This document shows, piece after piece, positions 1 to 64,000 of a stretch of DNA of 64,000 nt. The notes under the pieces were generated by a model. That model ran no database searches, was not told where the DNA came from, and saw only the letters and a program-made list of their open reading frames with translations. This stretch comes from Hydra vulgaris. Its lineage: Eukaryota > Cnidaria > Hydrozoa > Anthoathecata > Hydridae. Within the stretch, counting starts at the first letter, position 1. Every line of letters starts with the position of its first letter. The stretch lies in NCBI RefSeq assembly GCF_038396675.1, contig NC_088922.1, positions 19,128,501 through 19,192,500 on the forward strand, written 5' to 3'. Position numbers and translations under genes: made by a program.

Positions 1-192
1 TCTTAAGGAGATTTTGATGATGACACAAAAAATTTATTGATAATTAAAAAAAAAGTTGTAAAATAAGTAGCCCTTTATAAAACGTTTCTAAAGAAAATTT
101 AATATAAATCAAATCCTTTTGATTTTCTTATATAATCTGTCAAAAATAATTTACTGTTTTTATTAACGAATTCTACTTTATAAAAATTATAT

Positions 193-500
193 TAATGGAG
201 AAATCAACATTAAGTTAACACGCTCATTTTTTCAATTTGTAAACTTAAAACAAAATGAATATATTCTTTTTTTCGATTTGTAAACTTAAAACAAAATGAA
301 TATATTTTTATATTCATTTTGTTTTAAGTTTACAAATCGAAAAAAAGGAGCGTGTTAACTTGATGGTATTTTCTCCATTCTAATAATCATTTTTTTCAAT
401 TTGTAAACTAAGACAAAATGAATATATTCATTTTGTTTTAAGTTTACAAATCGAAAAAAAGGAGCGTGTTAACTTAATGGTATTTTCTCCATTCTAATAA
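193..500. mobile_element. Foldback/MITE-like element with duplicated arm
   Basis: The left arm begins AATGGAGAAA near 193 and contains GTTAACACGCTC and TTTGTAAACTTAAAACAAAA. Its reverse complement follows from about 303 to 376. The right arm is then repeated almost exactly at about 415-492, and both right arms end in TTTCTCCATT followed by CTAATAATCA. This is a hairpin-forming non-autonomous element with one arm tandemly duplicated. No coding sequence is visible and no clear target-site duplication could be fixed. Confidence 0.7.
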
Positions 501-514
501 TCAGAAACATATTG

Positions 515-715
515 TTGCCCGTTACTGATTCTGCTCTGGTGAATCTACTGTGGGCCTGCATTGGGCCTTAAATGATTTGCCAGTGGTGGCCCGTTGAAAC
601 GCCAGCGCTTGCAATGGCTAGCCAGCCCTGGACTGTATTTAAGCCGATGTGCATGGCGGCACTGCGCCAGGCCTGGTCGTGTTCCGCAGCCAGAACCGGA
701 CCGTATCTCATAACT
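515..715. other. GC-rich island of unknown origin
   Basis: About 200 bases have markedly higher GC than the flanks, with repeated GGGCC, GGCCC and CCAGCGC words, between very AT-rich sequence. A 77-residue minus-strand frame runs through it but matches nothing I recognise. It resembles the GGGCC-rich cores of some non-autonomous DNA elements, which is only an impression. It could also be a fragment of transferred or repetitive DNA. Confidence 0.45.
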
Positions 716-1334
716 AATCATCTTCAATTTCAACCTTGATTTAGACTTTAAAATTACTAATCTTCTTTTACTTGACAAGAAAAAAGTTTTTTGCCCGATA
801 TAATTATGGCTTCTAGCGGATTACGTAATATTAAATTGGCTTCACTAAAAATGGCGAATTTCGATATCTAGGTAATATCTATATATCTTTGAGTTAGACA
901 TCTAGTTATATAATATGTCATTAATTTACAGTCGTAACGCTATACAATTTGCGCAACTAAGAAAATGACCTAATTTTAGCAAACAGAAATTATTATTAGG
1001 AAAGACTGTCATGGCAAATCTTAAATCGAAGTTTCAAATTTTCCACTTTGATGAGTCAATATGTTACGTGTTTTTTCAATCTTGTCAATTTTTTTAAATA
1101 CAATAACATTAATACAAAAATTCAAAGCAAATCAATTTGAGCAAAAATGAGTTGTAATTATTAGAAAAGTTTTCTTATATTACTTTTATACTTGACTTTT
1201 TATAAGTAAAAAAATTATAAAAGTGTGACGCATTGATGTGCATTACTAATTTTAATTAAATAAAAATTAATCAAAACTAGTCTAACATCCGCCAAAATAT
1301 GTAAATTAAATGTGTAAAATTTAATATTTATATA
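716..1334. other. AT-rich stretch, no feature seen
   Basis: No open frame of note, repeat or motif was recognised between the GC-rich island and the 5' edge of the duplicated GPCR segment. Confidence 0.5.
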
Positions 1335-1657
1335 AGAATATAGAACATGCAAAATTGATCCCATTGATTTGATTTTCATTCAAATCAAACTGATTTTTGT
1401 TAATTTGTTTGAATTAATAGTTTCTAAAACTCTTATTACGTAAAAAAGAATTATTCTTTTATTAACTGTAATTGAAAACACAAAACATAGTTACTAATAA
1501 TTATTACTGATTCATTAAACATAAGATTAGTGCAAGCTTGAAACAAATATTGCTTGATAAAAAAAGTCATTTGTTGTCATTTTGAATTATTTTAAAAGAA
1601 GCGAAAACCTGCTTGATAGTTGTTAGTAACTGTTTATTTCAGCTGAAACAAAATAAA

Positions 1658-2980
1658 ATGTTTTTTCGTTTACTTTTAATTACGATCAAGTTTACAAATA
1701 TTTATTTAAGTGAGATGAACATGACTTCAAGTAACAACTTAAGTGAGATGAACTCAACTTTAACAAAATTATTTGTTGATTCCTTAGCAAATTCTTCTTT
1801 TTCTCAAAACAATATAAATCAGGCAACAAATAATAATACTACTGTAGAAATTGATATTTCTGCTATGACTTTAGATCAAATTTGTCAACTTTTCGAAATT
1901 AACGGTGAGAATTGTTCGTGTTTAAACCCTATTGTAGAATTCATTTGTAACATTAAAAACCAATCTGAAAAAGTTATTGTAACATTCACATGTGACTCCG
2001 TTTCAAATAAAGTAACAGGTATTTCAAATTTTATATCATCAGTGTTCGCTTTGATTGGTAATGGATTTGTAATCGGTTTCGGAATATGCAATTGGAAAGA
2101 TCTCTCAAGATTTCGGCAATTAATTTTAGGTTTGGCTATTTCCGACTTTATGTTTGCAGTTGTAGAAGTTATGTTAAGTATTCCTAAAACATGGACATGT
2201 CATTGGTTATACGGTTTGTTTTTGTGTAAAGCTCTTTATGCTGTACTGGCTGCAAGTGCAAACATTGCAGTGGGTTTCATAGTCATTGTTGCTGTTGATA
2301 GATACGTTGGCATTGTACACATGTTCAGTACATTGTTTAATCAAAATAGATTAAGAGTCATTGTAATCATAAACGTTGTGGCAGGAATATTATCCGTTCT
2401 TCCACCATTGGTGGTTCTTCAAGTCAGCAAATTTCAAACTTGCGAAGAAAACTGGAGCAATAAAAAATCCAGTGTTTATACAATAATCTTGTTTTTTGTT
2501 TATTATCTTATACCTGTAGTTGTACTTATTGTTTTATATTACATAATTATTGTTTGGTTAAAAGAAGCGTACTTAAAGTGTAAAGCATTAAATAACGCAC
2601 AACAAATATCTCGTTTGAAAAAAAACAAAAGAACTTTAGTTATGCTGATTTCAATCTTGGTCTGTTTTGCAGTATTAGTTCTTCCGAATCGAGCTGTTTG
2701 GATTATAAACGATTTTTATGGTTTGAGCAATATTAAAGATAAATATTTAATACGGTTTTTAAAGATAATATCGGAGATTCCGTATGTATTCCATGCAGCT
2801 GTGAATCCTATTATTTATTCGGTTGTAGATCTTAAGTTCCAATCTCAAATGAAAAAGTTTTTCAACGTTTTATGTAGATACCCCAAGCTAGCAGAGTCGA
2901 AGCCTATGAGTGACTCGCAAGCAACAATTGAGATGGTAGTCTCATCATCTGTTGAGATGATGGTTGTAAATAATCATTAA
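1658..2980 (+). CDS. Class A (rhodopsin-like) G-protein-coupled receptor, copy A
   Basis: Single-exon receptor of 440 residues, predicted to sit in the plasma membrane and signal through G proteins; the ligand is unknown. I chose the start at 1658 because MFFRL is conserved in the paralog; an in-frame ATG at 1613 would add 15 residues. The first 18 residues are hydrophobic and may be a signal peptide. An extracellular N-terminus follows, rich in N-glycosylation sequons and cysteines (80-115). Seven hydrophobic segments follow. Visible hallmarks are GN in TM1 (135-136), LAISD in TM2 (D163), C190 and C262 for the TM3-ECL2 disulfide, DRY at 214-216, the TM5 proline P286, LPN in TM6 and NPIIY at 383-387. 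The usual TM4 tryptophan and the TM6 CWxP tryptophan are absent. It looks closest to peptide-type receptors, but subfamily assignment is not possible by eye. Confidence 0.92.
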   Translation: MFFRLLLITIKFTNIYLSEMNMTSSNNLSEMNSTLTKLFVDSLANSSFSQNNINQATNNNTTVEIDISAMTLDQICQLFEINGENCSCLNPIVEFICNIKNQSEKVIVTFTCDSVSNKVTGISNFISSVFALIGNGFVIGFGICNWKDLSRFRQLILGLAISDFMFAVVEVMLSIPKTWTCHWLYGLFLCKALYAVLAASANIAVGFIVIVAVDRYVGIVHMFSTLFNQNRLRVIVIINVVAGILSVLPPLVVLQVSKFQTCEENWSNKKSSVYTIILFFVYYLIPVVVLIVLYYIIIVWLKEAYLKCKALNNAQQISRLKKNKRTLVMLISILVCFAVLVLPNRAVWIINDFYGLSNIKDKYLIRFLKIISEIPYVFHAAVNPIIYSVVDLKFQSQMKKFFNVLCRYPKLAESKPMSDSQATIEMVVSSSVEMMVVNNH

Positions 2981-3390
2981 TACATTTTTGGGATCATTAA
3001 CTAGTTTTTTAAAAGATTTTTTTTTAGTGCGTAATACTTTTAATAAAAAAAATTACTAATTTTAAAATTTTAATATAAACTTTTTGAAGAGCCGGGTTGA
3101 CAGAATTTTGAAGCAATTTTTTTGGATAATATTTGGTACCCGTCTAATGTTCAAGGGCCGTGAGCAACTCCGAAATATATATATTTTAACTTAACTTTCG
3201 AAAAACAATGTTATTTTATTATATAAAATATATTAAGGGAGAAAAAGACAAAAATATGTTCATTCTTTTTCTAATGCACAATACAATATCATATAATTTT
3301 AAAATACTTTATCATTACGTGTAAATAAGATTTTTTTTGTGTGAGAAAAATAATTTGTTTTTAAAAAAGAATTTTAATACTACATATATT

Positions 3391-3475
3391 TACATTATTT
3401 ATATTTTTATATCTAAATGGTCTTTAAAATTAATTTAACATTATTTATATTTTTATATCTAAATGGTCTTTAAAA
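3391..3475. repeat. Tandem duplication, 47-bp period
   Basis: The string beginning ACATTATTTATATTTTTATA and ending GGTCTTTAAAA occurs at about 3392 and again at about 3439, nearly identical. Confidence 0.8.
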
Positions 3476-3573
3476 GCTATCGTTTATGAGGCTTTGTTTT
3501 TTTTTTGTTTTTTTGGTTTTAGTTATTTTGGTGCTTCCAGTCTTTACGGTCTCATCACAGAGCACCGCAGAAG

Positions 3574-3656
3574 AACATTTAACAGGGAAATTCACGCCTC
3601 CTTCTTGTTGCTTATTGGGCAACAAGAAGGAGGCGTGAACTTCCCTGTTAAATGTT
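3574..3656. repeat. Near-perfect hairpin (38-bp arms)
   Basis: AACATTTAACAGGGAAATTC and following bases are matched by the reverse complement ending at 3656, with one mismatch and a short loop near TTATTGGG. Arms are GC-richer (ACGCCTCCTTCTTG) than the surroundings. It lies in the part of GPCR copy A's downstream flank that is absent from copy B. Confidence 0.9.
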
Positions 3657-3658
3657 TC

Positions 3659-3716
3659 ATTTTGCATTTTTTTACTATATTTCATTGTTGATAAATATAG
3701 TAAAAAAATGCAAAAT
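3659..3716. repeat. Near-perfect hairpin (24-bp arms)
   Basis: ATTTTGCATTTTTTTACTAT at 3659 is the reverse complement of the arm ending at 3716, with a loop around CATTGTTGAT. It directly follows the 3574-3656 hairpin. Confidence 0.9.
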
Positions 3717-3869
3717 TTTGAAGATGCTGTCATTTCACATTTATGTACAATAAAGGAAATTTTTTAAATTCAATTTTTTTTTTAGAGCATTAAACTGTTA
3801 AAATCTTTGCGTGTTTATGAAAATTATGTAAAAAATGTAAAAGCTTTCTCAAGATTTTTTTCTGAAAAA

Positions 3870-3900
3870 AGTTTCTCGATAAAAAAACTATCGAGAAACT
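3870..3900. repeat. Small perfect inverted repeat
   Basis: AGTTTCTCGATA (3870-3881) and TATCGAGAAACT (3889-3900) form a 12-bp stem with a 7-nt A-rich loop. Confidence 0.85.
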
Positions 3901-3960
3901 ATTATAAAAAACTTCTGATAATTTTACGTATAATATAAATCATTCCAGTCTAATAATTAC

Positions 3961-5307
3961 AATTTAATGCCAAATCTTAAAAAACGTTAAATTCTATCAA
4001 GCGTCTGACAAAAGTAGGTTATTTTGAAATTGAGTAATAATTTTTCTTGAATTCTCGATGTAGTTAAGGACAGCTTTGTAAAATACGCGATTTTTAAAAG
4101 CCTAAAAAAACGAAAAGTTAAACTTTTATTTTGCCAGGTTCCAAATAAAATACTTTAAATTTTTCAACAAATCCGATTAAATTAGCTCCTCTTAAATTAT
4201 ATTGCGCTAGTAAAAAAAAAGGCGCTAAACTTTCTATTCCTTTACTTCGATGAGTTTGTTTGTTTACATACGTACATGAATTGCCTTCAATGTCTTCCAG
4301 TATTGGCTTTACAAAAGTGATTATTACTAAGTACATGATTTCCACGAGTACCAGAAACAGAAAAAAGTTATTTTCTACTTTTTAGTCGATTGAATAGAAA
4401 GCTATTTTTTAAAAGTTTTTTTTATTTATTTTATTTTCTACTTTTTAGTCTTGATAAAATTGAATTATTACAATTATTGATTATGATTAATATTCAATAA
4501 AAATTTATTTTGAATTCTGTATATAATAATTAACAAAAATATTTGGAGCATATTTTTTTTTATTATTAATTTAAATGTTGGTTGGGTCTTCTTCTCGGTT
4601 GATGTATTTGTTCTTTTTTGGACGCATTTTTATTTGTCTGAAATTAACAAGTGGAATATTTGTAAAAATTTTAATTAAATGTATATTGATACTTAACACT
4701 TTTTGATGCCCTCTCGGTTTCCGATATTTTTTTCGGAGTTCCAGATCTAACCAACGGGGAGGTGGGGCATTGTAAATCTAAAATACTTATTGAATCAAAT
4801 GTAACAAATATAGCTATTGTTAGTCGGCAAAAGATTATTTGTAAAATTTCAGGGCTGTACGATCAAAAGAATTGCTTCAAAAAGCGCTGTGAAGTTTTGG
4901 CCTCCAAAAAAAAAAAATGCGGACTCGTCAGTGAGTGAATAGAAAGCTATAAAAAGGTCCTTGCTTTTCACATTTGCCGACAGTGTTAAAAGTCCAAGTT
5001 TGCCTGTACTATATGGTCTACATATGCCGAATGGTCTATAGGAGCTGAATTTGCAGACTTAATTAACTAAAATTCATTGATAGGGGAAGGGGGGTGAAGG
5101 GTATTACACACCATTCGCGCCAGCCTCGAATGTACACTGGCTTATAGTGATACACGAGGTCCCCTACCAGTGCTTTCTTCCCCGGTCCGTTTAGAACGGA
5201 AGAACGTTACTTGATTTACGCGATGTAAAATCCATCCAGTTAAACTGAATATTTTTTAACGAAAGGATAGTTTACTTGTCTTTTATGACTTTTTTTTATG
5301 ACTAAAG
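3961..5307. other. AT-rich stretch with one weak minus-strand frame
   Basis: No recognisable gene. A 75-codon minus-strand frame at 4118-4345 contains segments such as LAQYNLRGANLIGF that look protein-like, but no family is recognised and it could be chance or an exon of an unknown gene. Short GC-richer patches near 4700-4760 and 5060-5200 match nothing I know. Confidence 0.35.
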
Positions 5308-5410
5308 CCCCGACCGAACGATCTTCACCCCGACCGAACGATCTTCACCCCGACCGAACGATCTTCACCCCGACCGAACGATCTTCACCCCGACCGAACC
5401 CTTATCTTCA
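5308..5410. repeat. 20-bp GC-rich tandem repeat, about 5 copies
   Basis: CCCCGACCGAACGATCTTCA repeats perfectly at 5308, 5328, 5348 and 5368, with a degenerate fifth copy ending near 5410. The flanks are AT-rich, so base composition changes sharply. Confidence 0.95.
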
Positions 5411-8337
<2,927 letters not shown>

Positions 8338-8786
8338 TTTCTCCTATTGTATTTCAGTCTTACTTTAGTGAAATCTCGCACAAGTATCCTACTAAATTTT
8401 CAATTAACAACTTTATTGTACCCAAAACTAATTTAAAACTAAGCTCTTACCAAATCTGATAAAATATTTTAAATCAAATGACTTTGATTTAAAATATCTC
8501 TTTTAAAATAAATACATAAATAATATAAATTATCTAAAAAAATAGTTATTGATACTAGTTTTCTTTTGTTGCAGTTTTCTTTTTATTTAGTTTTTTTTTT
8601 TTTTTTTTTTGTTAAAAAACTTTAATACTTTTATGTTGTTGTTTATCTTTGATATATTGCGTTATATTTCAACACTAATATTTATATTATATTAATATTT
8701 ATATTGAAACTAACATGTGTAAAATTCTTATTATGTACTTTGCTACTTTTCTTTTTTGTATATAAACTGACGACTTTTTCAATGTG

Positions 8787-8912
8787 AATGGGGCTCGATG
8801 ATAAGACAGTTTATGTCTTCTGCTTGCTCCAGCTCTCTTATTTATTAACACGATATAAATCGTGTTAATAAATAAGAGAGCTTCATTGTAAATTTTAATA
8901 TACGGCAAATAA
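8787..8912 (+). mobile_element. CR1/L2-like LINE 3' tail (solo), tail 1
   Basis: Plus-orientation 3' end of a non-LTR retrotransposon without its coding region. It has GGGGC, then AAGACA-loop-TGTCTT, then GCTCC, and ends TACGGCAAATAATGA followed by a (TAA)n tail. The same arrangement is found at 41.5 kb and 58.1 kb, directly 3' of reverse transcriptase genes, which identifies it. A 52-bp palindrome (8831-8882) is inserted in it. Confidence 0.75.
8831..8882. repeat. Perfect palindrome inside LINE tail
   Basis: AGCTCTCTTATTTATTAACA continues into its own reverse complement, ending GAGAGCT, with a 4-nt centre. Arms are about 24 bp and perfect. Confidence 0.95.
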
Positions 8913-10380
<1,468 letters not shown>

Positions 10381-10439
10381 AGCATGTATTGCATGCTAAT
10401 GTACAAATGTGCCAACTCAAATGCACATAAATCAGCTTT

Positions 10440-10850
10440 TGGAGTTAGGGTCTAGGGAGTTAGTTTTAAGGTGTGGAACACCCTTTACACCCCCTCCTCC
10501 TTCGGGACGGCCTTGTTTGTCATATATGTTTATAAATATTATATGTGATTATATGTGTAATGCAAGATTGTATTTATTGTAAGGTTATATGTGTTTATAG
10601 CTTATATATATATTTCTACTATATTGTTTCCATGTTTTCAAAGTGTTGCAACTTAGCAACCTGTAGAGAACGATTGTTAAGCTTGCCAGCCTAGCTGTGT
10701 ACTGACAAATGTCTTTTATATGTCCTATTTTTGTGTGTTACTATTGTGATGTTATTTTTATGATGTTGATAGACAGCTTGACTTACATTCCTATTGGTGC
10801 CTATCAATAAAAATTAATAACTGGTAATTTTATTACAACTACTTTTAATC
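10440..10850 (+). repeat. Dispersed repeat family R, copy 1
   Basis: The segment from about 10520 to 10830 resembles the reverse complement of 19690-19940. Shared words are CATGTTTTCAAAGTGT near 10633 and GACTTACATT then TTGGTG.CTAT near 10780. Its left edge contains ACACCCCCTCC and TTCGGGACGGCCTTG near 10480-10515, the latter resembling the ends of the hAT-type MITE at 55.0 kb. It is probably a degraded non-autonomous DNA element. Confidence 0.45.
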
Positions 10851-11087
10851 ATTCAGACAGAAATTCAAGACAACATTTTGCTATAAATGTAATTTTTGTC
10901 CTAATTTGATTTAATATTTAGAATTGTTAATACTTTTGATCTTTGGAACAGATTCTATAGTTAGCTTTTCAATCAATAGAATTTACTTTTTTTTTAGATT
11001 TACTATGACGTATTTATCAAAAATAGAAAAACAAAATTGACAATTGTTATGTTTTTTTTAATTAGTAAATTTTTGTTATTCGTTAAA
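10851..11087. other. AT-rich, no feature seen
   Basis: Nothing recognised between repeat R and the palindrome at 11088. Confidence 0.5.
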
Positions 11088-11158
11088 AAGATATATATTT
11101 TTGCGTATTTCGTTATATTATTTAATAATATAACGAAATACGCAAAAATATATATCTT
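11088..11158. repeat. Perfect 71-bp palindrome
   Basis: AAGATATATATTTTTGCGTA at 11088 runs into its exact reverse complement ending at 11158, with a near-zero loop around TTATTTAATAA. Confidence 0.95.
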
Positions 11159-11394
11159 ATAATAAAGATATATAGTTTGTTCATTTTAATTGATATTTCT
11201 ATATTTTATGCACAATAATTTTAATGGTTTAACTTAAGTTTATATCAAAGCTTTAATATTATTCTATTTTACCATTTACTTAAATCTATTTAAATAGAAT
11301 TTAAATAGCAAGTTTTTTCAGAGGCGTAGAAAGAATTTTTTAGTGTTCGAGATAGGTAACTTCCAAACATGGAGCAAACTTCAAACATTTATAT

Positions 11395-11530
11395 GTTTAT
11401 ACTTATGTCTTCTGCCGGCTCCGGTCGAAACTTTAATGTTATATTTTTATGTTGTAAAAACATTGTAAAAGCTTATTTTTTTTTAATGACGAAAACAAAT
11501 AAAAATAAAAATAAAAATTTATACTTATGT
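11395..11530 (+). mobile_element. CR1/L2-like LINE 3' tail (solo), tail 2
   Basis: Plus orientation. GTCTTCTGCCGGCTCCGGTC is followed by AACTTTAATGTTATATTTTT and GTAAAAACATTGTAAAAGCT, then TGACGAAAAC and an (AAATA)n-type tail. The second half matches, in reverse complement, the 86-nt insertion at 53965-54050. No coding region is attached, so it is a strongly 5'-truncated LINE copy. Confidence 0.7.
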
Positions 11531-11555
11531 CAAATAATGAGGGTTTGCAAAAAAT

Positions 11556-11896
11556 TGCGATGATTGGAGTCTGGGAACAAAAACGCCCCAAAATTTTTGC
11601 AACCCCCCCTGCCCCAAATGTGAGAGCAACAAGTTGATGAAGTATTTTTTGTACTATTCTTAACTAGACTTATATTCATCGATAAATTTTAAGTTCCATA
11701 GTATTATCTATTAGCGTTTAAAAATTATTACCGTATAAAATTTGCAACCCCCTCAAATTGAGGGGGGTTTAAACTTTATATGGTCATAATTTTTGAACGC
11801 TAAAATATTTTAAAATGAAATCTAAAATTTATCGATGAATATAAGTCTAGCTAAGAATAGTACAAAAAATACTTCATCAACTTGTTGCTCTGGGTT
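11556..11896. mobile_element. Palindromic MITE-like element, copy 2
   Basis: Same architecture as the 7888-8216 copy: left extension GGGAACAAAAACGCCCC and CCCCCCTGCCCC, left arm GAGCAACAAGTTGATGAAGT, central CCCCCTCAAATTGAGGGGGG, and a right arm ending CATCAACTTGTTGCTC at about 11889. A (TA)n array starts right after it, but none lies on its left. Confidence 0.85.
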
Positions 11897-12027
<131 letters not shown>

Positions 12028-12634
12028 GATGTAGGTATATATTTCTTGGTGGTGAATCATATTGAAGGTTATAATAAATCTGTTTGACCCAACAAAGACA
12101 GGGCAGAAGATAGAAGTTTCAAAAGAACATACTCAGGGATCAACTCATCGCTTGTTTTAGTCTATTGTGAAAAGCTCAGTTAATAATATATTTTACTTTT
12201 TATATAAAAATTATAAACTTATGGAGGAATACACCCCTGTGCTCGAAGCCTCTTCTAAACTAATTTCTGAAGAACTTAGAACATTTCAGCCTTCAAATTT
12301 TCACTTTGAAAAGTATTTATCTGCAGGATATCCGTTGAAAAGTATAAATAAATATAAGGTATATATTTTTTGATAAACAAGTACAAAGCACATTGTAATA
12401 AATTCAAATTTTATCATTTTAACCATGTAGAAAAATTTATAATGCAACTTTTGGCCTGGATTTACCCATTGGATAATGAGCATTGGATGCATTGGATAAT
12501 GAGCATTGGATGCCTTTGGAAAGAGTACCACAAAGGAACATATGAAGGAAAAAAATGTAGAGAAATACTTAAAAAACGTATAAAGTAATAACAAATGTAA
12601 AATTGGATTTTTAAATGAAGTTTTCTAATGAAAT
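12028..12634. other. AT-rich stretch with short open frames; 22-bp duplication
   Basis: Plus-strand frames at 12167-12373 and 12370-12588 are open but short and match no family I recognise. A 22-bp unit (TTGGATAATGAGCATTGGATGC) is tandemly doubled at about 12468-12511. The stretch adjoins the hAT-like relic and may belong to it, which I cannot show. Confidence 0.35.
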
Positions 12635-12795
12635 TAATCTTGACTAGCCGAAATGTCGATATCGGTTTCAGTAAAATATTTGCCGAAATGCAGCCATCGT
12701 TTTCGGCCCCGAACTACAATACCAAAAATTTTGGTTTATTTCGGTTACGGCTTTTTTTCTATTTCGGTCGATCACTACTTTCAAATAATTTTGCC
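12635..12795 (-). mobile_element. Probable hAT-type terminal region (CCGAAA-rich)
   Basis: On the minus strand this contains repeated CCGAAA/GCCGAAA words, for example GATCGACCGAAA, GTAACCGAAA and GGGGCCGAAAACG. It directly follows the decayed hAT-like reading frame. Such CCGAAA-rich stretches are common at ends of hAT-type elements. The assignment rests on this and on position. Confidence 0.4.
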
Positions 12796-13700
12796 TTACT
12801 AAAGCTTGAGATTTTCTTATAAGAACCTGACATATTGGATCCATTATAGTGTCTCTGACCGCGACAATTTCAAATATTATTACCTAGCCTTGAAATTTCA
12901 TCAGTGATAATCTTAGCTATATCGACTGCATTCTTTATCTCAAAAGCTTTATCTCAAAAACACACAAAAATCTTTAATTGATTCGCCGGATATTAGTTTC
13001 TCTTTCATGGGAGAGAAAACGAATAACAAGGGTTATCTGCTCAGTGTAAGAAATATTAAGGGGACAATTGACTATGATTGTGATGTAGATACCACCTTAG
13101 ATTTCTTCGATAGCTGCACTTTGGATAACACCACAATATTCTCTGATGAACTCATTTTGAGACGACGGAGAGAAGTAAGATCACTCCTTCTGGAACCCTC
13201 TTGTTGATGGCGTTATATTTTTCAAGTGGGATTTGATAACAACAATGTGGCGATCAGTAAGCTCCATACCAGCAAGGAAGTTTACAATTTTCTTTTCCAT
13301 TCACTTGTGTTGTTTTAAATGCAAACGTAGTTGTATATAGTAATTTTAATTATATTATTACAATAGTTAGATAAATATTTAAAACTTGATATTGAGAGAA
13401 CTTTGTAATGAGTTAACTAGAAAAGCTAAATTCCTAAAAGCCAAGAAAAAAGCCGCATCCAAAATTCCACAAAGAATTGTCCTCCATTTAGCTGTCTCAG
13501 AATTTATTCCCTTCTGGAGCTCTGAATAAATACCAGTGAGCTGTTAAGAGGAATGTTTCTTTCCGACCCATGTAGAAATTTTGGTGCAATGGGTGGGATT
13601 GATGCTGCTTCATACAATCTATGAGTTTTCTCAGTTCATTTCTAGCTCCTCAGCTTCAGAGGAATTGTTTGAAGCTCCCACTAATCCACAGTCCTTTAAA
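12796..13700 (-). pseudogene. Decayed hAT-family (DUF4371/ZMYM-like) transposase
   Basis: A minus-strand translation with stops and frameshifts reads, in order, KWRTILCGILDAAFFLAFRN followed by LAF (about 13400-13470), then EKKIVNFLAGMELTD and REYCGVIQSAAIEEI, then NCPLNISYTEQITLVIRFLS, and finally CRGQRHYNGSNMSGSYK (about 12810-12870). This order matches the DUF4371 hAT transposase domain, which cuts and pastes DNA in the nucleus. The usual aspartate of the 'VDcT-D-S-EQ' motif reads asparagine here. The C-terminal half, including the dimerisation region, is missing. It is an inactive relic. Confidence 0.65.
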
Positions 13701-13800
13701 CCACACATATTGTGTGCAGTAAATTACACATATTGAGTTCAGTAAAGATGCAAAAACTCAAATATTTGATATCTGGCCGGGTCTTTGTAGAGAGAACCCT

Positions 13801-13970
13801 TACGGAAATATTCCATGGAATTCCATGGGTATTCCATGGAAAACCCATGGAATTCTATAAGTAAACCATGGTTTTTCTTTGGAAAACGGAAATTTCATGG
13901 AATTTCCATGGGTGAATTTCCATGAAAATTGAAATCCTATAAAATTTCCATGGGTGAACGATGGTTTTTT
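13801..13970. repeat. CCATGG-rich imperfect repeat cluster
   Basis: Within about 160 bp, variants of TTCCATGG and CCATGGGTGAA recur (six CCATGG sites), interspersed with CATGGAATT and its complement. The cluster is internally palindromic because CCATGG is self-complementary. No known family recognised. Confidence 0.7.
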
Positions 13971-14084
13971 TTTTCATAGCTCATGTTGCATCTTGGGTTT
14001 TACAAATATAAATAAATAATGAATAAATTCTTTTTCAATAACAGCTTAAAAAGCCTGGTTTCTATTGACTATCTCTGACCCTAC

Positions 14085-14120
14085 CCTAACCCTTACCCAA
14101 ACCATGTACATTTGATTGCC
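14085..14120. repeat. Short telomere-like CCCTAA patch
   Basis: CTGACCCTACCCTAACCC then TTACCCAAACC is a degenerate run of the CCCTAA motif, the complement of the metazoan telomere repeat. It is only four units long, so it may be chance. Confidence 0.35.
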
Positions 14121-14289
14121 CAAACCCTATTTGTCAGTCAATGTATGTACATTTAACTGCAACTTTCTGTAAGAATCAGCCGAAAACATTAAATTTTTAG
14201 AGTGACCTCTTTCAAAGTTGTTAATTTTTTAATATGTTGTTGCTATTCATACAAAAAGCTCAGTTCCAAATTAAAAAAAAAATCATTGG

Positions 14290-14715
14290 CTCTCTAGATA
14301 TTAGATATTATCAAAGTACGACTAAACTTTTAGAAATATTGACCAAATGGTGTTTAAGGCATTTTTGAACTCGAAAAAAAAGCAATGTAAATACTTTACA
14401 ACGAGTACTCCACTTGATTATAGTTTATTGGCTAGTTCAGACCAAAAATTGATACAATTTGTAAAGGAAATTTTTTTTCTTTGTCGAAATATCATGCTTC
14501 AAAATACGCAAAAAATGATTTTTTTGTCATTTTTGATCTTCGTTTTTATTCAAAGCCGCAATTATCCCACAGTTTTTTTTTGTTATTATAAATCTTTATG
14601 TAGTTAAATACCTAAAATTATAAAAACACCTATGGGGAAGCAAAGGCTTTTGAATCCGCAAAATCGATCTCAAAAACGAAGTTCTAATCTTTTTATGCAT
14701 TGATTGTGACATGAT
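14290..14715 (+). repeat. Dispersed repeat X, copy 1
   Basis: About 420 bp that recur as the reverse complement at 30245-30665. Shared words include TTTGGTCTGAACTAGCCAAT, GCATGATATTT, CTTTGCTTCCCCAT and GTCACAATCA when read on the minus strand. Identity is high but both copies carry indels. An 86-codon frame in this copy is not preserved in the other, so it is unlikely to be coding. Confidence 0.8.
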
Positions 14716-14824
14716 GGTATTGTGTTTATATTTCAGTAGTCCGCCAGCTAATTGCCTTGTGAACTACTTGACAAGAACTACATAGAAATATTTACAAAGT
14801 TTTTTCTATGCTTTTCAAGTCGAG

Positions 14825-14905
14825 AAACGCATCAAGAATAAGCGAGGCGCGCATCAAGAATAAGCAAGTCGAGAAGCGCATCAAGAATAAGCGAGTTTAG
14901 AAAAG
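14825..14905. repeat. Degenerate tandem repeat (GCATCAAGAATAAGC)
   Basis: Three units of about 26 bp each contain CGCATCAAGAATAAGC, with variable spacers (CGAGAAA, GAGGCG, AAGTCGAGAAG). Confidence 0.75.
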
Positions 14906-15039
14906 TAAGAAAAAAGTAAAAAGAAAAGACGAAAATTAAAAATAAAAAAAAAATAAAAAGGGTGGGTCTTTCAAAAAATATAAGGTTTTTTGATTTAATT
15001 CAAAAATTGGTTTAATTTATTAATTAGTTTTATGTTTCC

Positions 15040-16090
15040 TTTTATATCTCTTATTTCTTTAGTTTCATTTAAAAAAGAGTTTAATTTATATGCTCTTAGA
15101 AGGCTTATTCTTGCGCTCATACTTCTCTCATGATAAGCTCTCATTCGTATAGAATAGACATAATACAAAAGCTATATATCATGTGAGTTTCTCTATCTTT
15201 CATACACTGGGGACAAAGGTCATCAGGTGCATGACCTCTACGTTTAAAGATAAAGTTTGTGGGTAGCGCAAAATGAATGGCTTTATATTTTATTACGTTT
15301 GCTTTGTTGTTATTATTTCTTTTGAAAATGTTTTGAAAGAGGAGGGACCATTCCTTTGAGGAGGTGCCCGTCATGCTCTTTTCAAAAACAGAGTTCCACC
15401 TAGTAAACAGGGTTGTTCCACCCAAACTGTATTTCTTTTTCATAAGAAAATTGTAAATTGATTTTGATGTTAGGTCGGTAATCAAAACCGGTTTAAGGGG
15501 TGTATAAAGTTTTTTAGGGTGAAATTTGATTTGTTGTGGTCATAAGATTTACCTTCCTTTATAATTTTTGTTTTCCAAATACGTGGAATGGAGTTTTTAA
15601 TTTTTTTAAATGTTGTTTGTTAAAGACCGGTTAATTAGTAATCCAAGAAACCAGGTACAAAAACCTTTGCAAGATCAGATATTTTGGAAATTTGGTTCAA
15701 AGTAGTTTCTTTTAAGGTTTTAGAGTCTGGTGGTTTTTGTCTCTAATAAAATTGTTATAAAAAATGGAAATCTCAACCAGCCGGTTGAGTATTTCCTATA
15801 TGGACATATTTTTTATGTCGCTCTTGCCGTTATAAATGTGACTCCAGTTTTTAATTAGTTGCTGGTAGAACACAGGGAGAGTATCAATTGCGCTGCTTGA
15901 GTGGGTTGTGATAAATATAATTTCTCCTTGATTAGTATTTCTATAACTATTGAAAATATGCATCGCAGCGTCTTTCCATGCGCCTGTTAGGGTGTGATTA
16001 AAAAATTTTGCCACCCAAATCAGCTGGATGGGTTTTAGTTTTTCGCCTATATCTATAACGTTTAAATCTCAGCAGCTAATAGGAAGTTTA
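15040..16090 (-). mobile_element. Tx1/L1-like LINE relic, C-terminal ORF2 part
   Basis: Minus-strand frames give, in order, TLPVFYQQLIKNWSHI (about 15830-15880), then IPRIWKTKIIKEG (about 15570), then ITDLTSKSIYNFLMKKK (15430-15485). After these comes CPQCMKDRETHMIYSF (about 15165-15215). This is the order of the region behind the reverse transcriptase in L1/Tx1-type ORF2, ending in the zinc-binding C-x2-C...ET-H motif. Stops and frame changes show it is dead. No endonuclease or catalytic RT domain remains. A 3' tail lies towards 14940, where A-rich sequence occurs. Confidence 0.7.
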
Positions 16091-16189
16091 GAAACTTTTT
16101 GGTTTGTTTTAATTGAGTTTTAAATGTTGCTCCAGAGAAAATTTCAACAATTTTTTCCATATATTTGATAATTCTATCGTTACCCAGTC

Positions 16190-16615
16190 GGCAAATTTAG
16201 TTGTAAATGCGCATTAGAAACTCGTTTAAATACGTATCGATGTGGTATGTATGTTAGGCATTTTATCGTGTCGAACACGCATTGGAAATACGCATTAGAT
16301 GCGTAAAAAGACAGGTATACAATACGACGCCTACTGGGTATCAGACTCGCATTTGAAACTCTTGTAAACACGTATAAAACACGATGACCAGAGAATATTC
16401 AATACGATATTTTCCTGGTATTACATGCGCATTTAAAACTTTCCAGAATACGCATTATTTATGAATATATGTTAGCCATTTTATCGTGTCAAACGCGCAT
16501 TAAAAATAGACATCAGATGCGTATAAAGACAGGTATACAATACGACGCCTACTGAGTATCAAACTCGCATTTAAACTCGTATAAAACACGATAACCAGAG
16601 AATATTCAATACAAT
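16190..16615. repeat. Tandem duplication, period about 217 bp
   Basis: CATTTTATCGTGTCGAACAC to CAGAGAATATTCAATACGAT (about 16258-16409) recurs with changes at about 16475-16612. Internal words CGCATT and CGTATAAA recur more often, so a shorter ancestral unit is likely. Confidence 0.8.
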
Positions 16616-17002
16616 TTTATTAACCAATATGAATTCAAACATAATGATAATGACTAGCAGTAAGCAATCCGTAATACGGGTTATGAGTTATTAAATCATT
16701 AATAACAATAAAAACACATTAATAACTTGATATATTATCTAAAATATTAAATACAAATTTATCTATAAATATTTTAACTTTGACTCCGTATCAGCAACGT
16801 CATTGCTTATAGGTAACGACATAAAGACCGCATTAACATCAGTTGAGTTCTTTTTAAAATCTGTCACAACACAAGTACCAGAAAAGGAAAGTCAAGGAAA
16901 GCCTGCAAATACCTAAAAAAAGACATGAAAAAAAAAATTACAATTTTTAATTACAAAAGTACTATTTGCATTTTATTGTTAGTAGAATTAGGATAATAAT
17001 AA

Positions 17003-17275
17003 CAGAAAATATATGAACCTGTCATTTCGAAAAGTGCACAAGTCCATTTACTAAAACTTTTCAAAATCAACAAAAATATGATTTTTATTAAAATAATGTC
17101 TAGGTTGCTAAAGAAATTAAACATAGAAGTAGATAAATAAAGAACGTATATAACTTATATATTTTTTATAAAAAAAACATAAATCATACAGAAATTTTTA
17201 ATTCAAACTTATAAACTAACTGCTAAAAGTTTTGGACTTATGTCTTTTTCGAAATGACAGGTTCATATATTCTGT
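17003..17275. mobile_element. MITE with about 40-bp terminal inverted repeats
   Basis: The left end, ACAGAAAATATATGAACCTG and on through TCATTTCGAAAAG, is matched by the reverse complement of the right end, which finishes GGTTCATATATTCTGT at 17275. The inner 190 bp are AT-rich and non-coding. ATAAT words flank both sides and could be a target duplication. Confidence 0.8.
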
Positions 17276-17592
17276 CTACATAATAATTAAAAAAGATTAT
17301 AAAAAGGCTAGACAACACAATGTGTACATTGTTACTATAGTAACGCTGGCAAATAACACCACAACTTAATAAGATATTTTATTAACTTAAATACTTGGAC
17401 TAAAAAGATTTTATTTATTACAATATTTGAACAATCAAGGGACAATTATAGTTAAACAATTTGAGCAACTATATCATAAAATAGCAAGCAACTCGTAAAA
17501 TATTTCTTATAAATGGTCATTATCATTTGTGGTATTAAGAAATACGTAAGAGCTCAGTAATTACATAAGTTTTATTAAATCTCCCACTCATC

Positions 17593-17594
<2 letters not shown>
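17276..17594. other. AT-rich, no feature seen
   Basis: Nothing recognised between the MITE and the GA microsatellite. Confidence 0.5.

Positions 17595-17680
<86 letters not shown>
17595..17680. repeat. (GA)n microsatellite
   Basis: About 43 uninterrupted AG units. Confidence 0.98.
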
Positions 17681-17685
<5 letters not shown>

Positions 17686-18620
17686 AAGTGTTTCCAAAGC
17701 AGCATGTTAACAAATGTAAAAAAGCACAGAATAAATAGTAGTAACTGGATTTATTATGTTACCAGTAAACAAAATTATTTTTACCTTGATTAAAAGCTAA
17801 TTTCCAGAATTTCTTAAGCTCCAGCTTCTCTCTAACTGTTGACTAATGATTAATAGAGTAAATTTCACATCATACTAAATTTATAAAATTAAAACTATGT
17901 TTTAACAGTTAGCTAACTAATCAAAAGATGACAAAGGGAAGACAAACTAAAAAAAAAAAATGAAAAAAAGAACATAATTATGATAAAAATTATAAAAAAA
18001 AAAAAAAAATTATTTAGATTTAAAAGTGTTAATTGTTACTATAAATAGTTAAACTCATACTTTGCTTTGTTCTGAAGTGTCTAAAGTAAAATCAAATTAA
18101 CAGACATTAACAATGCTTGACACTGAATTCTGGCAAGTAAGTTTTCTGCACGCCGAGTTACATTATTTACATTTCAATAACGATTAATTTCATCCTGCCT
18201 AGATCTATGTTTTTCATTTGACAACTATTTTCAAGTTGCCTATTAGCATTTTACATAACTTTGTTGAGCCTAATACTATCTATTTCAATTTCACTGTTAT
18301 CATTAAACATATTACCAGTAATCTTACTATTGTTACAATTGAATAAATGAACGTAAAAGAATCTTACAAACTGTGATCTTTTCTAATCAAAGACTTTATT
18401 TAAACTTAAGAATTATTGAAATCCTTATCTTTTTACATGTTTATATACATAAGTCATTTATCAAAAATATTAAACAACATTTATTTACATCAATTATTTT
18501 TAATTTAACAAAGAATCTACAATGCACAAAATTATTTTTACCTTAGTGATCAAAAATAATAAATGCACAATCTTGTATAAAAAATTAAAGCAATGTCAGT
18601 CAGTATATTTTACTCTAAAG

Positions 18621-18623
<3 letters not shown>
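17681..18623. other. AT-rich, no feature seen
   Basis: No open frame, repeat or structural motif was recognised apart from short A runs. Confidence 0.5.

Positions 18624-18667
<44 letters not shown>
18624..18667. repeat. (TA)n microsatellite
   Basis: Pure TA array of about 44 bp. Confidence 0.97.
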
Positions 18668-18670
<3 letters not shown>

Positions 18671-18740
18671 AACAACTTTAAAAAGTATTCTACACAATAG
18701 AGTGCTCAATGTTCTTAAAAGAACAGAGCAAATTCTACTA

Positions 18741-18877
<137 letters not shown>

Positions 18878-19354
18878 TAAATTTATAAACTTTCGTGTCA
18901 ACAAATTACAGTCAGTTTTCCATGTTAAATACACAAAATATATATCTAATATAATATATATCAAATATAAAATAAATCCAATATAAAATAAAACAAAATA
19001 GTAAACTTACTCAAACCAGTATCAGTTACACCGTGTGAAGTAACTAAAAAACACTTCAGTTCTTTTCAATCACTCTAAAAAGTAACTTTCAGCTCTTTCC
19101 AAAAGCACTAAAAAATAAAACAAAACTTGCTTAGCTGAGTTGCCTAGTTTATAAGAATCTGAAAACAGATAAGTAAAAAACCAAAAACAAACAAACATTT
19201 ATTTGTTAGAACTACTATATTTAAACAAATTAAATTAAACAAAGAATAACGCCAATTTTCCTTAAAAGCTAAAAAAAAATTTCAGCTCAAATTTGCTTGC
19301 AGAACTTGCTTGTAAAATAAAATGTGAATAAGAAACACATTTAGAAAAGCCTAG

Positions 19355-19408
19355 AAAAAATTTATAAAAATTTACATACATTTGTATGTAAATTTTTATA
19401 AATTTTTT
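19355..19408. repeat. Perfect palindrome, 26-bp arms
   Basis: Arms 19355-19380 and 19383-19408 are exact reverse complements with a 2-nt spacer. The inner sequence is ACATACATTTGTATGT. Confidence 0.95.
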
Positions 19409-19682
19409 GTTCATTGTTCACATATATCGCATAAATCCATTGTATGAATAATCTGAAATGAAAAAATGTAATTGATAAGTAAATAAAAAAAACACATCAA
19501 ATATGAATCAAAAATCAATATATCTGATAGAGATAAGATGTCATGATAAGAGAGTAGTAGTTGTTAAATATTGTTATTTCATATTAGCTTTTAGAAAACA
19601 AATCATGTTGGTACTTCATGGTTCTAAAAATTCAAATTCAGATATAAACAAAATGTATATACGGCAAAATGATTTTTCTTGA

Positions 19683-19990
19683 ATGGCTTTTAGTGAATGA
19701 TTAAAAGCAGTGAGTTTCAATAATAAAACCACTTATAATTTTTAACAATAGACACCAACATAAAGGTAAGTCAAATGTAACAACATTAGTAACATAAATA
19801 ACAACTTAACGCAAAATCTTGCTCAACACGTTTGCCAAGTCACACACTTTGAAAACATGGAAACAACATAATATAAACATATATAATAACTATAAAACAC
19901 AATACATTTATTTAACTTTATATAACATATATAAACACCTCATATAATATTTATATACACAATAGATACATTTTATACTATTTTAATAGG
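19683..19990 (-). repeat. Dispersed repeat family R, copy 2
   Basis: In reverse complement this resembles 10520-10830 (ACACTTTGAAAACATGGAAA near 19849). Its left part, GGCTTTTAGTGAATGATTA to AACAATAGACACC, recurs as a direct repeat at 20822-20910. Weaker similarity to 22900-22990 (AACATAATATAAACATATAT) is also seen. Confidence 0.5.
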
Positions 19991-20599
19991 TACGTGCAAT
20001 GAAAATTTTAAATTAGATAAATTCTTGGTTGTTATATATCATTAGAAAGAGCTTCGATTCAATATTGTAAAAGTGAAAAAATTATCAAAATCGAACAATT
20101 CCATAAAAAGTTATGTCGTTTTTAGTACCGATTTTTCGATATATGGATTTGTTGAAGAAAGTGTGGTCAAAAAAATGTTTTTAAGCACTAAAAGTTTAAT
20201 AACTTTGTCAATTCTTATCCAAATGTTTATAACTTGGTATCAAAAGATAGATGTAATAGTAACCGACAAATTTATATAGGTCCATATCACCGGGCGTATC
20301 CAAGGGGCTAGAGGGGTAACCAAACGCCACTTTTACCAGCAAAAAATGAAATTTTTATTCATAAAAGATCAATTTTTCAATGAATTTATTAATTTTCATA
20401 TGCAATAAATTGCTATAATTTCCATGTAGACTGCCACCAAATAGGAGAGGTTCATTTTTTGAGTTAGGGTATATGTGGGGTAATGATTTAACACACCCTA
20501 TTATTAAAAACGATTCATTATAAATATTTTGATTCTTATTAAAAAGGCTTTTTTAAAATCATCACAATAAAATTTATAATTTACAACATTACAACAAAC

Positions 20600-20665
20600 A
20601 AAGCTGCACACTCATTGATTCGGGGGAAGGGGGTGTGTCCACACCCCCTCCAACCTAAAAAACAT
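20600..20665. repeat. GC-rich inverted repeat near family R
   Basis: AAGGGGGTGTG and CACACCCCCTC form a stem around 20628-20650. The sequence resembles the CACCCCCTCC edge at 10490. Confidence 0.45.
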
Positions 20666-20821
20666 AAAATACTTTATTTAAAATTTTGTTAAAAAAAAAA
20701 AAAAAGAAAAAAAGCAATGACTTTAAATAATATATTGAAATACAAAACACAATACACATTACCACCTTACAAGTTTTCATATTTTTTTGTTTTAAAATAA
20801 TATTTGAATTAATTTGAGTCT

Positions 20822-20915
20822 TGGCTTTTAGTTAATGATTAATATATTAAATTCCAATAATGAAACTAAATATAAATTATTGTTAACAATAGACACGACA
20901 TGAACGTAAGCCAGA
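20822..20915 (-). repeat. Partial copy of repeat family R
   Basis: GGCTTTTAGTTAATGATTA to TTAACAATAGACACGACAT is a diverged direct repeat of 19683-19770, ending just before the minisatellite. Confidence 0.5.
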
Positions 20916-20938
20916 GCCGTCTATCAAAAAAATTGTGA

Positions 20939-21573
20939 GTTCCACTACTCGCTGTACATTTATTTTGCAAGTTCCACTACTCGCTGTACATTTATTTTGC
21001 AAGTTCCACTACTCGCTGTACATTTATTTTGCAAGTTCCACTACTCGCTGTACATTTATTTTGCAAGTTCCACTACTCGCTGTACATTTATTTTGCAAGT
21101 TCCACTACTTGCTGTACATTTATTTTGCAAGTTTTACTATTCGCTGTACATTTATTTTGCAAGTTCCACTACTCGCTGTACATTTATTTTGCAAGTTCCA
21201 CTACTCGCTGTACATTTATTTTGCAAGTTCCACTACTCGCTGTACATTTATTTTGCAAGTTCCTCTACTCGCTGTACATTTATTTTGCAAGTTCCACTAC
21301 TCGCTGTACATTTATTTTGCAAGTTCCACTACTCGCTGTACATTTATTTTGCAAGTTCCACTACTCGCTGTACATTTATTTTGCAAATTCCACTACTCGC
21401 TGTACATTTATTTTGCAAGTTCCACTACTCGCTGTACATTTATTTTGCAAGTTCTACTAATTGATATATATTTATTTTGCAGGTTCCACTACTCGCTGTA
21501 CATTTATTTTGCAAGTTCTACTAATTGATATATATTTATTTTGCAGGTTCCACTACTCGAGGTACATTTATTT
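20939..21573. repeat. 32-bp minisatellite, about 20 copies
   Basis: The unit starts GTTCCACTACTCGCTGTACA and continues TTTATTTTGCAA. Most copies are identical. Two near the right end (about 21451 and 21515) are a diverged variant with CTAATTGATATATA, alternating with normal units, so a 64-bp dimer was duplicated. Because 32 is not a multiple of 3, all three frames stay open for long stretches. Those frames are by-products and not genes. Confidence 0.97.
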
Positions 21574-21700
21574 TGGATGCTCCGCTTGTTGAAAATTCGG
21601 AATGCTCAAAATATGAAATTGATATGACCCAGATTAGCAATATTTAACCAATTTATGTCTTGCATTCATACTTTGCTAACATACAATTAATATGCTCACA

Positions 21701-21934
<234 letters not shown>

Positions 21935-23661
21935 AATAAAACACAATAGCTAAATGCTAAAATTAAATAAACAAAGAACCAAGAAACACAATAAAATTCA
22001 CCTATTCTCTTATCTCTTTCAGAAATCTTACTTTTTTTGCCAATTTTGTTTTTTCTTTTTGTCACTTCTTTAGGCATTATAATATTAATTCTAAATATTA
22101 TTTCATTGTTGCATTAAACAAATTTTATCTATGTAATCTAATGTACCTTAAAACTTTATCTAATGAGTAATTAAATATGACAAAATATGACTTTACTAAA
22201 TTTTGACAAAATATGACTTTACTAAATTTTTGTAAACAATATTAAAGTACACTACAAATATATTGTAATTAGATTAAAATTACACTTTAGAACTTGAAGT
22301 ATAAATTAAGCCTTTTAATCGAAAATTTTTAAATTTAACTTAAAATTTAAATTAAATTTGAAAGTAAACTGATTAAAGTATGGACAATAATATTAAGTTA
22401 ATAATATTATTAATATGAAGTTTCCGATAGACCCCCTCTACCATACGAGGCGTAAAATTGCCGAAATTATGTACCTTTTTTGTGCATTGTAGTAATGAAT
22501 GTGGGCATCCAAATAATGCAATAAAATTTGGCAAGAATATAGAAAATAGATATAAAAACAAACGCAAATAGTTTTAATAGTACGCACTACCTTCCTTTGA
22601 TAGGAATTTAACGAACGATCGACATCAAAAATTTTGATACCCATTAACTTTATATAAATGTAAGTAGATTCAAAAACAGCAAACACTAACAGAAAGTATA
22701 ATTATTTCAATTTTTAAAACATATCTAAAGTGATATTAAATTCTAAAAAAAAAGACTAGAAAACACGTTGTTACCACACTTACTTTGAACGGACTTTAAA
22801 AAACGTGGAACAGAATTTTGGCACAAAAATCGGTTCCGTAAAACACGGAATTCTACGTACCTAATTTTAATGACACATTTATAAAACAATTACATAACAC
22901 ATATAACCACATACATATATTTATCAAAAACTTTTAAACTTTGAACATAATATAAACATATATGCAAACTATAAACATATATAACTTGAATTGCGCGAAC
23001 AAAAAATTTAAAAATAACATGAAAAAATCTAAAAAGATTCATATATATATTCATATATAAAAACATATATCTTGTAATAATATATCAAATTATAATTATA
23101 TTTAATTCAAATCAAATACTTATTGAATAAAGAGCAAAGAACAGATAAAAGAACTGCAATCCTTATAACAAAATTTAACGTTTAGCAACAATAAAATGTC
23201 AGTGTTGGCTCGAAATTTTAATTTATTTTTCTAAATTTTTTAAAACAGTACAAAAAAAAGGTAATAGCATAACAGAAATGTTAATAAAATAATAATCAAC
23301 ATAATAAAATAAGTAAGGAATGAAATAATAGGATTTATAATATATTTGAATTATATTAATTTAGGACTTCATAAAACTAAATAAATTTAAATGTAGTAAT
23401 AAATACTTTTATGATAAAGTTTTAGTAACTTTTTTAGTACAAAAAAGTACTGTAACTGTATTGGAGATATGCGATACTGCTTTAGCAGAACGATATCTCT
23501 TCATACAACTTTTCATGTATTCCTGATTACTTTTCATCATTCCAGACAAACTTTTTACTAAATTTCTTATGAGAAAACTTTTTAATTTAAATTTTGCTTT
23601 CACAATTTCAGTTTAAGCATGCGCTTTAAAGCAAAGATTTTCGTTTTTCCGTTATATGTTG
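21935..23661. other. AT-rich, no gene seen
   Basis: No recognisable gene. Short minus-strand frames at 22373-22686 and 23409-23603 match nothing I know. The segment 22900-22990 weakly resembles repeat family R. Confidence 0.4.
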
Positions 23662-23712
23662 ATATTTGATCAAAATCGGGTACGATATCGTTATCCGATT
23701 TTGATCAAATAT
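23662..23712. repeat. Perfect inverted repeat, 18-bp arms
   Basis: ATATTTGATCAAAATCGG (23662-23679) and its exact complement (23695-23712) flank a 15-nt loop. Confidence 0.95.
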
Positions 23713-23829
23713 TAAATAATACGTATTTTTGATAAATAAGTGGTATTGAACTCGAATTCGAAACTTAAAACTAAATGCGTATTTTTCTGGTATCAACGGC
23801 GGTATGTTATACGTGATCAATACTCCGAG

Positions 23830-25772
23830 TATTTACAATACTAGGTATGCCGTCTGGGTAGGTATTGGCAAAGTAAAAGCTAGTGCCAAAGGTTACTTAA
23901 GAGCATTTGATCAATTACTATTCTTTTTCCTTTAAAGGACAAGTTAAAGATTTGCCAGCGTTTAATTTTCTTTTGAAAAATGGCAATGCTTTCGTTCCAT
24001 TGCTTAATGTTAATTAAACAATCTTTATTGGAAAAGTAAATACACAAGCTTTTAAGGGTATTTTCTTACCAGTTAAAGTTTAAAAAATTTTCTTTATTTT
24101 TTGTTTTAATTTTTCCAATCCACAAGCCTTGGCATTTGGCTACATTTAATTTGGCTCCTGTGGCTCGCTCGTTGAGTTCTAAGGCCCTACCGAGTTCTTT
24201 TATCGACTCATCTCCTATTAAATAGAAGTTTGTGTCGTCAGCGTATTGCTGGATTTTAGTTTTTTTAGCGGGAGTTCGGTAATAAAGAAAATGCAAATAA
24301 GCACATTCTTATTTGGAACGCCGGCGTCAGGTGGTTTAGAGTTAATTAGTTTCGTGTTGAAATGTGCGTTTAAAAGTAAATTTGTTTTATAAAAACCGTT
24401 AATAAAAATTAAAGAAAAATAAATAAATACGAAAAACTTAGCCACTTTCTAGCGTGTTGCTTTGCTTGATCGTTTCCATTCTTTTTTTTCGATCATTTTT
24501 GTGTGGAGTCGGTGGTGGTGCACTGCGTTTTTTTTGCCAGGTGTTGTCTTCGCCCATTTTTTTCGACCTTTTTCGTTCGCTTCTTCCGCTCGCTTGCTTT
24601 CTTCGGTGTCTTTCAAGTGATTCTCCTCTTCTTCTTCTGCTTCTTTGTTCGTCGGTTTTTCGAAGTAGTATTCTTTTCTTGTTTCGAGTGTCTTCTTTGT
24701 TCTTTTCGTGTTGAGTATCGTTCTTCTGTTTTGTTGCTTGTTTCTTCTCTTCTTCTTCATTAGTTTGTTCTTCTTCGTTTTCAAATACGATAATTATCTT
24801 CTTTTTGATAACGGTTAGTTTATTTATGTTTTCTTCATTTGTTATTTTAGATGGATTTTCTTCGGGTTTTGAGTTATTTGTTTCAAGTTCACATGTTGGT
24901 TGTTGATGGGTTAGTGTAAGTTTCGTTTTTTGCATCGCGAGGTTGTCTTCTTTCTGTGTGGTTTTGTATTTCCTGACCGTTGTGCTTTGTTCGCATTTTA
25001 TAGCCTACAATGTTTAGGGAGGTTGGAATTGGTTTTGGCATGTCTTCCATGACAGCAACCAGGATACCGGAGTAGTACGGTGTGCCTTTTCCTGGCGTTA
25101 TCCTCATAACTGGTTTTGTGTAGACATGCCTACCGTATCTCATTTCTTCGAAAAAACTTCCAATATTAAATTATTTTACCTCAATTGGAAGGCCAAATAC
25201 TGATACGTGTATTTGGTTAAATACTGATACGTGTATTTGGTTTAAGCGTTTTCCTTCTATTTTTGGCCTTCGATTTATATTAAATATTTTGAAGGCATGC
25301 TGGTAGTTGTTAATTTTTAAACCATTTTCTAATAATTTTAATCTGGCTTCGTTGGTTTTCATAACGATTTCGATACCTGTGTTTCATCGTAAAAATTGCA
25401 CGTGTTCAAGTTCTTCGTCTAAGTTTTCTTTTTCTATCGCTTTTAAGAAATCGTTTAATGTGAAGTGTTCTCTTATTCGCAAATAAGCGTTTTTGGTAAG
25501 TTTCGTTTCTGAATTTCTGTTTTTGCTGCTTCAGCATAGTTTCTTGGTTGTTTTTTAATTTTTTGTTGATTTTTGCATTCATCATCCGAAGGTTCATCGC
25601 TACTATAATTGATTTCTACTTGTTCGTTCCATTCACCAGCAGAAGCTTTCGCCATTTTTTCGAGTAGAATTAATGATATTTCTTCGGTTTGTTGATTTTC
25701 CATAAAGGTTAATTGAGTATCATCATTAGTTTTGAAAAAAACTGTTTCTCGTTGCTTTATAAAGCTCGCCAT
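23830..25772 (-). mobile_element. Tx1/L1-like LINE, ORF1 plus ORF2 remnant, internally deleted
   Basis: A minus-strand element with ORF1 at its 5' side (25772 to about 24440) and a piece of ORF2 at its 3' side (about 24290 to 23840). Most of ORF2, including the endonuclease and the front of the RT, is missing between them. The ORF2 piece reads QQYADDTNFYLIGDE, then LNVAKCQGLWIGK, then LINIKQWNESIAIFQKK. Next come FKGKRIVIDQMLLSNLW and related residues. This covers RT motif C (YADD) through the region just behind it. Frames are broken, so the copy is dead. Confidence 0.7.
24438..25772 (-). pseudogene. LINE ORF1 protein (RNA-binding), frameshifted
   Basis: Starts at 25772 (MASFIKQRETVFFKTND). 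It then runs through several frames: an acidic N-terminal region; an RRM-like part with FRNTGIEIVMKTNEARLKLL-type sequence broken by a stop; HVSVFGLPIEV near 25175; YGRHVYTKPVMRITPGKG near 25090; and a PIPTSLNIVGYK...GQ segment near 25000. In Tx1/L1-type ORF1 proteins this order binds LINE RNA, and a CCHC knuckle follows the GQ. Here the knuckle cysteines are gone. The tail (24438-24935) is very rich in Glu, Lys and Arg. A 24-bp unit giving NQIHVSVF is duplicated at about 25197-25245. Confidence 0.6.
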
Positions 25773-25986
25773 TTAAAAGATTAATCCAATTTCAAATTAA
25801 AACATTTACCAAATATTGAAAATACTTAGTGACTAGAGAAGCCCCTTCGTGATCAGACTTTACTTCCCAGTCAGGTAAGAAACATGATAATGATTAAAGC
25901 CATGGGTTTACAAAAATTACATAAGACAAACATATTTCTTTTAATTATCAGATAGAAGAATAGTAATTGTGGGGCATATTAGAGAA
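25773..25986. other. Spacer between LINE and pogo-like relics
   Basis: AT-rich, no feature recognised. Confidence 0.4.
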
Positions 25987-28070
25987 TTATTTAAAAAAAA
26001 GTAGATGTTGTTTTACAATAAATTTCTTCTCATACAACTCAACTTTATTTTTAAGTTCTTTGTTCATCACTTTGTTAGCTTCTTCAAAATCATTTGTTGT
26101 TAAGAAGTAATCACCGTGGTGATTAATTGGAGTTGAAGGACTTATTTTACATAAGATGTCATCATCTGAATATACCATGCTATCTTTCTGATTAGGCCAT
26201 TGAAAACAATTTTTTCCAAAAGAAACACTTTTCATGCAGTCAATTAAAGTAAATCAAGCAAAATTAATAAAAAATAAAATGAAAACTAATCTTGTAAGAA
26301 GTCGAGTTAACAAAAAACTATTTTTCTCATATATACCAAAAATTAACTATTTATTAATTTAAAAAAAAAGAGTTGTTTTATCGGCAGAAACAGGTTTGCG
26401 GCATTTTTTCACGCAAAAAAACTCTTCACCGATTTTGTATTTTTTGGTTAACACGATCAAAAAACCAAAGACTTGCAACTAAAAGCTTCACAATGGTACC
26501 ACATTTTGTTTTAAGTTGGCAATGCTTCTTCCCAAACTCTGCGACACTTTTTGCACCGCTTGATGTCTTTGTCTTGTCTCGGTTTTTTTGAACGTTGCAC
26601 CTGCTGAGTTTCATCTGAAGCTTCACTGAAATGAATTTTGCGTTTCTTTAATTGCTTTGACTTTTTGGCTTCATTGTCTTGCTTTAGTTTCTTGAGCACC
26701 TCAGGTGTACTTAGACACTGGCCTTCAACTCTCGGTAAGCTGACTCTTTTGGGTTTTTTTGAGTTTCAATATGGTAGCGCTGTAAAATATTGTTCAAATT
26801 GCCTTCGAGTCTTTCTGTGAAGTGTTGCAACATTTGATACGTTTGAGCAGGAGTCACTAGTTTAATGAAATTTTCTTTTGTTAAGTTATTGTAATTTTTA
26901 GCTGCATGAAATTCTGTAAGTAACTTGCGCCAAACTCGTTTAACGTGAAAATACACACCTGTCTAACGGTTAAAGTATGTGGGACGAATGAGCAGGTAAA
27001 CATATCAGCCTGATGTTATTGTTAATGCAAATACGTGCAACACTGTAAGTAACATGTGTGACTTGTCCATCTAAGGCTAAAATGTGAATACCTGTAATTT
27101 AAAAAAATATTTGATTAGTTGATTAATTGATTAAACTACTCAATTTAAGTAGACCCAATTATCTGGAATTAATTTGATTGCCGGTGTGAATACTTTAGTG
27201 AGCCATTGAATAAATTGTTTCTCTTCAATCCAACCCGACTTGGATGTTGTAAATACGGTGTTTGGTGGTCCGCCTACACACCAGTCTTTGTACAGACGTG
27301 ATACTGATTTGTAAACTACGAATGGTGGCAGAATGGTAGCGTTGGTATGGTACCGGTAGCGTTGACACAATTACCGACTGTGTAATTAACTTTTTCGTTG
27401 TTACCAACCAACTTCAAAGGGCTTTCAGCACCAAGCCTGCAAATTATATGCTGTTTACCTTGATCGCCTGAAAATCCAATTGCGTCAAAATTCCACAAAT
27501 TGCACGCAGAGTTATTGTTGATATTTGCTTCAAGAAATTGCTTTTGAAGTGTATTGAAATAACTTGTTATTCTGTCTTCGGTATAAGAGGAAGTTCTGAG
27601 AGACAAAATACTGCCTGCTACTCTGACGCCTAATTTATGACTCCATCGTTTCGTGAAACCTTGATACCATTCTCTTTCTGGTATACCATTTGGAGGAAAC
27701 AGATGGCTTTGATTTGTAGATACCAAATATCCCCCAACTATTGCGATGACATCTGCGAAGGTTCTGCCGAAACTCAAATCGGCTAAACTGATAAGTACTG
27801 AAACAAGAACAAGTTCAAATGTTGAACTTAGGACAGTAGTTGTACCTCTATCATGTGATTGAACTTTGTTGTGCACAAGCTTGTGAAGAGTTGCCTTTGG
27901 TATATTGTATACCTCTGAAGCTTTACTACGTGATATTTCGCCTTTTTTGATTCTTCTACTGCAAATTGCAATTGCTCTTCATTGTAAGTTGTTTGCGTTT
28001 TATGAATATAAGTACGAGTTATTTTGTTTTAAAATTTTTGAGAAATAGCAAAGGCTGCCATATTTATTTA
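25987..28070 (-). pseudogene. Pogo/Tigger-like (DDE_1) transposase relic
   Basis: The minus-strand reading begins near 28000 with a psq-type helix-turn-helix (YNEEQLQFAVEE, then SRSKASEVYNIPKATLHKLV). It continues with GFTKRWSHKLGVRV, then WNFDAIGFSG (about 27480), NCVNATGTIPTLPF (about 27340), then SGWIEEKQFIQWLTK (about 27200). After an apparent intron of about 45 nt near 27092-27136 comes ILALDGQVTHVTY and LPAHSSHTL. It ends in KRVWRKLLTEFHAA (about 26930) and a basic tail with CKKCRRVW (about 26540). This is the domain order of DDE_1 transposases, which cut and paste pogo-like elements. The D of 'NxDE' is kept but its E reads A. Several frameshifts make it inactive. A further frame at 25987-26235 may be its last exon. 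Confidence 0.75.
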
Positions 28071-28454
28071 CGTTTTAAATAATTGATAACTATTAATTGT
28101 TTAACCGCGCTTATCTCAATGCATAAGTGTGAGCAATTAACATGTTCACTCTTCCCCCGAAAAACATTTAGATTGGTTTTTGCTCATAACTTTTTTTCGG
28201 AACAAGCAAATTCAATTTTGAAAAGAGAATCTTGATCGTCATAAAATTTTCTACAAAACAGTCCTTTTTGTTTAGCAAAATTTAAATTTTAGTTTTGGGA
28301 GCTTTGAAGTTAATTTTTAAGAAAAAAAACATTTTTTTTAATGAGGGTGAGAATTTTGAGATTTGCTAAGGCAAAATTAAATTATTTAAAATAATTTTTA
28401 AAAAATTAAAGCACAAAGTTCTCTACAAAACGGTTCCTTGCATTTTTTAAGATT

Positions 28455-29340
28455 TTTTGTTTTAGCTTTCAATAAATGCAAAAGAAACAAAATCGCTAAA
28501 CAGTTCACTTTTTTTTTGTTTACTCTTACCCCAATTTACTATATTGTTTCTTGGGACAGGCGTGATTTTAACCAATGCGGTTATAGAATTAGAAGGAACT
28601 TGCAAAGTTGCTTTAAACTTTTTAGTATAAACCTTTTTTACTTTATCTAAAAAAGAAGATTGTTCAGATCTTTTGTGCTGTTCTAAGTCCATTGGAAACA
28701 GTCCACTTAAAAAGGTGAAATCTAAAAAATGTTTACTTTTTGGAATCGAAAGTCTACTTATTTTAAATAAACTCTTCTAGGGGGTAGTACAAAATTTTAA
28801 ATAAATTCTTTTAGGGGTAGTACAAAACTTTTTAGAAAGTAGTACAAAATTTTTTTGTGAGGCTTTCCATTTTCTGGCAAGTCCTATTTTATATTTTGTG
28901 CACTTAAATGTGTTGCATAAAAATTGCTTTGTATATTTATTATGATCGATAAATGCCAAAGTTACAAATTGACTTGTTGCATCACTGTTTTTAGACGTTT
29001 CTACAAGATTTTCAATTTCATCTGGAATCTCTGTTTCGGCATTTTCATCACTTTCAAGCACTTTTAAAAACTCTTCCGATTGACCAGGCGCAATAAATTC
29101 TGCAAATTTTTTTCTGAAGGTTTCTTCCATACGTTTATATTTCTTTCGCATTTGTTGCTTTGTGGATTCATTGATAAGCTCAAGTTTTCTTTTAAACTGA
29201 AACTTAATTGGACTGGTCCCAAGATGCACTGTGATATTTTCTCTATTTTCATTTGAAGTTTTTCTTGATTTTGTAAAAACTCATCTCGTATAAAATCAAT
29301 ATCAGTATCTGTTGATGTAGATTCGTGTTAAGTTATTATT
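28455..29340 (-). pseudogene. Decayed ORF of unknown, possibly transposon-associated, family
   Basis: The minus-strand reading starts near 29330 with STSTDTDIDFIRDEFLQNQ and, after one frameshift near 29210, continues LGTSPIKFQFKRKLELINES, KKFAEFIAPGQSEEFLKVL and FNT-like FKCTKYKIGLARKWKAS. The 'xSPIK' followed by 'PGxS' and a short 'LTL...YxixxARK' block resembles a protein type recurrent in cnidarian and fish repeats, but I cannot name the family. A second open piece lies at 28462-28692. Three copies of GTAGTACAAAA lie at 28779-28850. Confidence 0.35.
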
Positions 29341-30244
29341 TTTGTTTTTTTATTCATTGTCTCGGAATAGTATGACAATTCGATGACAATTGCATATAAT
29401 TGAACCGATTGGAATGTATGAACTATAATGGGAAGATATTTGAAGTGTCATGATATAAGTGCGGGTTGCCCTAATAATGCTTTCTTTCCTGTTTGTACTT
29501 TGTGATTAAGGTGCATACATTTTTTTCCTTATTTCCATCCTATTGTGCTGCGATGAAACGCATATATTTTTTCTGTATTGTTAAAATTTCTGTTTAAACG
29601 ATTTTCAATTAGAGATTTTTCGTTTCAATCACTTGCTAGCTCATAGCTCTTTAAGACCTTAAAATAATTTCATTATTTTACAACCTTCTTTATTTTGATT
29701 CAAAAACTAATCAATAAAAACAAATTATTAGGATTTACAAGTTACAGTTACAAATCTATTTAATCACGAGTTTTTACAAAGAAATAGTATAATATTTTTA
29801 GTGAGTTGAATTGTTTCAAACATTTCATCTACATTTGAATTAGTTTGCATGTAAGGTCCACAATTATTCCGTTCAATGCAACAACACGTGTCGTAAGAAA
29901 TATTTTTTGAAGATAATCAAAATGTCTTTAAAAAATAAAAAATCTTAACAAACTATAAATACGCAAAAGAGATTTATTATAATATAAAATAATCATACTC
30001 AAAATCATACTAGGGAAACATATTCAGAGTAAAATACATACTCAAAAAATTTGAAAGAGTAGCAAGGAAACATACTGAATTCAAGCGCTTATAAACAAAT
30101 ATAGATGCACCAAGAAAATATTTACACTATTTATATGTTATTTTTTTTGAACTATTGCAATACCCCATAAGTATTTTTTATAAATCTAGTAGATTAAAGG
30201 TCAATACAAGTTTTTTTAAATTGAATTTTATAGTGAACCCAGGG
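29341..30244. other. AT-rich, no feature seen
   Basis: No gene or repeat was recognised in this stretch. Confidence 0.5.
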
Positions 30245-30664
30245 CTTTAACCATCATCATGTCACAATCAGTGCATCAAAAGAATAAAATTTCGTTTTTG
30301 AGTTCAATTTTGCGACTAAGCCTTTGCTTCCCCATGTGTTTTTTTATACTTTTAGGTATTTAACTAGATAAAGATTTATAATAACAAAAAAAAACTGTAG
30401 GATAATCGCGGCTTTTAATGGAAATGAAGATCAAAAATGACAAAAAAAATCATTATTTGCGTATTTTGAAGCATGATATTTAGTCAAAGAAAAAAAATTT
30501 CTTTACCAATTTTATTAATTTTGGTCTGAACTAGCCAATAAATGATAATCTAGTAGAATACTCGTTATAAAGTAATTATTTTGCTTTTTTTTTCGAGTTT
30601 AAAAATGCCTTTGACACCATTAAGTCAATATTTTTAAAAGTTTAGTCAAACTTTTTTATGATTA
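30245..30664 (-). repeat. Dispersed repeat X, copy 2 (inverted relative to copy 1)
   Basis: Reverse complement of 14290-14715, with shared words TTTGGTCTGAACTAGCCAAT, GCATGATATTTAGTC and CTTTGCTTCCCCAT. The two copies are about 15.5 kb apart in opposite orientation. Confidence 0.8.
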
Positions 30665-30805
30665 GAAACAATTATTTCGTCATTTATAAACATTTTACAG
30701 AGATCTTGTTGAACTATTTTTATCAATAAAATTTAAATAAAATAAAAAATTAATAACGACAGGAGCAAGTAGAAGGCAGAAGTCTTGTCACCAAGCCCCT
30801 ATAGT
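30665..30805 (-). mobile_element. CR1/L2-like LINE 3' tail (solo), tail 3
   Basis: Read on the minus strand: GGGGCTTGGTGACAAGAC, CTTCTACTTGCTCCTGTC, then AT-rich sequence ending AATGACGAAATAATTG. It matches the tails at 8.8, 41.5 and 58.1 kb. No coding sequence follows upstream, so it is a severely 5'-truncated copy. It abuts dispersed repeat X. Confidence 0.7.
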
Positions 30806-30958
30806 AAGCATAAAATATTTTTTACAAATTTCTCATTATATAAATTTACAAATACTCGTTATGTAAAACAAGTTAATACATAATTTCAACAAGAATACGA
30901 CAAATTGCAAAAAATTAAATAAATACATACGGTAAGAAATATTACAAGATTTTTTGAC

Positions 30959-31028
30959 TTCAAATTTCAAGTTCGTTTCTTGCATCCACCCTAAAGGTGG
31001 AATGCAAGAAGCGAACTTGAAATTTGAA
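30959..31028. repeat. Near-perfect hairpin, 32-bp arms
   Basis: TTCAAATTTCAAGTTCGTTT to CCACC is matched by GGTGG to ACTTGAAATTTGAA, with one mismatch, one 1-nt bulge and a 5-nt loop. Confidence 0.93.
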
Positions 31029-31194
31029 ATTAATATTTCGAAGTGCGACTGTACTGTTTTTTTAAACATAGTTGCTGCATTTCAAAGCACGCTTCTTTTC
31101 AATTTAAAATGAGTTTTAAAATTACATTTTTTTTCATTTCCAAATGCTTTTGTATCATTTTTTAAACCTCGCATTAAAAGTCGTATTTTGAATC

Positions 31195-31280
31195 ATATGA
31201 ATGGGCAGTTGAATCATTAATAACACTGATAGCATTTCTTTTTCATCAATAACACTGATAACATTTCTTTTGTTTTTCAT
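31195..31280. repeat. Tandem duplication, about 38-bp period
   Basis: AATAACACTGATAGCATTTC recurs as AATAACACTGATAACATTTC about 37 bases later, with CATTAATAA-type flanks. Confidence 0.7.
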
Positions 31281-32095
31281 TAATAAAATACATTTTACGT
31301 AAGTCTGCAAAACAAAATTCACAAAATAAAAAACATTATTAAGATGCACGTAAAAAAATATTATTAGAACGCAGTTAATGATGCAAGTGGATAGTAATTT
31401 TTAGATGTTTTTGAGATATTGTTTTTTGTGTTTTTTTTTGGTTTTTAGAGAATATTGTTGTAATTAAAAAGTTGAGTAACATTTTTTGCAAAAAATCTTT
31501 TCATATTTGTATCTCCCGCAAAAAAAAAAGGTGCTTATTATGTTTAATCATTTGAGACAAAAAAATTCTTAAAATCATTATTTAAAAAGTTATTAAGAAA
31601 ATTAACTTGTTTACCATACGGCGGTCGATACAATGAGGAGATTTAAAAAGATTTGTCGGAAGTATGTAAAACTTCAATATGGTTCGATTGCATTATATTT
31701 CGATTAATAATATTTCGATTTTGATTAATAATGATTCGATTTGGAAAATGTGTTTTTTTTTAATAAAATAGTTGGATTTTATCGTTTGTTTTAATGCTGA
31801 TAAATTTTTAATGCTTATAATGCTAGTTTAAAATGTTTTAATCATGCATATTGTCACTCCACATTGTTTACAGCGCCGAATACACTACTGTTATTATTTT
31901 TAAATTTTATTAAAAACTAGTATATCATTTGCTCAAACATATAAAAATGTAATGTTTTTTATAAGTATATGGTAGATTTGAGTAATATGAGCACCTTGGT
32001 AACATGAGCTTAACATAAGATTTCTAAGATGTAAGCAGTGAAGTTAAAGTTGCTTTGCATTTATCGATCCTGTTATCACCACTATATGTTTTTTT
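31281..32095. other. AT-rich, no feature seen
   Basis: Nothing was recognised. Confidence 0.5.
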
Positions 32096-32109
32096 TTTTT
32101 TTTTTAATC

Positions 32110-32280
32110 ATTCACCTCCTCAAGGCCGAGAAGGCCACTACAGTCGAGGAGGTTTTTTTGTGGTTACAACTCTCTCTCAACTCAATTACTCCGAAACACG
32201 AACCTCGACGAACAAGGCCGCTGCGCGAAGAAACAAGTTGAGCGCGTTACTACCAGGGACTTTTTGTGGGGGAGGGAAGG
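32110..32280. other. GC-richer patch of unknown origin
   Basis: Contains an interrupted stem (CACCTCCTC...GAGGAGG with inner GGCC...GGCC) at 32111-32152, then CTCCGAAACACGAACCTCGA and GCTGCGCGAAG. Composition differs from the flanks. It is possibly a structured 5' or 3' part of a retroelement or a SINE-like fragment. No family is recognised. Confidence 0.35.
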
Positions 32281-32844
32281 ATATTGAAATATTTTTGTAT
32301 TTTGTACCACATTTGCGTCTCCTAAAAAAAAAAAGTACTTAATTTTTTAGATATTTTAGGAATTTTTTTTTTTTTATACATGTTTATTTTACAACTACAA
32401 AATATTTACAAGTAACCAATCACAGATTTACAAGTAACCAATCACAGATTGGCGGTAAAGATATACAAATACAAATATCATAAACGTAAAGTTCAAAATA
32501 TACGAAGTAAATAAAAATACAGTTGCATTCAACTCCGAGGCCTGATTAAAATTAATACCAAATACAACAATATAATAACGCAAAATATAATCCGAGAAAT
32601 ATATCTCTATATTCTTCCAATTTAAATAAAAAATACAATAAATAAAAATTATTTACTACATTTCATGATAATGTTTGTTTATAAATATGATATAAAGGAA
32701 ATTTGTAAAAGGTTGATAAAAAGAATTACTTGTTTGGGGAGAGAAAATGCACCACCGATTCCGACCCCCCTCCTCCCTCCTCCTGGATCTGTCAATTTAA
32801 AGGTTTGAGGAAATAAAAAGTTGAAAAATAACGAATTATTATTT

Positions 32845-32879
<35 letters not shown>

Positions 32880-32880
32880 G
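32845..32880. repeat. (GTT)n microsatellite
   Basis: About 12 uninterrupted GTT units. Confidence 0.95.
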
Positions 32881-33211
32881 CGTAAAACAGTGAAGTATTG
32901 TTGCAATGAAAAGTTGCTTAAAATTTGATCTTTTAATCGAAAATTTTGATTTATATTCATTATATTCTACAAATTAGTTCTAATTGTCAGGTTGGTATTT
33001 TTTTACCTAATGTTAGTTTTTCGACCTAATTTAAAGTTAAAGTGCTGCTTTTTGTAAAAGCTTGGCGTTTTTAAGGAAAATTTTCGGATGTCCAAATATC
33101 TAAATGGATTATGAGTAGTGATCCCTAAAAAATATTTTTTCGCAAAAATATTGAATCTAGCATAATTATTATAATATTCTAATTTTTGCTTAAGTTTATA
33201 ATAATACACTG

Positions 33212-35900
33212 ATCTATAAGATGCATAGATTGTTTCTATTAATATAATTTTTATTCAAATCAATCATTAAAAATCAAACTGATTTTCGATGATTTGTTTG
33301 AATTAAGAGTTTATATAAATTCTAGTACTTATTACATAAAAAGAATTTATTTTTTTAACAATTAATCATTAGATTAGTTTGAGCTTGAAACGAGTATTGC
33401 TTGATAAAGAAGTCATTAGCTGTCGTTTTAAATTATTTGAAAAGAAGCAAAAGCTGCTTAATGGTTGTGAGTAACAGTTTAATTATTTTATCTGAAACAA
33501 ACAAAAAAAATGTTTTTTCGTTTGTTTTTATTTACGATCAAGATTACAAATATTTATTTGAGTGAGATGAACTGGACTTCAAGTAATAACTGGAGTGAGA
33601 TGAACTCAACTTTAGTAAAATTATTTGTTGATTCCTCAGCAAACTCTTCTTTAACTCAAAACGATGTAAACCACACAGCACATTTTAATATTACTGAAGA
33701 AAATTATTTTTCCGGTATGACTTTAGATCAAGTTTGTCAACTTTTTGAAGTTAACAGTGAGAATTGTTCGTGTTCGAATCCCAGTTTTGATTTTTTTTGT
33801 AATGACCAATCTGAACAAGGTGAAATAACATTCACATGTGATACTGTTTCAAATAAAGTAACAGGTATTTCAAATTTAATATCATCTGTGTTCGCTTTGA
33901 TTGGTAATGGGTTTGTAGTCGGTTTCGGAATATGCAGTTGGAAAGATCTCTCAATATTTCGGCAATTAATTTTAGGTTTGGCTATTTCCGATTTAATATT
34001 TGCAATTATAGAATTTATATTAAGCATTCCTAGAATATGGACATGTCATTGGTTGTACGGTTTATTAATGTGTAAAGTTCTTTCTGCTGTACTGGCTGCA
34101 AGTGCAAACATTGCAGTGGGATTCATAGTCATTGTTGCTGTTGATAGGTACATCGGCATTGTACACATATTTAGTAAAACTTTAAATCAAACTTTATTAA
34201 GAGTCATTGTAATCATAAACGTTGTGGCAGGAATATTATCTGTTCTTCCACCATTGTTGGTTCTTCAAGTTACCAATTTTGAAACATGCGAAGAAAACTG
34301 GAGCAGTAGAAAATCTAGTGTTTACACAATGGTTCTGTTTTTTGTTTATTATCTCATACCCGTAATTGCACTTATTGTTTTATATTGTATAATTATTGCT
34401 TGGTTAAAAAAAGCTTACTTAAAGTGCAAAGCGTTAAATAATGCTCAAAAAATATCGCGTTTGAAAAAAAACAAAAGAACTTTAGTTATGCTGATTTCAA
34501 TCTTGGCCTGTTTTACAGTATTAGTTCTTCCGAATCGAGCTGTTTGGATTATAAAAGATTTTTACAGTTTGAGCAATATTAACGATAACAATTTATTCCG
34601 TTTTTTAAAGATAATATTGGAGATTTCGTACGGACTCCATGCTGCAGTGAATCCCATTATTTATTCGGTTGTAGATCCTAGGTTTCAATTTCAAATGAAA
34701 AGTTTTTTCAACTTTTTATCTAAATATCCTAAGCATGAAGATCCTAAACCTTCAAGTGACTTGCGATCAACAACACATCACATAGACGAGGTGACAGTCG
34801 CATCGACAATTTAAATGAAGGTTGTAAATAATCATTAACTAGTTTTTATTTTAAGGCTTTTTTTAGCGTGTTATATTTTCAATAAAAAATTACTATTTTT
34901 GAAGATTTTAATATAAATTCTTTTAAGACCCAGGTTAACTTTAGAAAAAACCTTTTTTTTTGATAAAATTAGATACCCGTTTAATGTTCAAGGTCTTGAG
35001 CAGTTATTAAATATGTTTTTTTTTAAAAAAAAACAAATTTAGGAATTATTTGAAATATAGTGTTGTTTTATTATATAAAAAATATTACATAAAAATTATA
35101 AATTATATAAAATATATTACATGAAAAAAAGATACCAATATGTTTATTCTCTTTCTAATGTACAGTACAATAAAAAATTTTCAAATAATTAATCATTCTA
35201 TGTATATAAGATATTATTTTTTTTTTTAATAATCAAATTTGCCCTGGTCATGCAAGCCAGGTACAAAATGCGGTTTTCTTGGATTTTTATTTAAACTGCG
35301 CTTAGTTCTTACCACGTGTACTGTAAGTTAGGCGTACGCGCGTTTCTATATTTTCCGGTTTGCAATCATGCGTTTTTTTAAAAAGAGGAAAATGATTTTT
35401 AAATTAGTAGGTTTAACTGAAAAATACACTTTTAGTTTTTGTGTGTGAACAAATTATAAAGAATGTTAAACTTTAACTTTGTTTTTTTTTTAAAAAATAA
35501 GAAAGAAATTGTAACAACTTGTATTTAAACTTAGAAAACAAAAAGCAACTATACACCTTCATAAAGTTTAAATTAACTTGCAACTGCCCCATTGATTTAC
35601 GTAATGCTATTGAAAAAAAAATTTTTAGCAAGTGAAAATAACGTGAAATGTCAGCTTTGAGACAACTTGGAAACAAATCTAAAGGACGATTGAGCATTGA
35701 TCTGTTGAAATCTTTGCGTGTTTATGAAGATAAGTTATTAAAAAAATGTAAAATAATTTCCCAAAAAAGATTTCATTTTTGAAAGTTTTGTAATTTTTTT
35801 AATGAGAAACAATTTTAAAAAAATTCTAAAGTTGTTGACAAGTATATCTATAATATAAATATTTACCAATTAATGTTAAGCCTTATTATATTTTTATCTT
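33212..35900 (+). repeat. Segmental duplication, copy B (contains GPCR B)
   Basis: Same order and orientation as copy A at 1335-3960. Homology covers about 300 bp upstream of the receptor, the receptor, and downstream blocks at about 34815-35200 and 35700-35880. The 35221-35700 interval is not shared with copy A. Confidence 0.8.
33510..34814 (+). CDS. Class A (rhodopsin-like) G-protein-coupled receptor, copy B
   Basis: Single-exon, 434 residues, very similar to copy A throughout except the last 25 residues. Start MFFRL at 33510 aligns with copy A's chosen start. A likely signal peptide (1-18) and an N-terminus rich in glycosylation sequons and cysteines precede seven hydrophobic segments. 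Hallmarks are GN (132-133), LAISD (D161), C188 and C260, DRY at 212-214, P284 in TM5, LPN (340-342) and NPIIY at 381-385. As in copy A, the TM4 tryptophan and the CWxP tryptophan are missing. Many substitutions are conservative and the frame is intact, which suggests both copies are under constraint. The ligand is unknown. Confidence 0.92.
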   Translation: MFFRLFLFTIKITNIYLSEMNWTSSNNWSEMNSTLVKLFVDSSANSSLTQNDVNHTAHFNITEENYFSGMTLDQVCQLFEVNSENCSCSNPSFDFFCNDQSEQGEITFTCDTVSNKVTGISNLISSVFALIGNGFVVGFGICSWKDLSIFRQLILGLAISDLIFAIIEFILSIPRIWTCHWLYGLLMCKVLSAVLAASANIAVGFIVIVAVDRYIGIVHIFSKTLNQTLLRVIVIINVVAGILSVLPPLLVLQVTNFETCEENWSSRKSSVYTMVLFFVYYLIPVIALIVLYCIIIAWLKKAYLKCKALNNAQKISRLKKNKRTLVMLISILACFTVLVLPNRAVWIIKDFYSLSNINDNNLFRFLKIILEISYGLHAAVNPIIYSVVDPRFQFQMKSFFNFLSKYPKHEDPKPSSDLRSTTHHIDEVTVASTI

Positions 35901-36320
35901 TGACTGAATAAAGACTTAACAATTATCTTAGATTGTTAAAACAAAGCTCTGATGTATAAAAAATTTCTTTTATCTTTTTTTACCACTATACAAACATTTT
36001 TGCGTAATTCACTGATTTTTTAACTATTCTAATATTCGCAAATACTTAATTAATAAAATTTGAAAAAGTATCACAAAGTGAAACTCTTTCAAATTACATT
36101 AATTAAGTGCAGAGACAATTTAAAAAATTCCCTGCGCTGCATATAAGGTAAGATTTTGAAGTGTTTTGCACAGATTATTTCAAATAGTCACCAAAACGTA
36201 GTCAAATTTCCTCATTAACACCATAGATACAAGTTTTTATTTTGGTATTAAATCATTTAGTAGCAGCCCATTTTCAAATTTCTTTCAGATAACTACTCAT
36301 TATACTACTTAAAGATTTAT
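35901..36320. other. AT-rich, no feature seen
   Basis: Nothing was recognised. Confidence 0.5.
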
Positions 36321-36388
36321 CACATTACCTCCACGTGGAGGGAATGTGTAGTAGCACATTACCTCCAAGGGGAGGGTATGTGTAGTAG
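36321..36388. repeat. 34-bp tandem duplication with internal palindrome
   Basis: Two units start CACATTACCTCC and end GTGTAGTAG. In the first, CCTCCACGTGGAGG is a perfect palindrome. Confidence 0.9.
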
Positions 36389-36525
36389 CACCACTTAAAT
36401 CTTATCAGATTTTCTTGCTTTTTGTGAAACATTTAAATTCGGCAGTTTTATCTTTGGATCATAACGTTGATGACTGTTACCCTTTGATTCAAACAAATCT
36501 CAATAGCCAAAATATACTGGTCTGG

Positions 36526-36577
36526 GAATATACTTACGCATAAATTTATATATGGAAATTTATGCGTAAGTATATTC
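36526..36577. repeat. Perfect palindrome, 22-bp arms
   Basis: GAATATACTTACGCATAAAT at 36526 and its exact complement ending at 36577, with an 8-nt centre. Confidence 0.95.
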
Positions 36578-37659
36578 TTCAATCCTCTTACTATTTTTAT
36601 GTTTTATCTCTTATTTTTCTATTTACTTTCATTTAATTAATCACCTTTTTTATTTGTTTTTTATTGTTCACCTTCTTCCCAAGACTGCACTCATTTTGAA
36701 GTTGATTCTGATTAAATGTAGTAAGCCTTTTTTCATTAGTGCTCAGCTAATATTATTTTTATGGATGAGTTTAATAGTCATCACATTGATTGCTAGTTCA
36801 ACTGACTGCTGACTCTATAGCTCTACAGTTTTTATCTTTCTCAACTCGTTAATTTTATGACTTGTTTCATAGAAAATCCTGATAACTTTCCTCCGCTCCT
36901 TGGTTTTTGTCTTGACTCTGACTTTTGTGCTCAGTTTTTTCTTATTCTTCTTTAGTTGATTCAAATTATGCAATGATCTTACTCAACTTTTACTTCCTTA
37001 AAATCAGATGCCTAACTACTACCTAAAATTATCAAGTACTTATTTTACAATTTTTACTACGATGATCCAAGGGTTAGTATCTTTTGGTTGATCGATGGTC
37101 CTAGGGTATGTATCTCTCCTGTCTTCTTAAAAGTGCGCTTTCTTCATAATCTCCTGGATTCAGACAAGATTGGAAAATTTCATTTCTTTTTGTCGCTTTT
37201 AAGTAAAGTTGCACTGAATCCCATAGTTTTCTTCTTCTAGTAGAGTTTGTCTTTATAACCTTCTGTCGCATTTAGTTTCTCTGACTATTTTACAAAATGA
37301 TTAAAACCAAAGTTAAAACTGAAGTTTCAAAAAGTTACAAGTTTGTTGCGCATGTTATCTAATAAAGTTGAAAAAATTACAAAACTAGTGCATTAAAAAA
37401 AAAGAAATTTAAACGAAAATCTTTAAATCATTGGGTTGTACGTATCTTATGTTTAACGATATTTGGAATCTTCAGTGCAGTTGCAAGTACGGGAGTTTTT
37501 ATACTTCAAAATTAAAGAAAAAATTCATAACTAAATTCCAGTATATTGTTGTAAAAACACTTAGACATACAATAGTTTATTTTATTTTCAGAAAAAATGA
37601 AAAAATTTTGTATTATTCAATTATCTCTGCACAGCAAAATCCACGATTCTTGTTTTAAG
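36578..37659. other. AT-rich, no feature seen
   Basis: No gene was recognised. A 75-codon plus frame at 37431-37658 matches nothing known. Confidence 0.45.
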
Positions 37660-37669
37660 CAAAAAAAAG

Positions 37670-37970
37670 TCTTAAAACAAGAAAAAAAAGACTTGTCTGC
37701 CACGTAAGAATATTTTTTCTTTTTTCAAGAATTTTTATCCTTAAAATAAATATTTTTTTTCTTGAATATTTTTTTTTTTCTAGTTTCAAGAATTTTTATT
37801 CTTAAAACAAAATTTTTTTTTCTTGTTTCAAGAATATTTTTACTCAAATAAAGATTTTTCTTGTTTTAAGATTTATTTTTATTAATAAGAACATTTTTCT
37901 TATTTCAAGGACATTTTTGCTTAAAATAAGATTCTATTTTCTTTGTAAAACAATATTACAAGATTATTTT
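37670..37970. repeat. Degenerate tandem repeat (TTTCAAGAATTTTTATTCTTA type)
   Basis: Seven or so variants of TTTCTTG, TTTCAAGAAT and TTTTT.CTTAAAATAA recur with a period of about 45 bp. Sense and antisense forms of CTTGTTTTAAG alternate, so the region is also weakly self-complementary. Confidence 0.65.
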
Positions 37971-37985
37971 TTCTATAATTTTTTC

Positions 37986-38040
37986 TTTTATATCATCCTA
38001 ATTTTAAAATGAAACATTTTGAAATTAGGATGATATAAAA
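37986..38040. repeat. Near-perfect palindrome, 19-bp arms
   Basis: TTTTATATCATCCTAATTT (37986-38004) and its exact complement (38022-38040). The loop itself contains AAAATG...CATTTT. Confidence 0.93.
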
Positions 38041-38173
38041 TAAGAATATTCAAAAGGTATTTATACATTTAAACAACTCTCATCGTGGAAATAAAACTTG
38101 TTGTTCTTTGGAATGTCCAGTTATTGTTAATGCTTGTAGCGGCAATACTCCTCCCATAGGCTACTTATTTGAC

Positions 38174-38406
38174 TCAAACAAGTTTCTGTTGACCCTTTAT
38201 CTTTAAATAAAATATAATGTAAGTGTAAAATATAATATAAATTGTGTATGCCGTCATGACATGGGCGCCATAATCCATGTCCATTACATAGTGTATTCCA
38301 ATAAGTCCAATCACGGCGTCAGAAAATGAAAAACTTCGTAAAATAATCTTTTTGCCACGCATAACGATTGCCTCGTCTTTATCGTCTGTTATGATAAGGA
38401 TTTTAT
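38174..38406 (-). pseudogene. C-terminal coding exon of an uncharacterised protein
   Basis: A splice-acceptor-like TTTATTTTCAG ends at 38407 on the minus strand. An open exon follows with KILIITDDKDEAIVMRGKK, then ILRSFSFSDAVIGLIGIHYV and MDMDYG, ending in a stop at 38174. The pattern (charged strand, short gap, hydrophobic 'AVxxLxxxYVxDxDYxxxV') is similar to the last exon of the fragment at 60303-60590. It also resembles the C-terminus of a large animal family of SAM-domain-associated proteins. No upstream exon was found, because a (TA)n array and repeats follow. It is probably a gene or transposon-carried fragment. Confidence 0.4.
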
Positions 38407-38515
38407 CTGAAAATAAATTTAACAAACTCAAATCTATGTTTAATATAAGGCTTCCTAAAATTTAACATTAACATCTTTCATATCCTAAAATCTTATAAAT
38501 CCTTACTTTGATATA

Positions 38516-38638
<123 letters not shown>

Positions 38639-38879
38639 ATACATGCTGACTTAGGTGAGCAGTGTGACATCATACTGAAATAGCCTGCTGCTGGGGGCTT
38701 CAGTACATACATCGACTGAAAAATAGCCTGACTAGCAGTGGAGTGCTGCTACATCAACTGAGGGTTTGGCATGGGGAACCAATCTTTTCATTCATTGTTC
38801 TTTGTTTTTTCTGAAAAAGCCATATCAATTTAGATAAGCAAAAAAAGTGAGCAAATGCTTACATAAATATGCTATTGTA

Positions 38880-39086
38880 GATATATCAACCCTCAGTATT
38901 AGGAAAAATGAGATCAGCAATAATTTGCCAATCTCAATCTTTTAGAGGTTGACAAGAAAAATTTAATACAAAGGTCCTACCATAAAATATAGAAATGAGG
39001 TCAGCAATTTTTTGTCGATATCAAACATTTTTAGGTTGGCAGTAAGGTCAACATTGCGGAATGCCGACCCTAATTTCGGGCTGATA

Positions 39087-39090
<4 letters not shown>
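38880..39090. repeat. Diverged tandem duplication, about 100-bp period
   Basis: GAGATCAGCAATAATTTGCC...TTAGAGGTTGACAAG near 38910 and GAGGTCAGCAATTTTTTGTC...TTTAGGTTGGCAGTAAG near 38998 are alignable. Confidence 0.55.

Positions 39091-39093
<3 letters not shown>

Positions 39094-39117
<24 letters not shown>
39094..39117. repeat. Short (TA)n array
   Basis: GTGTGTGTATATATATATAT-type compound array. Confidence 0.9.
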
Positions 39118-39118
<1 letters not shown>

Positions 39119-39148
39119 AATTAGTAGAAAATTACTTAATAAAAGTTT

Positions 39149-39149
<1 letters not shown>

Positions 39150-39236
<87 letters not shown>
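39150..39236. repeat. (TA)n microsatellite
   Basis: Pure TA array. AAATTAGTA follows both this array and the shorter one at 39117. Confidence 0.97.
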
Positions 39237-39238
<2 letters not shown>

Positions 39239-39255
39239 TAGTAAAAACACTTATC

Positions 39256-39914
39256 TAATTTTTGTTTCCTTCAACACTATGCTTCACCATCAGCAGGTTC
39301 ATCAGGAAGAATGTCTAAACATAAAAAAAATTTCAAATTATAGAAAAATTATTTCACAGGAAGTTGGGAGTTGTTATAACTAATTATGTTATAACTGTAG
39401 TATTTTGCAACCAGGAAGTTGCATCAACTACATTAGATAATTAAAAAATCATGAAAAGAATTCTTTAGAATTAGGATAAATTTGGTCTGGTCATTTGTTT
39501 TTATAATTTTTTAAAAAGAACTTATTTTCATTTAGAAAATTTCTAGAAAAAATAATGTAATAAAACAGAATGTGTGTCAATTTCTTCAGTCAAGCTTACT
39601 CTCACTGATTCAACTGTGACAGAAGATTTTAATACACGAGTTATCTCACCAACAATCTGAATTAAACAATAATAAAAAAAAAGCATACAAACAATTTTAA
39701 AAATCAGAGGATAATTATAGGATAACCCATTAGGACATTGCAGTTTTGAAAAAATAACTACTCACTTTAGAAAGGATTTGTGATTTTGAAACTCTGTTTG
39801 ATATTTTCCAATAAAAATATAAAACTAACAATGAAAAAACAAATATTACCACAGTCACAGTAGAGAAACATGGATATTTTTCTAAAACTGTTGCAATTCT
39901 ATCAACTCTGTCAA
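39256..39914 (-). CDS. Possible small spliced membrane protein, 3 exons (partial)
   Basis: Three minus-strand exons join in phase. The first (39766-39914) starts after a GTTCAG acceptor and ends at a GTGAGT donor. It encodes DRVDRIATVLEKYPC followed by a hydrophobic segment (STVTVVIFVFSLLVLYFYW) and KISNRVSKSQILSK. The second (39600-39656) encodes IVGEITRVLKSSVTVESVR between TTCAG and GTAAGC. The third (39256-39314) follows a TTTAG acceptor and ends in a stop. A single transmembrane helix with a short basic tail is predicted. A possible upstream exon at 40087-40119 has good splice sites but the wrong phase. No homolog is recognised, and chance is possible in AT-rich DNA. Confidence 0.3.
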
Positions 39915-40119
39915 CTGAACATTTACCCAAGTCTTTTTTTGAGCAAATTTAGCACCCAATTTCTAATAACTTTGTTCTGGAGCATTTAAATTGATCATGT
40001 TATAAAAATAATTTTAAAAGAAAAACAAACAAAATTAATTAAAAATATTTAATTTACTAATTGAAAAGTAATGTTTTTTTACTTACTTTAGATTGCGTAT
40101 ATTTGGAAACTTGCAATTG

Positions 40120-41454
40120 CTAAAAAGAAAATACACATATATCGTGTGTGTATGTATAAAACATACACATGCATTTCATGGATATTTAGAAAAAGTACTA
40201 GTACTAACCTAAAAAAAAATTAGCAATAACAATATTAAAATAGTAATAATATTATAAACAATAACAATAAGTAATATTATTACTAATAATGATATGAATA
40301 ATAGTGAAATAATGCTATAATAATATTTATATTACATATAATCATACCAAAAGCAATAATAATAATAACCTACAATGAGCCCAACATTTTACAAACAGTA
40401 TCTCTCCAAAAAAAGACGAGTTTTAATAGTAGAGTTTAGTGATTTAAATTGAATATAAAAAAAAATTATTCCATGAATAAAATATGGTTTTATGCATTGG
40501 TTTGTGATTTATGGCCGCACCAACTGAACAATGATTTAGGATATATAATTTAAGGTTACTTAAAGATGGAAGATAACAACGAGAACTTTTTATAGAAGTA
40601 AAGAAATTACAGATTGAGAGAGGTCGGGTAACATGCGTATGACTCCAGACTAATAGACAATTTAAAATATGTACAAGAGCACCCAATTTGATAATTTTGG
40701 ATAGAAAGTAAAGGATATTAGAATTGGAACGATATTCTTGAAGGTATATTATTTTAAATGTCTTGTTTTTAGATTAGATATTCTTAAAAAATTATTGGTT
40801 GATAAGTAGTTTATAGGGTATTTCACTGAAATTATAGGTATACACTGAGGCATATTCGTTTAGACGCATCAATTTTTTTCTCTTTATCTTAATTTTTTTC
40901 TATGTATTGTCAACTGATATGCATGCAAGTTATTATCAAAATAATTGTTGTGTTGTGGGCTAATAAAAACCACAAAAAAATTTTTTATATGTGTCTTTAT
41001 TAACATGAGAGTATGTTTGATATACAAAAGCACATTTTTTAATTGGAATATATCTATAGACGCAAAATTAAATTTAAGCAATAACCAAAAAATAGTTAAG
41101 TATAAAGAAAATAATAATAATGAAAAAAAAACTTTTAATTTGTGCAGGCAGAAGTTCTCAAAGTTTATTTCAAAAAAATAAAAAAATCACTCAATATCCA
41201 CGGCTGTTTCAAGCAAGCTTTACGGCTTCTTGTTATTTTTCAAAAATATTAACGTTAAGGGTGTTACTAAATCTTTTATAACTTTTAAAACATTAGAGAT
41301 AATTTTGTTCTCTAATGTTAAAATCTAATTGTTAAAAAGAATAAAAACACCAATAAAATGTTTTATCTGATGACATTTCACAAAAATATTAAAAAACTTC
41401 TTCAATTTTAGAATAAACGCGGCAAATGATAGACTTGGCTAAATTTTAGTAATT
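40120..41454. other. AT-rich, no gene supported
   Basis: An 80-codon minus frame at 40444-40686 and a 78-codon plus frame at 40945-41181 have no recognised homology. Confidence 0.4.
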
Positions 41455-43557
41455 TCTTTTTTTTTTTTTTCTTTTCTTTAATATTTTGCCGTTTAAAATA
41501 TTACAACAACCAATTATATTTTACAATTTTTACATTAGTAACGACAGGACTTCTAGAAGATCATGTGGATCTTGTCATGAAGCCCTTTACAATATATGGT
41601 TAATTTTTGATAAAAATACAATGTCTTAAGTGAAATAATAATAATAATACAACTTTATGCAAAAACATGTAAAAACCAAGATAAAATTTTAAAAAGCCAA
41701 GATTAAAAAATAAATAAAATATACAAAATAGAACAGCAACGAATAAACAAACAAACAAAACAAAAAAACAATTAAAAGTAAATCAAAATATTTTCAATTA
41801 AAAATATAATTCTTTTAAGTTTTTGTTTGAATGAGGCAAAAGTCAGTTGGGTAGAAAAATCAAAATTTGGTAAGACTATTTTGTTCCAGAGATAAGGACC
41901 TCGATAAGAAACAAAAAACTGGTCTTTGCTTTTATGGCAAAAAGGGGCAATAAGATTGTTATTAATTCGAAGATTATATTTGTTTTTAGGTTTCATACAA
42001 TAAAGATTTTGTAATACGTTTGGCAACAAATTTTCTCTACATTTAAACATGAAACATAAAATGTTAAAGACATTTTGTTGATATACATTTAAAATATTCA
42101 TTTCTTTAAAAAGTTGTTTCGTATGAAAAAACTGATTTTTAAAATTTATTGCGCGAGCTGCGTGTTTCTGATGAAGGTAAAGAGATTTTAGTTTTGTTCT
42201 ATGAGTGCTTCCCCATATAATATTCGCGTAGTTTATATGACAATGTATAAATGAATAATATAATTGTGTTAACTGGTGTTTACATAATACATTTCTTGCT
42301 TTATAGAGAATTCCAATGCATTTAGCGATTTTATTGGAGGTATTATCAATATGATTTCTCCAAGATAGATTCTCATCAATATATGCTCCAAGAAACTTAG
42401 TAACTTTTTCTCTTTTTATTATTATATTATCAATTAAAAGGTCTGGCATGATATGAGGCAGTTTCTGTTTTTTTGAAGGTGGATAAAAAAGTGTCCATTT
42501 AGTTTTTTCTATATTTAGAGACAATCTATTTTGTTTAAACCAAACAGATACTTTTTTTAATTCATTTGTCATATTAGTAAAAAGCATATTAATATCTTTA
42601 TGAGACAAAAACAAGTTAGTGTCATCTGCAAAATTTATTGTTGTTAAGTTTGATGATTTATGAAGATCATTTATGTATATTAAAAAAATAAGTGGACCAA
42701 GTATGGATCCTTGTGGAACACCACATGTTATATTCATTAATAGATGAGATATAGAATCTTTATTGTAAACAAACTGTTTACGGTTAGTAAGATAACTTTC
42801 AAACCATAATAGGGTTTTATCTTTAATACCATATGATATTAGTTTTTTTAACAGAATTTGATGATTGACAGTATCAAATGCCTTAGACAAATCAATAAAC
42901 ACTCCTAGTGTAAAACAAGAGTCTTTAAAAGAGTCAGTTATATTGCGCGTTAGTTGAAGAATGGCATGCTCGGTTGAATTATTTTTTTGGTTTTCGTATA
43001 GAATTTTATTTTCAACAAGATAAGAGTAGATTCGGTTGTACATTATTCTTTCTAAAATTTTTGAAAAAACTGGAAGAACTGAAATAGGGCGATAATTTGT
43101 TATATTTGTACGATCCCCTGTCTTAAAGATTGGAGTTACTTTTGCTATTTTTAGTTTATCCGGAAAAGACCCTTGTGCAATGGATGCTCTGAAGATTTTA
43201 TAAAGAATATCTTTTATAACATCGTAGGAATCAATCACAATATTTGTGTTAAAATCATCATACCCAGTAGCTTTATTACGTTTTAATGACTTAAAAGCAA
43301 CCTCAAATTCATTAAAAGTTAACTCAGTATAATTTAGATTAGAGCTTATTGATGTTTCGAACTCATCAACAGATTTATCTTTAATGAATGAAATACTATC
43401 GCTTAATTTTGTACCGATAGTGGTGAAAAGCTTATTAAATTCAAATGCAATATCATTTGAGTCATTTATTAATTTGTTATCAATTTGTATAAAATTTGGA
43501 AGTAAATTTTTAATTGGTTTAAGTTTTCCAGACATCTCCTTCATGATTTGCCAGACC
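41455..43557 (-). mobile_element. CR1/L2-like LINE, 5'-truncated
   Basis: Minus-strand non-LTR retrotransposon with an open reverse transcriptase frame and a 3' tail. The tail (about 41455-41590; tail 4) contains GGGCTTCATGACAAGATC, a hairpin AAGATC-CACAT-GATCTT, and CCTGTCGT. It ends AAACGGCAAAATATT plus an A-rich run. The 5' break coincides with a perfect palindrome at 43557-43617. No endonuclease domain is present. Confidence 0.9.
41772..43557 (-). CDS. LINE reverse transcriptase (partial ORF2)
   Basis: About 595 codons are uninterrupted, covering the RT and C-terminal domain of a CR1/L2-like ORF2, which copies its own RNA at a nicked chromosomal target. RT motifs in order are ATGYDDFNTNI, NYRPISVLPVFSKILERIMY, IDLSKAFDTVNH (motif A aspartate), CGVPQGSILGPLIFLIYIND (motif B) and NFADDTNLF (motif C, catalytic DD). 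After these comes KFLGAYIDENLSW. The C-terminal block RGPYLWNKIVL lies near 41880. The catalytic residues look intact, but the N-terminal endonuclease is missing, so the copy cannot move on its own. The frame continues artificially into the palindrome up to 43631. Confidence 0.9.
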
Positions 43558-43617
43558 ATGATACAAGATGTTTTACATAAGCATGTAACATGCTTATGTA
43601 AAACATCTTGTATCATG
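43557..43617. repeat. Perfect palindrome, 30-bp arms, at LINE 5' break
   Basis: CATGATACAAGATGTTTTAC to ATGT, a single A at 43587, then the exact complement ending ATCATG at 43617. It sits exactly where LINE homology stops. A further partial copy (ATGCTTATGT...AACATGCT) follows. Confidence 0.95.
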
Positions 43618-44367
43618 CTTATGTATAACATGCTATGTTATTAAATTAAAAAATATATATGCACAGTCCACATTTTGGCTTGTTCACTCTCTTACAGCCT
43701 TAATTTTATTTATTTACTAATAAAAAAAAGACATTTATTTATTGAGTCAGATCAATAATATGGTTGCAACATAAATTTTTACAAAAATAAACTAAAAACA
43801 GTTGCCATATAAAAAAAGATTATGTAGCTAAGAACTGCAGCCATTTTAAAATCTATGCAATTTCTAAAAATTTCTGGCATATGCGCACCATAACGCTCGT
43901 AATTCCTTAATACGTCGCTAGGCAGTATATTCATTTTTGTTATATTTATTTATTATAAAAAAAGTACACAGCTTTGGAACTCTTCAAACCAAATCGCACT
44001 TATGCATGTTTGCACTTATACTTGCACTTAACACTTATTTTGCAACTACTTCGCCCTTACAAAAGATTCACATTTATACTAGATTAGATTTTTACAGACT
44101 CGCAGATACAAAAATCGCACTTATTAAATGCGAATTTTATAGAATTCTTGTAGTATATGACTCCTTCTGGTTGGTACTTTAGTCTTAATGGCTATCAAAT
44201 GAATTAGACTATTTGATTATATAAAATCATGAACGCAGGGTCTATCAGATAGTGGGGGAGGGGGAACAGGAGGGGAAATTTAGTGGCTTTAATTTCTCTG
44301 AATTTAGGGGTCCCATTCAAAATTTAATGATTTTTTTTTAGGAATACCTGTCAAAACGTACGGACTT

Positions 44368-44369
<2 letters not shown>
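43618..44369. other. AT-rich, no gene supported
   Basis: An 81-codon plus frame (43937-44182) overlaps a patch with repeated GCACTTA words (43990-44125). It is more likely repeat-driven than coding. Confidence 0.4.
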
Positions 44370-44438
<69 letters not shown>

Positions 44439-44455
44439 TATATACACACACACAA
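44370..44455. repeat. (TA)n and (CA)n microsatellite
   Basis: TA array to 44428, then CA/TA mixtures to 44455. Confidence 0.97.
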
Positions 44456-44551
44456 AGAAATAAATAAATAAGGTCCTCGTTTTTTAGAATTTGTCACAAA
44501 TCCTACCCCCCCCCCTACCCCATCATCTCGCCGGCCTTTTTATTAATATTC

Positions 44552-44588
44552 CTAATTTTATAATATTATTATGATATTATAAAATTAG
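44552..44588. repeat. Inverted repeat, 14-bp arms
   Basis: CTAATTTTATAATA (44552-44565) and its complement (44575-44588). Confidence 0.85.
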
Positions 44589-45303
44589 TAATAATGTTTT
44601 TTGTTGAAATATCCTTAAATAAGAAGAAAGTTAAAAAAATAATACTGATATTTAAGGCACAATCTACTCTAAAATATTTTTCATCAGAGAAGGCTAAAAC
44701 TAGCATGTCTTTCTTCAACAAAGCCAAGACTCGTTTGTTTCTTTTAAGTCGGTTGACCTTACTTCTTTCAGTCAGTAATGACCAAGCTGTTCTTAAAAAA
44801 TAATCTAGCCCTTTTTTCTCTAGAGTTTGTTTTCATTGTTGTCTTACATTTGTTTTTTTTTTCAGTTTAACTCCTTTTTCAACCTTTTTTATACTTTGAG
44901 AACAGTGCTTCTGTGGACTCCAAAAACCTATTCAAGCTTTTAATATCTATCCTAGGTTTTTATTTTCTCTGTTGTATGGCAATTTCCAGAACCATTTTCT
45001 CATTTGGAAAACGCCAAGAAGTATATCGTCGCAATCTGGAGCATCTGGGTGTTCTGAATTTTCTTTAACTATTGTTGAAATATAAAACTAGTCTTTTTGA
45101 TAAATCAATACTTCGCTTTCTTAACAGAAGACCTAAAGTTGTTTATTTTATTGAAATTAGTTTCTCATTTCAATTCTGATTGTAGGTTAAATCCGCTGCA
45201 AGCTTTTAGTATACAAAGTATACGGTAAAGTATACCGTTAAGTTAGTATACCGTATACTGTGACCGGCAATCCGGTTACATCTGCGAACCGACAAAATTT
45301 TTT
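44589..45303. other. AT-rich, no gene supported
   Basis: A 69-codon frame at 44594-44803 is unrecognised. A small cluster of GTATAC/CGGTATAC words lies at 45208-45265. Confidence 0.4.
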
Positions 45304-45975
45304 TAAAAATCTCATCTTTGACAACCCATAACTTGGGTTTTAAGTTAAATTAAACAAATTATTATTATTTTTCATGTTTAAATTATTGGGTTTATTTTTT
45401 TTTATTGGGTTTAATTATTGGGTTTAGCGTATATTTACATATATTAAAAAACTGTACGTTAATAAGCGTACTTTTTTGTTAATCACTTGATAATAGTATA
45501 GAATGATCAACAGCACTCTTATTAGCGTACTTTTTTCTGACCATGTATTTTGTTAACTTTATGACTTTTATCAAAATATTTTAATCAAAATACTTTTATA
45601 TTAACTAAATTATTTAATAGAAAACTATTAAATTAAAGCATATTTTAAAATGTCGATGTTTTAAACAGTTCACTTATATTTGAAATTCTTTTAGGTTTTT
45701 GTTTTAATCCGTTTTAAATTTTTATCAGTTCATAAGATAATTTTTTTCTTACTTTTTCGACGTTTAAGTTAGACGGAGGCGTAGATTTATTTATTTCAAA
45801 AGCTTCATAGTTATAACTTCCGTTCGCGTCACAAGATAAAGTGTTGTTTTGTTGCGCTTATTGCATACTTAAAGTAGTGAAAGCAAATTAGTAAAACTAA
45901 AATCAAAAATATTTATAAAAATCTCATCTTTAACAATCTATAACTTAGGTTTTAAGTTAAATCAAGCAAGTTTAT
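45304..45975. repeat. Direct repeat pair, about 57 bp, 610 bp apart
   Basis: AAAATCTCATCTTTGACAAC and following ATAACTTGGGTTTTAAGTT at 45304-45360 recur with a few changes at 45916-45975. The interval between is AT-rich and includes a second short repeat, GCGTACTTTTTT, at about 45467 and 45526. Solo ends of an element are possible but unproven. Confidence 0.6.
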
Positions 45976-46149
45976 TTTTTTTAAAGATAACTACTTCTAC
46001 TTGTGTTTAAAAAATTTTTTTTTACAGGTTTTTTTTTTTGTTTATACAGAGTTTAAGACTTTTTTTACGAATTCAAATCTTTTTTAAACATAGATTTTTC
46101 TCAGTCAGTTTGCTTCAAATTATTTTAAATAAAACTTAAAAGTCAGGAA

Positions 46150-46320
46150 CGAAAATTATATTGGAGGGGGGGGGGGCAGTACTACCCCGAAATAGTTTTA
46201 AGGACCTTTTTTTTTTTTTCAGTCATTTTTTCAGGCAATTTCTTCAAAATTATTTATTTGAAAAATTTTGGGGGGGCAAATGGCCCTGCTGACCCCTCCC
46301 CCCTCCTTCCCCCGGATGCT
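46150..46320. other. G-rich and C-rich homopolymer patches
   Basis: GGAGGGGGGGGGGGCAG near 46163, GGGGGGCAAATGGCCC near 46270 and CCCCTCCCCCCTCC near 46293 lie within AT-rich DNA. No family recognised. Confidence 0.5.
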
Positions 46321-47517
46321 ACGTGCGTGAAAGTATCCTAAACTTGTACATGATTTTAAACTCTTGAGTTTCCGAAGTTATTATGTTTACCACGTAATTA
46401 GTAAAATTAAAAAAAATATATTAACTTTTACTCATTATATTTGTTATTAACTATTAACATTTATATGTTGTTGTAGTTCTTTTTCTTCTATTGTCTTAAG
46501 GAATATTTTAATGTTTAAATATCTTTGCAATATCTTTGCAAAATATCAAAAATCAATAGGTCAATTTATAACAACACCAAAACAAAGAGCTCACTTAAAA
46601 ATAGTATTCAAGAACTTTCAATTTTTCAGGTCTATAAATTAAAGCTAAAGTTAATGGTTCCATAATATATCACAATTATTTTATCTTAAATTATACCACA
46701 TAAAACTTTAAGGTGGTACTTACCTGAAAAAATTATTTCATAAAATATTTGTTCTTAGTAATGCCTTTTAGATAAATAGGGGAGAGTAACATAAAAAAGA
46801 ACCCCTTTTCAAAAAATGATAAAATCAACTGGCTGTAAATAACCGAAAATTAAAAACAAAGTTTTTTTTCAGAAAATTCAATCTATGTTCTACAATTTAA
46901 CATCAGAAAATTAAAGGTGTAAATCTGCCTTACGTTAAGAAACAACCATTGAACAAAGAAATGGTAGGAGCCCATTTTACCGTGGAAGTAGCCTAAAATG
47001 GGCCCCTGAATTTAATTTCTGATTAAAACATAACTTTTAATCAAAAGTTGACTATAAATAATTTGTAGATAATGTAAAATCTTCTTTTCATTATTCACAT
47101 TAAAAGTTGACACTCTGAGTAAAGAAAAATTGACATTAACTTCAATTATAGTCAAATTAAAAAAAAATTAAACAAAATTTTAAAAATAGTACTTTCAAAT
47201 ATTTTTTTTGTCAAAATTTAACAATGAAGAAAACTATTCTTCAGATGGTTGTCATAAACGTTTATGTGCAGCTGCACAATATTCTACAGTAAAATTTATA
47301 ATAATTGTCTAAGGAAAGTCCAAGCAAAAGATTTTATAGAGGGCCAACTCACCTTAGGGTCCCATTTTAGACCACCTTCCCTTAATTACAAAAACATAAT
47401 GACAAAAGAAATAAAAACAAAAAAAATAATTATGTTTAAAAATATTTGTGGTAATACCCTAATTATGCAGGTCCTTTGTTCCAAGATATTTTTTCGTTGC
47501 AAATAGATAATTATATC
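46321..47517. other. AT-rich, no gene supported
   Basis: No recognisable gene or repeat. An 80-codon plus frame at 47264-47506 matches nothing. Confidence 0.4.
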
Positions 47518-47545
47518 AAACTTTGCAAACTAATTTGCAAAGTTT
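47518..47545. repeat. Perfect inverted repeat, 12-bp arms
   Basis: AAACTTTGCAAA, CTAA, TTTGCAAAGTTT. Confidence 0.9.
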
Positions 47546-47548
47546 CAA

Positions 47549-47606
47549 AACATGTGTTGCACTATTATTGATTAGTTAACTAATCAATAATGGTGCAACA
47601 CATGTT
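47549..47606. repeat. Near-perfect palindrome, 29-bp arms, no loop
   Basis: AACATGTGTTGCACTATTAT continues to a GTTAAC centre and into its complement, with a single mismatch. Confidence 0.93.
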
Positions 47607-47704
47607 CTGAACTAAAAAAATATATAGAAAATTAAAATTAAGACTTAATTTGGTTAATTAAAACAATTTGGGTAAAACTTCCCCAAAAAGAAGTATAAAA
47701 AATG

Positions 47705-48450
47705 CAAACAATTTGTATCCGTTGGCGCTATTTCACCAATGAATTTGCTAAAGATTACCTGTGGTGTTCCACAAAGATTAATTCCTAACAAAAAATTCCT
47801 AACAAAATGCTATCCCTGCTTTGATAATGTCAAAATAAACAGAGAAAATGTTACAAAAATTTTAGGTATTTATGTTGATGATAACTTTACTTGGAAAATT
47901 CTCATCGAAAATTTATGCAAAAAAGCTTGAAAAAGTAAAGGAATTTTATATAAGGTAAGAAGCTTTTTGAATAAGAAAATTTTAACTCAATTATATTTCT
48001 CTTTTATTCACAGCCATATTATCTATGCAAATATTGCATAGGCTAGTACCAATAAAAGCAAACTTGAACCTCTTTATCTTCACAGAAGCACATAGCACGT
48101 TTAATAAATTTTAGTGAACGTTTTACCCATGCAAAACCCCTATTAAGAAAAATGAATGCACTAAATATATATCAACTTAGTGTTTATAATGTACTATGTT
48201 TTATGCTTTTATGTAAAATCAATTCTTCCCCGGTTTCTTTTCATAATTTGTATTTGTCAAAAGATAAAAATAAATACATTCTTCGCAATGATAATTTTAT
48301 TAAGCAGCCATATTTTCAAACAAATTATAGAACAAAATAGTTTAAAAAAATTTTTCTAAAGATTTTATTGAACAATGTAACTACAACTCATTTAAAAGAA
48401 AACTTAAAGAAATAATTTTTACAATTGATGATTTGGTAATATACTTTTAA
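47705..48450 (+). mobile_element. Decayed CR1/L2-like LINE fragment
   Basis: The plus-strand translation gives KITCGVPQ (RT motif B start) at about 47757, then jumps to INRENVTKILGIYVDDNFTW. It continues with KGILYKVRSFLNKKILTQLY, FSFIHSHIIYANI, and ALNIYQLSVYNVLCFMLLCK. The catalytic FADD region is deleted and stops occur. These blocks align with the C-terminal half of the LINE at 41.8 kb. Confidence 0.75.
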
Positions 48451-48482
48451 TATATATATGTATATATGCATGTGTATGTGTG

Positions 48483-48556
<74 letters not shown>

Positions 48557-48702
48557 GGTGTGTGTGTGTATGTGTGTGTGTGTGTGTGTCTGTGTCTCTG
48601 TGTGTGTTTATATATGTGTATTTAAATAAGTGTATATGTGTATATGTATATATGCATGTATGTATATGTGTGTATGTGTATATGTATGTGTGTATGTATA
48701 TG

Positions 48703-48764
<62 letters not shown>

Positions 48765-48805
48765 TGTGTATATATGTGTGTATGTGTATGTATTTATGTA
48801 TGTGT

Positions 48806-48876
<71 letters not shown>

Positions 48877-48880
48877 TATG
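48450..48880. repeat. Compound TA/TG microsatellite tract
   Basis: (TA)n at about 48491-48551, TG/TATG-rich mix to about 48712, (TA)n at 48712-48746 and again at 48808-48871. Confidence 0.95.
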
Positions 48881-49239
48881 TATCCCCTTTTTACCTTTTA
48901 TTTATCAAAAAACTTTTAAAAATTTATATGCAGTTGCGAATAATAAAATAGCACCACTAAGCGTATTTTCTTTTTTGTTAAGAAAACACCATGCAAAATA
49001 AATTTTTTTTAAAGCTTTGCTGTTTAAAATATTAGCTAACATGTTTATTTTCTAAAACAAATCATTTTGAGAAAAAAACTGCTTGGTGTTGTTCGATTTT
49101 AATCAAAAATGCCAACTCTGACCGAAAAATAAAATAGCACGAAACAGTCTTTTATTGTAAAATACTCTGATAACGGTAAAAAAAATTGTGATAATAGCAA
49201 GCGTTGGTTTTTTTTTTTGCTGTTTAATTCGTTTTATGT

Positions 49240-52200
49240 TAGCGCGAATTAGTAGGAGACAACTTTTTTGGGTTTCTTAAAAACTTTTTTGCAACAACTT
49301 TTTTGGATTTCTTAAAAAATCCTCCTTTGATCTTATACTTCTTCAGGAAACTAAATCCAGACCTTCCACTGTTAAACAGTGGAGTGACGAATGGACTGGC
49401 GAGTCTATTTGGAACTCCAGTCCGAATCATAACTGTTGTGGGGTGGCGGTTCTCTCTAAATCCAACGTTTCTTTAAATGAACTAAAAAGGGACAATAACG
49501 GGAGAATATTAAACGTCATGATAAAAATTGATGAACACGAAATGCAGGTGCTAAATATTTATGCTCTTAATGTGCCGAGAGAAAGGCGCCTTTTTTCGGT
49601 GGCCTTGGAAACATCTCACAGGACTACCCGCCCTGTTGGCCGGAGATTTCAACATGGTCGAAAACCTACCTCTTGACACAGAAGGCACAAACAACTCTAA
49701 ATATCACACCTACGGCATTGCTGAACTTGGGGTCTTCCGAGGTAGGAATATCCTAGTAGATATTTTTCGTTACAAGTTTCCCAACAAAAGAGAATTCCCA
49801 TGGCGCAATCAGACGGTTAAATGTAGACTCGACAGAATCTACTGCCTTGATAAAGTCGCCAAAAAACAACATACACCAAAACTCTCACCAACCCTTTTTC
49901 CGATCACGAGATCGTGTCAACAACTGCCAATTTTTGTAAAACTAGGAGTGGACCAGGATACTGGAAATTAACTTGTTCCCTATTGGAAATAGAGGTGCAT
50001 AGGCAAAAAATTGAATTCTTAATTCAAGATTAGCAAACTAAAAAACGGTCCTTTAAGTCAATTTTAAAATGGTGGGACGACTGCAAACTTTTTGGTTGGG
50101 CTGAATTACAACACATATTGATACAGGAAAGTGCAAAAAACAAAAAACAAATCAATAGGATTGAAAACGAAATCCAACGGAAGCGACAAAACACTAACCT
50201 GAATTTAGATAGCATCAAAGAAAAACGCGATGCTCTTTTCTTGCTCCAGTTTCCCGATGCTTTTATTCGCACGAAACAAAGACTAATTAAAGAAGGAGAA
50301 AAACCTTCAAAATTTTTGTATAATTTGGAAAAAACTCAACAGCCGAACAAGTCAATTACCGAAATTCGAAAGAATGACGGCACATTGAAGAGTGAACCTG
50401 GTGAAATACTCAACTCCCTGGTTTCATATTATAAAAACATTTACACCAAAACTAATTTATGCAAAGACAACCAAAACAATGTCTTGTCACACATCACTAA
50501 ACGTTTCAGTGATGATAAAAACCGAATTTTAAACACCCGCCTGACTGGTGCGGAACTAAAAGAAGCCCTTATTAAATTTGAAAACAGAAAATCTCCGGGC
50601 TATGACGGACTTCCAGCTAAATTTTACAAAACTTTTTGGCATATTTTAGAAAAAGATTTTGAAGAACTTGCTTTTTAAATTTTTGTATAGAACCAAACCA
50701 GCCACTCTATGAAAAAATCAATAATTTCACTAATTCCAAAACAAGGAGATCTTACTGAATTTAAAAATTGGAGGCCCATATCCTTAATCGGCGCTCATTA
50801 CAAAATAATCGCAAAAGCGCTGGCCCTAAGACTTGCAAAAGTAATGGGGAAAATTATAGAACCAAATCAAACTTGCGGAATCCCAGGTAGAACAATATTC
50901 TCAAATTTACATTTAGTCCTTGATCTTATAGATTACGCAGAATTTAAAAATCTACCTAGTTTCATTTTATCTATAGACCAAGAAAAGGCGTTTGACAAAA
51001 TCAATCGTGCATTTTTACTGCAAATTCTCCAAAAATTCAATCTCGGAGACAATTTTGTATCTTTTGTTAACACTCTGTATTCAGAAGTTTTGGCATCTGT
51101 TTGAACTGCGGTTTTTTGTCGGTCTTCTTTCCTACGGAAAGAGGAGTCAACACAGTCAAGACAAGATGACCCTCTCTCTCTCTGCTGTACGTTTTTGTCG
51201 CCGAAGCTCTTGCTTTGGTGGTCAGAGCGGATAGCAGAATAGAGGGTTTCCCACTACCAGGAACACCGAAACCCCTTAAAATGCAGCAGTACGCAGGCGA
51301 TTTGAACTTTTTTGCCAGGGACGTAAGATCTGTCCGCCATTTTTTTGAAAAAGTAAAACTATTTGAAAAAGCAAGTGGTTCAGTGATCAATGCCTCAAAA
51401 ACCAAGGGTCTCGCTCTTGGGGGTTTTGATCCTAAAATGTACCCAGAATTGGACAAAAATAACACCGGTTTCAAAATATTGGGTGTTACTTTTTATACCA
51501 GTTGACTACCGATTTCAACTGGCTAGTAACTCTAAACAAAGTAAAGAAAAAACTCAAGTTTCTGGAACTACGTAATTTGTCACTTAGGGGAAAGACTATA
51601 TTGATAAATACGTTAGCAATGTCAAAAGTGTGGTTTCTGGCAAACATTCTGCCCGTTCCCGAATGAGTAATAGAACGTCTGCACAGAGCCATTTTTGATA
51701 ATCTTTGGCAAAAGACCAATTGCAATCCGGTCAAGAGAAAGACACTTTTTCTACCCGTCAAAAGTGGGGTCTCGGAATTTTATCACCAAAGGAGCAAAGT
51801 CTTGCACTTCCCCTCAAAACACTCTTTCAACTGAAAGAATGCGAAGAGGATATAGTTCACGATTATTACTACTTTTCAAAGTATTGGTTGGCGAGTTCAC
51901 TTATAAAATTTACGAACCAAAACCAAAGCCCTGTTTAACGTCCCCCTAAAAACAACAAAAAATTTTTACTTAGAAGTGACAAAAAACAAAAAGACAGTCG
52001 TGCCAGCAGAACTTTTCTGGAACAGTCCAACAAAAACAACAAAGCCGTGGACCCAAATTTGGAAAAAAAAAATTCAGCGAGTCTATCGGAGAAAAACCCT
52101 ACCTCGCAGCTGCAGTTGACACTCACTCAAACCATCATGAGTGCAATATGGAACAGCAGATGCCACCACATGTTTAACAATTCGAAAATCGACCCAATGG

Positions 52201-52790
52201 CTGTGATCAGGATAATTACCAGAAATATAAGGAATATTGTTACTTTAAAGTATAATTATCATGTCCGTAGAAAAACCACGGACATTATCTGTCAATTTTT
52301 TTGTTTTAAAAAAGTTTTTTGTCAAATAGAGAACGGGAACCTGAAACTAAACATATGAGCTAAACTAATACACTGGCTCATAGAAAAAACTAAATGTATA
52401 GTTAAGTGTTCCTGTTCCCTGCAAACATTCTTTTTACAACAAAAATATTTTTACATATGATTAGACAATCACTGCCAGCCCTTAGTTTACGATATACATT
52501 TTATTATTGGCATGTTTTCTGTAGATTTCGTAACGCGATGTTTTGTGTAAAAGTCCTGTATTTTTTTTAGTTTTTTTTAATAAAATCTTTCCTTACTAAA
52601 TATACTTAATTAATCTTTACCAACTTCATTTTCAACCTTTTTCTATATTCTCGATTTCTTTCCGTACAACGGCTCAAAAAAACAAAAACAAAAAAACACA
52701 AAAAAATTTAAAATTAAAAATACAAAAAATTAAATAATTAAAAAACACAAAAATATACAAAATACAAAAAAGCAAAAAAATATATATACA
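49240..52790 (+). mobile_element. Tx1/L1-like LINE, near-complete ORF2, nested in the Tc1 element
   Basis: Plus-strand copy beginning inside the endonuclease domain and ending in an A-rich tail (CAAAAAAACAAAAACAAAAA near 52678-52790). It lies between the left inner repeat and the transposase gene of the Tc1 element, so it inserted after that element did. ORF1 and the endonuclease N-terminus are absent, as expected of 5' truncation. Confidence 0.8.
49322..52360 (+). pseudogene. LINE ORF2: AP endonuclease, reverse transcriptase, C-terminal domain
   Basis: Domains in order over several frames. Endonuclease: LILLQETKSRPS (catalytic E), CCGVAVLSKS, then LLAGDFNMVENLPLDTEG near 49630-49690 and KCRLDRIY near 49830. 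RT: IKEGEKPSKFLYNLEKTQQP, SPGYDGLPAKFYKTFW near 50600, LIPKQGDLTEFKNWRPISLI near 50730-50790, ILSIDQEKAFDKINR near 50970, and QQYAGDLNFF near 51290. Behind it: KLKFLELRNLSLRGKTILIN near 51550-51600, and a C-terminal block ending near 52355. The catalytic YADD reads YAGD, and at least four frameshifts or stops occur. The protein would have nicked DNA and reverse transcribed LINE RNA. This copy is inactive. Confidence 0.85.
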
Positions 52791-53035
52791 TATAGAGAAA
52801 AAATTATTTCAAATATATTGTCAAATAAATGACGATAATTAGTTTGTTAATATTTTAAACGCATTATGCAAGATTATATAAAAATTATAAACGAAGATAA
52901 AAATTGAAAAAAAAAGGTGTAAAACTTATCGTAAATAAAATATGCGTATTTATTATGCAGAGACAGTAAAAATAATTGTAAATATTTATTATTTTGTAAT
53001 TAAAAAAAAGAAAAAAAAGACATCTACTTATAAAA

Positions 53036-54120
53036 ATGGGACGCGGAAAGCATTGTAGTGCAGAAAAACGACAACTGATCCAAAAGTTGATATCAGCAGG
53101 GAAATCTTATAGAGAAGTTGGTCGTTTAGTTGAGTGTTCCAATAAAATGATAGGAAATGCCATAAAATTTCTAGAAAAGCCTGAAACACGTGGTCGAAAA
53201 CGTTCTATTTCAACATTGCTGACCAATCGCTTAGTCCAACAGGCTAAAAAGGAACCTTTTAAAACAGCTACCGAGCTGAAAAAGGACTTTAACATCGATG
53301 CAACAGTACAAACAGTTCGGAGTTGTCTGCTAGTTAATGGATTAAAAGTCTGTAGCCCCAGAAAAGTTCCACTTCTAAGTGCCAGACATGTTGTAAAGCG
53401 TATTGCGTTTGCTAAAAAATACTCAAATTAGCCACTCGAAAAATGAAGGAATGTTTTATGGACAGACGAAAGTAAGATTGTGCTTTATGGCGGAAAAAGC
53501 TCTCGGGCATATGTCAGAAGACCGCCGAATGCAGAATACAATCCAAAATATACCATCAAAACTATTAAACATGGAGGTTGTAGTATGATGATATGAGCAT
53601 GCTTTTCTTATTACGGAGTAGGGCCCATTCATCCCATTACTACTATTATGGACCAACACGTTTATGTTGATATATTAGATAAAGTGATGTTGCCGTATGC
53701 AGACTATAAAATGCCGTTGTCCTGGGTGTTCCGACCGGACAATGACCCAAAGCACACTAGCAAGAAGGCGAAGAATTGGTTTGAGGAGCATAAAGTGAAC
53801 GTTATGGAGTGGCCAGCACAGTCGCCAGATCTTAACCCAATCGAGAATTTGTGGGCTGACGTAAAGGAGGTGGTTGCTGCTGGCAAATCCACGACGAAGG
53901 AGTCACTTTATAACGTAGTTAAGGAGACGTGGAGCGAAATTCCGCTTAAGCGATGTCAGGACTTTTATTTATTATTTATTTATTTTCGTCATTAAAAAAA
54001 ATAAGCTTTTACAATGTTTTTACAACACAAAAATATAACATTAAAGTTTCGACTTGGTTAACTCGATGCCAAGACGTTGTGTAGCCGTCATTGCCAATAA
54101 AGGTCACGCAACAAAATATT
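53036..54120 (+). pseudogene. Tc1-type transposase (DD34E), frameshifted and interrupted
   Basis: Starts MGRGKHCSAEKRQ at 53036. An N-terminal helix-turn-helix (YREVGRLVECSNKMI), a GRKR linker and a second helix-turn-helix are followed by a frameshift near 53425. The catalytic core has D in WTDESK (53465), D in FRPDNDPKHTS (53738) and E in NPIENLW (53843). There are 34 residues between the last two, the Tc1 spacing. A TGA replaces a tryptophan-type codon near 53598. The C-terminus is split by an 86-nt LINE tail at 53965-54050 and resumes with NSMPRRCVAVIANKGHATKY before a stop at about 54120. It excises and inserts Tc1 elements at TA sites. This copy is dead. Confidence 0.85.
53965..54050 (-). 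mobile_element. 86-nt LINE 3' tail inserted in the transposase gene (tail 5)
   Basis: The insert is flanked by a 5-bp target duplication GACTT (53960-53964 and 54051-54055). On the minus strand it reads AACTTTAATGTTATATTTTT, GTAAAAACATTGTAAAAGCT, ATGACGAAAATAAATAAATA, the same end as tail 2 at 11.4 kb. Removing insert plus one GACTT (91 nt) restores the transposase reading frame. Confidence 0.85.
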
Positions 54121-54479
54121 AATATGTTAAGAAATAACTAATTTTTATTGTAAAATTTTTAAAACAATTGATCTCATATTATTTCCTTATTTTAAAGTAC
54201 ACATTAAAGCTGTGGTGCTATTATTTTTTTCGCGTTTTATTTGATTTTTTTTGAATTTTTGTTTAATAAATGAATACTATATATTAAAACTTGTATATTT
54301 TGTTTTTTATAAAAATTATAAGCCATTTTACTTTTAAATATGTTTTTAAAAGATTTTCAAACTATCAAAAATAGTTAAAAATTTTAATTTCAACCAATTT
54401 TTGGTGATGGTGCTATTTTATTTTTCGCAGCTGTATATATTGTATACGTTATAAAAAGCTACGTTATAAAAAGTATTCA

Positions 54480-55325
54480 AAAAAATTTTTAATTGAGAGA
54501 ACGAATTTTTTAATTTATTTTTAAAATTATTCGACAAATCAAAATTTGGTAAAACATTCCTTTTCCAGAGATATGGTGAACAATATGAGATACAAAATTG
54601 ATTAAATCTTGTTTAACAAAGCGGTTTATTTACAAAATTATTATTTCTTAAGGTCTATTTTTTTATGGGTTTTAAAATAAATAAATCTTTAAAAACTAAA
54701 GAGCATAAATCGTTTTTCCACATATAAATGAAAGATAAAACATTAAATATATTTAATTCGTAAACATCGAATATTCTCGTTTCCATAAAAAATATTCTTT
54801 TATGTGAATATCGATCTGCAAAATTGATTAAATAGCGTGTTTCTGACGGCATTAAAGACGTTTCAACTTACTTTTGCCTGTTCTACCTCAGACAGTAATT
54901 GCATAATTTATATAACTGTGAAAAAATGAGTAATAAAGTTGTGTTAAAATTTTTTCTACCTAATACTTTTAGACACTTGAACGCAATTGCAATTAATATG
55001 TTGTTTCCACGTGATCAGGGCCGTCCCTAGCGGGGGGTTTTTAGTAGAACTGATAAATGTAGAATATGGAGAAATTTTTTTTCTTTTTTCTTCTTTTTTT
55101 GGTGTCTCTAGTTGGCAAAAAACATATAAAAACGAGAGACCTCTTCGGGACGGCCCTTGATGTGATGTTCTCGTCAAGAAAAACACTAAAAATTTTGTTA
55201 TTGAATCTCTTTTTATTTCAACTTGATCAATAAAAGTTTGCGGCATATTTGTGGGTAAGGAACGTTTTTTGGAAAGGGGATGAAAGAGAATCCAATTTGT
55301 TTTGTTTATGTTTAGTGTTAATTTG
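54480..55325 (-). mobile_element. Decayed CR1/L2-like LINE fragment
   Basis: The minus-strand translation gives QTFIDQVEIKRDSITKFLVF (about 55180-55240), then, after a MITE insertion, sequences including RYLINFADRYSHKRIFF and FDVYELNIFNVLSFIYMWKN (54655-54840). They align with the blocks FLG...W, AARAINF and NVYQQNVFNILCFMFKC of the 41.8 kb LINE. Stops and gaps abound. Confidence 0.7.
55016..55159. mobile_element. hAT-type MITE nested in LINE fragment
   Basis: The left end CAGGGCCGTCCCTAG and the right end CTTCGGGACGGCCCTTG are inverted repeats with one extra base. The flanks ACGTGAT (55009-55015) and ATGTGAT (55160-55166) are a 7-bp direct repeat with one C/T difference, as expected of a target duplication. 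The 144-bp body is T-rich and non-coding. Confidence 0.8.
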
Positions 55326-55605
55326 TGAAGATTTTGCGTACTAACTACATAACTGCATGTTCAGTTAAGTTTTTTTTTTTAAACCAAATTGATTTCCGTA
55401 CAGATGACTTGCGAATGTTTACATTCTCGTTATCAAAAAAAGATGCGCGCGCATACTTGCAGGCAGAAAAAGCAAATGTTTGGAATATTTTCACTAAAAA
55501 CATTGCGATATTGGTATTATTGGAGTCGGAAATTCGTCATCATTTTTGCCGCAAACGGCTACCATTATAGTTGGGCGAAAACAAACTTTGGTTCTTGCCA
55601 CAGAT

Positions 55606-55693
55606 CTCAAAATAATAACTAATTTATAATAACTAATAAATAATTTTTTTTTTATTAAATTACAACTATTTTAGTTATTATTATTATTTTGAG
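55606..55693. repeat. Inverted repeat (CTCAAAATAATAACTA)
   Basis: CTCAAAATAATAACTA at 55606-55621 is matched by TAGTTATTATTATTATTTTG to AG at 55672-55693, with 6 extra bases. Confidence 0.75.
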
Positions 55694-55734
55694 ATTATTT
55701 TGCTTCTTGCGCTAAATTAAAAGAACAGTTTAAA

Positions 55735-56225
55735 ATGCCCATTGGATGTACAAACAATCAAATAAAAAATCCAGATCTCAAGTTTCACATTTTACTGAAA
55801 AAAACCAAATTGTCGTAAACTTTGGCTTAAAGCAATTAGTCGTACTGCTTTAGACAAAGATGGGACTATTATCAAGAACAAACTTTGGTCACCGAAAGCA
55901 AAGTATCATTACATTTGTTCTGAACATTTCATTTCTGGTAATTTATTTTCTTATGACAAAAATTGTGAACTACTCCAGGTAGCTTTAAAAAATATAATTT
56001 CATTTTAATGTAATGTTTGTTTTACAGGCCAAAAGAAAAACTTTATTTTAGCCAACTATGCATCTGCTAAAAGACAGCTTCATTTGCCATCAAGTCAAAT
56101 TGAAAACGCTAATGAAATAATACACATCGATTTTTGTGACAAGGCAGAATGTTCTGCTATGATAGAGCAAAACTGTTTTTCCCTAGTCTCATCAAGCACT
56201 GCCATGATATTTATATGTATATATA
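55735..56225 (+). pseudogene. THAP-domain protein relic with one intron
   Basis: Exon 1 (55735-55978) begins MPIGCTNNQIKNPDLKFHIL. After a frameshift in an A run near 55800 it reads CRKLWLKAISRTALD, then LWSPKAKYHYICSEHFISG. This is the THAP zinc-finger pattern: C, FH, W..AI.R, ICSEHF. THAP domains bind DNA and are common in P-element-derived and host regulators. The first zinc cysteine is missing. An intron (55979-56028, GTAGCT to TTACAG) leads to a second exon with KRQLHLPSSQIENANEIIHI and DFCDKAECSAMIEQN. The Tc1-like element at 56226 cuts it off. A P-element or host origin cannot be told apart here. Confidence 0.6.
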
Positions 56226-56519
56226 CAGTATTGGACAAAACATTTGCAACCAACATCGAACAATACTAAAAAGTGTTCCTAATTTTACATGTCTTAAAAA
56301 CGAAATGAACTATACTACCACAGCAAACAGTTCAGGAGTCTGGAGTCATAGCATGCCATGACATGAACAATCAGCTGACAGGTGACAACACACAGGAAGA
56401 ATTTCGTTGACAAGTGCCATTTTGCAGCGGAAAAAACAAGTGCAACTTTTTTGGTTCGTTTCATTTTCTTAAGTCTGGTCCATGTCAACGTCACGGAAGT
56501 TTTTTAATAATTAAAGGAA

Positions 56520-56705
56520 GTATTCAGAAGTTTCCAGAAGTATGCAGAAGCTTCCAGAAGTTTCCAGAAGAAGCATCTGGAAGCATCCAGTAGCATCCAG
56601 AAATATCCAGAAACATCCAGAAATATCCAGAAACATTCAGAAGCATCCAGACGCATCCTGACACTTCCAGAAGCATCATAAAGAAGCATCTAGAATCTTC
56701 CAGAA
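56520..56705. promoter_or_regulatory. Heat-shock-element-like array, left repeat
   Basis: GAAnnTTC units alternate at exact 5-bp steps. At 56547-56569 five units run in a row (GAA, TTC, GAA, TTC, GAA). At 56527-56539 there are three. Looser CCAGAAGCAT-type copies, period 10-12 bp, continue to 56705. Three or more contiguous inverted nGAAn units is the known HSF-binding consensus. Function here is inferred. Confidence 0.55.
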
Positions 56706-57029
56706 CAGGTTCACACAGTTTCATTTTACTATATAAGAGACATGTAAATTGACATGTAATTCTGTCAGTATATGGAAGTCAATCAGTCAGTATTATCAAG
56801 ACAGTTTATCGAAGTGAGTTTTATCAAAGTGTTTTATCGAAGAACATCAATACAAGAAGTGAAATACAATAAGTGTTTCATTACATCAATACAGTCCACA
56901 TCCAACCAAGACATTGTTTTCCACAGAGCATCATTGTATCATCACAAGGTAAATGTAACGCGGTAAGCCTTGAGAAGCGTGATTATTTATTTTTATTATT
57001 TTTATGACTTCAAGTGCAACTTCTCAACT

Positions 57030-57200
57030 TCTCGATTATTTCTCGACGCCCTGGAAAGAAACCGCTGATTTTACTAAAAAACCAGAAAAAAAGACTCCTG
57101 TTTGCTACATCTCATATTGACTGGAATGTGCAAAAAATGGCGAACTGTCCTGTTCAGTGATGAATCGAAGTTCAACATCATTGGGAGCGATGGCATTTGC
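57030..57200 (+). pseudogene. Tc1 transposase fragment
   Basis: Reads RRPGKKPLILLKNQKKRLLF, ATSHIDWNVQ, then, after a shift, KWRTVLFSDESKFNIIGSDG and ICRV. The DESKF block contains the first catalytic aspartate of Tc1 transposases. The rest of the protein is deleted. Confidence 0.7.
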
Positions 57201-57225
57201 CGTGTACGTTGCTTCTTTTCAATGC

Positions 57226-57352
57226 TTCTGGAAGCTTCTGGATGCGTCAGGATGCTTCTGAATGTTTCTGGATATTTTTGGATGCTTCCATATGCTTCTT
57301 CTGGAAACTTCTGGAAGCTTCTGCATGCTTCTGGAAACTTCTTGAAACTTCG
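57226..57352. promoter_or_regulatory. Heat-shock-element-like array, right repeat
   Basis: The reverse-complement counterpart of the left array. Five contiguous units occur at 57299-57321 and again at 57329-57351 (TTC, GAA, TTC, GAA, TTC at 5-bp steps). Three occur at 57226-57238. Confidence 0.55.
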
Positions 57353-57652
57353 GGATACTTCCTTTAATTATTAAAAAACTTCCGTGACGTCGACACGGAC
57401 CAGACTTAAGAAAATGAAACAAACCAAAAAAGTTGCACTTGTTTTGTCCGCTGCAAAATGGCACTTGTCAACGAAATTCTGCCTGTGTGCTGTCACCTGT
57501 CAGCTGATTGCTCATGTCATGGCATGCTATGACTCCAGATTCCTGAACTGTTTGCTGTGGTAGTATAGTTCGTTTCGTTTTGAAGACATGTAAAATAAGG
57601 AACACTTTTTAGCATTGTTCGATGTTGGTTGCAAATGTTTTGTCCAATACTG

Positions 57653-57866
<214 letters not shown>

Positions 57867-57920
57867 GATATGTGTATAAATATATATGTATGTATATATA
57901 TTTCTATTAAAGCGCTATTA

Positions 57921-58044
57921 GACGCACTTTATTTTGTGTTTTGCATCAGCACTATAAAAATTTATCTCAAAAACTGGAGCAGGATTAACATCTTTTGTAA
58001 AATTCTGATTCCATTTATAAGGTATATCTGTGCAAGTTTGTGAT
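57921..58044 (-). pseudogene. Short coding-like fragment, family uncertain
   Basis: A minus-strand open stretch reads SQTCTDIPYKWNQNFTKDV and NPAPVFEINFYSADAKHKI. The pattern C..(I/L)P..WN...P.P...I.F recurs in proteins of THAP/SWIM/YqaJ-like mobile genes, by memory only. It may be the far end of the gene interrupted at 56.2 kb, but strand differs. Confidence 0.25.
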
Positions 58045-58541
58045 GTCTTTTTTTTTTTTTCTCCCCATTTTTTGCCGTATAAAAATATAAATACAACCAA
58101 TATATCCAATATACAAATGGCCGGGGCAAGAAGAAGACACAATTTGTCTTACCGCCAAGCCCCGAGATTGGTTCCGTAAAAAATAAATAATTTCGTATAG
58201 AGTATATAGATGTTACTAATATGTATAAAATAAGACTTTATTTTTAAAAAGATAAAACAAAAACAAAAAGTTACAGGGTCATAAAGAATTTTTTTTTTTT
58301 TTTTAAATATATAAAAAAATAAAAATTTAAAAATTTAAAAAAAAAATTTTTTTAAAGTAATAAAACAATCAATAAAAAGTAAAATAACAAGTTCTTAGAA
58401 ATAAATATCAAATAAATAAGTATATAAAGATTAATATAAATTTGCACAAAGTAAAACTTTTTTTTTTTTTAATTAATTAAGATTAAATACTAAAATTATT
58501 AATAAAACACAGAATTGTGAAGAAATTGAACCTTTTCAATT

Positions 58542-58542
<1 letters not shown>

Positions 58543-58622
<80 letters not shown>
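58543..58622. repeat. (TA)n microsatellite in LINE 3' region
   Basis: Pure TA array between the LINE C-terminal frame and its 3' tail. Confidence 0.97.
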
Positions 58623-58624
<2 letters not shown>

Positions 58625-58706
58625 GTATTTAAGCATGCTTCAACCAAAACCATAAAAAGGGTTGACAAAGATAAACTTTAAACTAAATCGAAAAAACTTA
58701 TCTGTG

Positions 58707-59079
58707 TCAACCAAAAAAGTCAAACACTCCATCACTAACTAGGAGCATTTGCTTCAATCTTACTTTAAATTCGTCAAGAGTTTCAAGAGTTTTAAGTTTA
58801 ATAGATAGGATTTTATTCCATACTTTTGGTCCTCTAATGGATAATGAAAACTCAGTTGCATCATAAAAACATTTGGGCTGAATATAGGTGTTGTTTGAGT
58901 ATCTGGTTAAGTATCTATGTTTATTTATTTTGAATAACGAATTAAAAATGTTTAGTGTTGTTCTTTTATTAACTTTATACATGAAAATTAAAAGATGAAA
59001 AATATTTATTTGGTAGACATTGAGTATATTCAGCTTTATAAATAGTTCTTTGGAGTGAGTAAAACGGCCTACATTAGAT
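58707..59079 (-). pseudogene. LINE ORF2, C-terminal part
   Basis: Reads SNVGRFTHSKELF from the insertion point at 59079 down, then RYLTRYSNNTYIQPKCFYD, FSLSIRGPKVWNKIL, and a stop near 58707. SIRGPKVWN is the conserved C-terminal block of CR1/L2 ORF2. It joins in frame to RII of the upstream part when the inserted element is removed. Confidence 0.8.
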
Positions 59080-59684
59080 ACACACTAAGAAATAAAGGTA
59101 AAACGGGGTGTTTTTATATACCCTAAGGTATATTTACCGCTGCTTAATCCTAATATTAAAATTGAGGTAGATTTTTCTGCCTTAGGGTATGAATTTCGCT
59201 ACTTTGTAATAGGGTTTTGAAAAAACACCCTAAACGCAAATCTAAAAATAAACGGCAAACCTTTTATTAGCAAACTAAGGTAGAAAATTCTACCTCGGCT
59301 AGAGAAAATATCTACCTTAACATTTTCTACCCTTGCAAAGCAAAAAAGCACGACAAAATGGTAGGATTCTTAGGTGGCAAGGAAAGAAGTATGCTATATA
59401 TTATATATATTAGGGTGACCAGACGTACTCTTTTTTAAATCATTATACTCTTTTTCAAGTAATATTTTTATTGTATCTCTCTTTTTTATTTAAACCACTA
59501 AATATACTATTTTTTAAACATTTTATGAAAAAACTTTTTTATTTGGCAACATATCACTAAATTGTTTTCATGTATGAAATATTATAACTGCTATAGTTTT
59601 GATATTAAACTCAATGTATTTACATAAACAAAAAATGTACATTTTTTTAACTGACGTTTTCGCTTAAAACTGGGTTCAATAATA

Positions 59685-59808
<124 letters not shown>

Positions 59809-59879
59809 AATATTTTTACTAGAAATACTAAAATGGTATTAATGCTCATTTTAGTTGTTCGAAAAAGCAAAACGAATCA

Positions 59880-60590
59880 CTGGTTTAGATTTGAAAATTA
59901 AGATAATGAAGTTTTTTCAAAATCGTTCAGACAAAATTTTGGACATTTGCAAATCAAAGTTGCCTTCAATAAAAAAAACATTGTTTTTGTAAACCGTCAA
60001 TATTTTATTAAATGATATTGGTGCATCATCAAATGTTGATATTGAAGGTATATAATAAATATATTCTTTGTAGTATAGACTATTTTTTTGCACATGTTAT
60101 CGTATACATATATAATATCAGGTCAGAGAATATCGGCTTCTTTGCTTCTTTTACCAGTTGTATTTGGTGAAGACATCGATCGCTTCTTTTCTTTAAATAA
60201 GGTTGTATATCAAGTTTGTAGTCTTTATTACTAACAATTTTATTATGAATAATTATTAATGAAATTAGTACTTTAATAATTTATACATTTTTGTAATTAC
60301 AGAATCCACAAGTTTCCACTCCATCAATAACCATCAGATGTGCAGGCGAAGCAAATGTTTTTAACGTTGATGATGCCGAAATGAACGTAATGCTCGACGG
60401 CATAGTAATAGCAAAATCCAAGACAGTATTAAGTGCGCTTACAAGTTTAGTTGCAGCCTACTGGGTGTACGAAATTGCATTTGACGCAAAACTTAAAAAA
60501 GCATTAGATTTTGTTGCAAGCCATGTTTGTGGCGTTTCTAGCTACATTACAACACCATTTAGTCAAAGAATTTTGAACAAACTTTTGTAA
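59880..60590 (+). pseudogene. Captured multi-exon gene fragment (uncharacterised protein)
   Basis: A likely exon near 59885-60045 (KFFQNRSDKILDICKSKLPS, with one stop) ends before a GTATAT donor. A second, 60122-60201, follows TATCAG and encodes GQRISASLLLLPVVFGEDID and RFFSLNK. The third, 60303-60590, follows an ATTACAG acceptor and encodes NPQVSTPSITIRCAGE, DGIVIAKSKTVLSALTSLVA, and AYWVYEIAFDAKLKKALDF, ending in a stop. The last two exons read through in phase. The layout resembles the C-terminus of a large family of SAM-domain-associated proteins in fish and cnidarians (from memory). The function is unknown. Confidence 0.5.
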
Positions 60591-60925
60591 TAATAGATAA
60601 TTTCTATAAAAATATAATTTAAAAAAAATAATTTGTATCTCAATAAACACGAGTAAATTAATTACAATTTCCATATAATACTTTAAACTAGACATACTTT
60701 GACCGGTTCCACAATTAAACTAAAGCTGCGATGTAAATTCGCGTGATAAATATTTATATTTCTGCCCTAATTTGGTAGATTTTTAAATCTTGGGTGGATT
60801 ATTATACCCTTGTTAAGGGTATATTTTAACACCCGAAAAGTTAAGGTATATTTTTCTACCCATAGGGTCGGATATACGAAGTACCTCTACGGGTAGAAAA
60901 TTCTACCTTTTTTTTTTAGTGTGTA

Positions 60926-62000
60926 TTATTCTCATTGCATGTTTTTGTTTATTAAAAAGTTTTTTAATTTTGTTTTGATTTGTGCTACACCAAGCAATGT
61001 TTGCGTAATTCAGATAACTATGAACAAAAGAGAAATATAACAATTTTAAACTAGTTTGATTTAAAAATGGCCTTGCTTTATAAAGTAGGCCAATATTTCT
61101 TGAGATTTTACTTTCAAGATAATGTATACATTATCTCAAGTATTTCAAGATAATGTATACATTATCTCAAGATTTGTCCAAGTAACGTTTTTGTCAAGGA
61201 GTACTCCTAAAAATTTTAATGATTGTTCTCTTTTTATAAATTGACTGCCAATATAAAGTTTTGGAAATTTTAAAGGGATTTTATCGCGTTCATGAAAGCG
61301 ATGGAAAAAAGAATACTTTGTTTTATCTAAATTAATTGATAATTTATTTGCATTAAGCCATTCTGTGAGTTTTATCAGTTCCATGTTAAATGAATTAAAC
61401 AACGATTTAATATCGTGACAAGCGTGAAACAAATTTGTATCATCCACAAACAAAATAGTGTCAAGTAACTTACAAGATTTGCTTAAATCATTAATATAAA
61501 TTAAAAATAAGAGTGGTCCTAAAATTGCCCCTTGTGGAACACCACATTTTATATTCATATTATCAGTTTTTCCGCAGCTAAATGAAATGTATTGTTTCCT
61601 ATTTGACAAATAGCTTTGAAACCATTTAAAATTTAAGTGCTTAATTCCGTAAATTTCTAGTTTATTTAATAGAATATAATGATCAACAGTGTCAAACGCT
61701 TTGCTAAGATCAATAAATACACCTAGCGTATATTTATTTTCATCAAATGCCTGACAAATATTTTGAACAAGATGAATAATTGCTTGACCTGTGGAGTGAT
61801 TTTTTTTAAATTCAAATTGCTTGTTATAAAGAATATTGTTATTTTCTAGAAAGGTAAATAGTCTATGATACATAATGTATTCTAATAGTTTTGAAAGTCA
61901 TGGTAGTATTGAGATTGGTTTGTAATTGGAAATGCTGGTATCATCTCCAGATTTAAAGACTGGTACCACCCTTGCAAGTTTAAGTTTATCAGGAAAGATT
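60926..62000 (-). pseudogene. LINE reverse transcriptase
   Basis: RT motifs in order: SISNYKPISILP near 61900, ILYNKQFEFKKNHSTGQAII, VFIDLSKAFDTVDHYILLNK (motif A) near 61690, KCGVPQGAILGPLLFLIYIN (motif B) near 61530 and LFVDDTNLFHA (motif C) near 61450. After these come KFLGVLLDKNVTWTN and, after a palindromic insertion at 61113-61171, LYKAR-type sequence to HAMRII at the insertion site. It is 60-70% like the 41.8 kb copy by eye. Motif C reads FVDD; a stop follows near 61145. Confidence 0.88.
61113..61171. repeat. Tandemly doubled palindrome inside LINE RT
   Basis: TTCAAGATAATGTATACATT to ATCTCAAG (28 nt, nearly self-complementary) occurs twice, at 61113 and 61144, separated by 3 nt. It breaks the RT frame just after NVTWTN. 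Confidence 0.92.
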
Positions 62001-62076
62001 CCTTGTTCAAGAGACAAAGTAAAAAATGCATGAGCGGAGATTTGAAATAAGAAATTGATTTTACACTACTGCAAAC

Positions 62077-62136
62077 ATCGTCAACGTCATCGTCATCGTC
62101 ATCGTCAATCGTCATCGTCAATCGTCATCGTCGACC
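62077..62136. repeat. (TCATCG)n-like microsatellite inside LINE
   Basis: On the minus strand this encodes a run of aspartates at the place where CR1/L2 RTs have NK-GYDD. GAT/GAC codons were expanded about 15-fold, shifting or lengthening the protein. Confidence 0.8.
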
Positions 62137-62714
62137 TTTGTTTGGTTTTAAATTAGAGGCAGCATTTAATAATTCTTTTTCAGTTAATTTATTATTTTCC
62201 ATTATGGTATTATTAGCGGTTAGGTATGATTTTAAATCAGATTTATTAAGTTTAATTTTTGATGCTAAATTTACGCCTGAATTAACAAATGCATGATTAA
62301 ACGATTGAGCAATTAAAGATTCATTAACAATTTCGCAGTTATTTATAATCAGTTTTTTCGGAAGACTGTTACAATTTATACTTTTTTTATCAATGACGTC
62401 ATTTATTAAACGCCATGTTTTTTGTGAATTGTTTTTAAATTTTATTAACTGGTTAGTATAGTACGATTTTTTTGAGGACTTTATAATTGATTCAAAAAGT
62501 CGTTTGTAGTTTTTAAAATTTGACTCATTTTAAAAGGTTCTTTTTTTAATAAACTTTTCATAGAGGCGTTGTTTTTTTTTTGATGATTTTATGATACCTG
62601 GTGTTATCCACGGATTTTGAAATGTTTTTTTTTTTTTTAATAAGTTTTATAATTTTTGGAAATGCTTCATTATAGTTGTTTTGAAATATCTGCTTGAAAC
62701 TGTTATAAGCAATA
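62137..62714 (-). pseudogene. LINE ORF2 linker between endonuclease and RT
   Basis: AT-rich minus-strand sequence with broken frames that lies between the endonuclease and RT of the L2-like element. Words such as NSQKTWRLIND-type sequence (about 62400) fit the linker of CR1/L2 ORF2, but stops and poly-T runs prevent a continuous reading. Confidence 0.5.
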
Positions 62715-63266
62715 TTAACATTTGTAGTTTTCAGGACCGGTCCTTAAATCTGTGGAAGATAAAAGGCTTTTAAAATGAAAAATGGAAGCGTCATTAATTA
62801 TTCGTTTAGTAATTTTTACTTTTTCGGAAATTTGATTGATTTTTTGTTTTGTTGATATTATAAAAACCGGAAAATGGTCTGAAATGTCTGTTACAAGTAT
62901 TCCAGTTTTAATTTTTATGTTAGAGAAAATGTTAGTTATAGTTTGATCTATTGAAGTGGAGCTATCTTTTGTAATTCTTGTAGGTTTATTAATAGTTGGA
63001 ATAAAACTATTTTGATATACAATATTGTAGAAACTTCTTACGTTTTTATTTGCGTCATATTCCAGTACGTTCAAATTAAAATCTCCCACAAAGTATGTGC
63101 ATTTCCCACAAATGGCTTTGTTTGTAATTAAACTTTTAAATTGTTTAAGAAACATTTTTATATTGCCAGAAGGTGGTCTATATATAACATTCAGAATTAC
63201 ATTTTTGTGGATTTTATTTATAACCCACGGCGATCTATACTGAAGGCCTTGCCATCGCGCAAACAT
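62715..63266 (-). pseudogene. LINE AP-endonuclease domain (partial)
   Basis: Open for about 180 codons: NVIYRPPSGN near 63170, TYFVGDFNLNVLEYDANK near 63070 (GDFN motif), NKPTRITKDSSTSIDQTITN near 62970, and GILVTDISDHFPVFI near 62880 (SDH motif, catalytic His). These are the second half of the APE-type endonuclease of CR1/L2 LINEs, which nicks the target DNA. The first half, with the catalytic E, is not seen here. The mariner at 63329 lies just upstream and probably separates it. Confidence 0.85.
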
Positions 63267-63328
63267 CGTATTTGACTGGGGGCCTATTTTTTAAACGGCG
63301 AAAACAAAACAAAAATTTGTTTAAGTAT

Positions 63329-64000
63329 TAGGTAACCAAAAAAGTTCGTGCGGTTTTTGGTAATTGAATTGTTTTTAGCATTTTTTACAACACCCACATC
63401 GCACAAGGCAAGTAGCTTTGTTGCGTAATAGAACGCGTGTGTCACGCGCAGTTGCTGCATATATAGTGTAGGCTTGTAACGAGCTTGCAGGAAAGGTTTT
63501 GTGTAAAGAAAGGATGGCAACCCAACCAACGATTATTCGATCTTGCTTACTTTACGAGTTCAAACTTGGAAGGAATGCAACACAAGCGGCCAAAAACATC
63601 TGCACAGCATTTGGAGAAGGTACAGTAAGTGAACGCACAGCACAGAAGTGGTTTCAGCGATTCTCTTCGGGAGATGAGTCCATCGAAGACCTGCCGCGTT
63701 CTGGACTTCCATTGTTGGTTGATGAGGATGAACTGAAGGACGCTGTCGAGTCTGACTCCAGCCAAACTTGCCAAGAACTTGCAGTGAGGTTTGCTGTGAG
63801 TGTTGAAACCATCCGCCTGCATCTGCATGCGATTGGGAAAGCGTGGAAGCTGAGTCGGTGGGTTCCGCACAAATTGTCGATCGACAACAAGAAGCAACGG
63901 CTTACGATCTGCACATCACTCTTATTACGCCACAATGTTGAGCCTTTTCTTGATCGTTTATTGACATGCGACGAAAAATGGATTGTGTACAACAATACCA
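63329..64000 (+). mobile_element. Mariner transposon, 5' part (runs off the window)
   Basis: TA at 63327-63328 is followed by TTAGGTAACCAAAAAAGTTC then GTGCGG, a typical mariner terminal repeat. A leader of about 160 bp precedes an intact transposase frame. GC content is much higher than in the surrounding DNA. Confidence 0.9.
63514..64000 (+). CDS. Mariner transposase, N-terminal 162 residues (truncated by window end)
   Basis: Starts ATG at 63514 (MATQPTIIRSCLLYEFKLGR). The first helix-turn-helix includes NATQAAKNICTAFGEGTVSE and TAQKWFQRF; GDESIEDLPRSGLP follows. The second helix-turn-helix, TCQELAVRFAVSVETIRLHL, is followed by the WVPHKLS motif (near 63858) and RLLTCDEKWIVYNN, which holds the first catalytic aspartate of the DD34D triad (63970). 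The transposase binds the terminal repeats and moves the element between TA sites. The frame is intact as far as visible, with no stops. Codon usage is GC-rich and unlike the neighbourhood, consistent with recent arrival, possibly by horizontal transfer. Confidence 0.92.
   Translation, partial: MATQPTIIRSCLLYEFKLGRNATQAAKNICTAFGEGTVSERTAQKWFQRFSSGDESIEDLPRSGLPLLVDEDELKDAVESDSSQTCQELAVRFAVSVETIRLHLHAIGKAWKLSRWVPHKLSIDNKKQRLTICTSLLLRHNVEPFLDRLLTCDEKWIVYNNT

Follow-up and report, generated by a model that had tools for sequence, protein, structure and literature searches.

A phased heat-shock-element array as a candidate promoter part in an abundant Tc1-type transposon of Hydra vulgaris

In a 64,000-nucleotide stretch of the Hydra vulgaris genome (hereafter the window; NC_088922.1, positions 19,128,501 to 19,192,500), a Tc1-like element carries GAA and TTC units that alternate at 5-bp spacing, as in heat-shock elements (HSEs). 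What are such arrays doing inside a DNA transposon? The initial annotation had reported these phased runs, three of them of five units, and the positions proved correct to the base. Six runs within the element reach three units or more. In 2000 dinucleotide shuffles of its sequence the mean was 0.046 such runs, five-unit runs never arose, and the reversed string gave none, which agrees with the earlier claim of an HSE match beyond chance. The arrays also form a 10-bp tandem repeat, so the shuffles exaggerate the surprise. Elsewhere in the 64 kb there are two further runs of this minimum length, at 10216–10233 and 46607–46619; the former is an isolated four-unit HSE (TTCAAGAACATTCAAGAA). The parts of the window copy are as follows, the ordinary element being described below.

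56226–57652, forward strand: fold-back, non-autonomous copy of a Tc1-type element, with TA at 56224–56225 and 57653–57654
56233–56250, forward strand: outer direct repeat of the left end (GGACAAAACATTTGCAAC), of transposase-site type; putative binding site by analogy
56429–56446, forward strand: inner direct repeat, 196 bp from the outer one, with one substitution in the window copy
56517–56705, forward strand: promoter array (candidate) of ~10-bp units GAAGnWTCCA, with perfect HSE runs at 56527–56539 (three units), 56547–56569 (five units) and 56693–56705 (three units)
56728–56739, forward strand: TATA box (ACTATATAAGAG), 22 bp past the last HSE run
56756–56956, forward strand: putative start site and 5' leader, predicted from the sequence
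56943, forward strand: possible splice donor CACAAG/GTAAATG inside the leader, likewise predicted
57039–57207, forward strand: remnant of the transposase frame, equivalent to positions ~1092–1269 of the ordinary element
57210–57652, reverse strand: right arm, i.e. positions 1–433/443 of the ordinary element inverted (left end plus array, without the TATA box)
57222–57361, reverse strand: second array, on the inverted copy, with runs at 57226–57238 (three units), 57299–57321 (five units) and 57329–57351 (five units)

We searched the genome (911,502,276 bases in 15 contigs) for the ends of the element, as the initial annotation had proposed. A 56-mer of the left end occurs at 2041 sites with at most three mismatches, and its control at none. 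From 40 scored left-end matches among 413 first-look candidates, we fetched 39 copies, the fortieth being the window copy; this sample leans toward young copies. Three of them (L042 to L044) have an identical array and are seemingly one copy duplicated. They were counted as three for runs, direct repeats, TA flanks, lengths and TATA distances, and as one for the composition of the array units and the majority sequence. Another copy (L027), represented by only ~353 bp of left end with no TATA box, was omitted from the alignment, which left 38 rows.

Ordinary copies are ~2.0 kb long: a right end was recognised in 27, of which 24 measure 1901–2050 bp and the other three 1304, 1584 and 2249 bp. 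Their order is ~300 bp of left end, the array, the TATA box, a leader with the possible splice donor, the transposase frame and the right end. The right end resembles the left at the tip and at a second site but has no array. The long open frame of one copy (L041) matches the Pfam families HTH_Tnp_Tc3_2 (7.4e-18) and DDE_3 (2.1e-13), with a D to E spacing of 34. Two forward direct repeats are found at the left end in 39/39 copies. At the right end, the pair lies 195–197 bp apart in 22/27 copies, is spaced otherwise in four, and in one the inner repeat was not found. Binding of transposase at such direct repeats is extrapolated from IR/DR Tc1 elements. TA flanks the left end in 39/39 copies and the right end in 25 of the 27 in which it was recognised, a test weakened by the location of many copies inside TA repeats and by a right-end search pattern that itself ended in TA. 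Judged by these sequence features, the ordinary element is a DD34E member of the Tc1 family of Tc1/mariner, IR/DR subgroup, with putative binding sites in its direct repeats, and the Tc1-like identity first proposed for the window copy stands. Helitrons encode a Rep-helicase and create no target duplication; a Helitron identity is ruled out by the DDE transposase and the TA flanks.

The surroundings of the copies are often (TA)n, with at least seven TA in the 20-nt flanks on 26/39 left and 19/27 right sides, and a TA repeat of ~250 bp flanks the window copy on its right. The three copies with an identical array lie on contig 3, where three further matches are found ~330 kb away at equal spacings, as if a stretch of at least 330 kb were present three times, really or by an effect of assembly.

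The ordinary copy has a single array, located between the inner transposase direct repeat and the TATA box. Runs of at least three units are present in 38/39 copies, of at least four in 33/39 and of at least five in 28/39. The GAA/TTC register is thus kept in other copies, which had been set beforehand as a test of the regulatory interpretation. One copy (L021) has lost its array almost wholly, and no TATA match was found in two of the 39 (L027 and L034), whose runs were counted by position. In 30/39 copies the distance from the end of a three-unit run to the TATA match downstream is 21 bp. A 56-mer linking the final HSE run with the TATA box occurs at 2008 sites genome-wide, with none for the control, which is about as many sites as there are left ends. 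At least three contiguous inverted nGAAn units with a TATA box close by, as expected of a promoter controlled by heat-shock factor (HSF), are therefore the common state of the element. We consider it probable from this arrangement that the array is the upstream part of an HSF-type promoter driving the transposase gene of an abundant Hydra Tc1-type transposon.

Alternatively, the array might be a neutral 10-bp minisatellite that contains GAAnnTTC by chance, the TATA box alone driving the transposase and HSF having no role. It does have a 10-bp period, and its length differs among copies by steps of ~10 bp, that is unit by unit. The composition of the units also speaks for a plain minisatellite. 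Among 473 units from 36 copies, the TTC half-site begins with A 337 times and with T only 128 times, while the CA of the spacer is well conserved. Information per position points neither way, with 1.54–1.71 bits for GAA, 1.03–1.20 bits for TTC and 0.57–1.33 bits for the spacer. As most units are of the ATC form, the perfect five-unit core of the majority sequence is flanked by GAAnnATCnnGAA stretches. Furthermore, a comparable 10-bp minisatellite of the TTCTGGAAAA type, with perfect HSE units, lies within an unrelated reading frame at another locus (L054, around 740–810).

Several observations make the minisatellite explanation unlikely, in our judgement. A random 10-mer tandem unit would be an HSE unit with a probability of about 0.003 (about 0.3%). 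Six-unit HSEs gave 144 matches genome-wide, overlapping matches inside one array being counted separately, whereas the same pattern read backwards, of unchanged composition, palindromy and 10-bp phase, gave 2. In the 39 copies the runs are restricted to the array ahead of the TATA box; the rest of the 2050 bp examined in each copy has none. The initial annotation had asked whether the array was just a simple repeat without phased units: the 10-bp repeat is present, yet so are the phased units.

The promoters of the host's own heat-shock genes bear on the same question. Perfect three-unit HSEs occur in one of ten hsp70 upstream regions (seven distinct). The broader form GAAnn(A/T)TCnnGAA is found in six of the seven distinct regions, once each, 327–371 bp before the HSP70 match; five of these sites are ATC and one is perfect. 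None of 2000 shuffle sets reached six of seven (mean 0.14), for a pattern that was defined after inspection of the hsp70 sequences and for genes that are related to one another. The best four-unit HSE scores of the ten regions were reached by 0, 2, 68, 67, 12, 13, 15, 1, 72 and 100 of 100 shuffles; most regions taken singly are thus unremarkable. The small-HSP upstream regions contain neither the perfect three-unit HSE nor the (A/T)TC form (0/16), which favours the minisatellite, in regions defined as the 651 bp upstream of the first HSP20 match, so that promoters may be missed. The picture for host hsp control is therefore mixed overall. Nevertheless, the recurrence of the ATC form upstream of hsp70 genes counts against a neutral minisatellite: host heat-shock genes may use this form themselves. 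The genome has three loci with near-complete HSF DNA-binding domains containing SF(V/L)RQLNLYGF, which we take to be the recognition helix of that domain. Six of the hsp70 genes form inverted pairs (L062/L063, L064/L065 and L067/L068) with identical upstream regions of 955–960 bp.

A second family with an HSE array weighs most in favour of a promoter. We fetched 14 six-unit sites that are not of the GAAG type, taken among the matches listed of the 144. Eight belong to one family, here called family 2, one (L057) is weakly similar to it, and five (L051 to L055) are something else. The members of family 2 (L048–L050, L056, L058–L061 and L072–L091) are dispersed, which suggests a transposon; their frame begins with MASRGCLHP, and Pfam gave no match in the two family-2 pieces searched. 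Copies were then picked independently of the array, with the stretch downstream of it as the query: the search yielded 186 candidates, of which 40 were scored, and the 20 best-scored after the query itself were fetched. Every one of the 20 has at least three units in a row within the array, and an exact GTATAAA occurs in 18. In their majority sequence, 14 consecutive units, 13 of them perfect (40/42 core bases), are separated by mixed spacers; the array stops shortly before GTATAAAAG, and the start codon lies downstream. A 44-mer spanning HSE and TATA box occurs at 41 sites genome-wide (control, 0). The matches between the Tc1-type element, which we call family 1, and family 2 are all short and weak (best E 0.001); some fall at the HSEs.

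Nothing argues more strongly for the array as part of a promoter, rather than a stray minisatellite, than the equal arrangement in two families, in family 2 with mixed spacers. We read the arrays of both families as candidate heat-shock-factor promoters. That two unrelated Hydra families independently hold hsp-type promoters before their enzyme or main genes, HSF being a recurrent driver of transposition, is a wider proposal that we make tentatively and with some doubt.

The family-2 arrays show decay after insertion and no sign of selection. Letters off the majority make up 57/775 of the core (7.4%) and 76/517 of the spacer positions (14.7%; p 3e-05). However, when the core is compared with non-CpG spacer positions (39/411, 9.5%), p is 0.22, or 0.38 without the one imperfect unit. 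Since this difference is not significant, we claim no purifying selection on the family-2 cores. A selection result obtained with eight copies (p 0.0006) was set aside, because those copies had been chosen for perfect HSEs and were hence biased.

The array might also serve transposition, as a set of extra sites for the transposase or for a bending protein, since it lies close to the left end and its phase of 10 bp is about one helical turn. This is very improbable. The direct repeats of transposase-site type are separate from the array and unlike it, and the array is one-sided and internal to the inner repeat, the ordinary right end having none; array units as transposase sites were rejected, the direct repeats being distinct.

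There remains the two-armed form of the window copy, with arrays in both inverted repeats, which the initial annotation gave as a feature of the element. The inverted arms, 56218–56570 and 57308–57660, are 94% complementary. Along the ordinary element, the window copy runs through positions 1 to ~770 and ~1092–1269 and then, inverted, from 433/443 back to 1, with a short filler at the deletion. Ordinary copies have one array and the internal junction of the window copy occurs once in the genome (at most three mismatches), which rules out that the element normally has such arms as its terminal repeats. Given this unique junction and the origin of the inverted arm, the two-armed layout is an accident of one rearranged copy. 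In their first 300 bp the arms have 8 and 4 private substitutions, none in common, so the right arm probably derives from another copy, or the rearrangement is old. It is hardly credible that the two-armed form is a functional design, with its inverted HSE arrays in the role of a hairpin source or mobile heat enhancer: the five-unit runs in both arms and the intact ends with TA on each side would fit it, but the unshared arm differences, and a junction that is single in a search of this junction only, resemble one chance product.

If the array is indeed an HSF-type promoter, HSF trimers activated by stress would bind its phased nGAAn units, the TATA box would then fire, and transposase would be produced as a stress burst, to act on copies bearing the terminal repeats. 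Heat or another stress may thus turn on the transposon. Of the steps in this scheme we consider HSF binding the likeliest, heat induction the next and mobility the least likely. The deletion upstream of the frame remnant has removed the start codon and the N-terminal region of the transposase from the window copy, which would therefore depend on a foreign enzyme; it can at most be mobile via transposase supplied elsewhere. It could also lend heat control to its neighbours.

Stress activation of transposons is a long-standing idea, and we know of few cases in which the sites of a host stress factor lie within a transposase promoter. To these the Hydra element would add a cut-and-paste Tc1 case with about 2000 closely similar copies. 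If both arrays work as proposed, heat or proteotoxic stress would activate about 2000 Tc1-type loci together with at least dozens of family-2 loci, possibly in stem cells that feed the germ line. Hydra is a laboratory animal in which heat shock and transgenesis are feasible. With ~2000 copies in so tractable an animal, one can test directly how stress, transposase expression and genome growth are linked.

By analogy, the closest precedent would be the HSF-1-driven Helitrons of C. elegans, a parallel already drawn in the initial annotation and borne out by the literature. For Helitron1_CE, the relevant part of PMC6927752 reports HSF-1 binding and cites, from the same group's earlier work, an HSF-1-dependent heat induction of transposase mRNA. 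As described there, Helitron1_CE and other Caenorhabditis Helitrons resemble the Hydra element in being DNA transposons with HSEs in the promoter of their own enzyme gene. They are rolling-circle, Rep-helicase elements of nematodes, whereas the Hydra element is a cut-and-paste DD34E Tc1 transposon of a cnidarian, with a candidate HSF promoter. DIRS-1 of Dictyostelium is a transposable element with a heat-shock promoter within its inverted terminal repeats (Zuker et al. 1984, cited in PMC2685390), comparable to the candidate promoter arrays in the arms of the window copy. DIRS-1 is a retrotransposon whose promoter belongs to its normal terminal repeats; the two-armed Hydra form is accidental. 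ONSEN of Arabidopsis is heat-activated and renders nearby genes heat-responsive, as a passage of PMC6927752 relates; unlike the Hydra Tc1 element, it is a plant retrotransposon of the Copia type. For Cryptococcus, a section of PMC12810828 links mobility at 37 degrees with putative HSEs that lie in LTRs. Transposon-related genes and HSEs are both mentioned for Nematostella in portions of PMC13104882, which do not join the two in that animal.

Promoters of Tc1/mariner transposase genes have been described as 'blurry' for Bari1, Bari3, Sleeping Beauty and Hsmar1: they are AT-rich, have weak core motifs and work in distant hosts, according to the account in PMC6446368. The Hydra array would likewise belong to a promoter of this gene class, but, unlike those of that account, with a clear TATA box and a factor-type array. 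It would contrast with the view of Tc1/mariner promoters as weak and promiscuous given in the same account (PMC6446368). In Hydra AEP, TcMar-Tc1 is among 14 putatively active TE families and shows expression in specific cell populations; for the putatively active families, expression includes at least the interstitial stem cells, as stated in part of PMC12220107. This is the superfamily of the present element, treated as a whole in that part of the paper, and a word search of its main text gave no occurrence of 'HSF'. Among the matches listed in the open-licence literature, no title dealt with HSEs in Hydra transposons or with a Tc1/mariner transposase gene that has an HSE promoter.

Lastly, the initial annotation had the element inserted in a THAP gene. 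The insertion indeed adjoins an exon of the THAP type:

55737–56215, forward strand: decayed THAP-domain exon beside the insertion (Pfam THAP, E 8e-05, 23.8 bits against a cut-off of 23.9)

The reading frame of this exon is broken and its score falls below the Pfam cut-off, so that a working THAP gene placed under heat control by the insertion finds no support at this locus. Relatives of the exon occur at other places in the genome: 28 candidates gave 34 matches, with the exon itself counted. Another Tc1-like transposase, with HTH_Tnp_Tc3_2 and DDE_3 domains, is located at 53000–53995 of the window and has no HSE run of at least three units near it. Farther upstream, at 20938–21575, the window contains a 32-bp tandem repeat in 20 copies with 93% matches.
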